From: Solidesulfovibrio magneticus RS-1
GTDB lineage: Bacteria; Desulfobacterota; Desulfovibrionia; Desulfovibrionales; Desulfovibrionaceae
Assembly (NCBI RefSeq): GCF_000010665.1
Contig: NC_012796.1
Span: 2,013,501-2,077,500, forward strand
Direction: 5' to 3'
Length of the DNA stretch: 64,000 bases
Both the position numbers and the translations under genes were made by a program. Each line of letters starts with the position of its first letter. The stretch's first letter is position 1. Below the pieces are notes generated by a model. The model saw nothing but the letters and a program-made list of their open reading frames with translations, searched no databases and was not told the DNA's origin. Below are positions 1-64,000 of the stretch, in pieces.

Positions 1-1
1 G

Positions 2-460
2 CTCATGTGCAAGATCGGCGGCACCATGCTGCTTATCTACACGGTGTTCAAGTACCTGGACACCTGGGCCTGGATCAACGACATCCTGCCCCGGGCCGGC
101 CTGACCTTTGACCAGATGTTCTACGGCATGGTCTACGGCAAGTGGCTGTTCTTCTCCGAACTGGTGCTGTGCCTGATCGTCCCGGTCATCTGCCTGCTCA
201 CGCCCCTGCGCAAGAAGCCGTTCTTCATGTACACGGGCGCCATCCTGGCCTGCGCCGGCGTGGTCATCAACCGCTACGTCTTCACCGTCCAGGCCCTGGC
301 CCAGCCGGTGCTGCCGTTCACCAAGTGGGAGATCTACACGCCCAACTGGGCGGAATGGGCCACCTCGCTCATGGTCATCGCCTACGGCTTCATCATCATG
401 AGCCTGTCCTACCGCTATCTGCCGATTTTCCCCCAGGAAGTCGGGCTCAACAAGAAGTAG
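2..460 (+). CDS. NrfD/PsrC-family membrane quinone-interacting subunit, C-terminal part
   Basis: The gene is cut by the left window edge; the reading frame is open from base 2 and ends in TAG at 458-460. The visible 152 residues contain at least three hydrophobic segments (about residues 8-20, 45-65 and 75-98) and a fourth near residue 120, with short charged loops, as in the C-terminal half of NrfD/PsrC integral membrane proteins. These subunits exchange electrons with menaquinol in complexes such as Qrc, Dsr or Hmc of sulfate reducers. Which complex this belongs to cannot be decided because the upstream genes lie outside the window; a QrcD-like role is only one possibility. A strong terminator follows 25 bases later, so this is probably the last gene of its operon. 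Confidence 0.6.
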   Translation, partial: LMCKIGGTMLLIYTVFKYLDTWAWINDILPRAGLTFDQMFYGMVYGKWLFFSELVLCLIVPVICLLTPLRKKPFFMYTGAILACAGVVINRYVFTVQALAQPVLPFTKWEIYTPNWAEWATSLMVIAYGFIIMSLSYRYLPIFPQEVGLNKK

Positions 461-484
461 GACCGCGTTTCCCCCGAAACGTCC

Positions 485-517
485 AAGCCCGGCCGCGCAA
501 GCGGCCGGGCTTTTTTT
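485..517 (+). terminator. Rho-independent terminator
   Basis: A perfect 12-bp stem (485-496 pairs with 501-512) closes a GCAA tetraloop and runs into seven T residues (511-517). It lies 25 bases after the stop of the NrfD-family gene and would end that transcript. Confidence 0.9.
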
Positions 518-656
518 CGACTGGTCGGGCTTGGTCATGGCGCGATGTCAGCTTTGACGCATCGCATGGATCTGGTTGCGCTGGTCCCCGCGACGCGGTA
601 ACCGTCGCGCCGCATCCAATAACGCTCCATGCGCTTGTTTTGCCTGCACGACACGG

Positions 657-701
657 ACAAGCCCCGGCGCGCTGCCCATGAAGGCGCGCGCCGGGGCTTG
701 T
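657..701 (-). terminator. Hairpin downstream of the magnesium ATPase gene
   Basis: A 16-bp GC-rich inverted repeat (657-672 with 686-701) lies about 20 bases after the stop of the ATPase gene, read on the minus strand. There is no good T run on the far side, so it may be a weak terminator or an mRNA 3' stabilising hairpin. Confidence 0.6.
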
Positions 702-722
702 TATCGATGGCCTGAACGACGC

Positions 723-3494
723 CTAACCGACCGCGGTGATGCGCCGCACCACCCAGGTTTTGACGATCTGGGCCAGGCACATGTAGGCGAAGATGACCAG
801 GGCGATAAACCCCCAATAATGGGCCGGCGGCACGACCAGGCCGAAGGAGGCGGCCAGGGGCGAGAAGGGCAGCCACACCCCCAAGGCGCAGATGGCCAGC
901 GTCGTAAGCCCCAGCGGCAAGCTGGAGCGGCTTTGCAGGAAGGGAATGCGGTCCGTGCGGATGACGTGGACAATGAGCGTCTGGGACAGCAGCGATTCGA
1001 TGAACCAGCCGGTCTGGAACAGCGCGGCGTTGTCCCAGGCATGGAAAACATGCAGTAAAATGAAGAACGTGACGTAGTCAAAGATGGAACTTACCGGGCC
1101 AAGCCAGACGATGTAGCGCCGGATGTCGTCGATGCGCCAGCGCCGGGGGGCCTTGACGATGTCGTCGTCCACGTTGTCCGTGGGAATGGCCGTCTGGGAG
1201 AAGTCGTACATGAGGTTGTTGACCAGGATCTGGATGGGCAGCATGGGCAGGAAGGGCAAAAAGGCGCTGGCCCCGAGCACGCTGAACATGTTGCCGAAGT
1301 TGGAACTGGCCCCCATGCGGATGTATTTGGTGATGTTGAAGAAAATCTTGCGGCCTTCGACCACGCCGTGCTCCAGCACGTGCAGGCTTTTTTCCAGCAA
1401 AATGATGTCGGCCGACTCCTTGGCCACGTCCACGGCCGAATCCACCGAGATGCCGACGTTGGCGGCCCGCAGGGCCGGGGCGTCGTTGATGCCGTCGCCC
1501 ATGAACCCGACCACATGGCCCCGGGCGCGAAGCGCGGCCACGATGGCTTCCTTTTGCATGGGATCGAGCTTGGCGAACACGTGGCAGCTCTCCACGGCCT
1601 CGGACAGCTCGGCCGGACGCATGGCCGCCACCATGTCGCCGGTGATGATGTGGTCCCCGGCGTCAAAACGCACTTCGCGGCAGATCTTGGCCGTGATGAC
1701 GGCATTGTCGCCGGTAACGATCTTGGGCTGGATGCCATGGGCCAGCATGGTGGCCAGGGCGTCGGCGGCGGTGTCCTTGGGTGGATCGAGGAAGGCCAGA
1801 TAGCCCATGAGGGTCAAGTCGGACTCGTCGGCCACGGCGAAGTCGTGGCGCGAACCGTCGACTTCCTTATAAGCCAGGGCCACCACCCGGAAACCGTCGT
1901 CGTTGAGTTCGTGGACCAACTCCTGCATGGTTTCGCGGTGGTCGGCGTCCAGGAGCGAGGTCACGCCGTCGTGGAGGCAGTCATGGCTTTTGGAGAAGAC
2001 TTCCTCGGCCGCGCCCTTGCAGATAAGCACCGCCTTGCCGGTCTGCTTGTCGCGCACGATGACGCTTAACCGGCGGCGCATGAAGTCGAAGGGGATCTCG
2101 TCAAGCAGCTCGTAACGGTTGGGATCGATGGCCGAGGCGGCGTCGTCGCCCGAGGTGATGACGGCCAGGTCCAGGGCGTTTCGCAGGCCCGTTTGCAGCT
2201 TGCTGTTGACGTAGGCGTATTCCAGCACCGAGCAATCCTCGCGGCCGGTGACGTCGAGGTATTTTTCCAGGATGATCCTGTCCTGGGTCAGCGTGCCGGT
2301 CTTGTCCGTGCACAGCACGTCGATGGCCCCGAAATTCTGGATGGCGTCCAGGCGCTTGACGATGACCTTGTGCTTGGACATGGCCAGCGCCCCCTTGGAC
2401 AGGCACACCGTCACCACCATGGGCAGCATTTCCGGGGTCAGGCCCACGGCCACGGCCAGGGCGAACATGAACGCGCCCATCCAGTCGCCGCTGGTTGCGC
2501 CGTTGATGAGAAAGACAAAGGGCACCATGACCAGCATGAAGCGCAGCATGAGCATGGTGAAATTTTTAATACCCTTGTCGAAATCCGTCTCCACCCGCTT
2601 TTCCGAAAGCTTGGCCGCGATGCCGCCGAAATAGGTGCGCGCTCCGGTGGCCACTACCAGGGCGGCGGCCGAGCCCGAGACCACGTTGGCTCCCATGAAG
2701 CACATGGCCGGATCGTTCAGTCCCGTCTCCCCCTCGGGGGCGGCCTCGCCGAAGGGGCGGGCGGTTTTCTCCACGGGCAAGGCCTCGCCGGTCAGCATGG
2801 CCTGGTTGACGTGGAGATCCTTGGCCCGCACGAGCTGGACGTCGGCCGGGACCATGTCGCCGGCGGAGAGCAGCACCATGTCGCCCGGGACCACCTGGGC
2901 CATGGGAATTTCCGTCTGCTGCCCGTCGCGCAGGACCGTGGCCGTGGTGTGGACCATCTTGCGCAGTTCCTCGGCGGCGGTGTCGGCCTTGGCCTCCTGG
3001 ATGACCTTGAGGGTCACGCCCAGGACGGCCATACCGATGATGACCACGGCCGAGCGGACGTCGTTGGTGGCGTAGGAGATGGAGCCGAGCACAAACAGCA
3101 GGAGCACCAGCGGGTTTTTGACCGCGTCAAACAGGCGGCTTAGCAGGGTGATCCGCTTGGCGGCGGCGGCCTGGTTGGGGCCGTACTTGGCCAGACGCTC
3201 CCGGGCTTCGGCGGCGGAAAGCCCCATGGCGGCGGGCTTGGCGACCGGGACGGGTTCGGTGAGGCGCTCGCCGGCCTCGGCCACGTCCCGCCACAAGGCG
3301 TTCAGGTGCTGGAAGGCCTCGTAGGGTTCGACTTTTTGTTTGGCGGCCAGGGCCGCGAAGACATTGGCTTTCTGTACGAAGTGTTCCAGGGTTTTGACAA
3401 AGGCCGCTTCCGGGGCCAGGCGCAGGCCTTCGGGGCCGAGGGCGGCCGGGTGGGGGGGAGCCTGGGGTGTCGCTTGCTGCGGGGGTTGCGTCAT
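723..3494 (-). CDS. mgtA: Magnesium-translocating P-type ATPase (MgtA/MgtB type)
   Basis: This 923-residue protein has the full P-type ATPase layout: an N-terminal cation-ATPase domain, the actuator loop with LTGEALPVEK near residue 240, the phosphorylation motif DKTGTLT near residue 395, the hinge motif GDGINDAPAL near residue 660 and a C-terminal block of membrane helices. Length and layout fit the type IIIB enzymes that import magnesium across the inner membrane at the cost of ATP. The chosen ATG (3492-3494) has an AGGAGG ribosome site seven bases upstream; an in-frame start 17 codons earlier has no such support. It stands alone between hairpins. I looked for an M-box-like leader upstream and could not identify one. 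Confidence 0.92.
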   Translation of the reverse strand: MTQPPQQATPQAPPHPAALGPEGLRLAPEAAFVKTLEHFVQKANVFAALAAKQKVEPYEAFQHLNALWRDVAEAGERLTEPVPVAKPAAMGLSAAEARERLAKYGPNQAAAAKRITLLSRLFDAVKNPLVLLLFVLGSISYATNDVRSAVVIIGMAVLGVTLKVIQEAKADTAAEELRKMVHTTATVLRDGQQTEIPMAQVVPGDMVLLSAGDMVPADVQLVRAKDLHVNQAMLTGEALPVEKTARPFGEAAPEGETGLNDPAMCFMGANVVSGSAAALVVATGARTYFGGIAAKLSEKRVETDFDKGIKNFTMLMLRFMLVMVPFVFLINGATSGDWMGAFMFALAVAVGLTPEMLPMVVTVCLSKGALAMSKHKVIVKRLDAIQNFGAIDVLCTDKTGTLTQDRIILEKYLDVTGREDCSVLEYAYVNSKLQTGLRNALDLAVITSGDDAASAIDPNRYELLDEIPFDFMRRRLSVIVRDKQTGKAVLICKGAAEEVFSKSHDCLHDGVTSLLDADHRETMQELVHELNDDGFRVVALAYKEVDGSRHDFAVADESDLTLMGYLAFLDPPKDTAADALATMLAHGIQPKIVTGDNAVITAKICREVRFDAGDHIITGDMVAAMRPAELSEAVESCHVFAKLDPMQKEAIVAALRARGHVVGFMGDGINDAPALRAANVGISVDSAVDVAKESADIILLEKSLHVLEHGVVEGRKIFFNITKYIRMGASSNFGNMFSVLGASAFLPFLPMLPIQILVNNLMYDFSQTAIPTDNVDDDIVKAPRRWRIDDIRRYIVWLGPVSSIFDYVTFFILLHVFHAWDNAALFQTGWFIESLLSQTLIVHVIRTDRIPFLQSRSSLPLGLTTLAICALGVWLPFSPLAASFGLVVPPAHYWGFIALVIFAYMCLAQIVKTWVVRRITAVG

Positions 3495-3708
3495 GACGCC
3501 TCCTTCGATTCGATGCGCGGGGGAGGCCGGTCCAAGCACCGGCAAGGACTCCCCCGATGCCGCATCAGGCCCTACAAGCCGGGGATGGCTTTCTCATGAC
3601 TGAAGCAAGACGGACAATCACCTTACTAAATTGGCATTTTGCCGGCTGTGCGCCGGTTTGGCGTCCTGTGTCCGCCTACTCTTGGGCCACAACCTTGGGC
3701 CATGGCCG

Positions 3709-4791
3709 TTACCGGCGCACCGCAGCCAGAAAATCCAGGCTGGCCTGGGCCGCCTGGTGGAAGTCCACGCCGCCGTCGATTTCCAGCACCGGCAGGTCGC
3801 CCAACAGTTCCAGATAGGCCTTCTGGCTAGCCATGGACGGCTCGGAGGGGTCCTCGAATTCGTAGAAAAGCCCCACGTCCTTCATGAAGGCCGGCATGAG
3901 GTCGCGCCGGTCGGCCAGGCGCACCCGGGCGGCGGTCATGGGCGAGGCGTCGCGCTTCCAACGCAGGATGACCAGCCCGGCCATGGGGCAGGCCAGCTTG
4001 AACCGGCCCGGGCCGAAGCACTCGTCGATAAAGGCGTCGTACTTGTGCTCCAGGTCCCACAGCTCGGCGGCGGGCAGGGCCGAGAACCGGGCCCGGTCGA
4101 CGGCGTCCATGACCGGAGCCAGGCTGGGGTTGTTGAGCACCGTGCCGGGGTTGACCCGGGGCATCTTGGCCACGCCGTGCATGACCAGGCCGTCGCCCTC
4201 GCGGGAAACCATGACCCGGTCGTTGCTGATGAACTCCGTGCCGCAGCGCATGATCTCCAGGGCCAGGGTCGATTTGCCGGCCCCGGAAAAACCGGCGATG
4301 ACCAGGCCTTGGCCGCCTTGGGCGACGCCGGCGGCGTGGAACAGCAGCGCCCCGCGCTTTAAGCGCCATTCGATGAAGCGGTTGTTGATGAAGTTGACGA
4401 TCTGGTTGTCGTTGTCCAGGCACGGCCCCACGGCGTAGTTCTTGCCCTGGCCGAAGAGAAAGACGAGGCCGGTGAGGAGCTTTTTGACCACCCGGCCGTC
4501 GGCAAGGTCGATGGAGGCTTCCTTGAGCTTGGTCTTGCCCGGTTCTCGGGGGTGGACGGCAAAGGGGAGATCGAAGTCCGGCGGCCCGGCCTCGATGGCC
4601 GTGACCTCGATGACGGTCGTGCCGCCGCTGCCGAGGAAATCGCGGAAGTAGCGGCCGAGCTTTTCCGACAGGGCCTGGGAGTTGGTGGCCACGGCCACGG
4701 TCACGTCGTCAAAGGTGACTTCCAGACGGTGGGCCAGGGGCGCGGTTTCCAGGACGGGGGCCATAAGCCCGGCGATGGTCGGGGCGCTCAT
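3709..4791 (-). CDS. HprK-related kinase B (GAK system)
   Basis: The 360-residue product has a Walker A loop GFSGAGKST near residue 165, set in the fold context typical of HPr kinase/phosphorylase relatives. The N-terminal 150 residues lack an HprK N-terminal domain and have no motif I know. In protein family collections this arrangement beside an ATP-grasp enzyme and an amphi-Trp protein is named the GAK system, of unknown biochemical role; the protein is probably a P-loop kinase acting on a protein or small molecule in the cytoplasm. The start ATG overlaps the stop of the ATP-grasp gene by four bases, so the two are translationally coupled. It is the last gene of the four-gene minus-strand operon. 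Confidence 0.8.
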   Translation of the reverse strand: MSAPTIAGLMAPVLETAPLAHRLEVTFDDVTVAVATNSQALSEKLGRYFRDFLGSGGTTVIEVTAIEAGPPDFDLPFAVHPREPGKTKLKEASIDLADGRVVKKLLTGLVFLFGQGKNYAVGPCLDNDNQIVNFINNRFIEWRLKRGALLFHAAGVAQGGQGLVIAGFSGAGKSTLALEIMRCGTEFISNDRVMVSREGDGLVMHGVAKMPRVNPGTVLNNPSLAPVMDAVDRARFSALPAAELWDLEHKYDAFIDECFGPGRFKLACPMAGLVILRWKRDASPMTAARVRLADRRDLMPAFMKDVGLFYEFEDPSEPSMASQKAYLELLGDLPVLEIDGGVDFHQAAQASLDFLAAVRR

Positions 4792-5672
4792 GCGATCTCC
4801 CCCAGGACATAGTCGGCGTAGGTGCCGGCCGCGTCCAGGCCGCAAGCGTCGAGGAGTCCCCGGAAGCCGCCGAAGGCCGAGACTTCGTAGATGGCCGCGC
4901 CGGATGGGGTTTCCACCACATCCACGCAGGTGAAGGCCATACCCGGGAACAGGTTCTGGGCCTTGCGGGCCAGTTCGATGATCTCGTCCGACGGGTTGTG
5001 GGGCACGTAGCGGCCGCCGGTGCGGGTGGTGGTGTCCCAGGAGTTGCCGCTGCCCTGGCGGGCGTAGGTGGCCAGATATTGGCCGCCCAAAAACGACACG
5101 CCGAGATCGAGATGCCCGCCGGCGTGGGAGACCATCTGCTGGATGTACATGACCCGGTTGCCGGCGGCCTGGTAGTCGGCGATCTCCTCGTGCATGTCCG
5201 GGCCTTCCTCGATGACGGTCATGCCCCGGGCCTTGGAGCTGTACAGCGGCTTGAACACGGCCCGGCCGTAGTCCGAGACGGCGGCGGCGGCTTCGCTGAC
5301 GTCCTCGGTGACGGTGGTCGGCGGCATGGGGATGCCGCCCCGGCGCAGCACGGCCGTGCCGCTTAGGCGGTCAATGAGCCGAAACATGCTGTCCGGGTTG
5401 GAAAACACCGGCAGCCCGCCGGAATGGAGAAAACGCAGGATCTCCATGCGGTCCAGGGCGTCGGGGGTATAGGACGGGGCGATTTTCTTGACGATGATAC
5501 CGTCAAGTTCCGTCAGGTCGTTGTCCTTGTAAAAGGCCTTGCCCGTTTCCAGATCCAGGCGCACCTCGGCCATGTCGATGCACAGGCGATAGCCGGTGCG
5601 GGCTTCCAGGGCGTCCAGCAAACGCAGGGTGGACCAGCCGCCGGGGATGCCCACCACGCCAATCTTTTTCAT
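4788..5672 (-). CDS. ATP-grasp enzyme (GAK system)
   Basis: The 294-residue protein resembles RimK-type ATP-grasp ligases: an N-terminal pre-ATP-grasp part beginning MKKIGVVGIPGGW, a lysine in the central domain within AVFKPLYSSKARGM, and an acidic metal-binding end with DVVETPSGAAIYEVSAFGG. Such enzymes join a carboxylate to an amine through an acyl-phosphate. The substrate is unknown. The start chosen (5670-5672) has GGAG six bases upstream. The gene lies 29 bases downstream of the PhoU-phosphotransferase gene and overlaps the kinase gene after it by four bases. The constant pairing of ligase and kinase suggests a two-step modification, but that is inference. Confidence 0.82.
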   Translation of the reverse strand: MKKIGVVGIPGGWSTLRLLDALEARTGYRLCIDMAEVRLDLETGKAFYKDNDLTELDGIIVKKIAPSYTPDALDRMEILRFLHSGGLPVFSNPDSMFRLIDRLSGTAVLRRGGIPMPPTTVTEDVSEAAAAVSDYGRAVFKPLYSSKARGMTVIEEGPDMHEEIADYQAAGNRVMYIQQMVSHAGGHLDLGVSFLGGQYLATYARQGSGNSWDTTTRTGGRYVPHNPSDEIIELARKAQNLFPGMAFTCVDVVETPSGAAIYEVSAFGGFRGLLDACGLDAAGTYADYVLGEIA

Positions 5673-5701
5673 GTTTTTCTCCATGGTTGCAGGCAGGTTG
5701 T

Positions 5702-7333
5702 CTAGTAGCACAAAGCGTCGATGGGCAGCTTGAAGTCGGCCGGGTCGCCGGCATGGGCGGCCACGTGCTGCAGCAAAAAGACGCCTCGGTTAAACATGAG
5801 CCGGGCGAAACGTTCGCTCAGTTCGAATCGGGTCGAGGTCATAAGCGACCGGCCAAGGCCCAGGGCCAGCCGGATGTCGAAGGTCGTATCCCCATGCTTG
5901 GCGGCAAAAGCGGCGGCGAAGCGGCGCATCTCCAGGATGACGGCGGAAAGGACGCTTCGCCGGGCCTTGTCGAAGATGGGCAGGCGGAAGTTGGAGACCA
6001 TGTAGACCGAGACGTCCTGCACCAGGTCGGCGTCGGCCGAGCGGTGCAGGTCGATGTAGTGGATGCGGTTCTCGGCCGGATCGTAGAGGATGTTGTTGGT
6101 GTTGTAGTCGCCGTGGATCAGCACGGTGTAGGGCGCGGCAAGGGTGCGCTCCACGGCCTCGGCGGCGTCGACAATTTCGTCCAGGGACGGCAGGGGATAG
6201 GAGCCGATGGCCTTGGGCTTGACCCGAAAGCCCGGGTGCACGGCGAGCACCTCGGGCAGGCGGGCGCGCAGTTGCTTGCTGTAGCCGGTGGGCTGGGGGC
6301 CGGGGGTCAGGGTCTTTTCCCAGAGTTCCCCGGCGGCGGCGCACTGGGCGGCCACGGCCCGGGAGAGCAGCTTGAGGTCGCCGGAAAGGGACAGGTCCTG
6401 GATGGTCTGGCCGGGCAAGAGCTCAATGAGCATGGAACTGGTCTTTTCCCCTTCGCGAAAGGCCTCCAGGTGCGGGGCCAGACCCGGCATCAGGGACTCC
6501 CAGCGGGCGAAGTTGGCGGCTTCCTGGCGCAGCTTGCCGGTGTCGCCGTCCTTGAAGATGACTTCCTTGTGGCAGTCGCCTTCGCCGCCGCGTTCCTGAA
6601 TCCGGCCGATGCGGCAGCCCGAGCGGGTGCCCCAGATGGAGGCGAATTCCACGTCGGACAGCGGGTTTTCGTGGCCGGCGGCGGTCAGGATGTCGTTTAA
6701 GGCGGTGAACTGGCGGATTTTGAATTTGTCGCCGGTGATGGCGAAGATGGCTGCCTCGCCGATGTTGAGCAGGGCGTCGCCCATGCGTTCGAGGTAGCGG
6801 AAGATAAACAGGGTGGTGAGCAGATCGCCGGTGTTGAAGCCCGTGCGCAGTTCGTCGCGGATGCGGTCGAACTCCTGCTTGTAGAGCCGGTCGAGATGCA
6901 GCTCGCAACGGCAGATTTTGAGCGCCGCGGACATGTCGCGCTCCAGCACCGCCTTGGGCATCCAGCCCAGGGCATTTTGGATTTCCTGGAAAAACGGCTT
7001 GTAGGCGTAGCGCAGCAAGCACCCCGGGTCGTCGTAGTGGCGCGTTTGGCGTACCACGTTGACGGCATGGTCGCCCACCCGTTCGAGGTTGCTGCCGATG
7101 ATGTGAAATGCCCGGATGCGGGCCACTTCCGGGGCGGTGGGCCGGGTTTCGCCGTGCAGGGTGGCGAAACAGGCGTTTTCGATGACGCTTTTCAAGTTGT
7201 CGATATAGTCGTCGCGGGCCTCGATCTTGGCGATGGCCTTTTCGTCACGGTGCTTGAGGACTTCGATGGTCCCGGCGATCTGTCGCTCGATCTCCACGAG
7301 CAGGAATTTGAAATTGCGCTCGATCTCAAGCAT
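5702..7333 (-). CDS. PhoU-like domain fused to an aminoglycoside-phosphotransferase-like kinase
   Basis: This 543-residue protein has two parts. Residues 1 to about 215 are helical and PhoU-like, with the repeated pattern IIGSNLERVGDHAVNVV and a later RYLERMGDALLNIGE, the metal-binding helix motif of PhoU. From about 240 to the end is an APH/choline-kinase fold, with the catalytic loop HGDYNTNNILYD near residue 404 and a following IDLHRS that supplies the metal-binding Asp. PhoU proteins sense or regulate phosphate transport; APH-fold enzymes phosphorylate small molecules or proteins. The start overlaps the amphi-Trp gene by eight bases. A Pit-type phosphate permease is encoded 0.7 kb away, which fits a phosphate-linked role. 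Confidence 0.8.
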   Translation of the reverse strand: MLEIERNFKFLLVEIERQIAGTIEVLKHRDEKAIAKIEARDDYIDNLKSVIENACFATLHGETRPTAPEVARIRAFHIIGSNLERVGDHAVNVVRQTRHYDDPGCLLRYAYKPFFQEIQNALGWMPKAVLERDMSAALKICRCELHLDRLYKQEFDRIRDELRTGFNTGDLLTTLFIFRYLERMGDALLNIGEAAIFAITGDKFKIRQFTALNDILTAAGHENPLSDVEFASIWGTRSGCRIGRIQERGGEGDCHKEVIFKDGDTGKLRQEAANFARWESLMPGLAPHLEAFREGEKTSSMLIELLPGQTIQDLSLSGDLKLLSRAVAAQCAAAGELWEKTLTPGPQPTGYSKQLRARLPEVLAVHPGFRVKPKAIGSYPLPSLDEIVDAAEAVERTLAAPYTVLIHGDYNTNNILYDPAENRIHYIDLHRSADADLVQDVSVYMVSNFRLPIFDKARRSVLSAVILEMRRFAAAFAAKHGDTTFDIRLALGLGRSLMTSTRFELSERFARLMFNRGVFLLQHVAAHAGDPADFKLPIDALCY

Positions 7334-7601
7334 CGTCTTCGTCCCGGGCGGTGATTAAAAGCGGCGCGGAACATTCCTGTTCGCGCTCCTTCCAGCGGAA
7401 GGTCAACTTGAGTTTGCGGTCCTCGCCCTTGGCCTTGCCTTCCACGGTGACGGCCACCAGCCCCTTGGGGATAAGGCGCAGCACGTCCTCGCCCTGGGAC
7501 AGGGTGATCTCGCCGGAGGCGAAACCGTCGCGCACGGCCTCCAGATAGGCGGCGATGACGTCGGGCTGCTGCAATCCGTCGTATTTGAAAAGCTTGTTCA
7601 C
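7326..7601 (-). CDS. Amphi-Trp domain protein, first gene of the GAK operon
   Basis: The 91-residue protein starts at a GTG (7599-7601) with AAGGAGG seven bases upstream; the ATG-started frame further out has no ribosome site. Its C-terminal half alternates hydrophobic and charged residues and ends in LKLTFRWKERE, the strand-Trp pattern of amphi-Trp domain proteins, which are small and of unknown function. It is the first gene of the operon amphi-Trp, PhoU-APH, ATP-grasp, HprK-related kinase and overlaps the next gene by eight bases. A small protein in this position could be the substrate of the ligase or kinase; that is a guess. Confidence 0.72.
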   Translation of the reverse strand: MNKLFKYDGLQQPDVIAAYLEAVRDGFASGEITLSQGEDVLRLIPKGLVAVTVEGKAKGEDRKLKLTFRWKEREQECSAPLLITARDEDDA

Positions 7602-7857
7602 GCACTTCCTCCTTGGCGGCCCGGGGAGACGATCCGGGCGCGTCCCTGGCTGTAGCACCCGATTATGAAGAAAAGGTGAAGCCCGGCTTGTTTTTTTGCA
7701 CAGCGGCCGGGTTTTCCCACGCCGCGCGTTCGTCATGGGAGACTCACGCAACCTTCATCGGTTTGGCCTGTACGCGGCCGGCCCGATTGGGCTAGTGTCG
7801 CGTCCGCGACAAGCGCCTCTGGCGTTTCCCGGGCAACGATGAAAACCACCATTTTTT

Positions 7858-7885
7858 CTTAAAAAATACGCCCGTATTTTTTAAG
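7858..7885. promoter_or_regulatory. Perfect 13-bp inverted repeat in the divergent spacer
   Basis: Half-site CTTAAAAAATACG, a two-base CC centre, then its exact complement. It is AT-rich in a GC-rich genome and lies 35 bases before the Nif11-like gene, in the spacer shared with the GAK operon (7602-7919). It could be an operator for a dimeric repressor or the promoter region itself. I see nothing else certain in the 318-bp spacer. Confidence 0.55.
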
Positions 7886-7919
7886 GGAAGCGACAAAAGG
7901 GGCAGGCACGGAGGAGGCC

Positions 7920-8102
7920 ATGAGTCAGGAAGCCATCGATCAATTTCTGGCCTGGTTGCAGGCCGACAAGGACCGGCTGCTGCTGGTCGGCGGCCTGCCG
8001 CTCTCCGAGTTGGTGGCCCACGCCGCCGCCCACGGGTTTATTTTCACCGTGGAGGAACTCAAGGCCAGGCAGGCCCTGGTGCATCTGTTGGAAGGCACCT
8101 AG
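7920..8102 (+). CDS. Nif11-like small protein
   Basis: The 60-residue product begins MSQEAIDQFLAWLQADKDRL and later has an Ala/His helix, a Gly-Phe turn (HGFIFTVEEL) and an acidic helix. This matches the Nif11 pattern: F-L..(hundreds of homologues begin with an F-L-K-V-type helix), a middle helix, then GF.(F/I)T.EEL. Nif11 proteins occur in nitrogen-fixation regions and as leaders of ribosomally made peptides; there is no precursor core or modification enzyme here, so a leader role is unlikely. The ATG has GGAGG five bases upstream. The gene sits between the divergent GAK operon and the phosphate permease. Confidence 0.6.
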   Translation: MSQEAIDQFLAWLQADKDRLLLVGGLPLSELVAHAAAHGFIFTVEELKARQALVHLLEGT

Positions 8103-8271
8103 CGTCGCGCCCCCCTCTCCGAAATAAATATGTTGGTATTTTGGGGGAGTGCAATGGTTTTTCGCTTGTTGCCGGCAAAACGCTCGCTGCTTTTTTCAAG
8201 GATACGCCACGCGGAGGGGCGGTTTGGTCGCCGCTCGCGCCCGCTTTCCCCCACCCGCACCGGAGTACGGC

Positions 8272-9723
8272 ATGTTGCAGTCCCTTGCCAGCCTTGACGG
8301 CCATACCCTGATCCTGTTGTGCCTGTCCCTGGGCATCGCCCTGGCCTTTGAATTCGTCAACGGCTTTCACGACACGGCCAACGCCGTGGCCACGGTGATC
8401 TACACCAAGGCGCTACGGGCCACCACGGCCGTCGTCCTGTCGGGCATCTGCAATTTTCTCGGTGTGCTGCTTGGCGGCATCGCCGTGGCCTATTCCATCG
8501 TCCATCTGCTGCCGGTGGACCTGCTCGTGTCGGTCAACTCCAACCTTGGGTTGGCCATGGTCTTTTCCCTGCTCGTCTCGGCCATCCTGTGGAACTTCGG
8601 CACCTGGTACCTGGGGCTGCCGGCGTCGAGCTCGCACACGCTCATCGGCGCGATCCTGGGCGTGGGCTTGGCCAACGCCGTGCGCGAAGGGCTGCCGGCC
8701 GGGGCCGGGGTCAACTGGCACAAGGCCATCGAAGTTGGCTTGTCGCTTTTTATCTCGCCCATCATCGGCTTTGTCCTGGCCGGTGGGCTGCTGCTTTTGC
8801 TGCAACGACTCCTCAAAAATCCGGCCCTGCACCGGCCGCCCCAGGGCGACGCGCCGCCGCCGCCGGCCATGCGGGCGGCGCTGATCCTCTCGGGCTTGGG
8901 CGTGAGCCTGGCCCATGGCTCCAACGACGGCCAGAAGGGGGTGGGCCTTATCATGCTCATCCTCATCGGCATCCTGCCCGGGGTCTATTCCCTGGACGCC
9001 GACCTGTCGCCCGGGGAGACGGCCATGGTGCGCCAGGCGGCGGCCCGGTTCACCGATTATTTCGACGCCCACCGGCTGGAGATCGACAAGGCCTACGCCA
9101 GCGGCGCGATCCGGGAGCTGCCCGAAAAAGCCTCGGCCGTGAACTGCGACGTGCGCGGGGCCGTGGCCGCCTCGGAAGATATCCAGCGCCAGCTAGCCCT
9201 GTATGATTCCATTGCCGCCATCCCGGCCGGGGAACGCTGGGAGCTGCGCACCGACATCCTGTGTCTGGACGACGCCGCCCGGATCATGCAGGGGCTTTCG
9301 GGCAGCGCCGCCGAGCGGGCCGAGATCGAGCAACTGCGCGAAACCTTGCGCCGGCCAACGGAATACGCCCCAAGCTGGGTCATCATGGCCGTGTCCCTGG
9401 CCCTTGGCGTGGGCACCATGGTCGGCTGGAAGCGCATTGTGGTCACCATCGGCGAGAAGATCGGCAAGACCAAGCTCAGCTACGCCCAGGGCGCTTCTGC
9501 CCAGATCGTGGCCATGGCCACCATCGGCCTGGCCGACGGCCTGGGGCTGCCGGTGTCCACCACCCACGTGCTGTCTTCCGGCGTGGCCGGGACCATGGCC
9601 GCCCACAAAAGCGGCCTGCAGATGCGCACCCTGCGCTCCATCGCCATGGCCTGGGTGTTCACCCTGCCGGCGGCCATGCTGCTGGGGGCCGGGTTCTTTT
9701 TCCTCTTCACGGCCTGGCTGTAG
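8272..9723 (+). CDS. pit: Inorganic phosphate transporter, Pit family
   Basis: The 483-residue membrane protein has both halves of the PiT signature: FVNGFHDTANAVATVI near residue 25 with SSSHTLIGAILG, and AHGSNDGQKGVGL in the middle with a matching C-terminal repeat (LPVSTTHVLSSGVAGTMAA). A soluble loop of about 140 residues separates the halves, as in E. coli PitA-type carriers. It would import phosphate, usually as a metal-phosphate complex with protons or sodium. ATG 8272 has CGGAG nine bases upstream; an upstream in-frame ATG at 8149 lacks support and its extension is not membrane-like. The PhoU-containing GAK operon is next door; Pit genes are often paired with PhoU-like partners. Confidence 0.9.
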   Translation: MLQSLASLDGHTLILLCLSLGIALAFEFVNGFHDTANAVATVIYTKALRATTAVVLSGICNFLGVLLGGIAVAYSIVHLLPVDLLVSVNSNLGLAMVFSLLVSAILWNFGTWYLGLPASSSHTLIGAILGVGLANAVREGLPAGAGVNWHKAIEVGLSLFISPIIGFVLAGGLLLLLQRLLKNPALHRPPQGDAPPPPAMRAALILSGLGVSLAHGSNDGQKGVGLIMLILIGILPGVYSLDADLSPGETAMVRQAAARFTDYFDAHRLEIDKAYASGAIRELPEKASAVNCDVRGAVAASEDIQRQLALYDSIAAIPAGERWELRTDILCLDDAARIMQGLSGSAAERAEIEQLRETLRRPTEYAPSWVIMAVSLALGVGTMVGWKRIVVTIGEKIGKTKLSYAQGASAQIVAMATIGLADGLGLPVSTTHVLSSGVAGTMAAHKSGLQMRTLRSIAMAWVFTLPAAMLLGAGFFFLFTAWL

Positions 9724-9871
9724 GGCCGACGCTGTCCGGCTTCGTCCGCTTTCTGCGGTTCCTTCAGGCCGCTTGACGGTATGCCCGGGCCGGCCGGGCT
9801 TGCCCGAACTCCGGTTTGCGCCTAGATAAGCGCCTGGCCGGCGCAATTGCGCCGCCACCGGACGTTCTCCT

Positions 9872-10999
9872 ATGCTGCTGTATATCCATGTGCCCTTTTG
9901 CCGGAGCAAGTGCCGGTACTGCGCCTTTGTCTCGCGTCCCCTGGACATGGCCGAGGTGGAGGTCTACGCCACGGCCTTGCCGCTGGAGATCCGGCATTTC
10001 GGCAAGAAGCTCGGCCGGCCCAAGGTCGAGACCATTTATTTCGGCGGCGGCACGCCCACGCTGTTGCCGCCCTGGGCGCTGTCGCGCATCCTGCCGGAAA
10101 TTACCCGCCATTTCGACGTGCATCCGGCCGTGGAATGGACGTTTGAGGGCAATCCCGATTCGGCTCTGGACCAGCAGTACCTGAGCATCCTGGTCGGGGC
10201 CGGGGTCAACCGCCTGAGCCTTGGTGTGCAGAGCTTTTCCGACGCCATGCTCAAGACCCTGGGCCGGCCCCATGACGCCAGGACGGCCCAGCTGGCCTTC
10301 GAGGCGGCCCGCAAGGCGGGGTTCGCCAACATCAGCCTGGACCTCATCTGGGGCTTGCCCGGCCAGCGCGAGGCCAGCTGGATGGAGGACCTCAAGGCGG
10401 CCGTGCGTCTGCGGCCGGAACATCTGTCCTGTTACGGCCTGACCCTGGAGCCGGGCACGCCCCTGGCCGCCTCGGCCGAGGCCGGCGAGCTGGAGCTGCC
10501 GCCGGATGGCGAACAGGGCCGCATGTACGTGCATGGGGCGGAGTTTCTGGAAGAGCAGGGCTACCTGCAATACGAAATCTCGAATTACGCCCGCATGGGT
10601 TTCCAAAGCCGCCACAATTCGGGCTACTGGGAAGGCCGGGACTATCTGGGGCTGGGGCCGGGGGCGGTGTCCACCGTGGCCGGGGTGCGCCATGAAAATC
10701 CCCGCGACGTGCGCGACTGGGCTGTCCAGGCCAAGGTCGGGCGCTGCGGCGTCGGCGGGGTGGCGCTCTCGCGTGAGGAGCGCATCCGCGAACTGGTCAT
10801 GCTCTCGCTGCGAACGGCCAAGGGGCTTCGGCTGGGGCTTTACAAGCGGTTGACCGGAATTGATTTTCTTAAGGAAAACGAAGCGCTCGTCACCGCCTTG
10901 CGGCAAAAGGAGCTGGTGCGTCTGAGCGCCGGGCATCTGCGGCTGACCAAGAACGGCTTTCTAGTCAGCAACCTCATCCTGGAGCGCCTGCGGTTCTAA
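9872..10999 (+). CDS. hemW: Heme chaperone HemW / HemN-like radical SAM protein
   Basis: The 375-residue protein opens directly with the radical SAM cluster motif CRSKCRYCAF (CX3CX2CXF) preceded by YIHVPFC, then YFGGGTPTLLP for SAM binding, and ends with a HemN-type winged-helix region (LRTAKGLRLG). The short form without the HemN N-terminal extension points to HemW, which delivers heme to membrane proteins, rather than to coproporphyrinogen dehydrogenase. The gene stands alone; 148 bp separate it from the phosphate permease and a hairpin repeat follows it. Confidence 0.85.
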   Translation: MLLYIHVPFCRSKCRYCAFVSRPLDMAEVEVYATALPLEIRHFGKKLGRPKVETIYFGGGTPTLLPPWALSRILPEITRHFDVHPAVEWTFEGNPDSALDQQYLSILVGAGVNRLSLGVQSFSDAMLKTLGRPHDARTAQLAFEAARKAGFANISLDLIWGLPGQREASWMEDLKAAVRLRPEHLSCYGLTLEPGTPLAASAEAGELELPPDGEQGRMYVHGAEFLEEQGYLQYEISNYARMGFQSRHNSGYWEGRDYLGLGPGAVSTVAGVRHENPRDVRDWAVQAKVGRCGVGGVALSREERIRELVMLSLRTAKGLRLGLYKRLTGIDFLKENEALVTALRQKELVRLSAGHLRLTKNGFLVSNLILERLRF

Positions 11000-11100
11000 C
11001 GGTTGCCACCGCGTCGGTCTTCTTCGCCTTACCCCCAAGGAATTTCTTCTCGCCACTCCCGCCCACCGCAACAGCAACGCTCCTCCTTTAAAACCCATTC

Positions 11101-11139
11101 GGGGGGTCTGGGGGTCTCAGGCCCCCAGCCGCCGGAGGC
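11101..11139 (+). repeat. Intergenic hairpin repeat, copy 1
   Basis: A 39-bp unit: a GGGGGGTCTG lead, a hairpin with stem GGGGGTC and GGCCCCC around loop TCA, then AGCCGCCGGAGGC. One stem pair is G-U in the plus-strand transcript. It lies between the convergent hemW and M23 peptidase genes. Confidence 0.85.
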
Positions 11140-11171
11140 ATCTTCCTGTATTTCCAGGCTTTCACTCTCCT

Positions 11172-12599
11172 CTACATGCCACCATTAGCCGCCGGCAAGG
11201 CGTCGGCCAGGGCGGCGGGGGGCTTGTGGCCGTCGAGGACGGCGGCGTAGGTCAGGGCGTCTTCGCGGAATTCGGCCAGCCGGGCGCGGGGCAGGGGCGT
11301 GGCTTCGGCGGTGTCGTTATCCAGGGCGTTGACCGGCCGGCCGTCGGCGTACATGCGGAAATCGAGGTGGGGGCCGGTGGCGTAGCCGGTGGCCCCGACG
11401 TAGCCGATGACCTGGCCTTGGACCACGCGGCTGCCCTGGGCGATGCCCTTGGCGAAGCGGCTTAAGTGGTTGTAGCGGGTGACGTAGGTTTTGCCGTGGC
11501 GCACGGTCAGGTAGTTGCCGGCGGCGTGGTTGCGGCCGCGTTCGATGACCACGCCGTCGCCCACGGTCCAGATGGGGGTGCCGGTGGGGGCGGCGTAGTC
11601 CACGCCGTAGTGGGCTTTGCGGACCTTGAGGATGGGGTGCAGGCGCGAGGCGGTGAAGCCCGAGGTGACGCGCAGAAATGACAGGGGGGCGCGCAGGAAG
11701 GTCTTGCGCAGGGGGACGCCTTCGGCGTCGTAGTATTCCAGGCGGCCCTTGTCGCCGAGGATGCCGTAGCCTTCCAGGACCTTGTCGCCGCTGGTGTAGC
11801 GGGCGGCCAGCACGCGGCCCAGGCCGGCCGGGCGGCCTTCCACGTAGCGCTCTTCCACCACGGCCCGTACGGTGTCGCCGGGCTGGACATCGCGGCTGAA
11901 GTCCATGTCCGAGGCGAAGATGTCGGCCAGGGCCAGGGCGGTGGCCAAATTGCCGCCGCTGGCGGCCACGGCTTCGGACAGGGTGGATGTGACGGTGGCG
12001 GTCAAAAGGGCGGGGCGTACCTCGCACTGTTTGGTTTCGACCCGGGCGGCAAGCTCGCCGTCGTTTTCGTCGATGACCAGGGTTTCAGTTTCGTTGATGT
12101 CGTATTCAAAAGAGACCAGTTCCCGGTCGCGCAGGGTGAGGCGGTAGGGCTGGCCGGTGCGCAGGTTGGAGAAGGAGAAGTCCTCGGGGTCGGCCAGGGC
12201 GGCGATTTTGGCCGGCTCGGCATGGCGGCCGAGGAGGCCGGCCAGGGTCTGGCCGGGGCGGATCTCGCCGGTGATGGTCCGGGCGTCGGGGTGGGCCGCG
12301 TTTGGCGCTTCCGGTTCGGGGGGCGCGGCGTTTACGGCCGGCTCGGTTTCGGGCGGACTTTCAAACAGGTTGCCGACGACGGCGACGTTGGTTTCGGACC
12401 GGGCCGGGGCCGGGGCCGGGGCCGAGGCGGTCTGGAACAGCGACTCCAGGAAGGCTCTCGGCGCGGTCAGGCGGGCGAGGCCCAGGACAGCGGCCAGAGC
12501 CAGGACGGCAAGACCGAGGAGGGTGAGCAGTCGCCAGGAGCGGCGACGGTGCTTGGAAAAGATCGGTCGGCCGGGATCACCAAGTGGCGGGTAGGGCAT
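11172..12599 (-). CDS. M23-family cell-wall peptidase (LytM/OapA-like)
   Basis: The 475-residue protein has one N-terminal membrane segment (residues about 22-42), an OapA/LysM-like middle region and a C-terminal peptidase M23 domain. Visible motifs are HYGVDYAAPTGTPI (zinc-binding H-x3-D), YNHLS (catalytic His) and GPHLDFRMY where the usual HxH reads HLD. M23 enzymes cut peptide crosslinks in peptidoglycan in the periplasm. The Asp in place of the last zinc-binding His could still bind metal but is not the standard ligand. The gene is alone and convergent with hemW. Confidence 0.85.
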   Translation of the reverse strand: MPYPPLGDPGRPIFSKHRRRSWRLLTLLGLAVLALAAVLGLARLTAPRAFLESLFQTASAPAPAPARSETNVAVVGNLFESPPETEPAVNAAPPEPEAPNAAHPDARTITGEIRPGQTLAGLLGRHAEPAKIAALADPEDFSFSNLRTGQPYRLTLRDRELVSFEYDINETETLVIDENDGELAARVETKQCEVRPALLTATVTSTLSEAVAASGGNLATALALADIFASDMDFSRDVQPGDTVRAVVEERYVEGRPAGLGRVLAARYTSGDKVLEGYGILGDKGRLEYYDAEGVPLRKTFLRAPLSFLRVTSGFTASRLHPILKVRKAHYGVDYAAPTGTPIWTVGDGVVIERGRNHAAGNYLTVRHGKTYVTRYNHLSRFAKGIAQGSRVVQGQVIGYVGATGYATGPHLDFRMYADGRPVNALDNDTAEATPLPRARLAEFREDALTYAAVLDGHKPPAALADALPAANGGM

Positions 12600-12881
12600 G
12601 GGTGTGGTTCCATGGGGTCGCGCCGGGCAGGCGGATGGCGTTAGGCTGAGGCTGTGCGGTCATGGCGCTTCGGCGTCGGCGCGCGGATGACAGGAGTATG
12701 AAAGAATGTTCATGTTTCGTTGTGGGATTGTATGGATAGCGTCTGGTGCAATCGAGTCGTGCGGAGAATAGCGATTTTTCTGGATCGGTCAAGGTGGGGT
12801 GTTTTCTGCAAAGAGTGACTGGTGTTTGGTTGTTTTTGGATATGATACGTCCTTGATTTCTTTGTTTATGGAGTAAATTTC

Positions 12882-13643
12882 ATGAATAAAACTTTTGTTT
12901 TTAATGTACTATATTTTTTGAAGAGAAAATCGTCCCTTTGTTTAGACTATTGCGTGGCGATGTATTTTGCAAGAGTCTGGGTAAGGGACTGCAACGCGCG
13001 TCGGCCGCACTGCGGTTATGTGCCCTGGCGGCGCAGGGCCGGGGGGGCGGCAGACGGAGCGCCCGGCCCTGGCAGGCCCGGCAAAGGGGACGCCCGGGGC
13101 CGGCCCCGAGAGAGGGCTTGGGGCGCGGCCGCCCTTGGGCTGCTGGCCGCCTTGCTGTTTTTTGGGGGCTGTTCCGGGGCCGGGGAGCCGACTGGGCCGG
13201 CCGGGCCGCCGGGGCGACTGTTCGGACTGGCCTTTGGCGATGCGCCCGGTCCGGGGCTTACACGGTTGGCCGTGCCGCTGCCGAGTGCCCTGGCCGAGTC
13301 CTTGGCTTTCTATGCCGCGCCGGGGCAGGGGGACGCGCCGTTTGGCGCGGCCCTGACCCAGGCCACGTTGGCCTTCTGGCAAGGCGGTTTTTTCTCCGTG
13401 GAAGCTGCCTTGGCCGCGCCGGCTGATGCGCCGGCGCTCACCGCGCAACTGACTCGCGACCTTGGGCCACCGCATTGCCGCGAGGCCGCCTCCGGGCGCG
13501 TGTGCCTGTGGCGGGCCGGCGATTTCGAGGCCGTGCTGGAGCAGTCCGGCGACGCGGCCCGGCTCATGTTGCGCCGGGCCGCCACGGCGGCGGCGGTGGC
13601 GGCGGCCCTGCCTCAGCCGCCGCCCCTGGAGCGCGCCGAGTAA
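12882..13643 (+). CDS. Probable lipoprotein, start uncertain
   Basis: Residues 82-97 of this 253-residue frame form a hydrophobic stretch ending in FFGGC, a good lipobox, followed by a Gly/Pro linker and a 150-residue Ala-rich domain with two later cysteines that I do not recognise. The first ATG has GGAG nine bases upstream but would put 80 mostly Arg-rich residues before the signal peptide, and its first 90 bases are AT-rich unlike the rest. A GTG at 13020 is a better-placed start but has no clear ribosome site. Either the start is internal, or a foreign AT-rich segment was joined upstream. Confidence 0.5.
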   Translation: MNKTFVFNVLYFLKRKSSLCLDYCVAMYFARVWVRDCNARRPHCGYVPWRRRAGGAADGAPGPGRPGKGDARGRPRERAWGAAALGLLAALLFFGGCSGAGEPTGPAGPPGRLFGLAFGDAPGPGLTRLAVPLPSALAESLAFYAAPGQGDAPFGAALTQATLAFWQGGFFSVEAALAAPADAPALTAQLTRDLGPPHCREAASGRVCLWRAGDFEAVLEQSGDAARLMLRRAATAAAVAAALPQPPPLERAE

Positions 13644-13744
13644 CGCCCCGCGTAAACACAAGGCCCCGCCGCCGGAGAAACAGTGTTTCCCGACCGACAA
13701 CAGCGCCGATGCACGCCACACCCACTTAACCCCTTTCTCCATCT

Positions 13745-13783
13745 GGGGGATCTGGGGGCCTCAGGCCCCCAGCCGCCGGAGGC
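13745..13783 (+). repeat. Intergenic hairpin repeat, copy 2
   Basis: Same 39-bp unit with stem GGGGGCC, loop TCA, GGCCCCC and tail AGCCGCCGGAGGC. It lies between the convergent lipoprotein and glycerophosphodiesterase genes. Confidence 0.85.
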
Positions 13784-13794
13784 CTCTTATCTCC

Positions 13795-14856
13795 TTATTT
13801 TTCCTTCATAAATATCTCACGCGCGGCCACGGCGGTGTCGGGGAAATCGGCAAACACGCCGTCAACGCCGAGTTCGTAGAACTGGAGATATTCCTTGATG
13901 GGGTCGTTGCCGTAGTCCTTGGCCAGGTAGCGGTCTTCGTTGCGGAAAGTGTAGGGATGCACGGTGAGCCCGGCGGCGTGGGCGTCGGCCACCACGGTAT
14001 TGGGCGCAGCCAGGGTCTTGTCCGGGTTTTCCTTGATAATAAGCCGCTTCCAGGGACCGATGCCGTTGGCGAAGGCGGCGATCTCCTGGAGATTGGCCGG
14101 TGAGAGCAGTTCGGCGAAGGTGCGTTTGTCGCCGGAGACCACGAAATCATAGGGACGCATGTCGGGCTCGTCGTAGAGAAAGACCAGCTTGACCGGCGTC
14201 ATTTGGCGCAAGTCCTTGAGGTTGCCGATCTCGAAGGACTGGATGAAGACCGGGGACTCGGCCTTGTCGTAGCCGTTTTTGGCGAGAATCTCCACGAGCT
14301 TGCCTTCCAGGGGCAGACCGATGCTTCGGAAATAGGTCGGATGCTTGGTTTCGGGATAGATGCCGATGACGCGGCCGGTTTCCTTTTCTTTGCGTTTGAC
14401 CAGTTCGATGACCTCTTCGAAAGTCGACACGGCGAACTGGCCGTCGCGGCTGTGGTCGCGGAAGTCGAGACGTTCCTTGGCCCGTAGGGTCCTCAGTTCG
14501 GCCAGGGTGAAGTCTTCGGTGAAATAGCCATCGATCTCGGTTCCATCGATGGTTTTCTTGGTTTTGCGGTCCGGGAACTTGGCGGCCACGTCGGTGGTGC
14601 CGCTGATGTCGTTTTCGTGGCGGGCGATGAGCACGCCGTCTTTGGTGGCGACGAGGTCCGGCTCGACGTAATCGGCCCCCATGTCGATAGCCAATTCGTA
14701 GGAGGCCAGGGTGTGTTCGGGGCGATGGCCGCAGGCGCCCCGGTGGCCGATGACCAGGGGGGCGGGGCGGGACTGGGCCAGGGCCTCGCCGGCCAGACCG
14801 CTGGCGGCGGCCAGGGCCAGGGCCAGGGCGGCGAGTCGAAGGGTCGTTTTACGCAT
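13795..14856 (-). CDS. glpQ: Periplasmic glycerophosphodiester phosphodiesterase
   Basis: The 353-residue protein starts with a clear Sec signal peptide (about 27 residues, ending AGEALAQ). After it comes the GDPD signature: VIGHRGACGHRPEHTLASYE, with catalytic His and the EHT motif, then GADYVEPDLVATKDG with metal-binding residues. GlpQ enzymes release glycerol-3-phosphate from glycerophosphodiesters in the periplasm, using calcium. Length and order match E. coli GlpQ. The start ATG has GAGGAG upstream. No glycerol-3-phosphate transporter gene is next to it. Confidence 0.9.
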   Translation of the reverse strand: MRKTTLRLAALALALAAASGLAGEALAQSRPAPLVIGHRGACGHRPEHTLASYELAIDMGADYVEPDLVATKDGVLIARHENDISGTTDVAAKFPDRKTKKTIDGTEIDGYFTEDFTLAELRTLRAKERLDFRDHSRDGQFAVSTFEEVIELVKRKEKETGRVIGIYPETKHPTYFRSIGLPLEGKLVEILAKNGYDKAESPVFIQSFEIGNLKDLRQMTPVKLVFLYDEPDMRPYDFVVSGDKRTFAELLSPANLQEIAAFANGIGPWKRLIIKENPDKTLAAPNTVVADAHAAGLTVHPYTFRNEDRYLAKDYGNDPIKEYLQFYELGVDGVFADFPDTAVAAREIFMKEK

Positions 14857-15006
14857 GGGATGCTCCTCGGATGTGGTATGGAAAAGGCCAAGGTGCGCCC
14901 GGTCCGTGTCCTCCGGATAACCGACAGGTAACCGATGCGCGACAATTGCGCGAGTCTGGCGTCGCGGTCATTTGACAGCCGCCCTCGCCGGTCCTACAAG
15001 GCCCAA

Positions 15007-16197
15007 ATGCAGGCTTCCACCGCTTTCGCTCCGACCTCAGGGCCGGCCGGTCCCCTGGAACTGGCGGCCAGGCTTATTCCCAATCCCTCCGTCCTCTCCG
15101 ACCGGGGATTGGCTGTCCTGGTCGAGACGGCCTACCGGGCCAGCCTCAAGCGGGAAGAGGGGCGCTATCCGTCGTTTCAACTGTTTTCGCCTCTGGCCGG
15201 CGGGGCCGAGCCGGTGCTCGACCTGCGGTTTTCTCCGCCCCAACCCTGTACGCTGCCGACCTTACACCGGCTCTCGCCGGGCATCCCGCCCGGCCCCTAT
15301 GCGTTTGTGGCCAAGGAAGGGCCGGAGGGGTTGCGGCTGGAAGGCGTGTCCAAGGTCGAGTACTCCGGCTTTGCCGCCCTGCGCGGCCGTATCGACTACC
15401 ATGGCGGCACCCAGTTCCCGGGCCTTTCGTTAAGCGTCTCGGCCCCGGGAAAGCTGCGGGCGTCGCTGGTCTGCCCGGATCAGCCGGCGCTCTATCTGGA
15501 GTTGCGGGAAGGCCGGCTATCGGTTTGTCACGACAACGCTTTTTCGCCCATTTTCCTGCCGCTTTGCCGTCAGGCCGCACAGGCCTTGACCCACGGGGCC
15601 GAGGATTCCGGTGCCTTGCCTAGCCTGGTCAAGGCGACCCTGGCCCGGGTGTTCGCCCTGGCCGTGGCCGCCGGCCATGGCGGCATGTTCGTGTTTCTGC
15701 CGCCCGGGCGGGCCGAGGCCGCCGCCGCCAGGACGCTCCTGTCGCCCGGGGTCGGCGTGGCCTGGCCCAACCTCGGCCGGGTGGCGCAGAATTTGGCCGG
15801 CGCGGGTGGCGGTCAGGCCGTGCATCTGGAGCAATGGGACACGGCTACCCGGGTGACGGCCCAGGCCTCGTGCGTGGACGGGGCGGTGATCCTGGACGCC
15901 GCCTTGTCGGTGCAGGCCTTCCGGGTGGAGCTCCTCGCCCGCGACGAGGACGCCTTACCGCTTTGTCTGTCGCTGTCGCCCCAGTCCACGGAGCTGGTCC
16001 CTACGGCTTCCCTGGACATCGCCGGCTTCGGCACCCGCCACCGCAGCGCCGCCCGCTATGTGGCTAGGGCGTCTGGAGCCGTGGCGGTGGTGGTATCCCA
16101 GGACGGCGAGATGCGGGAATTCGTCCGGCTGCCCGATGGCCGAGTGGGCGTTTGCGGGCCGCTGGCTCCCATGTCCGTATCGGCTCCGGCGGCCTGA
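15007..16197 (+). CDS. Diadenylate-cyclase-like (DisA_N/DAC domain) protein
   Basis: This 396-residue protein carries, in its C-terminal third, the two motifs of c-di-AMP synthases: DGAVILDA at residue 291 and GTRHRSAA at residue 342. Both the DGA and RHR signatures are intact, so it could convert two ATP to c-di-AMP. The N-terminal 250 residues are not membrane-spanning and do not look like DisA's helix-hairpin-helix part; they may be a sensor or a diverged second domain. The start is uncertain: an in-frame ATG at 14935 is an alternative, and neither has a strong ribosome site. The gene diverges from glpQ and precedes a PilZ gene. Confidence 0.65.
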   Translation: MQASTAFAPTSGPAGPLELAARLIPNPSVLSDRGLAVLVETAYRASLKREEGRYPSFQLFSPLAGGAEPVLDLRFSPPQPCTLPTLHRLSPGIPPGPYAFVAKEGPEGLRLEGVSKVEYSGFAALRGRIDYHGGTQFPGLSLSVSAPGKLRASLVCPDQPALYLELREGRLSVCHDNAFSPIFLPLCRQAAQALTHGAEDSGALPSLVKATLARVFALAVAAGHGGMFVFLPPGRAEAAAARTLLSPGVGVAWPNLGRVAQNLAGAGGGQAVHLEQWDTATRVTAQASCVDGAVILDAALSVQAFRVELLARDEDALPLCLSLSPQSTELVPTASLDIAGFGTRHRSAARYVARASGAVAVVVSQDGEMREFVRLPDGRVGVCGPLAPMSVSAPAA

Positions 16198-16309
16198 TGC
16201 CCGCATTGGCGCTTTCTAAAACGCTGCGAACCGGCTATGCTTGCCTTCGGCGAGCCAACGTCAAAGTGGATGCCGGCCGCGCCGCGCGGGCAAGAAGTGA
16301 GGGAAAGGC

Positions 16310-16687
16310 ATGGGAGACAACAAGAGACGCCGCAGCCGGGTCTGCGCCCAGTTCGACGCGTATGTGTACATCGACGGGGAGAAGATTCCGGTCAGCACCC
16401 AGAATCTGAGCCTCAAGGGGGCGCTTTTCTGCCCCGAGCCGCGCTTGGCCCCAGGGCGGGACTGCACGGTGGTTTTTGAACTGGCCAAGGACATCAAGGT
16501 GCGGCTCAAGGCCACGGTCGTGCGCTCCAATGACGAAGGCGTCGCCATTGATTTCGACAGCATGGACGAGTCCGCCTTTTTCCATCTGCGCAATATGGTG
16601 CGCTATTCCTCCCAGGACGCCGACCGCATTGACGACGAACTGCAAGTGCCGGCCTTTGACGTGGACCGCGAAGGGGGCGGGTCTTGA
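16310..16687 (+). CDS. PilZ domain protein
   Basis: The 125-residue protein has the c-di-GMP-binding pattern of PilZ: an arginine cluster KRRRSR at residues 5-10 and NLSLKG at about 33-38, where the consensus is (D/N)xSxxG. The rest alternates strand-like segments (VRLKATVVRS..GVAIDF) as in the PilZ barrel. It would bind c-di-GMP and relay it to a partner. The stop overlaps the TTG start of the TPR gene, so the two are probably co-translated. It follows the diadenylate-cyclase-like gene after 112 bp. Confidence 0.85.
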   Translation: MGDNKRRRSRVCAQFDAYVYIDGEKIPVSTQNLSLKGALFCPEPRLAPGRDCTVVFELAKDIKVRLKATVVRSNDEGVAIDFDSMDESAFFHLRNMVRYSSQDADRIDDELQVPAFDVDREGGGS

Positions 16688-17298
16688 AGATTTCGCGACT
16701 GCTGGCCGCCTGCGTGCTGAGCCTGCCGGCCTGCCTTGGCAGCCCGGCCCTGGCCGGCGGCCTGGATCAGGCCAAATCGGCCCTGGCCGCCCTGGACGCC
16801 AAGGAATACCCGTCGGCCATAGCCCAGCTCACCGAGGCCATGGACTCCAACGAACTGCCGGCCGAACAGACCCACCTGTTTCTGGCCGCCCGAGGCTACG
16901 CCCGGGCCGCCATGGGCGACTATAACGCCGCCATTGACGATTATTCCAAGGCCGTCCAACTCGACGCCAGCTACGTGTCGGCCATCTACAACCGGGGCAA
17001 CGCCCATTTCGCCCTGCGCCACTACGACCAGGCCATCGACGACTACTCCCTGGCTCTGGAGACCGACGCCAAGGACGCCAAGCTGCTTAACAACCGGGGT
17101 TCGGCCTGGTTTAAAAAAGGCAACCTGCAAAGCGCCATGGCCAATTTTGCACTGGCCATCGAAGCTTCGCCCGACGACCCCGACCTCTACCTCAATCGCG
17201 GCAAGGTCTACGAAGCCCTGGGCGAGCCGGACAAGGCCCGGGAGGATTTCTTGCAGGTCAAAAAGCTCGATCCTTCCGCCAAAACCCCCCTCGATTAG
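16684..17298 (+). CDS. Exported TPR protein
   Basis: The 204-residue protein starts at TTG overlapping the PilZ stop, and has a signal peptide ending near ALAGG. Four to five tetratricopeptide units follow (for example YNAAIDDYSKAVQLDASYVSAIYNRGNAHF and later AIDDY.. and NRGKVYEALGEPDKA segments, quoted in part). TPR proteins hold protein complexes together, here in the periplasm. The tight coupling to the PilZ gene suggests a shared pathway, perhaps surface structure or motility control, which is inference. Confidence 0.82.
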   Translation: MKISRLLAACVLSLPACLGSPALAGGLDQAKSALAALDAKEYPSAIAQLTEAMDSNELPAEQTHLFLAARGYARAAMGDYNAAIDDYSKAVQLDASYVSAIYNRGNAHFALRHYDQAIDDYSLALETDAKDAKLLNNRGSAWFKKGNLQSAMANFALAIEASPDDPDLYLNRGKVYEALGEPDKAREDFLQVKKLDPSAKTPLD

Positions 17299-17757
17299 CC
17301 GCGTTTATTCGCGAAACCCGCTGAATTCGTTCTTGTTGCGGAACAACCGTTCGGTATCGGTCCGGCGGTCGCTTTTGGAGGAAGGGCCGTCGACCGGCGG
17401 CGCGGCTTTCGTATGTCAATCAGACATGTTCCCAGCGCCAGACGGCGGCCTTTCGACGAACGGGCGCGCGATTTGTCGGCCAGCCAAGTCGCTCGCCCGG
17501 CAGGCCGGGCATGAACGCCATCCTCCGTCCCCGATGCCTCGTCGCTGCCCGAATGCGACGGCGTTTCGGCGGAAAGCCGTCTTGTTTGGGCTGGCGAGAG
17601 CGGTCGCCGGCCAGTCGAAACAGGGACTGCCCGGATTTGGCCGAGGCGATCCAGGCTCCCGATCCGACGCCGCTTCATGGGCGGCAAATCGTCCTTGACC
17701 GGGACGCTCGGTCGTGCTTGAGTCTGCAATAGGGACCAGTTCCCGGAGGAGGCTCCT
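17299..17757. other. 459-bp spacer without recognisable gene
   Basis: This GC-rich spacer has several imperfect direct and inverted GC motifs but no open frame with a ribosome site and no similarity I recognise. The promoter of the following small secreted protein must lie near its right end. Confidence 0.5.
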
Positions 17758-18129
17758 ATGGGTATGCGGAAACGTTTTCTGGCGGCCGCCGTGGCCGGCG
17801 CGCTGTGCTTGGTGGTCGAAATCGGACCGATGCCCGTCGCCCAGGCCGGCGATCAGGGGATGGTGGTGGCCCAGTGGCAACAGCCGCAGCAGCAGGGCGG
17901 GCAACGGCCCCAAGGCCAGCAAGGCGGCCAGCGGCCTCAGGGCCAACAGCAACAGCAAGGCCAACCCCAGCAACAGGGGATGCCCCAGCAGCAGGGCGGC
18001 CCGGCCAACAATTCCTGCGTCCAGAGCTACCAACGCTGCGTCATGATGTGCGCCGGGGTCGGCAACTGCGTCAACAACTGCAACATCGGCTACGCCGTCT
18101 GCCAGCAACAGCAAGGCGGCGGCAGTTAG
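17758..18129 (+). CDS. Small secreted Gln-rich, Cys-patterned protein
   Basis: The 123-residue protein has a signal peptide ending near VAQAGDQ, a 55-residue low-complexity stretch of Gln, Gly and Pro, then a compact tail with six cysteines (CVQSYQRCVMMCAGVGNC, then a CNIGYAVC end). Six cysteines in about 30 residues suggest a disulfide-linked or metal-binding knot outside the cytoplasm. The ATG has GGAGGAGG upstream with a slightly long gap. I do not recognise the family. The Gln/Pro region may be an unfolded tether, the Cys end an anchor or crosslinking module. Confidence 0.72.
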   Translation: MGMRKRFLAAAVAGALCLVVEIGPMPVAQAGDQGMVVAQWQQPQQQGGQRPQGQQGGQRPQGQQQQQGQPQQQGMPQQQGGPANNSCVQSYQRCVMMCAGVGNCVNNCNIGYAVCQQQQGGGS

Positions 18130-18169
18130 CGTGTGAGCGTGAGCGAGTGAGAGAGTGAGAAGAAAAGAT

Positions 18170-18207
18170 GCCTCCGGCGGCTGGGGGCCTGAGGCCCCCA
18201 GACCCCC
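18170..18207 (-). repeat. Intergenic hairpin repeat, copy 3 (reverse)
   Basis: Reverse-orientation copy: GCCTCCGGCGGCT, then the stem GGGGGCC, loop TGA, GGCCCCC and GACCCCC. It lies between the convergent Gln-rich protein and nadB genes. Confidence 0.85.
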
Positions 18208-18280
18208 GCATGGAGGAAAGTTTAAAGGGCTTTCGAGCTGCGTAAGTTTGATTTGTGGCTGACCATGAATCGAACTGTAG

Positions 18281-18318
18281 AAACGTCAAAGGGCCGCGCT
18301 AGCGGCCCTTTGACGTTT
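18281..18318 (-). terminator. Terminator of the NAD operon, probably bidirectional
   Basis: A perfect 17-bp inverted repeat (18281-18297 with 18302-18318) around loop GCTA, with AAA and TTT at the outer ends, lies 26 bases after the nadB stop. Its symmetric ends allow action on either strand. Confidence 0.85.
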
Positions 18319-18343
18319 AAAACGCATCCGCCGTCCGAGGGAC

Positions 18344-19924
18344 CTAGTCGATGCGGTAATGGCAGCCCAGCGACCGGCGGTTCTGCATGGCCGCGATGGT
18401 GATGGTGTAGGCCGCCTGGCAGCCGTGAAACAGGTCCACGATGGCCTTGCTGATGGGCGTTTCGCGGTAGAAGTCGTGGATATGCTTGTTGAGTTCGCGC
18501 AGATCCTCGAAAGCCCGCTTGAGCCGGGAACTCGACCGGTTGATGCCGACATAGTTCCACATGGTGTTGCGGATGGTGGCCCAGTCCTGGGCAATGAGCG
18601 CCGGGTCCTCGTTGCGGTTGGAGCCGGGGCTGACCCAGTCCGGGATGCTGTCCAGCAGCCGCCGGCCGATGGCCGCCTTGGAGCCGGCTCGCTTGGCCAC
18701 GTCCTGGCCGGCGCTGTGCCCCCACAGTACGCATTCCAGAAGCGAGGTGCTGGCCAGGCGGTTGGCCCCGTGGATGCCGGTGCAGGCGCATTCGCCGGCG
18801 GCGTAGAGCCGCTCCAGGGTGGTGCGGCCGGCGCTGTCGGTGAGCACCCCGCCGCAGAAGTAGTGGGCCGCCGGCACCACCGGAATGGGCTGCTTGGTGA
18901 CGTCGATGCCAAGCTGCAGACAGCCCTTGTAAACCGTGGGGAAGTGCTCTTCCAGGTTCTTCACGTAGCTGGCCACGTCGAGATAGACGCAGTCCTGGTC
19001 GGTCTTGAGCATCTCGGCCAGGATGGCCCGGGTGACGATGTCGCGCGGGGCCAGATCGGCCCGGGGATCGTAGCGCTGCATGAAGGGTTCGCCGGCCGCG
19101 TTGACGAGCCTAGCCCCTTCGCCGCGTAGCGCCTCGGTGATGAGCAGGCGGCGTTCGGCCCGGTGAAAGAGCGTGGTCGGATGGAACTGCACGTATTCCA
19201 CGTTCATGACCTTAGCAAAGGCGCGCGAAGCCATGGCCAGGGCCGAGCCGATGGAGGAACGGGTGTTGGAGGTGTGCAGGAACAGCCGGCCGCAGCCGCC
19301 CGTGGCCAACACGGTGAAATCGGCCAGAATGGTTTCCACCTGTCCCGAGACCTCGTTTAAGACGTAGGCCCCCAGGCATTGGTTCAGGAGCTGGTACTTG
19401 AATTCCAGCAAGGTGGCGTGGTGGTTGGAGGTGAGCAGGTCCACGGCCGTGCGGCGGGTGAGGATCTTGATGTTGGGGTTGGCTTTGACCGCCGCCATCA
19501 GGCCCTCCATGATGGCTCGGCCGGTGCGGTCGGCCATGTGGAGGATGCGGGCCACACTGTGGCCGCCTTCCTTGCCCAGGTGGTAGTCGCTGCCGCCGCC
19601 CTTGTGGTCAAAAGGGAGCTGCAGCTTGTCGATGAGCAGTTCCTGCACCACCTGCGGCCCGCGCCGGGCCAGATACTTGACCGCGCGCACGGAGTTGTGC
19701 CGCCAGCCGCAGGTGAGCATGTCGCGCTCCAGAAGCTGGGGCGAGTCGTCCGGGCCGCGATAGACGATGCCACCCTGGGCCAGGGCGCTGTTGCCGTCGT
19801 CGAGGTCTTCGCCGGAAGTCAGCAGAATCACTTCCAGGCCGGCCTCGGCCATGGTCAGGGCGGCGGTAAGGCCGGCCAGTCCCGAGCCGATGACCAGGGC
19901 GTTGGCGTGCATGCGGTAGACCAT
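18344..19924 (-). CDS. nadB: L-aspartate oxidase
   Basis: The 526-residue flavoprotein has an N-terminal FAD-binding loop (VIGSGLAGLTAALTMAE), the active-site region with EYVQFHPTTLF and a C-terminal helical domain, as in NadB. It oxidises L-aspartate to iminoaspartate for quinolinate synthesis; the electron acceptor in anaerobes is usually fumarate. ATG 19924 has AAGGAGG nine bases upstream; a longer frame starting at 19975 lacks this. It is the third gene of nadC-nadA-nadB, 125 bases after nadA. Confidence 0.93.
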   Translation of the reverse strand: MVYRMHANALVIGSGLAGLTAALTMAEAGLEVILLTSGEDLDDGNSALAQGGIVYRGPDDSPQLLERDMLTCGWRHNSVRAVKYLARRGPQVVQELLIDKLQLPFDHKGGGSDYHLGKEGGHSVARILHMADRTGRAIMEGLMAAVKANPNIKILTRRTAVDLLTSNHHATLLEFKYQLLNQCLGAYVLNEVSGQVETILADFTVLATGGCGRLFLHTSNTRSSIGSALAMASRAFAKVMNVEYVQFHPTTLFHRAERRLLITEALRGEGARLVNAAGEPFMQRYDPRADLAPRDIVTRAILAEMLKTDQDCVYLDVASYVKNLEEHFPTVYKGCLQLGIDVTKQPIPVVPAAHYFCGGVLTDSAGRTTLERLYAAGECACTGIHGANRLASTSLLECVLWGHSAGQDVAKRAGSKAAIGRRLLDSIPDWVSPGSNRNEDPALIAQDWATIRNTMWNYVGINRSSSRLKRAFEDLRELNKHIHDFYRETPISKAIVDLFHGCQAAYTITIAAMQNRRSLGCHYRID

Positions 19925-20049
19925 GGGGCAGCTTCCTCCTTGGGCGCGCTCGGGGCTGGCGGGGCGTCCTCGCAAACGGTCAGATAAATGGCGACAATGC
20001 GCTGTTGCACAAATCCATTTTCAAAAAAGGGCAGCTTGTGGCCGCCGGC

Positions 20050-21084
20050 TCAGGCCGAGGCTTCGAGCATCCGCGTGACGGCCAACGCGGCCGGGGCGCG
20101 CACGGCTTCATCCACGCGCACCGGCTCGGCCGTGTCGAGATTTTGCAGCGTTGTCAGCAGATTGGCCTCGGTGCCTTTGGCCATGTTGGAACAGGCGCTC
20201 AGCGCCAGGGGCCGGATGGTCTTTTTTCCCTGATACTGCTTGGCCAGCCGCTTGACCAGATTGATCTCCGTGCCGATGACGATCTCGGAACCCTCCGGAG
20301 CCTCGGCCACGTACTTGATGATAAACGAGGTCGAGCCGGCCGCGTCGGCGGCGGACACGGTCTCGGGCGAACACTCGGGATGGACCACAATGCGGGCCTC
20401 GGGGGGCTGCACGCGGATGGCGGCGATGTCCCGGGCCTTGAACCGGGCATGGATGACGCACTGGCCGGGCCACAAGAGCACCTCGGCCTTGGTGGCCGCC
20501 GCGAGGTCGACCTGGGAGCCGCCGCCGCGCACGTCCAGGATGTGGCGGGCGCTTTCCGGCACGCCCAGGGTGTTGCAGGTGTTTTGCCCGAGCATCTTGT
20601 CCGGCAAAAAGAGCACGCCGCGTCCGTGGTCCAGGGCCCACTTGAGCATTTTCGGCGCGTTGGCCGAGGTGCATACCGCCCCGCCGCAGGCCCCGACCAC
20701 GGCTTTGACCGCCGCCGAGGAGTTGACGTAGGTCAGCGGCAACACGTCGCGCCCGGCCTGGCGCAGGCGCGTCAGCACGGCCTCGACCAGGGGAGCCGGG
20801 GCCATCTCGGACATGACGCAGGCCGCGTCCGGGGCCGGGATGTGGATGCGCTGGCCGGGCGCGGCCAGCATGGCCGCTGTCTCGGCCATGAAAAAGACGC
20901 CGCAAAACACGATGTCCCTGGCCGACAGCGAAGCGATCTTGCGCGAAAGTTCCAGGGAATCACCGAGAATGTCGGCGTGGGCCACCACGTCGTCGGTCTG
21001 GTAGTGGTGGGCCAGGATAGCCAAGTCGCTGCCGCGTTCCCGGCGGATCGCGTCGATTTTCTGGGCGGTTTCGGCGGTCATCAT
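20050..21084 (-). CDS. nadA: Quinolinate synthase A
   Basis: The 344-residue protein shows the three cysteines that bind the [4Fe-4S] cluster, in GGAVCTSANAPK, VVHPECSPETV and ALSACSNMAKGTEANL, and the active-site LAHHYQTDDV near the N-terminus. It condenses iminoaspartate with dihydroxyacetone phosphate to quinolinate. The start overlaps the nadC stop by four bases, so the genes are coupled. Complete and of normal length. Confidence 0.94.
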   Translation of the reverse strand: MMTAETAQKIDAIRRERGSDLAILAHHYQTDDVVAHADILGDSLELSRKIASLSARDIVFCGVFFMAETAAMLAAPGQRIHIPAPDAACVMSEMAPAPLVEAVLTRLRQAGRDVLPLTYVNSSAAVKAVVGACGGAVCTSANAPKMLKWALDHGRGVLFLPDKMLGQNTCNTLGVPESARHILDVRGGGSQVDLAAATKAEVLLWPGQCVIHARFKARDIAAIRVQPPEARIVVHPECSPETVSAADAAGSTSFIIKYVAEAPEGSEIVIGTEINLVKRLAKQYQGKKTIRPLALSACSNMAKGTEANLLTTLQNLDTAEPVRVDEAVRAPAALAVTRMLEASA

Positions 21085-21971
21085 GCGGTCGTCTCCTTGA
21101 GCAGCATGCTTAAGTCGGCGCTTTTGGCGGAATGGGTGATGCGGCCCACGGACACGAAATCCGGGCCGAGCGCGCCAATGCCGGCCAGGGCGTCCAGGTC
21201 CACGCCGCCGCTGACTTCCGTTTCGATGCCGGCCGGCACCATGGCCAGGGCCTCGCGCATGGTCGGCTCATCCATGTTGTCGAGCATGATGCGCTTGGGG
21301 GCTTCGGCTATGGCCTGGGCCACTTCGGCCAGGGTCCGGCATTCGATTTCCACGGGCGGCATGGATTCCATATGGCCTTGGTAGGATTTGCGCAAGGCGG
21401 CCATGGCTTGGGGGATGCCGCCGGCCCGGTCGATGTGGTTGTCCTTGAACATGAGCATTTCGGCCAGATCGAGGCGGTGGTTGACGCCGCCGCCGCAGAC
21501 CACGGCGTATTTTTCGGGATAGCGCAGGCCGGGCAGGGTCTTTCGGGTGTCGAGAAGGCGGGTTTTCGTGCCGGCCAGGGCGGCCACGGCCTTGGCGACC
21601 ATGGTGGCGATGCCCGAGAGATGGCAGATATAGTTGAGGATGACGCGCTCGGCCTTGAGCAGCGTGATGGCCGGCCCCACGATTTCGGCCACCACCATGC
21701 GGTTGGCCACGCGCTGGCCGTCGGCGGCGAAAAGCGTGACCGAGCAAGCCTCGGCCTGGCCCATGCGCTCAAGGACCAGGGGGGCGATGGGCAAGCCGGC
21801 CATGACGGCTTCTTCCTTGGCCACGATGGCGGCGGTCAACCGGTCCTCGGGGGCGAAAACGGCCATGGCGGTCAAGTCCGGCCCGTCTTCCTCCAGGGCG
21901 AGGTCGATGGAGCGGAAAAGATAGTCCCGGGCTTTGCCGGAAAAATAGCGTTCGAAGCGTAAGTCGGTCAT
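21081..21971 (-). CDS. nadC: Nicotinate-nucleotide pyrophosphorylase (quinolinate phosphoribosyltransferase)
   Basis: The 296-residue enzyme has the family landmarks RLLDTRKTLPGLR with the catalytic region, GGGVNHRLDLAEMLMFKDNHI and IECRTLAEVAQA. It converts quinolinate and PRPP to nicotinate mononucleotide. The ATG at 21969-21971 begins a protein of typical length; the frame stays open far upstream into the rarA region without any sense. It is the first gene of the NAD operon. Confidence 0.93.
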   Translation of the reverse strand: MTDLRFERYFSGKARDYLFRSIDLALEEDGPDLTAMAVFAPEDRLTAAIVAKEEAVMAGLPIAPLVLERMGQAEACSVTLFAADGQRVANRMVVAEIVGPAITLLKAERVILNYICHLSGIATMVAKAVAALAGTKTRLLDTRKTLPGLRYPEKYAVVCGGGVNHRLDLAEMLMFKDNHIDRAGGIPQAMAALRKSYQGHMESMPPVEIECRTLAEVAQAIAEAPKRIMLDNMDEPTMREALAMVPAGIETEVSGGVDLDALAGIGALGPDFVSVGRITHSAKSADLSMLLKETTA

Positions 21972-22315
21972 GGCGCACCGCGTCGGGTAGGGGGCGGCGT
22001 CGGGGAAATGCCTGCGCGCGCCCAGGTGTCGGGGGACGGCGGGCAAGAACCGCGCCGACGCGGTCGCAAGCCCTTGCCCTTGGCAAAAAGCCGCGCCGCC
22101 GCGAAAAAAATAGCTTTTTTCGGCCCCTGCCACAAGACCGGGGCGTGGCGACTTTTGACCGAATCGGGGCTTGGCCGTGTCCCAGAAGTTCCCAGGCGGC
22201 CCCGGGGCACATCTCGGCGGCCGTCTGCCAAGAACTTGCGCTTGGCGTTTGCCCGACAATGTGGGCGAGGCCAAGTGCCGGACGGTTGCGATGCTACGCG
22301 GGCAAGGGCATGGCC
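21972..22315 (-). other. 344-bp leader and promoter region of the NAD operon
   Basis: This spacer precedes nadC on the minus strand. It holds an 8-bp AT hairpin (CGAAAAAA with TTTTTTCG, 22102-22122), which with its neighbouring GC sequence could be a terminator or attenuator-like element. I see no gene and could not name a riboswitch or a NadQ/NrtR operator. Confidence 0.45.
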
Positions 22316-23542
22316 CTACCCATGGCGCTTGCGAAGCCTGGCCAGCCTGGCGGCCAGGCGCGGTTCCTGGCCTTGCTCCTTGGGCATGTAGAACTGGCGG
22401 CCCACCAGTTCCTCGGGCAGATAATCCTGCTCCACCCAGGCGTCGGGATAGGCGTGGGGATACATGTAGCCCTTGCCGAAGCCCCATTCCTTTTGCAGCT
22501 TGGTCGAGGGATTGCGCAGATGCAGGGGCACGGGCTTGACCCCGGACTGCATGATTTCCTTTTTGGCGGTCAGATAGGCGGCGTAGGTGGAATTGCTCTT
22601 GGGAGCCAGGGCCAGATAGACCACGGTCTGGGCCAGGGGAATAAATCCTTCGGGCATCCCGATGCGCTCCACGGCCTCGGCGGCGGACACGGCCAGGGGC
22701 AAAGCCATGGGATCGGCCAGGCCGATGTCCTCGGAAGCCGAAATCATGAGCCGGCGGCAGCAAAAACGCGGGTCCTCGCCGGATTCGAGCATGCAGGCCA
22801 GGTAGTACAGGGCGGCGTCCGGGTCGCTGCCGCGGATGGATTTGATCATGGCCGAGGCCAGTTCGTAGTGGGAGTCGCCGTCGCGGTCGCCCCGGGCCAG
22901 GGCCTCGGGGAGGTGCTTGCGCAGTTCGTCCGGGGCGCGTTTGTCCTCGGACAAGGCGGCCGTGTATTCGACCAGATTGAGCAGCGTGCGGCCGTCGCCC
23001 GAGGACAGCATGGCGATGGTTTCCAGGCTCTCCTTGGCCAGGGCCATGCCGGCCTCGCGCGCCCCGCGCTCGGCCAGAACCATGAGCTGGGGATGGGTCA
23101 ACGGCCCCAGGCGCAGGACGTGCAGCCGGGACAGGAGTTGGCGCGTGACCGAAAACGACGGGTTCTCCGTGGTGGTGGCCAAGAGCACGATCTCGCCCGT
23201 TTCGAGGATGGGCAGGAAAAAATCCTGCTGCGCCTTGGAAAAGCGGTGCAGCTCGTCCAGGATAAGGATTTCCTTGCCCTTGATGAGTTCGCGCAGGGCG
23301 GCCAGGCCCGCTTCCGGGGCGCTGACGCGCACGTAGGGCCGGCCCTTGGCCCGGGCGAGAATGAGGGCCAGGGTGGATTTGCCGCAGCCCGGCGGGCCAA
23401 AGAGCAGCAGGCTCGGCAGGCGCGGCGCGGCCAGCATGTTGGTCAGCCGCGAGATGACATGGGCCTGGCCCACGAAGTCTTCGAGCTTGGCCGGCCGGAT
23501 GCGCTCGGCCAGGGGGCGTTTTTCGTTTCCGAGCAAATCCAT
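22316..23542 (-). CDS. rarA: Replication-associated recombination protein A
   Basis: The 408-residue AAA+ ATPase has Walker A GPPGCGKSTLA, Walker B ILILDELHRF, and the typical RarA/MgsA C-terminal tetramer domain ending in KEWGFGKGYMYPHAYPDAWV. RarA acts at stalled forks and in recombination with SSB. ATG 23542 is used because it gives the conserved start MDLLGNEKRPLAERIRP; the earlier ATG would add an unconserved stretch and the hairpin repeat. It is preceded by that repeat on its leader. Confidence 0.93.
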   Translation of the reverse strand: MDLLGNEKRPLAERIRPAKLEDFVGQAHVISRLTNMLAAPRLPSLLLFGPPGCGKSTLALILARAKGRPYVRVSAPEAGLAALRELIKGKEILILDELHRFSKAQQDFFLPILETGEIVLLATTTENPSFSVTRQLLSRLHVLRLGPLTHPQLMVLAERGAREAGMALAKESLETIAMLSSGDGRTLLNLVEYTAALSEDKRAPDELRKHLPEALARGDRDGDSHYELASAMIKSIRGSDPDAALYYLACMLESGEDPRFCCRRLMISASEDIGLADPMALPLAVSAAEAVERIGMPEGFIPLAQTVVYLALAPKSNSTYAAYLTAKKEIMQSGVKPVPLHLRNPSTKLQKEWGFGKGYMYPHAYPDAWVEQDYLPEELVGRQFYMPKEQGQEPRLAARLARLRKRHG

Positions 23543-23575
23543 GCAAGTCGCCTCGTTGATGTGGTCGTGGGGGAA

Positions 23576-23613
23576 GCCTCCGGCGGCCAAAGGGCGCTGC
23601 CCTTTGGAATCCC
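23576..23613 (-). repeat. Divergent relative of the intergenic hairpin repeat
   Basis: It begins GCCTCCGGCGGC like the reversed family units but has a different hairpin: stem CCAAAGGGC, loop GCT, GCCCTTTGG. It lies in the leader of rarA. Confidence 0.7.
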
Positions 23614-23816
23614 GTTTCGGGTTGGGCTGGAGACTCTCCTCCGTGGTTGGCGAAGGTTTTCAGTCGGCGACCGTTTTTTTGTCGTTGCGTACGACTCATC
23701 AAGGTATCGGGACTCGTTGAAGTCAGGTCAACGGCAGTCTCCGTCAAGTCCAATTGATGCTTCCCGGCCGACACAAAGCCAATTCCCGTCGAACCCCGTT
23801 ATACTTTTTCCCATGT

Positions 23817-23855
23817 GGGGGGTCCGGGGGCCTCAGGCCCCCGGCCGCCAGAGGC
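23817..23855 (+). repeat. Intergenic hairpin repeat, copy 4
   Basis: GGGGGGTCC lead, stem GGGGGCC, loop TCA, GGCCCCC, tail CGGCCGCCAGAGGC with one substitution. It lies between rarA and rsmE, right after the rsmE stop. Confidence 0.85.
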
Positions 23856-23857
23856 TC

Positions 23858-24583
23858 CTATCTCGCCTCGGACGCTAGGCCCAGGGCCAGCACGGCCAGG
23901 GCGGCGGTTTCCCAGCGCAGCACGCGCGGGCCGAGGGTGACCGGGATAAACCCGGCAGCTGTGATCGTCGTGGCCTCGGCGTCGGTGAAGCCGCCTTCCG
24001 GCCCGACGACGCACAGGGTGTCGCCGGCGGCAGCCAGATCGGTCGGGGTAAGCGGCCGGGACACGGCCGGATCTTCCCAAAGGAGAAATCTGCGGGGGTA
24101 GGCTTGTCCGGCCTTGGTCAGGCCGGCCGCACCGCCGGGCACGCAGGCGAGCGTCGGCAAAAGTGCCGCGCCGCACTGTTTGGCAGCGGCGATGAGCCCG
24201 GCCGTCCAGGCTTCCTTGGGGTCGCCGGGCATTTTGCCCTGTGTGCGTTCGGCCTGCCAGAAGACGATGCCGGCCGCGCCGAGTTCCACGGCCTTTTCCA
24301 AAAAAAAGTCGCGCCGGGCCGAGCGGGAAAAGCCGGCCGCGATGTGAAGTCGCCGCGCGGGGGGCGGCGTTTCTTCGAGACTCTCGGGGATAAGCTCCAC
24401 CCGGTCGCGCCCGACGGTTTCGATGCGAAAAAGCCCGTGGTGGCCCGTGCCGTCAAAGGCGCGCACGAGTTCGCCCGGGCGTTTGCGCAGCACCTTGGCG
24501 CAGTGGCTGGCCTCGCCGCCGGTGAGGGAAAAGGGCGCGGCGAACTGCTCGGGCGGAATGAAAAAGGCGTCGGGTCGGCCCAC
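23858..24583 (-). CDS. rsmE: 16S rRNA (uracil-1498-N3)-methyltransferase
   Basis: The 241-residue protein has the RsmE arrangement: an N-terminal PUA-like part (GEASHCAKVLRKRPGELVRAFDGTG), then a SPOUT methyltransferase with knot motif CVVGPEGGFTDAEA and the closing LGPRVLRWETAALAVL. It methylates U1498 of 16S rRNA. It starts at GTG 24583 with AAGGA in the leader. Single gene. Confidence 0.93.
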   Translation of the reverse strand: MGRPDAFFIPPEQFAAPFSLTGGEASHCAKVLRKRPGELVRAFDGTGHHGLFRIETVGRDRVELIPESLEETPPPARRLHIAAGFSRSARRDFFLEKAVELGAAGIVFWQAERTQGKMPGDPKEAWTAGLIAAAKQCGAALLPTLACVPGGAAGLTKAGQAYPRRFLLWEDPAVSRPLTPTDLAAAGDTLCVVGPEGGFTDAEATTITAAGFIPVTLGPRVLRWETAALAVLALGLASEAR

Positions 24584-24695
24584 GAAAAAAGTCCTTGGCT
24601 GGCGTTGTCACAGCGTCCGGTGACGAAAGCGGCCGAGAGGCACACCCCCCGGCCGCACCATCATGCTCCCGATCCAACCCCTGGCTTCCATTGCA

Positions 24696-24732
24696 GGGGT
24701 CCGGGGGGATCATCCCCCCGGCCGCCGGAGGC
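24696..24732 (+). repeat. Intergenic hairpin repeat, copy 5 (covariant stem)
   Basis: The stem here is GGGGGGA, loop TCA, TCCCCCC: two base pairs differ from the common form but both sides changed together, so the hairpin is kept. The tail CGGCCGCCGGAGGC is unchanged. It lies between rsmE and gcvT. Confidence 0.85.
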
Positions 24733-24748
24733 ATCTTCCTCTTTCCGC

Positions 24749-25837
24749 TTACCCCGTAATCGCCTTTCTGGCCGTGCCGTCCTTGTAAAACGGCAGATCG
24801 CGGCGTTTGGCCGGCAGTTCGACCCGGGCGGCCTTGACCACGAAGTCCTTGGCCTCGGCGGCCGAGGCGTCCACATAGGCCAGAGCCACGGCGTGGCCAA
24901 GGCTCGGGGCGAATGAGGCGCTGGTGACCACGCCGACGGTCTTGCCGGACTTGTCGCACACGGCGTCGCCGTGGCGGGCGCTGCGGCGGCCGGGAATCTC
25001 CAGGCCGATGAGCTTTTGGCGCAGGCCGGCGGCCTTGCCCTTGCCGACGTAGTCGGCCGGGGAGGTGAGCAGCCAGCCGTAACCGGCCTCGGCTGGGGTG
25101 TGCTCCTCGTCGAGGTCCTGGCCGTAGAGGGGATAGCCCATTTCCAGGCGGATGGTGTCGCGCGCGCCAAGGCCGGCCGGGGCCACGCGCGGGTCGGCCG
25201 TGATGGCCTCCCACAGGGCCACGGCGTGGCTGGCCGGCAGGAACAGCTCGTAGCCCAGTTCGCCGGTGTAGCCGGTGCGGCTGACCATCATCTTGACGCC
25301 CTGGAAGTCGGTCCAGACGAAGTTGAAGTATTTGAGGCCCGAAAAATCGCCGGGCAGGCGGTCGCGCAGCACCTCGAAGGCCAGCGGGCCTTGCAGGTCG
25401 ATCTTGGCCGTCTCGGCCGAGACGTTGCGGAAGTTCGAGCCGGCCGGCAGCCGGCCCTTGATAGTCTCGAAATCCACGACGATGCGCGAGCCGTTGACCA
25501 CCAGCATGTAGTCGTCCACGCCCAGGCAGTAGATGATGAGGTCGTCGATGACGCCGCCATTTTCATTGAGGAGAAAACCGTAGCGGCATTTGCCCGGGGC
25601 CAGGGTGGCCAGGTCGTGGGTGACGGCCTTGCCCAGGGCCTGGGCCGCGCCGTCGCCGGACAGGGTGAATTCGCCCATGTGGCAGATGTCGAAGACGGCG
25701 GCTTTGTTGCGGGTCTGCTCGTGTTCGGCCAGGATGGAGGTGTACTGCACCGGCATGTCGAAGCCGGCAAAGGGGACCATCTTGGCTCCGTGCTCGCGGT
25801 TCCAGTCGGTCAGGGGAGTGGGGGTGGGCTTTTCCAC
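24749..25837 (-). CDS. gcvT: Aminomethyltransferase (glycine cleavage T protein)
   Basis: The 362-residue protein has the folate-dependent GcvT landmarks: DICHMGEFTLSGDGA, the SRTGYTGELGYELF box and GLGARDTIRLEMGYPLYGQDL. It transfers the aminomethyl group from H protein to tetrahydrofolate with release of ammonia. It starts at GTG 25837. The gcvH and gcvP genes are not adjacent, which is unusual for many bacteria but not proof of another function. A 30-bp palindrome lies 140 bp upstream. Confidence 0.92.
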   Translation of the reverse strand: MEKPTPTPLTDWNREHGAKMVPFAGFDMPVQYTSILAEHEQTRNKAAVFDICHMGEFTLSGDGAAQALGKAVTHDLATLAPGKCRYGFLLNENGGVIDDLIIYCLGVDDYMLVVNGSRIVVDFETIKGRLPAGSNFRNVSAETAKIDLQGPLAFEVLRDRLPGDFSGLKYFNFVWTDFQGVKMMVSRTGYTGELGYELFLPASHAVALWEAITADPRVAPAGLGARDTIRLEMGYPLYGQDLDEEHTPAEAGYGWLLTSPADYVGKGKAAGLRQKLIGLEIPGRRSARHGDAVCDKSGKTVGVVTSASFAPSLGHAVALAYVDASAAEAKDFVVKAARVELPAKRRDLPFYKDGTARKAITG

Positions 25838-25977
25838 GGCAATTGGCTCCGGGTCTGTCGGAAACGGCGTTCCGACGTCAAGGGTGTACGGCGGCCGGGC
25901 CGCCGGTCAGGTTTTGTTCCGATTGCAGTTGCGAAGTGCAATAATATAACAAACAACATGTTTGCATAATTATATAT

Positions 25978-26007
25978 TTTATAACGCAACCATGGTTGCG
26001 TTATAAA
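25978..26007. promoter_or_regulatory. Perfect 30-bp palindrome
   Basis: Both halves read TTTATAACGCAACCA in opposite senses with no spacer. It lies in an AT-rich patch between the stop of the unknown gene (26015) and gcvT. It may be an operator for gcvT, or the 3' end signal of the upstream gene, although there is no T run. Confidence 0.55.
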
Positions 26008-26014
26008 GGCAGCA

Positions 26015-27772
26015 TCAGCTCTGGGCCACCAGCGGCAGGACGATGCCCTGCTCTTTCTTGGCCTTGCGGATCATGCGGAACTCGTCGAGCAGGGCCACCA
26101 GCCGGCCGTAGGTCTTTTTTACGGACAGGCCGTAGGGCGAAAGGTCCAGGTCCTTTTTGCGTATGTAGGTCCGAAGCAGGTAGCTGTCGTTTAAGATCAT
26201 ATCGCCAAGGGACAGAACACGCTCGACCAAGGCATCGAAATAGTTGACGATCTCGAATTTTAGATCATTTAAGACTTCGGTGAAAAGGGCCAGCATTTTG
26301 GCGTAGGTCAGCCGTTCGCCCTTATAGTTGCGGTCCTGGAGGTCTTCGAGCATCTTCACTTTTCTGGCCTGCTGGATGTAGCTGTATTTGCTCCAGACTT
26401 CTTGGTAGACATCGCGCAGGTTGCTGAAGTCGTCGTAGTGGTCGGCACTTAAAAGGTAGTTGTCGAGGACCTTGACCACGTTGGAATAGAAATCGTCGGA
26501 GTAGCCGATGATGCGGCGCTGGTGCTTGGACAGCCAAGCGTAGAGAAACTTGAGCTTTTTTTCGTGGGTGTCGGTATTTTCCACGATTTCGTTGCGCTTG
26601 TAGACGATGCGGCCGGAGTATTCGCCGCGCACGATGTCGTTTAAGCGCAAAAACAGGCTGTAGGTGTCCTTAACGAGGTTGAGGCGGTAGTAGCTGCGGC
26701 CGGTCAGGGGGTGGATGACCTCTTGGGAGGCCACGGACAGGGCGCGATCCTGGCGCACGTTGTTGGGATCGTACTTGTGCTGGCGGTAGACCACCCGGGT
26801 GATGACCACCCGGCGGTCGGGGTCGATGAAGTAGCCGCCTTCGGCCAAGGCCTTGACCGCCTCGGTCTGGGACTTGTCCACGGCCACCAGGGCGATTTTT
26901 TCCACGCGCGGATAAAAGCGCGCGTCAGGGTGGGAGTAGAGCGTGGTGATGGCCCGGTCGGTCTGGCCCAGGACGCGGACCAGGAATTTTTCGCCCATGC
27001 GGAACAGCCGGCGGGCGAAAAGCGCCGACGAGGTGCGCCGTTCGGACACGATGGGGAAGCCGTAAAGCTCCATGAGAAACTGGTAGACGAAGCCGCGATG
27101 GCGCTCGTAGCGCCGGTCGTCGCCCACGGCGAATTTCTTGATGTTCAGGCCAAACCGCTTGAGTTCGGTGTCGAGGTAGGACGGGAACGAGCAGTAGACG
27201 CCGGAGAGGTAGAAGTCGTTTTGGCTGTCCATGGACAGCACATGGGCCCGGTCCATGTCGAGGATGGTGGGGAGCAGGGCGGCGTAGTTCTCCAGGCTCG
27301 TGACGTCGGTCTCGGAAAAGCGGGTGCGGAAGGCGTCCTGGCTGGCCTTGGGCAGGTGGGCGCAGAAAGTGCGGATGTTCTGGCTGAAGATCGAGGATTC
27401 CAGCGGACATTGGTCGCGGTATTTTTCGTCGGCGTAGTCGAGCAGGCAGTGCAGGATGTCGTACTGGAAAATTTCCTGGAAATACTTGAGCGGTCGGGCC
27501 AGGGCGACCATGGAAAAGCCCGGCAGCTCCTTGTATTCGTAGGCGTCAGCCTCAAACGAAGGCAGCAACTCGCGGAAATCCACCACCGGATAGTTGGCGT
27601 GTTCGGCGTAAGGCTTGAGCAGGCACTGCTTGATGTGGATCCAGTCGAGATAACGGCGCAGATCGGGCAACGTCTGGACGCGCAGGATTTCCCCTTCTCT
27701 GGCGCGGTGCTGGCCGTCGAGGAAAGGGGCTTCGGGAACCTGGGAAAAGGCGGTCGTCCAGTCGAAGATCAT
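26015..27772 (-). CDS. Unrecognised 585-residue cytoplasmic protein
   Basis: I do not recognise this protein. It has no signal peptide or membrane segment, is rich in Tyr, Arg, Asp and Phe, and is probably mostly helical, with charged segments such as KHQRRIIGYSDDFYSNVVKV. The middle region (about residues 240-330) is more strand-like and has RRVVITRVVYRQHKY. It is long, intact, and starts with ATG on the minus strand opposite the GAF gene. Codon use matches the core genome, so it is probably an old lineage-specific gene. Its divergence from a GAF sensor and mreB gives only a weak hint about function. Confidence 0.75.
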   Translation of the reverse strand: MIFDWTTAFSQVPEAPFLDGQHRAREGEILRVQTLPDLRRYLDWIHIKQCLLKPYAEHANYPVVDFRELLPSFEADAYEYKELPGFSMVALARPLKYFQEIFQYDILHCLLDYADEKYRDQCPLESSIFSQNIRTFCAHLPKASQDAFRTRFSETDVTSLENYAALLPTILDMDRAHVLSMDSQNDFYLSGVYCSFPSYLDTELKRFGLNIKKFAVGDDRRYERHRGFVYQFLMELYGFPIVSERRTSSALFARRLFRMGEKFLVRVLGQTDRAITTLYSHPDARFYPRVEKIALVAVDKSQTEAVKALAEGGYFIDPDRRVVITRVVYRQHKYDPNNVRQDRALSVASQEVIHPLTGRSYYRLNLVKDTYSLFLRLNDIVRGEYSGRIVYKRNEIVENTDTHEKKLKFLYAWLSKHQRRIIGYSDDFYSNVVKVLDNYLLSADHYDDFSNLRDVYQEVWSKYSYIQQARKVKMLEDLQDRNYKGERLTYAKMLALFTEVLNDLKFEIVNYFDALVERVLSLGDMILNDSYLLRTYIRKKDLDLSPYGLSVKKTYGRLVALLDEFRMIRKAKKEQGIVLPLVAQS

Positions 27773-28000
27773 GGCCGCTCCATGGGCGGGTTGTCGGTTG
27801 CCGGCCGCCGGCGGGCTGGCCGCCGCTGCCGAAAACCCTTTCTTAGCCTAATATCCATTAGGAATAAAGCCCCGCAGAGGCGGTGGCGGTTACGCGGGGT
27901 GAACGATTTGACGCAGGCGGTCCGTCTCCGTAAGGTGCGCCCAAGACGGAAGCCCCTTTGCGGGCGGCCGTTGCCCGGGCTGCCAGAGGCCCGGCCAAAG

Positions 28001-28028
28001 TTGCCATTTAACAAGCTGAATTTATAAT
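28001..28028 (+). promoter_or_regulatory. Sigma-70-like promoter for the GAF gene
   Basis: TTGCCA (28001-28006), 16 bases, then TATAAT (28023-28028), 50 bases before the ATG of the GAF gene. The rest of the 306-bp divergent spacer 27773-28078 has a short inverted repeat CCTAAT/ATTAGG at 27848-27863 and a GC-rich stretch; no gene seen. Confidence 0.7.
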
Positions 28029-28078
28029 CCGTAGTTGGAAAAGCCTGCCGGCTTTTTGCAAGCGAGACACCGGCCGCC

Positions 28079-29050
28079 ATGCAGCAGACCGCCTTTTACG
28101 AGCAACTGCTCGACATTGTCGGCAACGTCTTCGACGCCTATTCGGCCGTGCTGTTTCTGCCCGATCCGGCCGAGCCCGGGGTGTGCCGGGCGGCGGCCGC
28201 GTTCAGCCTGGGCGAGGCGCTCAATCGCGAGGCCGCCATCGCCCCGGGCCAAGGGCTGGTTGGCTGGATCATCCGCGAAAAAAAGCCGCTTTTGATCAGC
28301 AATTTTGACCAGCAACGCGGTATCCTGGGCTATTACCGGGGCGGCGAGGAGGAGCGCATCCGGGCCTTTATGGGCCATCCCGTGCCGGCCACCGGCGGGG
28401 CGCTTTGCATCGACACCCGCAAGACCTATGCTTTTGTCGAAAAAGACCTCAAGATCCTGTCGCAGTTCGCGCAGCTGGCCGGCAACCACCTGGCCCGTAG
28501 CCGGGAAGTGGCCCAAAGCCTGGTCGAGCACGGTTTTTACAAAGCCCACCAGCGCATCGCCCTGCTGCACAAGACCCACCCCAAATGGGCCGCTTTTCGC
28601 GAGGCCTTCCTGTCGATTTTGGCCGAGGCGGCAGGGTTTCGCCACGCCATCCTGGCCGTGCGCGACGAATCGGGGCGCTCGTATTTTCTGGAAGGCGTGA
28701 GCGAAAGCCCGTTTCTGGGCGGCCGCGACGTGCCCGGCCGGTTTTCCGTGGGCCAGGGCCTGGTCGGCTGGGTGTTCAAGAACAACACCCCGGTCTATAC
28801 CGGCGAAAAGGACGAAGCCAGCCGGTTGCCGCTTTTCGGCCTGGACGTGGCGACCATCGATTGCAAAAGCGTCATCTGTCTGCCCATCGCTTTTTCCAAA
28901 AAGACCCGGGCCGTGCTCACCCTGGCCGATCCCCGGCCCCTGCCCGTGGCCGAGGACCTCAAGACCTTTGTCGGCATGGTCTCGGAAAGCCTGGCCTTGT
29001 TTCTGGAAAACCTGCACCTGCGCACCCGTCTCGGCAGCCCTTCGGCGTAG
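28079..29050 (+). CDS. Two-GAF-domain protein
   Basis: The 323-residue protein contains two GAF-like units, about residues 5-150 and 160-315. Each shows the pattern of a sheet followed by GQGLVGW (APGQGLVGWIIREKKPLLI and SVGQGLVGWVFKNNTPVYT), a repeat of the same motif. There is no output domain, so it likely binds a ligand or a partner and passes the signal on by contact. A strong promoter lies upstream. The next gene is mreB, 86 bases later. Confidence 0.8.
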   Translation: MQQTAFYEQLLDIVGNVFDAYSAVLFLPDPAEPGVCRAAAAFSLGEALNREAAIAPGQGLVGWIIREKKPLLISNFDQQRGILGYYRGGEEERIRAFMGHPVPATGGALCIDTRKTYAFVEKDLKILSQFAQLAGNHLARSREVAQSLVEHGFYKAHQRIALLHKTHPKWAAFREAFLSILAEAAGFRHAILAVRDESGRSYFLEGVSESPFLGGRDVPGRFSVGQGLVGWVFKNNTPVYTGEKDEASRLPLFGLDVATIDCKSVICLPIAFSKKTRAVLTLADPRPLPVAEDLKTFVGMVSESLALFLENLHLRTRLGSPSA

Positions 29051-29136
29051 ACTTTTCGGCCGCGCCCATCTACCATGGGCCAATTGTCCGGCAATGGGCC
29101 GTCCCCTTTTTTTCGAACGCCAACGCGAGTGTGGGC

Positions 29137-30162
29137 ATGTTTTTCACGAAACTGTTTCGGTTCCTCGGCAAGGACCTGGCCATGGACCTCGGCACGGCCA
29201 ATACGCTGCTCTATACCGCCCAGGACGGCATCGTGCTGGCTGAGCCCTCGGTGGTGGCCATCGACACCCGTACCGACGAACTCATTGCCGTGGGCGCCGA
29301 GGCCAAGGAGTACCTTGGCCGCACCCCTGAACGCATCCGGGCCATCCGACCCATGAAGGACGGCGTCATCGCCGACTTCGACGTTACCCGGGCCATGATC
29401 GCCTTTTTCGTGCGCAAGGTGCTGACCGGTTTTCGTTACGCCAAGCCCAAGATGGTCATCTGTGTGCCGACCGGTATCACCCAGGTCGAGAAACGCGCCG
29501 TGGTCGAATCGGCCCAGATGGCCGGCGCGCGCGAGGTCAAGCTGGTGGAGGAGCCCATGGCCGCGGCCATCGGCGCGGGCCTGCCCATCGACCGGCCTTC
29601 CGGCAACATGGTGGTGGACATTGGCGGCGGCACAACCGAAGTGGCCGTCATCTCGCTTTCCGCCATCGCCTACGCCGAATCCGTGCGCGTGGCCGGCGAC
29701 GAACTCAATGAGACCATCCAGCGTTTCGTCCAGGATGAATTCCAACTGCTTATCGGCGAAAACATGGCCGAGGAGATCAAGATCCGCATCGGTTCGGCCA
29801 TGCCCCTGCCCGAGCCGCGCTCCATGGACGTGTCGGGCAAGTCGCTCATCGACGGCACGCCGACCACGGTGACCATCACCGACGAGCAGATCCGGGAAGC
29901 CATCCGCGAGCCGGTCAACATCATCGTCAGCGCGGCCATGAAGGCACTGGAGAAAACGCCGCCCGAGCTGGTGGCCGACATCGCCAAGAACGGCCTGCTC
30001 CTGGCCGGCGGCGGAGCGCTTCTGGCCGGGTTGGATCAGCGCATCAGCCAGGAGACCAATCTCACGGTGGTCCTCGACGACGATCCCCTGACCACGGTGG
30101 TGCGCGGCACCGGCCGCTCCATGGTCGACCGGGACCGCTTTAAGGACGTTTTCATCAATTAA
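29137..30162 (+). CDS. mreB: Rod shape-determining protein MreB
   Basis: The 341-residue actin homologue has the phosphate-binding loops DLGTANTLLY and VDIGGGTTEVAVISLS, and the C-terminal GLLLAGGGALLAG. It forms membrane-bound filaments that guide the cell-wall elongation machinery. Length is normal. ATG 29137 is chosen because it begins the conserved MFFTKLFRFLGKDLAMDLG. mreC and mreD do not follow, unlike the usual cluster; a hairpin repeat and suhB come next. Confidence 0.95.
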   Translation: MFFTKLFRFLGKDLAMDLGTANTLLYTAQDGIVLAEPSVVAIDTRTDELIAVGAEAKEYLGRTPERIRAIRPMKDGVIADFDVTRAMIAFFVRKVLTGFRYAKPKMVICVPTGITQVEKRAVVESAQMAGAREVKLVEEPMAAAIGAGLPIDRPSGNMVVDIGGGTTEVAVISLSAIAYAESVRVAGDELNETIQRFVQDEFQLLIGENMAEEIKIRIGSAMPLPEPRSMDVSGKSLIDGTPTTVTITDEQIREAIREPVNIIVSAAMKALEKTPPELVADIAKNGLLLAGGGALLAGLDQRISQETNLTVVLDDDPLTTVVRGTGRSMVDRDRFKDVFIN

Positions 30163-30387
30163 GGCGCTGCCGCGTTGCACATTGCCCCGAGGCAGACCGT
30201 CCGAAGCGCGGGCATGGTCCCGGCAGGCTTCTCCTCGAATGAACTTCCGCTCCCGGGTGTCGCGTCCATGAAAAGCGCATAAGGCATTTCGTAGGCAACA
30301 TCTTAAAACCATAAATTTTTCTTAAAAAACTATTGTACTTGTTGAGGGACGCTACATGAGAGCGCCCATCCCCCCCTTAACCCCTTT

Positions 30388-30426
30388 GGGGGGTCCGGGG
30401 GCCTCAGGCCCCCGGCCGCCGGAGGC
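30388..30426 (+). repeat. Intergenic hairpin repeat, copy 6
   Basis: Full unit GGGGGGTCC, stem GGGGGCC, loop TCA, GGCCCCC, tail CGGCCGCCGGAGGC. It lies in the mreB-suhB gap, in the sense direction of both genes. Confidence 0.85.
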
Positions 30427-30458
30427 ATTCTTCATCTTCTTCTCTAGGACAACCACCC

Positions 30459-31247
30459 ATGTCGAAGACGGAAACAGCACGCCTGATGGAGGCCGTGCGG
30501 CAGGCGGTCTTGGCCTCCGGCGAGCGCATCAAGGCCGATTGGGACGCCCCGCGCGACGTGCGTTTAAAAGGCCGCATCGATCTGGTCACGGCCACGGATC
30601 TGGCCGTGGAGGAGGGCCTCAAGGAGGCTCTGGCCCGGGTGTTGCCCGAGGCTGCTTTCCTGGCCGAGGAGACCGCCGCCAGAACCGTGTTGTCGGGGCT
30701 GACCTGGATCATCGACCCGGTGGACGGCACCACGAATTTCGCCCATGGGTTTCCGTTTGTCTGCACGTCGGTGGCGCTGTACGACGGCCAGGAGCCGGTG
30801 GTCGGCTGCGTCAACGCGCCGCTGCTTGGCCAGTGCTTCACGGCCGGCAAAGGGTTGGGGGCGTATTGCAACGGCGAGTCCATCCGCGTTTCGCGGACCG
30901 ACCGGCCCGAAGCGGCCCTGGTCGCCACGGGGTTTCCCTACGCCATCCGCGAGAATCTGGACGAGATCATGGCCGATTTGCGGGTCATGCTGGCCGAGAC
31001 CCAAGGCATCCGCCGGCCGGGTTCGGCCGCCCTGGATTTGGCTTACGTGGCCGCCGGGCGGTTCGACGCTTTTTATGAGCTGGCGCTCAATCCCTGGGAC
31101 GTGGCGGCCGGGGCGCTCCTTGTGGCCGAGGCCGGGGGCAGGGTGGGCAGCTATCGCCCGGACGGGCCGTATTGCCTGGGCGATTTCCGGATACTGGCCA
31201 CCAACGGCGCGCTCCACGCCCCCATGCTGGCCCTGCTGGCCGATTGA
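30459..31247 (+). CDS. suhB: Inositol monophosphatase family protein
   Basis: The 262-residue enzyme shows the metal-binding signature WIIDPVDGTTNFAHGFPF and the second motif NPWDVAAGALLVAEAGGRVG. It is a magnesium-dependent phosphatase acting on inositol-1-phosphate or a related sugar phosphate; in E. coli SuhB also helps ribosomal RNA antitermination. The start has AGGA ten bases upstream. It is flanked by two hairpin repeat copies. Confidence 0.88.
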   Translation: MSKTETARLMEAVRQAVLASGERIKADWDAPRDVRLKGRIDLVTATDLAVEEGLKEALARVLPEAAFLAEETAARTVLSGLTWIIDPVDGTTNFAHGFPFVCTSVALYDGQEPVVGCVNAPLLGQCFTAGKGLGAYCNGESIRVSRTDRPEAALVATGFPYAIRENLDEIMADLRVMLAETQGIRRPGSAALDLAYVAAGRFDAFYELALNPWDVAAGALLVAEAGGRVGSYRPDGPYCLGDFRILATNGALHAPMLALLAD

Positions 31248-31259
31248 CTATCCCCATTT

Positions 31260-31298
31260 GGGGGGTCCGGGGGCCTCAGGCCCCCGGCCGCCGGAGGC
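31260..31298 (+). repeat. Intergenic hairpin repeat, copy 7
   Basis: Identical in design to copy 6, placed 12 bases after the suhB stop and 10 before the Nudix stop of the opposite strand, between convergent genes. Confidence 0.85.
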
Positions 31299-31308
31299 TC
31301 TTCAGATT

Positions 31309-31842
31309 CTATAGCCTCGGAAACAGCGTGCCCTTTTCGAAAAAGTGGACCACGGCCGGGGTGAGGCAGTCGCGGTAGTCGCGCACCAGGGCGGCCAGTT
31401 CGGCTTCGTCCACGAACATGCCTCCGGCGAGTTCCTCGGGATTGGGGCGCGGCGGGTCGGTCAGGCGGCCGGCGGAAAAGACGGTGACGAACTCGTAGGC
31501 AGTCTCGCGGCTGGCCTGGGCGGCGTCCACGGGCGTCAGCGTCTTGGCGGTCAGGCCGAGTTCTTCGTGGAGTTCCCGGGCGGCGGCTTCCTCGCGGGCT
31601 TCGCCGGCCTGGACGTGGCCCGTGGCCGAGAGATCGAAGCGGCCGGGGTAGAGGTCCTTGTGCGGGGCGCGTTTTTGCAGATAGAGCCGGCCGGCGGGGT
31701 CGTAGACCAGCACCATGGCCGCGCGGTGGTAAAGGCCCTGACGGTGCGCCTCGCCAAGGGGCATGACGAGCAGTTCGCGGTCGTTTTCATCGACCACGTC
31801 CACCATTTCCTCAACCGGTTTGGGATTCGCTTTTTTCGCCAT
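31309..31842 (-). CDS. Nudix hydrolase, isopentenyl-diphosphate-isomerase-like
   Basis: The 177-residue protein contains the Nudix box GHVQAGEAREEAAARELHEE near residues 75-95 and an N-terminal ENDRELLVMPLGEAHRQG typical of the Idi/YfcD branch. It would hydrolyse a nucleoside-diphosphate-linked compound; the substrate is unknown. ATG 31842 has AGGA ten bases upstream. It overlaps the opposite-strand leader of rimI. Confidence 0.82.
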   Translation of the reverse strand: MAKKANPKPVEEMVDVVDENDRELLVMPLGEAHRQGLYHRAAMVLVYDPAGRLYLQKRAPHKDLYPGRFDLSATGHVQAGEAREEAAARELHEELGLTAKTLTPVDAAQASRETAYEFVTVFSAGRLTDPPRPNPEELAGGMFVDEAELAALVRDYRDCLTPAVVHFFEKGTLFPRL

Positions 31843-31883
31843 GGCTTGGTCCTGTGGCGGCATGATGCCAGGAGACGCCGGAA

Positions 31884-32438
31884 ATGCAACCGGATGCAGC
31901 GAGCCTCGCAAGCGGGGAACAGGCAGGGGGACGGGCCGCGCCGGGCGAACCGACGCAACAGGCGGGCGGGCCTCGAATCGTCGCGCCCGAGGCCCTGGGC
32001 GTGGCCGACGCCGTAGCCCTGGCCGCTTTGGAGGGGGCCTGTTTTCCCGACGCCTGGGACGCTTCCGCCTTTGCCGCCGCCCTGGCCCGGCCTCATGTCC
32101 GGGCTTACGGTATTCGCGACGGCGACCATCTTGCCGCTTATGGCGTGTTCCACTTCCTGGGCGACGAGTTCGAGGTGATCAACATCGCCGTGGACCCGGC
32201 CCGGCGCGGGCAGCGTCTGGGGTCTCGGCTTTTCGGCCATGTCTTGCAACAGGCCGACAAAGCAGGCATGTTGCAGGGGCATCTGGAAGTGCGCGCCGGC
32301 AACGAGCCGGCCAAACGTTTGTATCTTCGCCACGGTTTCGCCGTGGTCGGCGTGCGAAAACGGTACTACCCCGACACCGGGGAGGACGCCCTGGTCATGC
32401 GGCGTACGGCCGGCCAGGGCGCAAGCGCCAACATATAA
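31884..32438 (+). CDS. rimI: GNAT acetyltransferase, probable ribosomal protein S18 alanine N-acetyltransferase
   Basis: The 184-residue protein has the acetyl-CoA loop of GNAT enzymes, VDPARRGQRLGSRLFGHVLQ, and the RimI-like ending NEPAKRLYLRHGFAVVGVRKRYY. The extra 30 residues at the N-terminus are poorly conserved in composition. RimI acetylates the N-terminus of ribosomal protein S18. The start has AGGAGA 11 bases upstream and lies 30 bases before pgk's ribosome site, so co-transcription with pgk is likely. Confidence 0.75.
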   Translation: MQPDAASLASGEQAGGRAAPGEPTQQAGGPRIVAPEALGVADAVALAALEGACFPDAWDASAFAAALARPHVRAYGIRDGDHLAAYGVFHFLGDEFEVINIAVDPARRGQRLGSRLFGHVLQQADKAGMLQGHLEVRAGNEPAKRLYLRHGFAVVGVRKRYYPDTGEDALVMRRTAGQGASANI

Positions 32439-32468
32439 CCCCTCTCAGGCACGCGTTAAGGAGTTCCC

Positions 32469-33671
32469 ATGGCCCTTATCCGCATTGATCAAATCGATGT
32501 CGCCGGCAAGAAGCTGCTCATCAGGGTGGACTACAACGTGCCGCTCAAAGACGGCGAGATCACCGACGACCTGCGCATCCGGGCGAGCCTGCCGACCATC
32601 GAATACGCCCTGTCCAAGGGCTGCTCGCTCATCTTGTGCTCCCACCTCGGCAAGGCCAAGGGGGCGCCGGACGCCAAGTATTCCCTGGCCCCGGCGGCCA
32701 AGCGGCTCTCCGAGTTGCTGGGTCGCGAGGTCAAGATGGCCCCGGATTGCCTGGGCGAGGCGACGAGGGCCATGGCCGCGGCCCTTAAGCCCGGCGAGAT
32801 CCTCATGCTCGAAAACCTGCGCTTCCATCCGGGCGAGACCGCCGGGGACATGGACTTTGCCAAGGACGTCATGTCCATGGCCGAGGTCTACGTGTGCGAT
32901 GCCTTCGGCACGGCCCACCGGCCCCATGCCTCCATGGTGGCTTTTGCCAAGGTAGCCAAGCAGTGCTGCGCCGGGTTTCTTCTTATGAAGGAATGGCAGT
33001 TCCTGGGCGAGGCAGTGGAAGCGCCCCAGCGCCCGTTCGTGGCCGTTTCGGGCGGGGCCAAGGTGTCTTCCAAGCTCGGGGTGCTCAAAAATCTGCTCAC
33101 CAAGGTCGACGCCATGTGCATCGGCGGGGCCATGGCCAACACCTTCCTGGCCGCCCAGGGCTACGGCGTGGGCAAGTCCCTGGTCGAGCCCGATCTGTTC
33201 GAGGCGGCCCTGGAGATCATGGCCGAGGCCAAAAAGCGCGGCGTGGGCTTCTACCTGCCCGTGGATTTCATCATTTCCAAGGACGCGGGCAAACCCATGG
33301 CCGAGATGCAGCCCTGCGGCCAGGTGCCTTTCGCCGCCATCCCCGAGGACGCCGTGGCCCTGGACGTCGGCCCGGTGACGGCCGGGCTTTTCGCCCTGGT
33401 CATGGACGCCGCCAAGACCGTGGTCTGGAACGGCCCCATGGGCGCTTTCGAGAACCCCGCCTTTGCCCAGGGTTCCTACACCGTGGCTCATATCGTGGCC
33501 GGGGTGCGGGGGCTGAGTATCGTCGGCGGCGGCGACACCGATGTGGTGGTGCATCAGGCCGGGCTGGCCGACAAGATGGCCTTCATCTCCACCGGCGGCG
33601 GCGCGTCCCTGGAATTTCTGGAAGGCAAGGAACTGCCGGCCTTTGCCGCGCTCAAGGAGTGCCAGTCATGA
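32469..33671 (+). CDS. pgk: Phosphoglycerate kinase
   Basis: Complete 400-residue enzyme with the landmarks [42 protein letters not shown] and [13 protein letters not shown]. It transfers phosphate from 1,3-bisphosphoglycerate to ADP in glycolysis. An AAGGAG site precedes the ATG. The stop overlaps the tpiA start by four bases. Confidence 0.96.
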
Positions 33672-34423
33672 AAAAGCTCATGGCCGCCAACTGGAAGATG
33701 TACAAGCTTCGGGGCGAGGCGGGCAAAACGGCCGCCGAGCTGGTCGCCGCCCTGGCCGGCAAGCTGCCGGCCGACCGCGAGGTGCTGGTGATCCCGCCCT
33801 TTACCGCCCTGGGGACCACGGGCGAGGCCCTGGCCGGCCAGGCCGGGTTCGCCCTGGGCGCCCAGAACTTCTATCCTTCGGGCCAGGGAGCGTTTACCGG
33901 CGAGATCGCGCCGGAGATGCTCCTGGACGCGGGTTGCACCTACGCCCTGGCCGGCCATTCCGAGCGCCGCCATATCCTGGGCGAGGACGACGCCATGGTC
34001 GGGCGCAAGGTGGGTTTTGGGCTGAAAAGCGGCCTGTCCATGATCCTGTGCGTGGGCGAGAAGGTGGAGGAGCGCAAGGCCGGCGAATTGGAAGCCGTGC
34101 TGCGCCGCCAGATCGAGGCCGGGTTGGCCGAGGTCGGGGCTGATGTTGGGCCGGAAAAGCTGGCCGTGGCCTATGAGCCGGTCTGGGCTATCGGTACGGG
34201 GCTCACGGCCGGACCGGAGGAAGTGGCCGAGGCCCACGCCCTGGTGCGGGCCATGTTGGTCGAACGATTGGGCGCTGTGGGCGGCCAAATCCGCATTCTC
34301 TACGGCGGCAGCGTGAAGCAGGGCAACGCGGGGCAGCTATTAGGGATTGACAACGTCGACGGAGTGCTGGTAGGTGGCGCAAGCCTTGAGGCTGGAAGCT
34401 TCGCGGCGATTGTGACAGCTTGA
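33668..34423 (+). CDS. tpiA: Triosephosphate isomerase
   Basis: Complete 251-residue enzyme: substrate-binding NWKMYK at the N-terminus, catalytic His in ALAGHSERR, catalytic Glu in VAYEPVWAIGTG, and phosphate-binding YGGSVKQGNAGQL. It interconverts dihydroxyacetone phosphate and glyceraldehyde 3-phosphate. Translationally coupled to pgk and followed by secG after 42 bases. Confidence 0.96.
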   Translation: MKKLMAANWKMYKLRGEAGKTAAELVAALAGKLPADREVLVIPPFTALGTTGEALAGQAGFALGAQNFYPSGQGAFTGEIAPEMLLDAGCTYALAGHSERRHILGEDDAMVGRKVGFGLKSGLSMILCVGEKVEERKAGELEAVLRRQIEAGLAEVGADVGPEKLAVAYEPVWAIGTGLTAGPEEVAEAHALVRAMLVERLGAVGGQIRILYGGSVKQGNAGQLLGIDNVDGVLVGGASLEAGSFAAIVTA

Positions 34424-34465
34424 CGAACACGTGGACATGTCCGCGAAAATAACGGGAAAAATCAG

Positions 34466-34849
34466 TTGACAACTCTCATAATTACTGTACATGTACTCGC
34501 CTGCGTGGCCGTGATCATCCTGGTTTTGCTGCAGTCCGGCAAGGAAGGCATGGGGGTGATCTTCGGAGGCGGAAGCCAATCCGTCTTCGGCAGTACGGGG
34601 GCAGGTGGACTGCTCGTCAAGCTGACCGCGCTTTTTGGAGCGATCTTTCTTATTACTTCGCTTGCCTACAATGTGTATTCGGGCTCGCACAAGCGTTCGG
34701 CCAAATCGGTCATGATGGACGCCAGCGGCGCTCCGGTGCAGATTCCGGCAGCTGTGGAAGGCGCCAAGGATGCGGAACCCAAGAAGGGAGTTACCTTCGA
34801 GGATGTTCCGGCCCCGGCGGCTCCGGCTCCTGGCGCGGCGAAGCAGTAG
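34466..34849 (+). CDS. secG: Protein-export membrane protein SecG
   Basis: The 127-residue protein has two membrane segments (about residues 3-23 and 48-68) around the conserved loop GMGVIFGGGSQSVFGSTGAG, followed by an Ala/Pro-rich cytoplasmic tail longer than in E. coli. SecG assists SecYE in translocation. It starts with TTG at 34466 and precedes the tRNA gene by 11 bases, the usual secG-tRNA-Leu arrangement also known elsewhere. Confidence 0.93.
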   Translation: MTTLIITVHVLACVAVIILVLLQSGKEGMGVIFGGGSQSVFGSTGAGGLLVKLTALFGAIFLITSLAYNVYSGSHKRSAKSVMMDASGAPVQIPAAVEGAKDAEPKKGVTFEDVPAPAAPAPGAAKQ

Positions 34850-34860
34850 AGACGATATTT

Positions 34861-34946
34861 GCCGAAGTGGTGGAACTGGTAGACACGCCATCTTGAGGGG
34901 GTGGTGGGCCATGCCCGTGGGGGTTCGAGTCCCCCCTTCGGCACCA
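34861..34946 (+). tRNA. tRNA-Leu (GAG)
   Basis: The sequence folds as a class II tRNA: acceptor GCCGAAG pairs with CTTCGGC (34936-34942), anticodon loop TTGAGGG gives anticodon GAG, a long variable arm, TΨC stem-loop with GGTTCGAGTCC, and an encoded CCA at 34944-34946. It reads CUC/CUU leucine codons. Its 3' end borders the accessory island. Confidence 0.95.
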
Positions 34947-34951
34947 CAATT

Positions 34952-34996
34952 GTAAAAGGGTTTGAGCTGTAAGGGCTTGAACCCTTTTACTTTTTT
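34952..34996 (+). terminator. Terminator after tRNA-Leu
   Basis: An 11-bp perfect outer stem GTAAAAGGGTT with AACCCTTTTAC, extended inward by five pairs including two G-T, then TTTTTT at 34991-34996. It ends the secG-tRNA transcript. Confidence 0.88.
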
Positions 34997-35110
34997 CAGG
35001 GGTTAAAAACGGCCTTTTTTCGATCCCGGCCCGCGAAAAACCCTTGAAAATCTTGTGGACGGTCTTGGGTACAAAGTGTTGGTACAAAATGCCAACGCCA
35101 GGAGGCCCCC

Positions 35111-36862
35111 ATGCGGGCTTCACCTTCGGCTTATCCGACCCTCTCCCCTGGTACAAAATCTCCTTCCCATCTGGTCCTCCGGAATGGCACCTGGCATTTC
35201 CGTATGGCCGTTCCCACTCCTTGTCGCCCGCGCTTAGGCGGACTCAACGAGTTCAAGGCGTCTCTGAGGACGGGAGTGCTCCGCGAGGCCAAGTTGTTGG
35301 CAGGGAAACTTGCGGCAAACGCTCACCTCGTCTATCGTCATGTCCAAAAGGACTCCATCCCAATGGGAAACTTGGATAAGAAGACCATCCGGGCCTTGGC
35401 TAAGAAGTGGCTTTTGGAGGGGCTGGATTATTACGAAGCCGAGCATCTGTCTCGGGATAAGCCCGTGAACGCAGAGATGCGTGAGGCTCGTAAAGCGTCG
35501 CTTGAGAGCATGGCGGCCTATTACCAAGAGCAATTGGCCGCGGGCGATTTTTCATGCGTCAATCAAGACTGGGTGGCGGAACGCTTGGAGCGGGAGAACC
35601 TGCCGATTCCAGAGAAGGACTCTCTCGAATTTAAGATGCTGACTGCAGAGTTCATGAAGGCGACGGTCGATCTCTCCAAGATTCAGGCAAACAGAACGAT
35701 AGGTGATTACTCAGATTCATTGACTGCAGATCCTATTCCTTCAAATTCTGTAGAAGATGTCGCAGTTGTCAGGAGTGCCGACATAGCAAGCAAGCCAGTA
35801 GAGCCGGCACCGGAAAATCTGTTGAACGATGTCCTTGATAGATATATAGAAGAAAGAATTCGAGCAGGTGCATGGACAGAGCGTTCCCAGGCTGATTTTC
35901 TACCGAAGCTACAATTTTTCAAGCAGCTAGTCGGAAATATAGCCATAGAAAAGTTGAGTCGAGAGCATGTCAGAGACTTCAAGCTTGTCATTGATAGGCT
36001 GCCTGCTCGCTATGGTATAACTAAAAAATACAAAGACCTCAGCCTTGAAGAGGTTCTTGAGGCTTCTATCCCTTTAGACGATAGGATGTCTCCGTCAAGT
36101 CTTAGTAAATACTATGGGACTATAAATAGCTTCTTGATATGGTTGAAGAAGAATTATGATGGCGTCGGTGAAGGACTTTCTGATGTTCTGGCAATCAAGA
36201 TCAATCGTCAAGTTGACGCTCTGCGAGATGTTTTTACTGAGGCGGACCTTGCCAAAATTTTCAAGTCCGAGATCTATGCGAAGGCTGGTGCTGAAAAGTC
36301 TTTTAAATATTGGATACCGCTGCTTGGATTGTATACAGGGATGAGGCTTGAAGAGATCTGTCAGCTTTACGTTGAAGACCTGGTTGTGGAAGACGGTTTG
36401 TATTGTCTAAGCGTTAATGACGACAAAGATAAAAAAATAAAGACGCCTGCTGCAAAGCGGCTGGTACCGCTGCATCCTGATCTTGTTGACAAGTTCAAAT
36501 TTCCGGACTTTGTTGCTGAACAAAAAGCGAAGAAAAATGAACGGTTATTCCCAGAGTTGCGGAAGCAAAGTGGACGATTTTCGCATTATGCATCCCGTTG
36601 GTTCAATGCCGATTTCCTAGTAAAGGTCGGGGTCAAGAGTGGAGATGGCAAGAAAGTGTTTCATTCCTTTCGCCATACCTTCGCAAATGCCTGTAAAGTT
36701 GCCGGAGTAGATGAATACAAAGCCAGAGAAGTCCTTGGGCATGATGTCTCTGGCAAAAGCATAACGTACGGCAGATACGGGAAGCGGTATTCAGTGGCAA
36801 TTTTGATGACGGATGTAATTTTGAAGATAAATTGGATTGGCCTATCGAATTGGTCGAGTTGA
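35111..36862 (+). CDS. Tyrosine recombinase (island integrase) with DUF6538-like N-terminus
   Basis: The 583-residue protein has an N-terminal segment LVLRNGTWHFRMAVPTPCRP of the kind that opens DUF6538-type integrases, a core-binding SAM-like region near 240-340, and a C-terminal catalytic domain with Arg in LYTGMRLEEICQLY, HSFRHTFANACK (HxxR), GHDVSGKS and a nucleophile Tyr in ITYGRYG. It would catalyse site-specific integration and excision. ATG 35111 has AGGAGG five bases upstream. Its place 165 bases from the tRNA and its orientation fit a tRNA-integrated island. Confidence 0.88.
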   Translation: MRASPSAYPTLSPGTKSPSHLVLRNGTWHFRMAVPTPCRPRLGGLNEFKASLRTGVLREAKLLAGKLAANAHLVYRHVQKDSIPMGNLDKKTIRALAKKWLLEGLDYYEAEHLSRDKPVNAEMREARKASLESMAAYYQEQLAAGDFSCVNQDWVAERLERENLPIPEKDSLEFKMLTAEFMKATVDLSKIQANRTIGDYSDSLTADPIPSNSVEDVAVVRSADIASKPVEPAPENLLNDVLDRYIEERIRAGAWTERSQADFLPKLQFFKQLVGNIAIEKLSREHVRDFKLVIDRLPARYGITKKYKDLSLEEVLEASIPLDDRMSPSSLSKYYGTINSFLIWLKKNYDGVGEGLSDVLAIKINRQVDALRDVFTEADLAKIFKSEIYAKAGAEKSFKYWIPLLGLYTGMRLEEICQLYVEDLVVEDGLYCLSVNDDKDKKIKTPAAKRLVPLHPDLVDKFKFPDFVAEQKAKKNERLFPELRKQSGRFSHYASRWFNADFLVKVGVKSGDGKKVFHSFRHTFANACKVAGVDEYKAREVLGHDVSGKSITYGRYGKRYSVAILMTDVILKINWIGLSNWSS

Positions 36863-36879
36863 CTGGAAAAAGGATTAAT

Positions 36880-37605
36880 ATGGTAGTCTTTAATGAATCC
36901 TGTGGTAAAATTCGCCAAAAGTATGAAAGTAGCCCAATAAAGCGCAGAGAATTATTACTGGCATTGTTTATGACGCGCTATTTGTTTTGTTCTAGAAATA
37001 ATATTTTATGTATATCAAGGCAAAATTTTGCAGATAAATTTAATGAAATAGAGCGATTGCCAAATAAGCTTTGGCATGATGAGGCTAAGGATTTTATGAT
37101 GAATTGTCCAGATTTTAGAGAGTATAGCAAACCAATGTGTGATATGTTTTCATATTATAGATCTAAGAATAGCAGAACGTTTTTTAAAGCGTTCAATTCA
37201 GTTGATATAAATATGGTAAAATTAAGAAATGAAGCATTAAAAGACTGTTATGATGTAATTGGCTACAAGATAAAAGATATTGGTGCAAGGCAAGCTATTC
37301 TATGCAATGTAAGTGAATTAAGTTTGTCGACGATCAAGGCGGCTTTGCTAGGAAGGGTTACAAGTCGTGGTGTTACGAAGCGTGAAAGTCGAACTATGTT
37401 GAGAGTGGCATTGTTTGAAAAAATATACAAAGAATATGAATTAAATGTCCTGGAAAATCTGCTTTTAGAGTATGACGCAATTATATGTGGCGACAAAGAT
37501 GAACAAAGGTCTCATGATATTACTCGAAACACTATTATTGAACGTATAAATAAAGTAAAAGCAGGCGAACTAAAGAAAAGTGTAGAGACATCGTTTGTGA
37601 TTTAG
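36880..37605 (+). CDS. AT-rich orphan protein, 241 residues
   Basis: The frame starts at an ATG with AAGGAT ten bases upstream, 18 bases after the integrase stop, so it may share its transcript. The protein is basic, helical and rich in Lys, Asn, Ile and Leu; a region near residues 145-180 (LSTIKAALLGRVTSRGVTKRESR) resembles a DNA-binding helix-turn-helix, but the match is not strong. AT content is far above that of the neighbours, a sign of foreign origin. I do not recognise the family. A recombination directionality or defence role would be a guess. Confidence 0.6.
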   Translation: MVVFNESCGKIRQKYESSPIKRRELLLALFMTRYLFCSRNNILCISRQNFADKFNEIERLPNKLWHDEAKDFMMNCPDFREYSKPMCDMFSYYRSKNSRTFFKAFNSVDINMVKLRNEALKDCYDVIGYKIKDIGARQAILCNVSELSLSTIKAALLGRVTSRGVTKRESRTMLRVALFEKIYKEYELNVLENLLLEYDAIICGDKDEQRSHDITRNTIIERINKVKAGELKKSVETSFVI

Positions 37606-37689
37606 GTGGATTTGTCGGTGGGATTGTTGGACTAATTTGTTGGAGGTTTTGCGGCGAAACAAAAAAATAGTAAATTTAGAATGTTGTAT

Positions 37690-37860
37690 GCGACGTGTTG
37701 AGGTGTCCGGGGACGCCCGCGTTCGACCATCCCGCGCCTTCGCTCACTCGTGACTCACCGTTTGGCGAAGGCCCGCTCTAAAAAATCCTTCTCCATGTCA
37801 ATTGACCGATCTTGGCGTGGAGATTCCGAATTTCGGCGGCGGCATCCTTCTGCACGGTCG
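37690..37860 (-). pseudogene. IS3-family transposase remnant (orfA end and orfB start)
   Basis: On the minus strand two frames read as the C-terminus of an IS3 OrfA: DAAAEIRNLHAKIGQLT in one, EKDFLERAFAKR then stop in the next, separated by a one-base deletion. They are followed by SERRRGMVERGRPRTPQ, the usual start of OrfB. Only about 170 bases survive. The fragment abuts the truncated nuclease gene. Confidence 0.65.
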
Positions 37861-37862
37861 CT

Positions 37863-38384
37863 GTCAGCAAGGATTTCGATTCGACGCTGCTTGAAGGGAA
37901 ATCCCTGCTTGCCACCTATGTCACTCAGTTTCCCGAAACCGGGCTCAAGGTCATTGGCTTGGAGAAGGCCTTTTCGTTTCAGATCGAAGGCGTGCCGATT
38001 CCCATCGTCGGCGTCATGGACATGGTCGAAGAAGATGCCGGCGGCAATATCGTCATCGTCGACCACAAGACCTCCAGTCGTTCCTACTCCTCCGATGACA
38101 TCGACAAGAGCCTGCAGCTGACCATCTACGGCATGGCTGCCAAGGCCAACGGGTATGCTGACCGGGAGATCATGCTGCGATTTGATTGTCTCGTCAAAAC
38201 CAAGAAGCCCAAGTTCGAGCAGTATTACACCGTCAGAACTGAAGAAGATGAGCAGCGAGCCATGAAGAAGATTCAGGCTGTCTATCGTGGGATCATGCAA
38301 GGGGTGTTCATTCCCAATGACACGTCCTGGAAGTGCAAGGGCTGTTCGTATCAGCTGTGCTGTCGGGATTGGTTCGCAAATTGA
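37863..38384 (+). pseudogene. N-terminally truncated RecB-like PD-(D/E)XK nuclease
   Basis: The surviving 173 residues hold the second half of a RecB/Cas4-type nuclease: GVMDMVEEDAGGNIVIVDHKT with the Asp and Lys of the nuclease core, YGMAAKANGY, and a C-terminal cysteine cluster CKGCSYQLCCRDW like the iron-sulfur cysteines of AddB/Cas4. The first 70-90 residues expected in this family, including the first cluster Cys, are missing; the IS3 fragment sits exactly there. It probably makes no active enzyme. It lies 13 bases before the UvrD-like gene. Confidence 0.65.
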
Positions 38385-38397
38385 ACAAGGAGGGATC

Positions 38398-40272
38398 ATG
38401 TCCCTTAACGCCAAACAGTTGGAGGCGGCGCAGTTTCATACCGGGATCGCATTGGTTGTCGCTGTCCCTGGTTCCGGAAAGACCAAGACGATGACGGAAC
38501 GAATTGGCCGGCTTGTCAATGACCACGGCGTCGCCCCGGAGAACATTCTGGGGCTGACCTACACCCGTCAGGCTGCCGAGCAGATGCGGGAACGATTGGA
38601 GTTGGTTCTCCATGGTGAAGCCAGTCGAGTCAATTTGTATACCATCCATTCGTTTTGTCTGCGGTTGCTCAAATCCGAAGGCCGATACTTCAATATTGTC
38701 TCAGGCTCCGAGCAGATGACCATGGTGGCGACGATTATGCGTTCGCTAGGGATCAAAGACTTGGCCATCGGTGGAGTGTTGCAAGATATCAGCTTGGCCA
38801 AGAGCAACCTGATCAGCCCAGAAGAGTTCATTGATCTCTACGGTGAAGATCAGTCGAAGCAGAAAACGGCCATGGTGTTCAAGGAGTATGAGGAGCAAAA
38901 GGCCATCCGGTATCTCTACGATTTCGATGACCTGCTCCTTCAGGCGTATCGGTTTCTGGCCCATGAGGGCGGCGCTGAAAAATACCATGACGTGTATCCC
39001 CACATCCTCGTTGACGAGTACCAGGATACCAACCCGGCGCAGTTGGCCGTGCTCCAGGCGCTCATCGAAGATACCGGCCGGGGCTCGTTTTGGGCTTGCG
39101 GCGACGATTGGCAGAGCATCTACGCGTTCAACGGAGCCAGCATCGGGAACATCCTTCGGTTCAAGCAGATATTCCCCTCGGCTCAGGAGATCGTGCTCAA
39201 CGTCAATTACCGCTCCACCCCGGCGATCTTGGCCGCGTGTCAGAAGCTCATCGATCATAACCAGCGGAAGATCCCCAAGGAGCTTATCGCACACAAGCCA
39301 GGCGGCAACCATGACCTGTTTGTCATCGACACCTTCAATGAGGAAGAGGAAGCGTGTCTGGTCGCCAATGAAATCAAGCACCTGAGTGTGTCTGATGGCA
39401 CGGCGTATAGCGATATGGCGGTGCTTTACCGAGCCAACTTCCAGTCGGAGATATTGCAAAATGTCTTTGTGAGAGCTGGCATTCCCTTCTACATCGACAA
39501 CGGCATGAGCTTCTACGAGCGCCGTGAGGTCAGAATCCTGCTCGATTATCTCCGGTTTATTGAAGATCCCGATTCGGTGGCCGGAGATGAAGCCTTGCAA
39601 CGGATCATCAATGCCCCCAACAGATACCTGGGGAAGAAGTTCATGGAACAGGTGGCTGGGGTGGCCAATGAGGCATCCTGCAGCCTGTATCAAGCCCTTC
39701 GCACCATGGACTTCGACAGCCCCTACATCAGGAGGAATGTCCATGAGTTCGTGCGGCTTATGGAGTCATTCATTCAGAACGAAGGGGAGATGGGGCCGGC
39801 CGAGGTGTTGGCGAAGCTGCGCCAGCGGTTGGATTACGACCGGTTCGTCACTGACAAGGATATTCCCTCTCCTGACAACCAGGCCGTGCTCAACCTGAAC
39901 CAGCTGCTGCAGTCGGCGGCCCGGTACGCGTCCATCAGTGAGTTTCTGACCTATGTGGCGACGGTTGAAGACGAAACCTGCAGCCGTGACCCCAGTGGCG
40001 TGAAGCTCATGACCATCCACAAGGCCAAGGGACTCGAATTTCCCGTGGTGTTCGTGGTCGGGTTGGTCGAAGGCATCATGCCCACCAAGCGCGGCGATTT
40101 GGAAGAGGAGAGAAGGATCTGCTTCGTCGCCTTATCCCGCGCCATGGATCGGCTCTACGTGACCTACTCGCACAACTACCTGGGGCAGCCCGCCAAGAGG
40201 TCCATCTTCATTGATGAGATGACCGGCGACCTGGCTGTCCTTGATCCCATAAAACAGATTCCAAGCCCATGA
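38398..40272 (+). CDS. UvrD/Rep-like superfamily 1 DNA helicase
   Basis: The 624-residue protein has the full set of SF1A motifs: VVAVPGSGKTKTMTERI (I), LTYTRQAAEQMRERL (Ia), LVDEYQDTNPAQL (II), GDDWQSIYAFNGA (III), VLNVNYRSTPAIL (IV), VKLMTIHKAKGLEFPVVFV (V) and RICFVALSRAMDRLYV (VI). It is a 3'-5' helicase, shorter than chromosomal UvrD and lacking its C-terminal tail. ATG 38398 has AGGAGG six bases upstream. With the RecB-like gene before it, it could once have formed a nuclease-helicase pair like AddAB, now broken. Confidence 0.88.
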   Translation: MSLNAKQLEAAQFHTGIALVVAVPGSGKTKTMTERIGRLVNDHGVAPENILGLTYTRQAAEQMRERLELVLHGEASRVNLYTIHSFCLRLLKSEGRYFNIVSGSEQMTMVATIMRSLGIKDLAIGGVLQDISLAKSNLISPEEFIDLYGEDQSKQKTAMVFKEYEEQKAIRYLYDFDDLLLQAYRFLAHEGGAEKYHDVYPHILVDEYQDTNPAQLAVLQALIEDTGRGSFWACGDDWQSIYAFNGASIGNILRFKQIFPSAQEIVLNVNYRSTPAILAACQKLIDHNQRKIPKELIAHKPGGNHDLFVIDTFNEEEEACLVANEIKHLSVSDGTAYSDMAVLYRANFQSEILQNVFVRAGIPFYIDNGMSFYERREVRILLDYLRFIEDPDSVAGDEALQRIINAPNRYLGKKFMEQVAGVANEASCSLYQALRTMDFDSPYIRRNVHEFVRLMESFIQNEGEMGPAEVLAKLRQRLDYDRFVTDKDIPSPDNQAVLNLNQLLQSAARYASISEFLTYVATVEDETCSRDPSGVKLMTIHKAKGLEFPVVFVVGLVEGIMPTKRGDLEEERRICFVALSRAMDRLYVTYSHNYLGQPAKRSIFIDEMTGDLAVLDPIKQIPSP

Positions 40273-40283
40273 TGGAGGCTTCT

Positions 40284-40835
40284 ATGTCTTATGAATTGCT
40301 CCATTTCAGAGATTCCAAGATGGTCATCGAGGAAAAGGGGATGACCAATATCGTTAAGGATACCCTGGGGTACGTCGATGATTGGCTTCCTGAGTCGCCG
40401 TACAAAGGGCGTCGGCTCAAGAGCAGCCTGGAAGATTGCGGCTGGCGTGACAACGGGAACCTGCCCATCATCGAAGGCCGCCGGTATCAGTACAAGGGCT
40501 GTCTCCAGCGCATCGCCATCGAGGCCAACTTCCACGCCTACGAGTACATCCTTGAAGGGCTCGTTCGGCTGCAGCTCGGGTACGACCTGGGAAAAATTGA
40601 TGTCGGCTTGTTGCTGCTCACAGGTGAACGCAGCGCCAAGAGCCCGTTCGGTTCAACAAAGGAATTGGTGATCCGAGAAGTCGAGTCGCTGTACCCGACC
40701 ATTTCGATGCCGGTGGCCGTGGCCATTTTCAACATCGAAGCGTCGGCGGCCAATTCCATGCTCCCCTGCGAACCGGTGGTGGATGTTCATGGGCATAGTG
40801 TCGTGTCGTCGAGCAGCCAGGAAGTGCGGTCGTGA
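40284..40835 (+). CDS. BglII/BstYI-like restriction endonuclease fold protein
   Basis: The 183-residue protein shows the layout I associate with BglII-family endonucleases: a tryptophan-containing region (SSLEDCGWRDNGN), a strand ending RIAIEANFHAYEYILEGLV where BglII has the acidic E-x-Q pair (here E-x-N), then KIDVGLLLLTGE and a segment ending PVAVAIFNI. No methyltransferase gene is nearby, so a classical restriction-modification system is not seen. It may be a divergent nuclease in the helicase cassette. The ATG has GGAGG ten bases upstream and the end overlaps the DUF932 gene by four bases. Confidence 0.5.
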   Translation: MSYELLHFRDSKMVIEEKGMTNIVKDTLGYVDDWLPESPYKGRRLKSSLEDCGWRDNGNLPIIEGRRYQYKGCLQRIAIEANFHAYEYILEGLVRLQLGYDLGKIDVGLLLLTGERSAKSPFGSTKELVIREVESLYPTISMPVAVAIFNIEASAANSMLPCEPVVDVHGHSVVSSSSQEVRS

Positions 40836-41764
40836 AAGGCAAGCTGACGACCCTGGGGAAGGTGATGGAGAAGGTGGAACGGATGTCCGTAAACTGCCAT
40901 GACCAGATTGTGCCGGTGCGCCATATCGAATTCAATGACCTGGAATCGATTCGAGTCGGCACTGAGGTGCATGAGTTGCGGCACATGGCCCAGCGATCGT
41001 TGTCGTATCGGTTGGGTGTGCCGCTGCAATATCTGAAGAAGTGCCCGCCCGAGTTGCAAGCGCAGAACCTGAACCATTGGCTGGCCAGGGAACGCAATGA
41101 GGATCTTTATCTTCGATTCGACGGCGATGATGTCAGGGCCGTGTTCACCCCTCGCTACGTGCCTGTGGATAACATGACGGTTTTGCACAAACTTGCCGAG
41201 ATGGGCTTTGGCGAGGAGCTTGAGGTGCAATGTTACCTGGATCACGAGTTCATGTCGCTTTCCATCCTTGACCAAGGGCAGGAATTTGCTGTTAATGGAA
41301 ACGATCGCGTAAGGCCCGGGATTTCCATTGGCAATTCCGAGATCGGATTGGCGGCGTTGTCCATTTCGGCGTTCCTGTTGCGACTGGTGTGCACCAACGG
41401 GCTCATTTCGAAGACGGAAGTCGAGGCTTCGTATCGCCACATTTCGACGCGGATTCTGGATGAGTTCCCCACGGCCATTGGCGATGTCGGTGCCAAGTTG
41501 TTGGATGAGAAGCAAAGGCTCCAGTTTTCCCTGGAGTCGGAAGTGAAGGAGCCGATTGCGACCATGAAGTCATTCAACCGCCAGTTTCAGCTTGGGAAGC
41601 AGGAAGTGGAAGCCGTTGAATGGGCGTGGCCGCAGGAGCAGGGCGAGACCATGTTCCATGTGATTAACGCCTACACCAAGGCGGCCCAGTACCCTCGGCT
41701 GACGGCAGAGAGTGGCTATCGGCTGCAGCGTGTCGGCGGGATGATCCTGGGGATGGTCAACTGA
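40832..41764 (+). CDS. DUF932 phage/plasmid-type protein
   Basis: The 310-residue protein fits DUF932, a family found on plasmids, phages and integrative elements: an N-terminal FNDLESIRVGTEVHELRHMAQRSLSYRLGVP, a middle with LRFDGDDVRAVFTPRYVPVDN, a CTNGLIS box and late helices. The role of the family is unknown; it is often near recombination genes. It starts with GTG overlapping the preceding gene by four bases, so the three genes from 38398 are one operon. A hairpin terminator follows. Confidence 0.78.
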   Translation: MKGKLTTLGKVMEKVERMSVNCHDQIVPVRHIEFNDLESIRVGTEVHELRHMAQRSLSYRLGVPLQYLKKCPPELQAQNLNHWLARERNEDLYLRFDGDDVRAVFTPRYVPVDNMTVLHKLAEMGFGEELEVQCYLDHEFMSLSILDQGQEFAVNGNDRVRPGISIGNSEIGLAALSISAFLLRLVCTNGLISKTEVEASYRHISTRILDEFPTAIGDVGAKLLDEKQRLQFSLESEVKEPIATMKSFNRQFQLGKQEVEAVEWAWPQEQGETMFHVINAYTKAAQYPRLTAESGYRLQRVGGMILGMVN

Positions 41765-41772
41765 GATAGGAA

Positions 41773-41803
41773 AAGCCCCATTTCTGGAAAGGGAGTGGGG
41801 CTT
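41773..41803 (+). terminator. Hairpin after the DUF932 gene
   Basis: An 8-bp stem AAGCCCCA with TGGGGCTT and a 15-base loop, nine bases after the DUF932 stop, without a good T run. Probable end of the cassette transcript. Confidence 0.5.
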
Positions 41804-41810
41804 GATGATA

Positions 41811-41968
41811 GGGTGGGGCAGAGAAGAGCAGAAAGAAATTCGGTCTGTCATGCTGTTTCTCCAGACCCACGGGGTCAGTTCCACACCCCGAGCGCCGAAA
41901 ATCCCCCGTCTAGTTGCCAGTCTTCGCCCGACGGGAGCGAATCCCAGTCGACATCCTTAGAGGACATC
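41811..41968 (+). pseudogene. RecD2-like helicase fragment, left part
   Basis: In one frame the sequence reads REEQKEIRSVMLFLQTHGVS, closely matching the helix-hairpin-helix region of RecD2 (YrrC-type) helicases. Farther on, in a shifted frame, ANPSRH and EDI correspond to the ENPYRLAEDI stretch of that family. The frame is broken by indels, and both ends of the gene are gone. It stops where the IS5-like element begins. The part that should come next is found 20 kb away at 62141. Confidence 0.5.
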
Positions 41969-41976
41969 CGGCACGA

Positions 41977-42813
41977 CTATTGCCGTGCATAGCTCTTCCT
42001 GAACACGATAATTGCACAGGCCAGTTTTACAAAGGCAATGAAGGTTGATAGATAGAGGCAATATCTCGTTCGAATACCGCGAAATCCTTTCAGCCAAGCG
42101 AATGTGCGTTCTACGACCCAACGACGAGCAGGATGAAGGCCTTCTTGCTTCTCAATTTTCTCTTACCCTCGGGAGCGAATATGCGCTTCAAACCCATATG
42201 AATACACTTCTTCATGCACGCGTGGATAATCATACCCTTTGTCCAGGCACAAGTGATGGCTGTCTGCGCAAACATTAAACACATGGAAACAAGATCGCTA
42301 TTATTTCCGATCGTTAAGCCAACTAGTCGACTGTCGTGAACATTTGCCCCAACGACAATAATTCCGAGAGGTGTCCCTTGTTGGTCAACATGCAAATGGA
42401 TCTTTGTTCCAGAGCGTCCTCTATCTGTGGGATTCGCTCCAAGGCCTTCAGCCGCATCTTTTTTTTGTGCGAACAGGTGCCTGAATCAAAGAGCCGTCCA
42501 TAGATTGCCAGGAAAGATGAAGACCTTGCTGGCGATGATAATCTTCCAGGCATATTTTCATCAATTGGTCAAAGACCCCATGTTTCGCCCCTCGGCGATA
42601 GTGATCATGAATAGTACTTTTTGATCCATAGCATTTTGGGATCATATTCCACTGACATCCTGTTTTCAGGCGGAAGATGATGCCGTTGATTATGCTTCGA
42701 GAGGATATCGGAGGGCTTCCGCCAGAACGCTTTCGCTTAAACGGCTCAAGGAGCGGTTCAAATTTTGCCCATAACCCGTCCGGCAGTTCGGTGAAATCAT
42801 ACGGCGTACTCAT
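41977..42813 (-). pseudogene. IS5-family transposase, decayed
   Basis: Read on the minus strand: the first 120 residues (FTELPDGLWAKFEPLLEPFK, GCQWNMIPKCYG, SMDGSLIQAP) are an IS5-type OrfA. The rest continues in other frames: PTDRGRSGTKIHLHVD, then HLCLDKGYDYPRVHEE, then an in-frame TAA, then ARRWVVERTFAWLKGF and a normal end. One frameshift could be programmed, but the further shift and the stop mean it is dead. It fills the left edge of the 20-kb segment between the two RecD2 fragments. Confidence 0.8.
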
Positions 42814-42834
42814 GTGCAAAATTATTAAAGGAAA

Positions 42835-43125
42835 TTAACTAGTTAGTAATATCAGTGCCGGACGTCCTCTTCGCCAGGACAGCAGCTTGCTGCTTGGAGC
42901 CCGTAAGGTTTCCCTGGGCCGGTAACAATCCCAGTTGCAGCTAATGATGAACGCCTTGTGGGTCAGGCGATCGAGCAAGGCCGCTGTCAAGGGTCGCGTC
43001 CCCAAAGAACTGGGGCCAGTCCGCAAAGCCAAGATTCGTCGTAATGATGACCGATCCTCGCTCGTGGCGTTCCGCCATGACATGGAAAAGCAGTTCAGCA
43101 CCTTCTTTATTGGTTGCGAATGAAT
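42835..43125 (-). pseudogene. IstB (IS21 family) remnant
   Basis: The minus strand reads [20 protein letters not shown] then, one frame over, [20 protein letters not shown], the C-terminal half of an IstB ATPase with a frameshift between. The N-terminal ATPase part is absent. It is a decayed fragment next to the IS5-like copy. Confidence 0.75.
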
Positions 43126-43316
43126 ATATTTATAACAATATCATCTGGCTGCAAAGTATCTGGCTGCTGTTGACACTAGGTTCAAGGTGCCGCACCGTTT
43201 CGCTTGTCTCAAATCATCTTAAGTGGCATGATGGCAAAATAGGCTACAATCGTGACTGTTGCGACATCATAATTTTCGAGATCTTGTGTTCACATCACCC
43301 TCAGGGAGATCGTCCT

Positions 43317-46300
43317 ATGGCCAAGAAAAAGGCCCCACCGAAGTCAAAGCCCAAGACAGGCCGAGATTCTTCGGTAGAAACATCTGCCACAGACCCTGTA
43401 CAGGCCTCTGGATCATCTTTCCCCATAATCGGGATAGGTGCTTCCGCAGGAGGGCTGGCGGCTTTTGAGGCCTTCTTTTCTGGCATGCCTACCGATACCG
43501 ATCCTGGCATGGCCTTTGTGCTGGTGCAGCATCTTGCCCCTGATCACAAGAGCATCCTCACAGATCTCATTCAGCGCTATACCCGCATGAAGGTTTTCGA
43601 AGTGGTGGACGGGATGGTGGTCAAGCCCAACTGCACCTACATCATCCCGCCCAACCGCGACATGGCCTTCATAGATGGCGCGCTCCAACTGCTGGAGCCG
43701 TCTGCTCCCCGAGGTCAACGTCTGCCTATTGACTTCTTCTTCCGCTCCCTGGCCCAAGATCAAGGTGACAAAGCCATTGGCATCGTACTCTCTGGCACAG
43801 GGAGTGACGGCACCCTGGGAATTCGGGCTATCAAAGGTGAAGGGGGCTTGGTTTTAGTCCAGACCCCAGAAACAACTGAGTATGATGGCATGCCCCGAAG
43901 CGCCATTGGGACTGGCCTGGTTGACTATGAATTGCCGCCAACTGAGATGCCCAGCAAGTTAATCCTCTATGTAAAACAGATGTATGATAATCACGGTTTG
44001 CACAAGCCGCACCTTATAATTAAACCAGATAACTCATTAAAAAAGATTTTCATTTTGTTGCGCGGTCAAACTAGTCACGACTTCTCTCAGTACAAGCCGA
44101 GCACTATTCTTCGGCGCATTGAACGGCGTATGGCTGTCAACCACATTGAATCAATGGAAGCATACGTAAAATTTTTGCAACAAACTCCATCAGAAGTGGC
44201 AGCATTATTTCGTGATCTGTTGATCGGCGTGACCAACTTTTTCCGTGATCCGGAAGCGTTCAGGATTCTTGAGGAGCAGGTCATCCCCAAACTCTTCTCG
44301 GGTAAGCCTGCGGGTTCCATTTTGCGAGTCTGGACACCGGGGTGTTCCACCGGCGAGGAAGCTTATTCGCTCGCCATACTTTTCCAAGAGCACATTGAGG
44401 CGCTAAAGCAGAGCTACAAGGTGCAACTCTTCGCCACGGACATTGACAGCAACGCGATTGCTACGGCCCGGAATGGCGTTTACCCGTCCACAATCGCCGC
44501 AGACATCTCGCCGGAACGTTTGAACCGCTTTTTCTCAACAGAGACAGGCGGGGGCGGGTTGCGTATCCAAAAGGTCCTTCGCGACATGCTGGTCTTTTCC
44601 GAGCAGAACGTGATCAAAGACCCCCCATTCTCCAAACTCGACCTCATCTGCTGCCGCAACCTACTCATCTATTTGAACGGGGACTTGCAAAAGAAGCTAA
44701 TCCCTCTCTTCCACTATGCCTTGAACCCGGGCGGCTATCTTTTCCTGGGGACCTCTGAAACGGTAGGCGAGTTCGGCGACCTATTTGCCACACTGGACCG
44801 GAAACAGAAAATTTATCAACGAAAAGACGTTTTCAACGCCCAGCGTTTGCCATTGGCCCAATTCCTTCCATCAATTGCGGTGGGGGATGCAGGCGCGCCC
44901 AAATCAACGGGAAAGGCATCACCCGTCGGGAAACTGCCTCTTCGCGAGTTAACTGAACAGACACTCTTGAAGCAGTTCGACCCCGTCGCCGCCCTTGTCA
45001 ACGACAAAGGCGTAATCTTCTATCTTCATGGGCGTTCCGGCTTGTATCTGGAACTCGCTCCCGGTGAAGTTGGTGCCGTGAACATTTTCAAGATAGCACG
45101 CGAAGGGTTGCAGCGAGAACTAACCACAGCTTTGCATAGAGTAGCTAAGACAAAAGAGTTAGTGCAGTGTGCAGGTCTCCGCGTTAAAACTAATGGAGAT
45201 TTCGCTACTGTCAATATGACCGTTCGCCCCGTGGCTATAGATAATGGCGAAGAAGTTGAAACAAACCTGTATCTTGTCATTCTTGAGCATGTTACTCCAG
45301 CTATGGAAGCGAAGCATGAGCATATGACTCAGGATGCAATATGCCCAGAGACAATTGACGATGCGCGGAGCGACACTCATGTAGCGGCGCTCAAACAAGA
45401 ACTGCGCAACAAGGAAGAATATCTCCAGACAACTTTAGAGGAGCTAGAAACATCAAACGAAGAGCTAAAGTCTTCTAATGAGGAGATGCAATCTGTCAAT
45501 GAGGAGCTTCAGTCAACAAACGAAGAGCTTGAGACTTCAAAAGAGGAATTACAATCAGTCAATGAAGAGCTGGCCACGGTCAATGCCGAGCTTCAGAACA
45601 AGGTTGCGGATTTGTCTCGGGCTAACAACGACATGAACAATCTTCTAGCCGGAATGGGTGTTGCCACCGTATTTGTTGACACTCAACTTCGCATCCTACG
45701 GTTCACCCCCGCCGCCACTCAAATCATAAACTTGATTTCGAGTGATGTCGGACGTCCTGTTCAGCATATCGTTTCCAACCTTATTGGCTATGACAGTCTT
45801 GTGGTAGATGCGCAGGCCGTTTTGGATACTCTGACCCCAAAAGCCATCGACGTCGAGGCGAAGGATGGAAAGCAGTACAATATGCGCATCCGGCCCTACC
45901 GTACGCTCGAAAATATGATAGAGGGCGTGGTAATCTCATTTTACGACGTCACCGAATTGAAGAGCGCGCAGCATCTGCTCGCCGTGGCCAATGATCAGCT
46001 CCGCTACGTGCAGCTTGGGCGTGATGCTCGAGATGCCGTCCTGATCATGAATTCGGATGGAAATATCTTGGCCTGGAATCACGCGGCTCACAAAGCTTAC
46101 GGATGGGATGAATCCGATGCCTTGACCATGAACATTCGTGACCTGATCCCGGAAGAAGTACGCGATGCAGAGACGGGAAAATTCCGAGAAATCGCTCTAG
46201 GTAAAAGTCAGGGCCCACATGCCTCGGTTCGCCTTGATAAGAGTGGAAAACGCATACCGGTAGAATTTGCAACCACGCCTTTGGTCGATGAGAAAGGCCG

Positions 46301-46337
46301 GATTTACGCTATCGCGACACTGGAACGAGTTGTCTGA
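43317..46337 (+). CDS. CheB-CheR-PAS fusion protein
   Basis: The 1006-residue protein starts with a CheB methylesterase domain (about 35-220): catalytic Ser in GIGASAGG, His in VQHLAPDH, Asp in SGTGSDG; no receiver domain precedes it. A CheR methyltransferase follows (about 240-510), with [28 protein letters not shown] for SAM binding and [11 protein letters not shown]. Then a long coiled coil of SNEELQS-type heptads (about 690-770) and two PAS-like domains to the end. Such hybrids set methylation of receptors or other proteins without a full chemotaxis array. It precedes a hybrid kinase by 11 bases and lacks a kinase itself. Confidence 0.88.
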
Positions 46338-46348
46338 GGGTGAGGGGT

Positions 46349-48940
46349 ATGAAAGACACATTGCGCCAAAGGGCGGAAGAGCAGACTTTGGCAAATGATG
46401 CCCAGGGAGAATGTGTCTCCATGTCTCCTGAAGATGGGCGAAAGGTTCTCCACGAACTGCGCGTGCATCAGATCGAGCTTGAGATGCAGAACGAGGAGTT
46501 ACGACGGTCCCAGATTGCCCTAAACACTGCAAAGGAACGCTATTTTGACCTCTATGACCTAGCTCCGGTTGGTTATGTCACGATTAGCGGGGGGGGACTC
46601 CTCCTTGAAACCAACCTAACTGCGGCGACCATGTTCAGCACTAATCGCAGCGACCTTTTTCGAAAGCCGTTTAGCTCATTGATCCTCAAGCAAGACCAGT
46701 CTATCTACTACAAATTGCACAATAATCTAGTTGCAACGAACATGCCGGAGGCGCGTGATTTGAGGATGATGAGGTCTGACGGGTCTGAATTCTGGGTTCA
46801 TCTGTCGGCCACCATCGGACATGATTCTGATGGACAGGCAGAAATCCACATCGCAATAAACGACATTACCGAACGTAAGCAGGCTGAAGATGCGCTGCGT
46901 AAGAGTGAAGAGCACCTCCGCATTGTCTCCGACAACGCCACCGATTGGGAGTACTGGCGCGGCCCAGATGGAAAGCTCAAGTGGGTCTCGCCCTCGTGCA
47001 AAGAAATTACCGAATACACACCAGAAGAGTTCATGGGGGAGAGCCCTCTTGCCATCCAACAGATTGTCTATCCTGAGGACCAGGGTCTATGGTTGGAGCA
47101 CCTCAAGCAGTTAGACACCCAAGAGCCTCCTCATCTTGAATTGGAATTCAGAATAATCAAACGATCCGGTGATGTTGTTTGGATCAATCATATATGTAAG
47201 CCTATATACAGCAGGGAAGGTGTGTACCTAGGACGCCGGGTCTGCAACCGTGACATCACAGCACGAAAGACCATAGAGAAGGCTCTGACCTTTCTGGCAA
47301 CCTGCTGCAGTGCCCGTTCGGGGGTGGCATTCTTCGAGTCGCTTGCCAGGTATTTGGCTGAGACCCTGGGAATGGATTTCGTTTGCATTGACCGACTGGA
47401 GGGGGATGGGCTTAACGCCAGGACCTTGGCCGTCTATTTCGATGGGCATTTCGAAGACAACATCACCTATGCATTGAAAGACACCCCCTGCGGGGATGTG
47501 GTGGGAAAGGAGTCCTGCTGTTTTCCCCATGACGTACGGGGCCTTTTCCCTAAGGACGCTGTGCTCCAAGGCATGCAGGCTGAGAGCTACGTGGGCATTA
47601 CCTTGTGGGATTCTGCCGGTCGACCCAACGGGCTTATTGCGGTCATCGGTCGTACCCCCTTGAAGGATCCCTGGTTGGCTGAATCCATTCTGCAATTGGC
47701 TGGAGTTCGAGCCGGCGGGGAACTTGAACGCCTTCAGGCTGAAGAGGCTCTTCAGTCGGCGAAAATTGCCGCTGAGTCAGCCAATAAGGCGAAATCCGTA
47801 TTTCTTGCCAACATGAGCCATGAGATAAGAACTCCGCTCAATGGTGTGCTAGGAATGCTCCAATTGCTCGACACCACAGCCCCGAATGATGAGCAGAAAG
47901 AGTACCTGCTGGGAGCAGTTCAATCCACAAATCGACTGGCTCGGCTGCTTTCGGACATTCTCGACATCTCAAGGATCGAGGCGGGTAGGATGGATATCGT
48001 TGAGTTGGAATTCAACATTCAGAATACATGGGATTCCATCAAAGAACTTTTCGCCCTGGAGGCGAGGAGAAAGGGTCTCGTCCTCGAGTTTGGATGTGTT
48101 AAAGATCTCCCACTATTATTGATCGGAGATGAGGTGCGGCTAAGGCAAATCCTTTTTAACCTTGTCGGGAATGCCGTCAAATTCACAGAAAAGGGAAAAA
48201 TCCGGATTGATGCCTCATTGCTTCCATTGCTCCCAAGCTCAAAAAGTTCTGCCATTCGAGTATTGATAACTGTACACGACACGGGGGTCGGGATCCCCGA
48301 GGAATACATTAAAGACATTTTCGAGCCTTTTGTCCAAGCTGATGGTTCATACACCCGGCGCTTTCAGGGGGCTGGTTTAGGGCTTTCCATCGTTCGTCGC
48401 TTGGTTAATCTCTTGGGTGGCGATATAGCAATTGACAGTACATTAGGTGAAGGGACGACCGTTTATCTCTCTCTGCCGTTGAAGATTCCTGTTGCTAAAC
48501 AAAACTTGCTCGAGCTTAAAGCGAATCCGGTGATTACTCCATCGCTATCCTCTTTGCGCATACTTATCGCTGAAGATGATACAGTAAGTTCACTCACCTG
48601 CAAGCGGATGCTTGAGAAGACAGGGTCTTCAGTCACCTCCGTTAAGGATGGTAAGGAAGCGCTTCAACTCCTCTGCGAGAAAGTTTTCGACTTGATCCTC
48701 ATGGATATCCAGATGCCAGTCATGGATGGGGTTGATGCCACAAGAGCGATTCGGGAAGGTAGGGCAGGCGAAGACAAGGCAAGTATCCCGATCATCGCCA
48801 TGACCGCCTACGCCATGACAGGTGACAAGGAAAAGTTCCTGGAGGCCGGTATGAATGATTACATTTCCAAGCCAGTGGAGATGGAGACGCTCAAGGAAGT
48901 TATCGAGAGGGTGATGGAAAAGGCTGTCACCACCAACTGA
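46349..48940 (+). CDS. PAS-GAF hybrid histidine kinase
   Basis: The 863-residue protein has two PAS domains (about 60-180 and 185-310; the second is PAS/PAC, with DITARKT after it), a GAF-like region (about 320-460), a HisKA dimerisation domain with phospho-acceptor His in [16 protein letters not shown], an HATPase domain with [20 protein letters not shown] and GAGLGLSIV, and a C-terminal receiver with [14 protein letters not shown] and K in ISKPVE. It is soluble, so it senses an internal signal. Gene order with the CheB-CheR-PAS gene suggests one signalling unit; no transcription factor follows, so output must be by protein contact or elsewhere. ATG 46349 has GAGG nine bases upstream. Confidence 0.88.
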
Positions 48941-48947
48941 AGCCAGG

Positions 48948-49202
48948 GTGCTCACTCGCAAACTCTACCAGGATGGGTATGATTCTCGTGGTCAGTATGA
49001 AGGACGCTTGAAGGAAAGTCGAGACGGTGAGACAGTCAAGATTTACGATAGCAAGGGATACTGCCAGGGACGCATAAAAGACGATAAGATCTATGATTCA
49101 AAAGGGCATTATGAGGGACGCGTAAAAGAAAGTCGGGATGGTGGCGAGTATAAGATATGCGACAGTAAGGGAAAGTACCAGGGTCGGGCGAAGAAGTATT
49201 AG
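48948..49202 (+). CDS. Small repeat protein, five-fold beta-flower type
   Basis: The 84-residue protein consists of repeats on the pattern YDS.G.Y.GR.K, at about residues 10, 32, 48 and 68 (GYDSRGQYEGRLK, IYDSKGYCQGRIK, IYDSKGHYEGRVK, ICDSKGKYQGRAK). This is the pattern of the proteins called five-fold beta-flowers, whose function is unknown. It starts at a GTG right after the kinase gene and may belong to its transcript. Confidence 0.65.
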   Translation: MLTRKLYQDGYDSRGQYEGRLKESRDGETVKIYDSKGYCQGRIKDDKIYDSKGHYEGRVKESRDGGEYKICDSKGKYQGRAKKY

Positions 49203-49222
49203 CTGATAGTGGAGCAGTTAGT

Positions 49223-49573
49223 ATGTCATGGTATTTGGTTGTGGATATACGGCATTGGCTTGATGAAAATGAAGAACCGGGTGTCCCCCAGCTAAAGAGC
49301 AAAGTCGACTTCTTGAAGGAGTTGATTGCTTATGAAACTGCATTTGAAGCCGGAATGGAAAATTTTCCTTTGCCGATATGTAGAAAGCGGCCTGGGCGTA
49401 AGCCGTGCAAAAGTCCTTTGAGGACTATGACGGAAGATAATGTGCAGGGAGTTGCTGGGAAAGTGATCTATTGGCAATGCCCAAAGTGCAAAGACAGTGG
49501 TATGGTCTATGGTTGGGAAGGGCTGATGTGCGACTTGTCAGGGCACGATTTTGAAGAGGAGAGTTTTAACTGA
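49223..49573 (+). CDS. Small orphan protein with a zinc-ribbon-like CxxC end
   Basis: The 116-residue protein has an N-terminal helical half and a C-terminal part with WQCPKCKDSG and a later CDL, which may form half a zinc ribbon; an earlier CRKRPGRKPCKS could supply the other pair. I do not recognise it. It lies 20 bases after the beta-flower gene and is oriented the same way. Confidence 0.55.
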   Translation: MSWYLVVDIRHWLDENEEPGVPQLKSKVDFLKELIAYETAFEAGMENFPLPICRKRPGRKPCKSPLRTMTEDNVQGVAGKVIYWQCPKCKDSGMVYGWEGLMCDLSGHDFEEESFN

Positions 49574-49809
49574 GGGTTGTGGTATAAGGTTCTCTGGAAA
49601 CTTTCGAAATATTGGTTCGAGTGAGGTTTTGGATGTTGGGATTGAGCTGAATGAGATGTCCCTGCAAAAAGTCCAAAACCTAGAGCCTTTTGGAGCGTAA
49701 CGGGTTGAATTTATTGATCACGGGAGCCTGGTTTTCGCCCGATTTCGACTTTTTGCAGTGAGATCATCCATTGTTCTGCTTAACGCAAACGATCGATTAT
49801 TTAGCTGGC

Positions 49810-50352
49810 CTACACGTTATCCATAAGCTCAATAATTTCTTTTGAAACATCAGGAAGGCTATTCAATTGCTGAAAGACACTTTCGTCCTGTGCTTCCACA
49901 ATACATGGCCAGCCAAATGCCTCGGATTTGCAATAAGCCTTGTCCAGGACTGCCTCATAGTTTTGTTGCTTTGCGTATGCTTCAATGTGCTTATTCATTG
50001 CAGAGTACATTTGCTCGCGCAATTCCTTTTGTCTCTTTTCAATGGCACCATTCGAAGGGTGTTTCTTCTTCACCCACTCCTCAAGAGCTGCCAAGGATTT
50101 TCGGCAAACTTTCGACGACTCAAAAATAACCCTGCGGTTGACCAAGACAATTTTTTTCGCAGTTATTTCCGGAAATCTGCCTCCCTGTGGTGCCATGTGG
50201 ATATTGTCCCGGGGCGTTGCCGCCAGGGCCTTGTCAAGAGCATCGATGGCCTCCTGACCGGTAGCGCCAGACTCGCCTCTATGAGGAAATAAAAAGACAA
50301 CAACAAAAAATGACAGGATAAAAAAAACCTTACGTTGCGTTGTCGCATCCAT
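49810..50352 (-). CDS. Exported protein of unknown family
   Basis: The 180-residue product starts at an ATG with GGAGG six bases upstream and has a signal peptide or membrane anchor (VFFILSFFVVVFLFPHRGES). The rest is helical and charged with an EKRQKELREQMYSAMNKHIE segment and three cysteines. I do not recognise it. It is convergent with the orphan zinc-ribbon gene and is the only minus-strand intact gene between the kinase and the giant protein. Confidence 0.6.
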   Translation of the reverse strand: MDATTQRKVFFILSFFVVVFLFPHRGESGATGQEAIDALDKALAATPRDNIHMAPQGGRFPEITAKKIVLVNRRVIFESSKVCRKSLAALEEWVKKKHPSNGAIEKRQKELREQMYSAMNKHIEAYAKQQNYEAVLDKAYCKSEAFGWPCIVEAQDESVFQQLNSLPDVSKEIIELMDNV

Positions 50353-50607
50353 GAACACCCTCCAGAAAGATGGCTTCTGGATCAGTTCGATAATTTTTAC
50401 GTGGCTATTGCCTTTGCTCAGCACTTCTGACATAGTCAGAGTGAAATTAGCTATTTGTTGATGTTTCTAGGTCCAAGCTCTACAGCCAGATATTTTTATA
50501 CAGTGGTGCTTAAGATTAAGTCAAGCTGGTTTATACGGAGAGCCTCAATGAGTTGCTGACGGCTCATTGCTTCGGACTCGCGGTCGATCGTTTTTGTCGC
50601 TTCCGAA

Positions 50608-50757
50608 GAGCCTGTCCCGGGAACATTTTTTAGAGAAAAATTTTTCCACCATCCATCCCATTATCGAGGGGAAAAGTGGCTCAGAAGCCCGGATATCGAC
50701 GTAGTTTATTCAGGGCGTAGATATTCGCTTACGCCTAGTCATTCATGGGACAGGCTC
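50608..50757. mobile_element. MITE-like element
   Basis: A 150-bp stretch without coding capacity bounded by perfect 11-bp inverted repeats GAGCCTGTCCC and GGGACAGGCTC, flanked on both sides by CGAA (50604-50607 and 50758-50761), which would be a target duplication. The right flank goes on to repeat GAGCC. A third copy of the terminal repeat lies at 51134-51144. Confidence 0.55.
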
Positions 50758-50819
50758 CGAAGAGCCTAGTTTCTTTGCCGTATTGCAATAGGCAAAGGTC
50801 ATGACCTGATTGGGTTCAG

Positions 50820-51024
50820 GACCAGATCGTGGTGGCTTGTGACGTCGTCCAGGAGTGCAACGACGTCGGCCAACTGTGTCGATGGTGGAAGTGGCCGAGG
50901 CCAATCTCTATGAGATCGGCGAGGAGCCGGGGTAGTTTCTAGCCGATACCGGGTACTGTAGCGAGGACAACCTGGAGTGCATGGGTCGAACACGGAAGCG
51001 AGGAGATCCCCTGGCTGCCCGGTG
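50820..51024 (+). pseudogene. IS1182-like transposase remnant
   Basis: One frame reads DQIVVACDVVQECNDVGQL and the next MVEVAEANLYEIGEEPG, stop, FLADTGYCSEDNLE, the order seen in the catalytic middle of IS1182-type transposases (…NDVGQL…MV…L.ADAGY.SE.NL). A frameshift and an in-frame stop show it is dead. Terminal repeats at 50608-50618 and 51134-51144 could be the ends of a larger deleted element. Confidence 0.6.
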
Positions 51025-51144
51025 AAAGGCATCACGGATCAAAAAACGCACGTTCTGGGAACCAGAGCGGCGATCGTTGGTCTGGAGAGAATCCGAGGCC
51101 GGGAGTATCGCTCATTGTGAGGACAACCTTCGTGGGACAGGCTC

Positions 51145-51658
51145 CTCTGGGATGCACAATAAAGGGGCAATCCGGAGAATTCCAACCGCTCTGGCTGGCG
51201 TTCTTCTGGCGTCTGTTCCCCGAGGAACAAAATTTCTTGCTTCCGGGAACCGGCTAGAGCCCGCCCCTGAGCAGCCGCTCCAAAGACCGGACAGTTGTGT
51301 CGGCCCCAGCCCGCAAAATTACTTCCCGGTTCGTACCTCAAAGCCCCAGGATTCCTTGCGTACAACCTTGCTTCCGCGTATAGAATTCTTCAATCATCAC
51401 CGCCTCTGAAACAGGCTAGCCCTTCAAGCGACCCCAGCAACGGGCAACCCCATGAAACGTTGCAAGATTCACGCATCACTGCATATCCTCCTGGCGTGGG
51501 ACATCACCGTCCCATTGCGGACCAACCGATTTATGCTCACCGTCTTCGTGCTTGAAGACCAATAGCGCAAATTGCGGACTGCTGAGGCAGCAGCGTCTTA
51601 TGAAGGAGCAGGAGAAATCACTCTTTTAGTGAAACATTCCATCCGAACAGAGTACTTC
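51145..51658. other. 514-bp stretch without intact gene
   Basis: It follows the transposase remnant and leads to the giant gene. Short frames are present on both strands but none has a ribosome site or a pattern I recognise; it may hold more eroded insertion-sequence DNA. The promoter of the giant gene should be near its right end. Confidence 0.4.
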
Positions 51659-54600
51659 ATGATCAAGCAGCCCAATCGACGTCACGGAAAGTTGCATCTT
51701 CAAATATTTACGCCCAACAAAATATTCCTGCTATTTCTCCTGATTGGTGCCATCATATCCGTCCCCCCCGCACGGGCGTCTGGCCAAGAGACGCTGACAA
51801 ATCTCATTCACAAAGCTGCGGACAACTGGCAGCAGCGCGACTTCGATGAGATGCTTCAGTTTGTCAAAATCGACGGGGGCAAGGACACCGAGGAGTTCCT
51901 GCGCGTTCTCGACACGTCGATTCAGTCCATCAACACGTTCAACGGCGTCTCTGCCACGCAGCAGGCTCGTGACGCCTTCCGCGCGCGCATCCTGGAGGAA
52001 CTTGACGCCAGACGCTTCGCCCAGGTGGACGACATCCTGCGCGAGGCGACAACCAGATTCCCCAACTTGGAAGCCGCCGTGCGCACGGGTTCCTCCGGCC
52101 TGCGCCACCTGGGCAAGGATTCGGAAGGAGGCTACCGGCCGCTGCTGTCCGACGACGACATCACCTTCGTGGGCGAAGGCGCGCAGGAGGCCAAAACCTG
52201 GTTCAATCAGCAGGTGAAGAATAGGGGGCTTGCCGGTGTGAAGGTCAAGGGCTTCACCTTGAACGATCCGGGCAGGTTCTCCCGCCAGGAAAGGGCCATC
52301 CTCGATCTGCTCGACCCAGAAAAATTTGTGGGCCAGTCCGCCATGAGCGGCATACGCGGCGAAACCCTGAAGAAAGGGGCCGTGGTCCTAGCCAAGGGAC
52401 CCGAGGGGAAGCTCGTTTTCACGCGCGTCTCGCTGGCTGACCATCTCTCCAGCCTCAACGCTACGCGATCCGCCCTGGATTCCTTCGTTGAAAACGCCGC
52501 GCGACGATACGGCCCCCTGACCATGACCGCCAGCGTGGAGCGCCAGATCGTGAATGCCCACAACGGGTGGGACAACCTCACCAGCGCCGAAAAAGTCAAA
52601 TACATGCAGCGCTCGCGCAGAAAACTCAACGAAAGCCGGGGCCTCACCTCAGATCCCGCAACGCGCAGGCTTGAGGAGATGGCTTCGCGTTTCTCGAAAT
52701 TCCCGCCCCCGAACCTGACGGCTGAGGACGCCGTGTTCCTGGCCACGTTGCGCCGCGAAAACATCCTAGAGGGGTTTAAGGCCGCCAACAACCGGCTGTT
52801 CATCCAGTCCGTCGCCGCCCGTCAGGCGGGTGGCAATCTGGCGACCAATGCACAGGTGCGGGAAGCCATCGACGAATTGGCCACCGGCTTTGCCATGCTC
52901 AAGGAGCTCGGCGGCAAGCCCGAGTTCGGCGACATGGTCGACGTGGATGCGGTCGTCGACGAACTGATTCGCAACGCCGACGGCAATCCCGAGTTGAAGA
53001 AAATGCTCTATACGGCCAGCAAACAGGCCGACGACATGCTCGATGTGCTCAGACAATGGAGCGGCATGGAGAACGAGTTCGCGGCCATGCTGGCCCGCCT
53101 GCCGGCCATGACGCCCTATCAGCGGGGCAAGGCCCTGGCGGAATACAAGCAGATGCTGGAAGCCGGTGGCGGGCCGGGCATGAGCGCCCAGGCAGGCAAA
53201 AATGAACTGGCCATGGTGGAAGAGCTGTCCAAAGCCTCCGCCACCAAGGAAGGCGACGCCCTCATCGTGGCCATGATCAAAAGTCCGGCCGGCAAGAAGG
53301 TGCTCGTGGGCTTGGCGCTCAGCGGCGGAGCAGTCGCCTTCTCCAAGATGCAGGAACGCTGGAAGGATGGCGGCTGGTACAACGATCTTTCCTCGGCGGC
53401 TTCCACCCTGGTCGAGTTTCTTCCAGGGGCCATGAGCTTCGACCGTCTGCAAAAGGACGGCTATATTTCGCCCGGCCTCGCTTACGAGTTCGTCAAGGAG
53501 GCCATGTACCTCACGCCCTTGTGGCCGGCCGCCCTATCCGCTGATCTTGCGACCATTGCGTACGACGTGGCCCGTGCGGTCACGCTGGAAAATTACCAGG
53601 ACGGGCTTGTGGACATCTTGGAGACCAACGGCGTCTTTGAGGACGGGCGATTCACGGCGCTGCGGCTCCCAGACGGCGAAACCATCCCTCGCGACAGGCT
53701 CGCGGCCTTCCTCAAGGAAGATCGAACGGTCAAACTCGCCAACGCCAACAGGCCCGATCTCCTCTACACGACCAATCTCTCCGAGAAGGCCGCCGACGTC
53801 TACGCCAGCCGCTACGTGAAAAGCGATCCGGTCCTCCAGGACCTCCAAAAGGCCCTCATCCAACAAATAGGGCACATCAACTTGGGCCAGACTATGGGAC
53901 AGATCTCGGACCAGGAGTGGCTGGAGGCCGCCAAATCCGGGTTCAAGATGCTGTTTGCCGTGGAAAACGTCTGCACCAAGACGCCAAAGCAATGGTGCGA
54001 ACTGGTGACCATCTACCAGAACAAAATCAAGGAGCGCGCCGACGACATCTTTCCCAACGTGATGGTCCCCCACCTCGTTTCGTTGGCCGAGGACGCGCAC
54101 AAGGCGCTCACGGGCAATGACGAGGCGATCAAGGCAATAATGGAAACGCAGCGCGAGCTCGAAGCGCTGCGAGGCTCTCCCCTCACCGTGGATTTGGCCC
54201 AGGAAGCCGCGCAACAGGCGGCCAAGGCGGGCGACCTCCGGGCCACGTCCCTCTCCGGGGACACGGCGACCAAACGGGACAAGGCCCTTGCCGAGGGCGG
54301 CTACCTCCAGGCGGCGGCCAAGGCCTACGGCGTCATCCTCAAGGAAGCCAAAGACTCCCTCCAGGACATCGTGGACCGCACGGGCTACAAGGAAACGAAA
54401 GTCCTTACGTTTCCGTTCTCGGGGAACTTCTTCCAGGATGCGGCAAAGGCCCGCCAATCCCGGCGCGGCTTCATGTTCGCCACCAACGCCATTCTACAGG
54501 ACGTAGCCAAGATAAAAGGCGCTGCCCCTGATGTGCTTGACGAGACCGACCTCAAAGCCTTGGAGATCCTGGCCGAGGTCGCATACCGCAACCGCACGGC

Positions 54601-57600
54601 CCTGGACCAGGCCAACTCCGCCAAGGTCGACGTCCCGGAGGCCCCCGCCAGCGCGCCCATCCCGGACCTCCAGCCGCCTATGGTAGGTAAAGAGTCTCCT
54701 TATCATGCGTGGTACAAGGATGCCATGGAGAAGGTGAAGGCGCTTTACGCCAAGGCTGCGGACTTGAAAAAGCTGGTTTCCAAGGGCGTGTTGCTCGTCG
54801 CACCGGGCAAGGAGATGATCGAGCGCGTTCCGGGCGTGTTCGAGGCCCGGATCGCCGACGCTTCCCTTCGCGCCATGCTCAATGAAGGCAAGGCGCTCGT
54901 GGAGTGGTCCTCGGATCAATTTGGCGCGGCCTTCTCCGACAAGACGTCGCTTAAGACCTCTTTTACCCCCGACGAGCCGGGACAGGCCACAGTGCGGGCG
55001 ACTTTCAGCCTCAAGGCCGAACCGGCTGCAGAGGCGTCGGTTCAGGCAAAGATCACTGTGCGCCCAGCGGAAACACCTTCCGTCTCCCTGACGGCGCATC
55101 CGAGCGAGGCGCAGCCCAAGGGCACGGTTACGGCGTCCGCCTTGCCCGACTCCATGTCGGCGCGACGGCCGCTTGGCTACGAGTGGTCGTGCGACAATTG
55201 CCAAGTTCTGGAGAAGCGCGGCTCGCAGGCCCTGATCGGGGCTCCGAGCACGGGCGAAGCGACGGTGCAGGTGCGCATGACGGCCGAGGACGGCAAGGAG
55301 TTGGCCGCCGCTGTTACGCGGTTCACGGTGGCCGCGCCTTCCGACAAGTCCAACGATCCTCAGAAGCCAGAAAAGGAACCAGGCGGCGTGCCTGAAAAGC
55401 AGGACAAGAACGCTGCGCAGGCGGCTCCCGACCAGGCTTCGAAGGAAGACAAGACGCCCCGAGACCAAAAACTTGGCCCAGATGTCCAGACGACCCCGCC
55501 CGTCGCTCCGTCGCCGGTTGCCGTCCCCTCGGCACTCATTACGCCTGCGCCGACAACGCCTCCTACCAGCTCGCCTGGGCAGGGCTCGCCAAGCCAACCC
55601 GCCGGGCAATCATCCCAGGCTGCAGCCCAGGGCCAGTCTCAAAAGCCCGACCAGTCACCGCCGCCGCAACAACCCAACGAGCCAGCGGCCGAAAAGGCTC
55701 CCGCTTCGACCGCGACCGATCCGGCCTGGACGGCGGACACGTGGAACGCGGCCTTGACGTTGAAATGGACCTCCGAGTTGCAGTTGGCCAAACCTGGCGT
55801 CTCCGGGACGGCAAGGCAAACATATGAGGAGCGCAAGCAATACGCCGAAAAGATGCTCACGGTCTTCTGGCAGCGGGAGAAGGAGCATCTCGCCGGTTTG
55901 CCGGCGGTCCTGCGCCAGTGGCGTCAGGAAGCGGATGGAATATTTAACGGGCAAATCGACTCGGAAGCCAAGGATGCCGAAAAGAAATGGCAGGAGGTGA
56001 AACAGAAGCTGGGCTTGGGCAAATCGGGCCAGGGCAGCCGGATGGAGGACGCCTTTGGCGACAGCGGCAACAAGGCCTCCTACAGCAGCACGTTGCCCGA
56101 TTTGGAGGGAGAAATGCCGAAGTCCAAGCGCATCACCGCCTCCGAGGATTTTGGACCGGATATGGACTGCGCACAGAGGATTCGGAACCAACGCTCGGAT
56201 TACCTGGGCCGGCTGGACCGCAAAATCACCGAAGCTGATGCCTTAGTGGATGCGTTTTCCCGGCAGCCAACCGATAACAAAATCTATGAAGACACGATGC
56301 GCCGGGCCGAACAGTTCTGGGAAGGCCCCGGTGGCATGCCGCCTTCCAACTGGCGCGAGGCGGGCATCAAGGAGACGCTTACCCCTCCCTGCGGCAAGGC
56401 TCCGGCCCGCTCGCTTTCCGTCGCCGCGTCCGGCGGCGGCAAGGCTTCCAGCCTTCGAGTGACCCTCAAGGCGGATGGGCAGAGCGCGGCCGCAGGCTCG
56501 CCGATGAAGGTCACGGCTGAGGCTTCCGGCGGCAAGTCACCGTACAGGTTCCTGTTCCTGGACGCCCAGTCCTCAAAGGACAATGTGGCCGTCTACGCCC
56601 TGCCGGCGGGGAAGTGGGAGCTCTTCGCCTCGGTGCAGGTCATTGATGCCGAAAACCAGACTGCCTCGGCGGAACTTAGACTGGAGATGGCGCCAATCAA
56701 GCTAGAATTGCACAAGAAAAGCCCTTCCGGCAACAGCCTCGCCGTGGGAGAACAGGCCGCGTTCGAGGCGCGTTTGACCAGCCAGGGCAAACCGGTCGAG
56801 GCCGGTCAATACGTCATCCGCTGGGAACCTTCCACGGAGGCGCGCTTCTCCAAGTCGGAGGGGCTTGGCGCTCTCGCCAACACGGCCACTTTCGCACGGC
56901 CCGGGAAGGTTAAAGTCTGGGCCGTGGCGCTCCAGAAGGCAGGCTCCGTGCTCACGACGGCGGCCGAGTCCAACCAGATCGAATTGGACGTCGCCGGGGC
57001 GAGCATGTCGCTCTCGGCTTCTCCCGCCGAACCATTGGTGGGACAGGAGGTCACCGTCACGGCGGTGGAAAGTCCAAAGCTCGCCGACGCCGACGCGACC
57101 TACTGGTGGCACGACTCCCAGGGGGGCGCGGGCACAGGTCCAACGGCCAATCAGCGCCTGTGGCGGTTTACGGTCAAAGAGGCCAAACCCGTAACGGTCA
57201 ATGCCGTGCTCAAGGGCAAAAAGGGCGGTGAGGAGTTGGCCAAAGCCTCCCTAACCATCACGCCCAAAATCTATGAAGTCTCAGCTGTTAGCCTCGGACA
57301 CGCCTGGGGAGGCGAGACAACCCGGCCGGTCATCTGGAAGCCTGAAGGGGGCTTTGTCACGCTGGACAAGGAGATCGCCGCCCACATGGACGTGGGCCTT
57401 CGCGCTGACATTTCCCCGGCCCCGCCGCAGGGGCAGACGCTTCGCTATGCGTGGAGCGTGAACGAGGGATCGAGTCTGACCGGAGGGCCAGCCTCGCAAG
57501 AGACGCGAGCGCAGCGTGCATCCACGGGTACCATCGAGGCCAAAGTCGAAGTCCGAGACGGCAACAACGTGCTGCTGGGCGCTGGATCGGTAAGCGTTCC

Positions 57601-60600
57601 CGTTACAGTGTCCGACGAGGACGTCAAGCAGGGCAAGTCCAAGTCACAGGAACTGGAAAAGCTCAAGCAGGACGCCGCAACCGCCTGGAACGCCGGGGAA
57701 ATCGACCTAGCTTGCGAAAAGGGGACGGCCGCCGTCCGGATCGATCCCAAATTCCCCGACGCCAAGACGTACTGCGAAAGCCGCGAGCGTATCCTGAATC
57801 TGGCCAAGCAGGGCGAAGGCGAACTTGCCCAGGACGCCCTGGAACGCGCCCAGGCCAAGCTCGACGAGGCCAAACGCATCAACGCCAAAGCCAAGATCCT
57901 GGCCGGGCTCGAGGAGAAGATCAAGAGGGCCAGGGAAGCGACGTCCAAGGCCGAAAAGCTGCTGGCCCAAGCCGCCAAGCAATGGGCGGAAGGTGATGCC
58001 GAGGGCGCGGAGCGGGCTGCCTCCGAGGCCCTTGCCCTGGCCCCGAAACTTGATCGGGCCAAGAGCGACAAACAGCGCTATACCGAGGGGCTGGCCAAGC
58101 TCAAGGCCAGCCTGGAACACGCCAAGGATTTACAGTCCAAAAACGAGATCGCTCCGGCCCTGACCGCCGTCGCCAACGGCAAGGGCGTCAACCCGGCCTA
58201 CAAGCCCCTGCTCGATTTGGAAAAGCAATTGCTGGAACAGCAAAAAAAGCAGCAGGAGCTGGCCAAGCTTTTGGAAAAGTCCCAAAAGCAGTGGGAAGAC
58301 GGCGAGGTGGACGAGGCCTGCCTGACGGCCCAGGAGGCCGCGAAGCTCGACGTGCCCGGCAGCGAGGCCAAATCGGCGGCCAGCCTATATTGCCAGGGCC
58401 GCGACGCCGTCGCCCAGGCGGTAAAACACGGCGAGAGCGAATTGACGGCCAGCCAACTGGATAAGGCCCAGGTGCAGTTGGAGGCCGGGCGCAAGATCAA
58501 CGCCAAGGCCAAATCCCTGGCCGAGCTCGAGGAGAAGATCAACAAGACCAAGGAGCGGCAAAAGCAGGTTGAGCAGCTATTAGCCCGGGCCGCCAAGGAG
58601 TGGTCCGACGGGGAGGCCGACAAAGCCGCCGCAACGGTCGAAGAAGCCCTCAAGATAGATCCGAAAAACGACAAGGCCCTGGAGGAAAAGAAATCCTTCT
58701 CAGGCAAGCTCGAAAAACTCCGTTTCACGGTGGGCGAGGCGAAAAAGGCCCTGACGGCCAAGGACGCCGCCAAAGGCATGGCCGCCGTGGCCGAGGGCAA
58801 GGCAGTCAACGCCCGCTACAAGCCGCTTCTCGACCTGGAAGCCGAGCTTGGGAAACTCTCGCGCGAAAACGCCCAAAACGAAGCCGAGCGCAAGCGCCGC
58901 ACGGACCTCATCGTGGCCGGAGCAGGCGAATGCACCAAGGAGAACTGGCAGGCCTGCAAGGACAAGATCGCCTCCTCCATCGACGGTTCCGACAAGATCT
59001 TCGGCCCACAGGACAGCGAGATGGTGGCTAAAGCCAAGGCGTTGCTGGCCAAGGCCGAGCAGAACCTGGCCAACAAGAAACAGGCCGAAGCCCAAAACGA
59101 AGCCGAGCGCAAGCGCCGCACGGACCTCATCGTGGCCGGAGCAGGCGAATGCACCAAGGAGAACTGGCAGGCCTGCAAGGACAAGATCGCCTCCTCCATC
59201 GACGGTTCCGACAAGATCTTCGGCCCACAGGACAGCGAGATGGTGGCTAAAGCCAAGGCGTTGCTGGCCAAGGCCGAGCAGAACCTGGCCAACAAGAAAC
59301 AGGCCGAAGCCCAAAACGAAGCCGAGCGCAAGCGCCGCACGGACCTCATCGTGGCCGGAGCAGGCGAATGCACCAAGGAGAACTGGCAGGCCTGCAAGGA
59401 CAAGATCGCCTCCTCCATCGACGGTTCCGACAAGATCTTCGGCCCACAGGACAGCGAGATGGTGGCTAAAGCCAAGGCGTTGCTGGCCAAGGCCGAGCAG
59501 AACCTGGCCAACAAGAAACAGGCCGAAGCCCAAAACGAAGCCGAGCGCAAGCGCCGCACGGACCTCATCGTGGCCGGAGCAGGCGAATGCACCAAGGAGA
59601 ACTGGCAGGCCTGCAAGGACAAACTGACCGCGGCCCTGGAAGGTGCTGAGAAGATATTTGGTCAGCAAGACGCCGCCTTGACGACCAAAGCCAAGGCGCT
59701 CAAGGCCAAGGCCCAGGAGCAGTTGGACGCTGGCAAGCGTCAGGCCGAGGCGGAAGCAAAACGTAACATGGAGCAAGACAACGCCAAGAAACAGGCTGAG
59801 CAGCAACAAAACAAGTGCAACACCATGTTCAAACAGGCCGACGCCAAATACGAATCCAAAGATTACCAAGGATCTATCGCCATTTATCGCAAACTTCTGG
59901 AATTATGCCCTGACAATTGCAACGCCATGAATAACCTTGGCCTGTCCATTGAGGCATCAGGCAATAAGCAGGAATCGCTCAAGTGGTACGAAAAGGCGGC
60001 AAAATGCGACCCATCGCAATCGTTGTACGCCGAAAATGTCGAACAAATCCAGAAACAGCTCGCGGAGAGCAATAAAGAAAAGCAGTGCAACGACCTATTT
60101 GAGAAGGCCCTGGGCAAAGACAAGACCGGCGACAGATCCGGAGCCATCGCCGACTACAAAGTTGTCTTGGCGTATTGCCCAGACTACTGCGGAGCAATGA
60201 ACAACATCGGGATACTGCTTGACGCTTCGAACAACAAGAAAGATGCTTTGCTTTGGTTTGAAAAGGCCGTCAAATGCAATCCCTCTGCAGAGCGGTACAA
60301 GAAAAATGCGACTTTAACACGCGAAGAAATTGCGCAGCAAGAGCAAACGACCAGCAACAAGGCATCCTGCGACAAGCTCTGGGACCAAGCTCAAGCGAAA
60401 GGAAAGGACGACAACCACCGGGGCGCTATCGAGGACTATCGCAAGGTATTGTCCATGTGTCCAAATAATTGTTCCGCGATGAACAATATTGGAGCACAAC
60501 TCGACAAACTCGGCGAAAAGCAAAATGCGTTAGCATGGTTTGAAAAAGCGGCAAAATGCGATCCTGACAAGGAGCTCTACAAGGAAAATGTGCGTACAAC

Positions 60601-61009
60601 ACGTCAGGAAATATCCGAAAATCGCCATGAAGAACCTCAACAAAGCGCTTCCCGCCAGAACACTTCCCAGCCGTCATCTCCTCAATCCACCACGGCATCC
60701 ATGGATGGCACGTATAGCGGGACATTCTCCTCACCGGTCTTTAAAGGCAAAGTCAAGGTTCAGGTTGAGGGAACCAAGGTGACAGGCGTCGCCACGGACT
60801 CCAGCGGGGCGCAAGTGGACTTCGAGGGCACACTCAAACGACAGACCGGCGAAATCAGTTGCTTCCTCGTTTATCGGGGAAAATCTTCCGGGGGCCAGGG
60901 AAATGCCAAGGGACATGTGCAAAACGGATCGATTGAGGGCACTTGGGCTTTCTTCACTTTGGAAGCCAAGCCAACAGAATACAAGGGCACATGGACGGCC
61001 AGCAAATAG
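51659..61009 (+). CDS. Giant secreted protein with PKD-like, coiled-coil and TPR regions
   Basis: The 3116-residue protein starts with a signal peptide (KIFLLFLLIGAIISVPPARA, cleavage before SG). Residues 45-1080 are helical and unfamiliar, with a possible membrane helix near 545 (GKKVLVGLALSGGAVAFS). Residues 1085-1230 look like two Ig/PKD-like domains (VEWSSDQFG..., LGYEWSCDNCQ), then a Gln/Pro/Ser linker to about 1360, a Trp-rich helical part, more PKD-like units at about 1580-1970, and long charged repeats with KQWAEGDAEGAERAA patterns (1995-2400). Then come four 73-residue units (2405 on), three TPR-like units each with paired cysteines (LCPDNCNAMNNLG, AYCPDYCGAMNNIG, SMCPNNCSAMNNIG), and a beta-rich tail. 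The start ATG has no strong ribosome site; an upstream TTG is possible. It is probably a cell-surface or periplasmic scaffold or adhesin. Confidence 0.75.
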   Translation: MIKQPNRRHGKLHLQIFTPNKIFLLFLLIGAIISVPPARASGQETLTNLIHKAADNWQQRDFDEMLQFVKIDGGKDTEEFLRVLDTSIQSINTFNGVSATQQARDAFRARILEELDARRFAQVDDILREATTRFPNLEAAVRTGSSGLRHLGKDSEGGYRPLLSDDDITFVGEGAQEAKTWFNQQVKNRGLAGVKVKGFTLNDPGRFSRQERAILDLLDPEKFVGQSAMSGIRGETLKKGAVVLAKGPEGKLVFTRVSLADHLSSLNATRSALDSFVENAARRYGPLTMTASVERQIVNAHNGWDNLTSAEKVKYMQRSRRKLNESRGLTSDPATRRLEEMASRFSKFPPPNLTAEDAVFLATLRRENILEGFKAANNRLFIQSVAARQAGGNLATNAQVREAIDELATGFAMLKELGGKPEFGDMVDVDAVVDELIRNADGNPELKKMLYTASKQADDMLDVLRQWSGMENEFAAMLARLPAMTPYQRGKALAEYKQMLEAGGGPGMSAQAGKNELAMVEELSKASATKEGDALIVAMIKSPAGKKVLVGLALSGGAVAFSKMQERWKDGGWYNDLSSAASTLVEFLPGAMSFDRLQKDGYISPGLAYEFVKEAMYLTPLWPAALSADLATIAYDVARAVTLENYQDGLVDILETNGVFEDGRFTALRLPDGETIPRDRLAAFLKEDRTVKLANANRPDLLYTTNLSEKAADVYASRYVKSDPVLQDLQKALIQQIGHINLGQTMGQISDQEWLEAAKSGFKMLFAVENVCTKTPKQWCELVTIYQNKIKERADDIFPNVMVPHLVSLAEDAHKALTGNDEAIKAIMETQRELEALRGSPLTVDLAQEAAQQAAKAGDLRATSLSGDTATKRDKALAEGGYLQAAAKAYGVILKEAKDSLQDIVDRTGYKETKVLTFPFSGNFFQDAAKARQSRRGFMFATNAILQDVAKIKGAAPDVLDETDLKALEILAEVAYRNRTALDQANSAKVDVPEAPASAPIPDLQPPMVGKESPYHAWYKDAMEKVKALYAKAADLKKLVSKGVLLVAPGKEMIERVPGVFEARIADASLRAMLNEGKALVEWSSDQFGAAFSDKTSLKTSFTPDEPGQATVRATFSLKAEPAAEASVQAKITVRPAETPSVSLTAHPSEAQPKGTVTASALPDSMSARRPLGYEWSCDNCQVLEKRGSQALIGAPSTGEATVQVRMTAEDGKELAAAVTRFTVAAPSDKSNDPQKPEKEPGGVPEKQDKNAAQAAPDQASKEDKTPRDQKLGPDVQTTPPVAPSPVAVPSALITPAPTTPPTSSPGQGSPSQPAGQSSQAAAQGQSQKPDQSPPPQQPNEPAAEKAPASTATDPAWTADTWNAALTLKWTSELQLAKPGVSGTARQTYEERKQYAEKMLTVFWQREKEHLAGLPAVLRQWRQEADGIFNGQIDSEAKDAEKKWQEVKQKLGLGKSGQGSRMEDAFGDSGNKASYSSTLPDLEGEMPKSKRITASEDFGPDMDCAQRIRNQRSDYLGRLDRKITEADALVDAFSRQPTDNKIYEDTMRRAEQFWEGPGGMPPSNWREAGIKETLTPPCGKAPARSLSVAASGGGKASSLRVTLKADGQSAAAGSPMKVTAEASGGKSPYRFLFLDAQSSKDNVAVYALPAGKWELFASVQVIDAENQTASAELRLEMAPIKLELHKKSPSGNSLAVGEQAAFEARLTSQGKPVEAGQYVIRWEPSTEARFSKSEGLGALANTATFARPGKVKVWAVALQKAGSVLTTAAESNQIELDVAGASMSLSASPAEPLVGQEVTVTAVESPKLADADATYWWHDSQGGAGTGPTANQRLWRFTVKEAKPVTVNAVLKGKKGGEELAKASLTITPKIYEVSAVSLGHAWGGETTRPVIWKPEGGFVTLDKEIAAHMDVGLRADISPAPPQGQTLRYAWSVNEGSSLTGGPASQETRAQRASTGTIEAKVEVRDGNNVLLGAGSVSVPVTVSDEDVKQGKSKSQELEKLKQDAATAWNAGEIDLACEKGTAAVRIDPKFPDAKTYCESRERILNLAKQGEGELAQDALERAQAKLDEAKRINAKAKILAGLEEKIKRAREATSKAEKLLAQAAKQWAEGDAEGAERAASEALALAPKLDRAKSDKQRYTEGLAKLKASLEHAKDLQSKNEIAPALTAVANGKGVNPAYKPLLDLEKQLLEQQKKQQELAKLLEKSQKQWEDGEVDEACLTAQEAAKLDVPGSEAKSAASLYCQGRDAVAQAVKHGESELTASQLDKAQVQLEAGRKINAKAKSLAELEEKINKTKERQKQVEQLLARAAKEWSDGEADKAAATVEEALKIDPKNDKALEEKKSFSGKLEKLRFTVGEAKKALTAKDAAKGMAAVAEGKAVNARYKPLLDLEAELGKLSRENAQNEAERKRRTDLIVAGAGECTKENWQACKDKIASSIDGSDKIFGPQDSEMVAKAKALLAKAEQNLANKKQAEAQNEAERKRRTDLIVAGAGECTKENWQACKDKIASSIDGSDKIFGPQDSEMVAKAKALLAKAEQNLANKKQAEAQNEAERKRRTDLIVAGAGECTKENWQACKDKIASSIDGSDKIFGPQDSEMVAKAKALLAKAEQNLANKKQAEAQNEAERKRRTDLIVAGAGECTKENWQACKDKLTAALEGAEKIFGQQDAALTTKAKALKAKAQEQLDAGKRQAEAEAKRNMEQDNAKKQAEQQQNKCNTMFKQADAKYESKDYQGSIAIYRKLLELCPDNCNAMNNLGLSIEASGNKQESLKWYEKAAKCDPSQSLYAENVEQIQKQLAESNKEKQCNDLFEKALGKDKTGDRSGAIADYKVVLAYCPDYCGAMNNIGILLDASNNKKDALLWFEKAVKCNPSAERYKKNATLTREEIAQQEQTTSNKASCDKLWDQAQAKGKDDNHRGAIEDYRKVLSMCPNNCSAMNNIGAQLDKLGEKQNALAWFEKAAKCDPDKELYKENVRTTRQEISENRHEEPQQSASRQNTSQPSSPQSTTASMDGTYSGTFSSPVFKGKVKVQVEGTKVTGVATDSSGAQVDFEGTLKRQTGEISCFLVYRGKSSGGQGNAKGHVQNGSIEGTWAFFTLEAKPTEYKGTWTASK
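58871..59622 (+). repeat. 219-bp tandem repeats inside the giant gene
   Basis: Units start at 58871, 59090, 59309 and 59528. By eye the first three are identical at every base; the fourth is identical for 95 bases and then diverges. Each encodes 73 residues including AGAGECTKENWQACKDKI. Confidence 0.9.
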
Positions 61010-61261
61010 CCTTACGGAAAAACACAACTTCACAAGTCCTGCTCCAGCATTGCCGAATATGGCTGCTGCAAGAACCATCAGAGTGGGTGCACAATCGCTT
61101 GGCCATAGCAATTTTTCACCCCGCGAGGCAGATCAAGCGCGGGAGTCGGCCAAGCGTGCAGGTCCATGAACGGACAAATAGAATTTCAGCCTGAGCATAT
61201 GGAAATTTCGCAGTGAAGACTGCGCTCGGCAAAAACTCTGAACACACAAAAGAGGTGGACA

Positions 61262-62116
61262 TTGAAAACAACAACCTTACTCTTTGGGGTGGCTCTCGTG
61301 TTCAGTCTTCACTACACTACGGAGCCTTGTCAGGCCGATGACTCGACCGTCCAGGCGATTCGCGCCCTGGACGTGGCAATGGAAGCCAAAGCCGGTGAGA
61401 ACGACCCAATTTTTGAACAAGCCATGAAGGCCTATCTTACCGAACAGTATGAAAAAGCTCTCCCAGGACTGCGTGAGGCAGCTGAACGAGGGAACGCAGT
61501 AGCCCAAAATTCGCTCGCGAACATGTACAGTTTCGGCTACGGGACAGAGAAAAATCAAACCATTGCCGATGCATGGTACGAAAAGTCCGCAGCTCAGGGC
61601 TATTCCCCAGCCCTAAACAACCTCACCACAAGCCTGCTGGCCAGTGGCGACGAGCAAAAGCAGGCAGAGGGCCTGCGCCTGCTATTGCAATTAAGCGACC
61701 AGGGAAACGCCCCCAGCGTAAACCGTTATGCGCTTTTACTGTCCTCCGGAAAGCATGTCCCCAAGGACCCTGAGAAGGGACTTCATTTACTTGAAAAACT
61801 TACCGATGCCGGTGATTCTACAGCAATGTCCATTCTCGGCTGGAGCCTGCTCACCGGAGAAGACGGCCGACAAGACCAGGAAAAAGGACTGGAATTACTA
61901 CGACGATCTGCCCTTTTGGGCAAAGCGGTAGCTTTTTATAATCTTGGCGAGGCCAGTGAAAAAGGCCTTGGGCAGCCCAAAGACAACATCGCTGCACTGG
62001 TGCAATATCGCATCGCCAAGCGACTGGGCAACAAGTTGGCAGAAAAACAGATCGAAGCCTTAACTGCAACCATGAGCTGGCAAGATATGCTGACCGCACG
62101 GCGCATTTTCAATTAA
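61262..62116 (+). CDS. Exported Sel1-repeat protein
   Basis: The 284-residue protein starts with TTG, which has GAGGTGG seven bases upstream, and a signal peptide ending around EPCQADD. Five or more Sel1-like units follow, with the A..G...A...L...Y..G.G...N...A..WY..AA.QG pattern (for example GNAVAQNSLANMYSFGYGTE and AWYEKSAAQGY). Sel1 repeats are alpha-solenoid scaffolds common in secreted or periplasmic proteins. It lies 250 bases after the giant protein in the same direction, so they may act together. Confidence 0.82.
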   Translation: MKTTTLLFGVALVFSLHYTTEPCQADDSTVQAIRALDVAMEAKAGENDPIFEQAMKAYLTEQYEKALPGLREAAERGNAVAQNSLANMYSFGYGTEKNQTIADAWYEKSAAQGYSPALNNLTTSLLASGDEQKQAEGLRLLLQLSDQGNAPSVNRYALLLSSGKHVPKDPEKGLHLLEKLTDAGDSTAMSILGWSLLTGEDGRQDQEKGLELLRRSALLGKAVAFYNLGEASEKGLGQPKDNIAALVQYRIAKRLGNKLAEKQIEALTATMSWQDMLTARRIFN

Positions 62117-62140
62117 CAGCAACGCATAGCCACAGCCCCA

Positions 62141-62340
62141 ATTGGTCGCCTGAGACGTTGCGCCGTCACCGCAGACAAAATCGCGCAGAAGCTCGGCTGC
62201 GATAAAAATTCGCCATTACTTGCCGAGGCCGGCATCCTGTGTGTCCTTCACCAGCTTTCGGATGAAGGGCATGTCTTTTATCCTCAAGACACCTTGATCG
62301 AAAAGGCCATCGAGATTCTGGAAGTGGAGCCAGGAGTTTT
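62141..62340 (+). pseudogene. RecD2-like helicase fragment, right part
   Basis: In one frame: TADKIAQKLGCDKNSPLLAE, then AGILCVLHQLSDEGHVFYP and DTLIEKAIEILEVEPGVL, a good match to the region that follows the helix-hairpin-helix in RecD2 helicases (GIGF.TAD.IA..LG, EGHV.Y). The TAA that closes it comes from the start of the IS66 element. The motor domains are missing. It continues the fragment at 41811-41968. Confidence 0.65.
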
Positions 62341-62412
62341 GTAACCGGTCAATCAGCCCCTTCTTACGCCGCTTGAGCTTTCTGCCATGGTTTATCCCAC
62401 AGGAGGACGACC

Positions 62413-62763
62413 ATGGCCACATCAGCAGCAGAGGGATGTTCCGAAAAGGCGACATATTGGACTGAACATATTGCGGCTTGGCACAAGAGCGGCCTGAGCC
62501 AAGGAGCATACTGCCGGCGGCATGGTCTTTCTCAGAGTTCCCTGAGCTATTGGCGGAAGCGTTTAGGGGCAACGGACGACGTGGGCGTCGCGTCTTTCGT
62601 CACCATCGTCCCCGTGCCGCTGCTCGCATCGACTCAAGCAGACATGTTAACCGCACCTGAACCGCTGCTGGTACATGTAGGTGACGCCTTTCGTATCGAG
62701 ATCAGAGGCGACTTCGCCGCGCCGGTGTTGGAAAAGCTTGTCCGCACGCTGACACGGCTATGA
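62413..62763 (+). CDS. tnpA: IS66 accessory protein TnpA
   Basis: The 116-residue protein has the helix-turn-helix of IS66 Orf1, YWTEHIAAWHKSGLSQGAYC and RRHGLSQSSLSYWRKRL. It is needed with TnpB for IS66 transposition, with an unclear biochemical role. The ATG follows AGGAGG. Its stop overlaps tnpB. Confidence 0.9.
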   Translation: MATSAAEGCSEKATYWTEHIAAWHKSGLSQGAYCRRHGLSQSSLSYWRKRLGATDDVGVASFVTIVPVPLLASTQADMLTAPEPLLVHVGDAFRIEIRGDFAAPVLEKLVRTLTRL

Positions 62764-63113
62764 TGTCGCCGGTAAGCGGCGTCCGGGTTTACTTGGCACT
62801 GGGAGCCACAGACATGCGCAAGTCCATCGACGGGCTGTCCATCCTGGTCTCACGGCAGCTGCAACTCGATCCATTCGCCGGTCACCTTTTCGGCTTTTGC
62901 AACCGCAGCCGGACCATCATCAAGCTGCTCTACTGGGATCGCAACGGATTTTGTTTGTGGCAGAAGCGCTTGGAGCGCCATGCGTTTCGCTGGCCGACCA
63001 GAGAGGCCGAGGTGCTGACCATCGACTCCCGGCAACTCGCCTGGCTGCTTGACGGTCTCGATCCCCTGGCCGTGACGGGACACTCCCGCCTGGAGTATTC
63101 GACGCTCTTTTAG
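62760..63113 (+). CDS. tnpB: IS66 accessory protein TnpB
   Basis: The 117-residue protein is a typical IS66 Orf2: VYLALGATDMRKSIDGLSIL, LFGFCNRSRTIIKLLYWDRN, GFCLWQKRLERHAFRWP. It overlaps tnpA by four bases and is complete. Function in transposition is known only genetically. Confidence 0.93.
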   Translation: MMSPVSGVRVYLALGATDMRKSIDGLSILVSRQLQLDPFAGHLFGFCNRSRTIIKLLYWDRNGFCLWQKRLERHAFRWPTREAEVLTIDSRQLAWLLDGLDPLAVTGHSRLEYSTLF

Positions 63114-63162
63114 GCATTATTGCCTTGATTAAATTGAATAATCATGAAAGATTATTCGGGCC

Positions 63163-63792
63163 GTGGACATCAATTCCCTCCCTGACGACCCTGCCGCACT
63201 GAAAGCTCTCATTGTCGACATGGCTGCGGAACATCAGGCGCTTGAGCAGCGCCTTCGGCTCCTGAACCTGATCATTTACGGCCCGAAGTCCGAGAAAAAG
63301 CCCCGTACCGGCCAGGAGCAGCAGCTTTCCCTGTTCGATGAGGCCGAGCAGGCCGTGGAGGAGCACAAGCCGCAGACCTTCGAGGAGGCCTGCGCCCCGG
63401 CGAGCACCCGCCGCAAACGCGGCCGTCGCCCCAACCCTGCTGATCTACCCCGGGTGGAGATCATCCACGACCTGCCGGAATCGGAGAAGGCCTGCCCCTG
63501 CGGCGCTGAGCTGGTCCGCATCGGTGAGGAAGTCAGCGAAAAGCTCGACATCGTGCCGGCCAAAATCCAGGTCATCCGCCACATCCGGCCAAAATACGCC
63601 TGCCGGACCTGCGAAGGTGTGGAAGCCGACGGGCCGACGGTGAAAACGGCGCCCATGCCGCCCCAAATCATCCCCCAGGGCATCGTGACCCCGGGCCTTT
63701 TGGCCCATGTCGCCGTGGCCAAGTATGCCGACGCGCTGCCCCTGTACCGCCAGGAGGATCAGTTCGCTCGCCTGGGGTGCGGATTTCGGTGA
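63163..63792 (+). pseudogene. tnpC: IS66 transposase TnpC, truncated by IS21
   Basis: It starts at GTG 63163. The N-terminal 205 residues are normal for IS66 TnpC: a leucine-zipper part, IYGPKSEKKPRTGQEQQLSL, the zinc finger with CPCGAEL and YACRTCEG, and ADALPLYRQEDQFARLG. Then one G is missing (four instead of five before TGCGG), which changes the frame, and the IS21-type sequence starts a few bases later. The DDE catalytic region is absent, so no functional transposase is made. Confidence 0.85.
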
Positions 63793-64000
63793 AATCGGCC
63801 ACCCAATTCGGAATATTCGGCCACCCTTGAGGGGTTGAGCGCGCTGGTGTTTTGGTCCTGCTTCAGGTGGCCGATTTGGTCAAGTCCGATGTCCGCTTCC
63901 GCATGGAATCTCCCGACAGCTCGATCCGGTAGGAGTCATGGACGATCCTGTCCAAGACCGCATCCGCCAGGGTCGGATCCTGGAAACGCCCATGCCATTC
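63785..64000 (-). mobile_element. IS21-family element, one end
   Basis: From about 63785 the sequence has repeated AATCGGCCACC-type motifs (63795, 63816 and inverted at 63864), as multiple terminal repeats of IS21 elements do, and then the 3' end of an istB gene on the minus strand. The element runs past the right window edge. Confidence 0.75.
63863..64000 (-). CDS. istB: IstB helper ATPase, C-terminal 45 residues
   Basis: The minus strand reads [20 protein letters not shown] and then [15 protein letters not shown] up to TGA, the conserved end of IS21 IstB proteins. The gene continues past the right edge and is open over all visible codons, so this copy may be intact. It is different from the decayed istB piece at 42835. 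Confidence 0.85.

Follow-up and report, generated by a model that had tools for sequence, protein, structure and literature searches.

The window, that is, the whole stretch of 64,000 nucleotides of the Solidesulfovibrio magneticus RS-1 genome analyzed here, carries on the minus strand (3709-7601) an operon in which the genes for an amphi-Trp protein, a PhoU-APH protein, a GAK ATP-grasp ligase and an HprK-related kinase B (HprK_B) follow each other in this order, with a gene for a small Nif11-like protein and a Pit permease gene divergent from it (Table 1). All of the genes named in a previous, sequence-only reading of this DNA (HprK_B, GAK ATP-grasp, amphi-Trp, PhoU-APH, and Pit) were recovered by profile search with intact frames, even though the span given there, 5702-9723, was too narrow, as the HprK and ATP-grasp genes at 3709-5672 fall outside of it. 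The amphi-Trp gene, for which a GTG start is assumed, overlaps the PhoU-APH gene by 8 bp, and the ATP-grasp and HprK genes overlap by 4 bp. GAK-type genes are spread over at least three loci of the RS-1 genome, and profile search of the genome placed the CofD-like protein (TIGR04357) at C2:2285449 and XXXCH (TIGR04358), which we take to be a member of the GAK system, at C2:15153 and C2:3750523; none of these positions falls within the window. Compared to the GAK system as modeled in NCBIfam (TIGR04354-04358), the ATP-grasp enzyme, HprK_B, and amphi-Trp protein of the window score above cut-offs, whereas the CofD-like protein, XXXCH, and a protein of about 390 residues, here called X388, are missing from the operon, which is probably a diverged paralogue.

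Table 1. Position and profile matches of the features at the locus.
Feature	Position	Strand	Description
HprK-related kinase B	3709..4791	(-)	360 aa; TIGR04355 545 bits (cut-off 200)
GAK ATP-grasp ligase	4788..5672	(-)	294 aa; TIGR04356 423 bits (cut-off 300)
PhoU-APH	5702..7333	(-)	543 aa; PhoU part ~4-205, APH-type kinase ~235-540
Amphi-Trp protein	7326..7601	(-)	91 aa; TIGR04354 60 bits (cut-off 31)
AT-rich palindrome	7858..7885	.	28 bp; in divergent intergenic region
Small Nif11-like protein	7920..8102	(+)	60 aa; borderline match
Pit/PHO4 phosphate permease	8272..9723	(+)	483 aa; PF01384 303 bits

The fusion proposed from the letters alone was borne out, as two PhoU stretches (PF01895, E 7e-23) are joined to an APH kinase (PF01636, E 4e-9; 36.9 bits, cut-off 23.2). 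The PhoU repeats align with PhoU proteins in the PDB, and the protein reaches 81 bits with the full-length PhoU equivalog TIGR02135, below the cut-off of 130; judged by these matches, this part is a PhoU-like domain and no PhoU ortholog. The catalytic motif of APH kinases consists of H-G-D, N and D, and residues K261, H407-G-D409, N414, and D428 (each numbered 3 lower in our homologue alignment) are kept in at least 93% of 33 PhoU-APH homologues. The best score among the aminoglycoside phosphotransferase equivalogs was 27.8 bits, with a cut-off of 205, and the profile matches give no sign of a resistance enzyme. An AlphaFold model of PhoU-APH (window protein and four homologues, 82-96% identical) had a mean pLDDT of 38 and a pTM of 0.31 and was set aside.

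The GAK ATP-grasp enzyme was found in 24 of 395 genomes of the phylum. The co-occurrence of PhoU-APH with GAK genes, which the sequence-only reading had put forward as a check, proved complete: PhoU-APH is present in 24/24 of these genomes, its gene adjoining the ATP-grasp gene in 20, which argues for PhoU-APH being a core member. X388 is likewise a core member by gene content, and the comparison shows a putative sensor-kinase module (X388, amphi-Trp, PhoU-APH) and a putative ligase-kinase-nucleotide module (ATP-grasp, HprK_B, CofD-like protein) that together make up the core. Gene order is kept in distant genera, the catalytic residues of the kinases, the P-loop, and the ATP-grasp are conserved among homologues. 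The cluster is a genuine enzyme system, conserved among bacteria. PhoU-APH and X388 matched no GAK-named NCBIfam model, and add two constant members to a system for which our literature searches found no characterization. Neighborhood ORFs were called by our own script instead of a gene finder, and part of their starts lie too far upstream. The invariant residues of X388 (HxH, a further H 32 residues on, HP, and GDDxH) form a pattern that in our opinion resembles PHP; its assignment as a PHP phosphoesterase, however, was rejected, as a scan of the places of X388 in 5 genomes gave no PF02811 match up to an E of 10, hhalign against PHP gave a probability under 1%, and the PDB profile search lent no support, so that this likeness is a lead only.

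At least 93% of 32 HprK_B homologues keep the P-loop, H, and D-R residues. The best phmmer matches of HprK_B in the PDB are HPr kinases (E 0.002, about 50-53 residues), in line with a retained nucleotide-binding core; it differs from HprK of Bacillus in that the alignment is limited to about 50 residues and in that its neighbors here are amphi-Trp proteins. The GAK ATP-grasp enzyme finds RimK/LysX-type ligases as best PDB matches, while among characterized families its best match is MptN, the ligase that adds glutamate to tetrahydromethanopterin (E 9e-35, below cut-off); it shares the ATP-grasp family with the RimK, LysX, and MptN amino-acid ligases, but scores far under the cut-offs of these models. 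In Pfam, the CofD-like protein is matched by CofD (PF01933, E 1e-34). For its copy in one genome (G321), UPF0052 (YvcK-type) entries were the sole PDB matches (E 0.01), with no CofD entry among them, so that YvcK-type structures are the nearest to it. YvcK of Bacillus binds UDP-sugars (PMC5482804).

An S-x-Q-D type motif is found in 25 of the 26 operon copies of the amphi-Trp protein outside the window type and the f82 genomes, and is absent from the copy in the window. The amphi-Trp gene also lies directly upstream of PhoU-APH in 5 f82 genomes devoid of ligase, HprK_B, and CofD, an arrangement that favors PhoU-APH over the ligase as the partner of the small protein.

The phosphate link, also proposed in the sequence-only reading, rests on loci other than Pit, namely phoU, pst, and PhoB-type boxes; it stood in the form of pst/phoU neighbors and boxes in other genera, and not in the operon of the window, which has no detectable box. 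In 5/31 genomes from five families, a true phoU gene and GAK/CofD genes are no more than 10 kb apart (expected 0.38, P 3e-5 assuming uniform placement); the number is 4/30 when the discovery genome is removed (P 4e-4). This 31-genome phoU/Pit count did not include the g3 genomes, which were added in a recount. In one genome (G333), pstS-pstC-pstA directly precede X388, amphi-Trp, PhoU-APH, ATP-grasp, HprK_B, and CofD on one strand. As for the boxes, PMC3333781 describes PhoB of D. vulgaris as binding (c/t)GTnAC repeats at targets that include pst, phoU, and pta-ack, and prints a 4-bp spacer between the repeats, against the 5 bp used here. We searched for YGTNAC-N5-YGTNAC and counted scores of at least 9 of 10, spacer and threshold both having been fixed after an exploratory scan of GAK upstream regions. 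The 5-bp spacer is favored by the pst controls (12/23 perfect at an 11-bp period, 0/23 at 10 bp), and 16 of these 23 gene starts, hand-picked from 17 genomes, reach the threshold. Boxes precede 10/22 ATP-grasp loci outside the genus of the window (7/14 genera, leaving 7/14 without), compared to 13 of 529 other genes, matches that may include real Pho genes. Taking the least favorable single locus per genus, the enrichment gives a P of just 0.006, and box orientation is unclean, since 4/69 GAK upstream regions also attain a score of 9 when the other strand is read.

The 69 regions are those counted after dropping four contig-edge loci (G193 twice, G078, and G295), while the 22 loci also omit the genus of the window as well as G252 and G208, where the ATP-grasp is below cut-off and the box scores 6 each. 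Loci L014-L017, which by the tree encode the same proteins as G401, G400, G395, and G403, were left out of the box and S-x-Q-D counts, and a possibly mis-called ATP-grasp start in G213 could hide a box present in its two sister genomes. Upstream of the window operon the best score is 8 of 10, none of the 15 window-type loci of the genus reaches 9, and the two other GAK-type loci of RS-1 score 7 each; the region upstream of pstB in this same genome scores 8, so the motif may differ here. The comparison thus shows predicted PhoB-type boxes linked to the GAK core in about half of the genera and pst/phoU in five families, and suggests that GAK belongs to the response to phosphate shortage.

We therefore read the operon as the branch, in the genus of the window, of a system that is most likely a protein-modification or signaling circuit of phosphate starvation (Pho regulon), a reading for which we judge the chances to be evenly balanced. 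The pst/phoU neighbors and boxes in other genera recall PhoU/PstSCAB-PhoB control, even though here the PhoU-like part shares one protein with an APH-type kinase, and its gene accompanies those of a ligase and a further kinase. In such a circuit, the PhoU half, probably docked on a phosphate transporter, would sense the phosphate status and gate the APH kinase, although homology to PhoU is no proof of phosphate sensing. The small amphi-Trp protein encoded upstream may be the target of this kinase or its intermediary. A small protein, either amphi-Trp or XXXCH, might receive a second phosphate from HprK_B and an amino acid from the RimK-type ATP-grasp, with the CofD-like protein as a YvcK/GlmR-like, nucleotide-sugar-binding partner, while in the genus of the window a duplicated set of amphi-Trp, PhoU-APH, ligase, and HprK_B would be paired with the Pit permease and the Nif11-like protein. 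A bolder version, in which a new phosphate-sensing system with PhoU-gated and HprK-type kinases and a RimK-type ligase phosphorylates and aminoacylates amphi-Trp/XXXCH, and the modified protein controls Pit in this genus, appears to us rather unlikely. With a PhoU domain inside a kinase, phosphate status would be read in a novel manner, and the link to phosphate shortage makes the function of GAK testable, phosphate limitation being a specific condition under which GAK should be on.

Coenzyme F420 offers a different template: there, CofD forms a phosphodiester and a RimK-type ligase adds glutamate. The product of GAK might similarly be a phosphorylated small metabolite or the tail of a cofactor, the kinases presumably supplying phosphorylated precursors and the small proteins serving as carriers. 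The MptN and PF01933 matches and the conserved enzyme set agree with such a scheme, which we hold to be unlikely, given that the PDB matches of the CofD-like protein are of YvcK type and that no partners accompany PhoU-APH more constantly than the small proteins, which remain with it in f82. A general role of GAK in the response to nutrients or energy, PhoB-controlled in some genera and so tied to phosphate indirectly, would account for the genera without a box, for the Pta-AckA genes between HprK_B and CofD in g4, and for AckA adjoining PhoU-APH in three f82 genomes. We consider it decidedly improbable, however, since a core protein has a PhoU domain built in throughout the 24 genomes and pst genes directly precede the operon in G333.

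The Pit permease raises another explanation, in which the operon of this genus regulates Pit and PhoU-APH is a Pit accessory, like the PhoU-like proteins beside other Pit genes. Pit does adjoin the operon in 13/14 genomes of the genus, and in 10/11 g3 genomes a gene cluster directly precedes a Pit near CofD, the scanned example matching TIGR00153 weakly (28 bits, cut-off 104). The co-occurrence of Pit with GAK genes anticipated by the sequence-only reading failed, however, outside the genus: of 30 genomes sampled there, none places Pit at 10 kb or less from a GAK gene, and 10/24 GAK genomes have no Pit at all (E 1e-10), so that we find this explanation quite unlikely. As a general GAK partner, Pit was rejected as well, its presence within 10 kb in 1/31 genomes being at chance level (P 0.18); on gene neighborhood, it is a genus-specific neighbor and not core GAK. 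The window protein belongs to the PHO4 family (PF01384) and scores 517 bits with the PitA model NF033774, under the 800-bit cut-off. The Nif11-like gene, a neighbor known from the genus of the window, where it was counted, is kept beside Pit in 13/14 genomes, the window's included, and both are missing from G398. The earlier Nif11 call was upheld by Pfam by a narrow margin (PF07862, 23.9 bits, cut-off 23.8) and not by the NCBIfam leader model TIGR03798 (21.4 of 32.3 bits). Some ATP-grasp enzymes mature RiPPs, and similarity to a Nif11-type leader could make this protein a RiPP precursor with the ATP-grasp as its maturase; besides the score under the leader cut-off, the match covers residues 1-52 of 60, leaving no room for a core peptide, and the idea is scarcely credible.

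The palindrome at 7858-7885 was considered as an operator of the operon and rejected. A like palindrome occurs at the same place in just 3 of the 13 genomes of the genus compared (G407 was left out), and it is therefore not tied to the operon; the RS-1 genome holds 84 such sites (control, 3).

The cluster of GAK genes, PhoU-APH and Pit proposed by the sequence-only reading is indeed present in the window, and profile matches bear out the identities it gave to the genes; its placement at 5702-9723, however, leaves the ligase and HprK genes outside. Adjacent genes of the operon either overlap or have 29 bp between them, and its plus-strand neighbours are a 60-aa Nif11-like gene (a borderline match) and the Pit permease. 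Our search of the accessible literature found no paper on the GAK system. In a phosphate-limitation fitness study of D. alaskensis (PMC5193443), a phoU effect is reported and the terms ATP-grasp and HPr are absent.

Features of the window and of related loci (L, locus handle with its own positions; C2, chromosome coordinates of the same genome)
Feature	Coordinates	Strand	Description
GAK operon, 4 genes	3709-7601	-	HprK-related kinase B (HprK_B), GAK ATP-grasp, PhoU-APH, amphi-Trp
Magnesium-translocating P-type ATPase gene	723-3545		Flanks operon, opposite side from the phosphodiesterase gene; 1101 bits, cut-off 611
Glycerophosphodiester phosphodiesterase gene	13795-14856		Flanks operon on one side; 225 bits, cut-off 254
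Palindrome	7862-7881		Member of a genome-wide family
L002, own genome			Consecutive pstB, phoU, second HprK_B, GAK CofD-like gene
L009, own genome	10515-11144 (XXXCH)		XXXCH, X388, amphi-Trp, second PhoU-APH
L011, own genome	6601-9906 (C2:2710600-2713905)		Unlinked amphi-Trp gene; single-domain APH kinase and HAD hydrolase nearby on the opposite strand
PhoH2-like gene, L159	4230-5555		Near GAK locus
PhoH2-like gene, L154	12530-13918		Near GAK locus
Second amphi-Trp class, L136	5721-6089		Example
Second amphi-Trp class, L139	12512-12958		Example

Among 395 genomes of the phylum, the GAK ATP-grasp enzyme scored over its cut-off in 24, and PhoU-APH (E up to 1e-30) was found in 29, namely all 24 of these and five genomes of family f82; one carrier's copy is cut by a contig end (G193) and another's has stop codons (G046). 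HprK_B is likewise present in 24 genomes, 23 of them with the ATP-grasp gene, the exceptions being G118, which lacks HprK_B, and G078, where HprK_B accompanies a fragmentary ATP-grasp; CofD-like genes occur in 33 of the 395 genomes, including 20 of the 24. The usual order, with variations, is XXXCH, X388 (an unnamed family of about 390 residues), amphi-Trp, PhoU-APH, ATP-grasp, HprK_B, CofD, then a second amphi-Trp and/or XXXCH. PhoU-APH directly adjoins ATP-grasp in 20 of the 24 genomes, lying at a different locus in three (all of one genus) and on a different contig in one. The retrieved neighbourhoods contained X388 in 21 of the 24 genomes and in four of the five from f82; it was not seen in those of G042, G193 and G295, whose contigs all end nearby. 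Because the f82 genomes have amphi-Trp and PhoU-APH together but no ligase, HprK_B or CofD, these two genes, usually accompanied by X388, look like the minimal module. In genus g4 (L151-L153), the genes for Pta and AckA are found between HprK_B and CofD, and AckA adjoins PhoU-APH in three f82 genomes (L166-L168).

The phosphate-linked reading was supported in part: PhoU-APH is a core member of the GAK system, whereas Pit is a local neighbour and not a general partner. At E 1e-10, Pit was found in 27 of 42 searched genomes, including 14 of the 24 GAK genomes (hence absent from 10) and none of the five from f82, and one of 31 genomes had a Pit gene no more than 10 kb from GAK genes, a frequency that does not exceed chance. 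In 10 of 11 genomes of genus g3, which have the CofD-like gene as their sole GAK enzyme, CofD is followed by a pseudouridine synthase gene, then by a gene with weak similarity to TIGR00153, and then by Pit; as all belong to one genus, we counted this as one case. True phoU, in turn, lies within 10 kb of GAK genes in 5 of the 31 genomes (G000, G089, G130, G161 and G333, from five families) against 0.38 expected (P 3e-5 under uniform placement), or 4 of 30 against 0.36 without the discovery genome (P 4e-4); with the 11 genomes of g3 included, P is 8e-4. In G333, pstS, pstC and pstA precede X388 through CofD on a single strand with a pstA-X388 gap of 274 bp, and in G161 pstSCAB-phoU lies upstream of CofD on the same strand. 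The pst genes are convergent with the operon in G089 (pstSCAB-phoU, with a PhoH2-like gene in between), as are, in G130, the end of pstB, phoU and a PhoR-like kinase gene on the operon's contig. PhoH2-like genes occur near four GAK loci (two in the table, and those of G172 and G295) and form one cluster, both of the two scanned members scoring under the PhoH2 cut-off.

A D. vulgaris study describes a PhoB box with a 6-bp repeat, (c/t)GT(n)AC, and a 4-bp spacer, with targets that include pst, phoU and pta-ack (PMC3333781). Our motif had instead a 5-bp spacer (11-bp period) and was scored out of 10; at 23 pst gene starts from 17 genomes it reached 9 or 10 at 16 and 10 at 12, whereas at the 10-bp period none of the 23 scored 10. 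Of the 22 GAK loci with an ATP-grasp gene outside the window's genus, 10 scored at least 9; they represent 7 of 14 genera, three of which reached 10. Among the other genes at these loci, 13 of 529 scored as high. The difference has P 9e-10 when loci are counted, 9e-8 when each genus is represented by its best locus, and 0.006 when the single locus drawn per genus is the least favourable one. In the full set of 69 GAK-type loci, 10 scored at least 9 (P 7e-5) and three scored 10, compared with 4 of the 529 other genes (P 0.04); four of the 69 reached 9 on the opposite strand. None of the 15 window-type loci had a box at 9 or above, nor had the two other GAK-type loci of the window's own genome or its pstB upstream region (score 8), and the Pho link of the window's operon therefore rests on its family, its PhoU domain and its Pit neighbour. 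The phosphate link, in short, draws more support from the relatives than from the window.

Each of the 14 genomes in the window's genus encodes PhoU-APH at least twice, and 13 share the window-type arrangement that includes Nif11 and Pit; G398 has the operon with both absent, in G404 the contig ends before ATP-grasp, and G396 has two copies of the arrangement. In a midpoint-rooted tree of 49 PhoU-APH rows, the window type forms one clade (19 rows, support 100/100) on a long stem of 0.97 changes per column, and the second copy of the genus clusters with genus g4 (98/92), so that the window set is probably a diverged duplicate. The amphi-Trp motif S-hydrophobic-Q/E-D, found in 25 of 26 other operon copies, is missing from the window protein, as from all 15 window-type and all five f82 copies. 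The own genome holds further GAK-type genes away from the operon, including a second PhoU-APH (L009) with 47% identity to the window's, and, as solitary genes, two more amphi-Trp and one more XXXCH. Two loci assigned to Solidesulfovibrio magneticus encode PhoU-APH proteins with 95-96% identity to that of the window.

Alignments show conservation of the APH catalytic residues, the HprK_B P-loop with its H and D-R residues, and the ATP-grasp core, whose roles we assume from their families; on these grounds the APH half, HprK_B and the ligase are probably all active. HprK_B resembles HPr kinases across the nucleotide site, and the ATP-grasp enzyme is closest in the PDB to RimK/LysX and by profile, after its own family, to MptN. 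The CofD-like protein matches Pfam CofD, yet its PDB matches are UPF0052 entries only, which we take to be YvcK. According to one report, YvcK binds UDP-sugars (PMC5482804). X388 had no Pfam or NCBIfam match, and its best PDB match was at chance level (E 0.43).

Among the remaining observations, L011 is a second amphi-Trp/kinase neighbourhood in the own genome. In the second amphi-Trp class, many of the proteins encoded downstream of CofD have in common a short tail motif, hydrophobic-x-I-S, after which comes a long and often charged tail. XXXCH proteins (that of L009 and relatives) have a helical C-terminal part weakly like cytochrome b562 or c' and end in Cys-His, as though in a haem motif minus its first Cys; in one copy that was scanned, the N-terminus also matches amphi-Trp weakly. 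The window palindrome belongs to a family of 84 genomic sites within three mismatches of AAAAATACGNNCGTATTTTT, against 3 for a control pattern, with GNNA-type loops at many of the listed sites, a candidate terminator or operator family.
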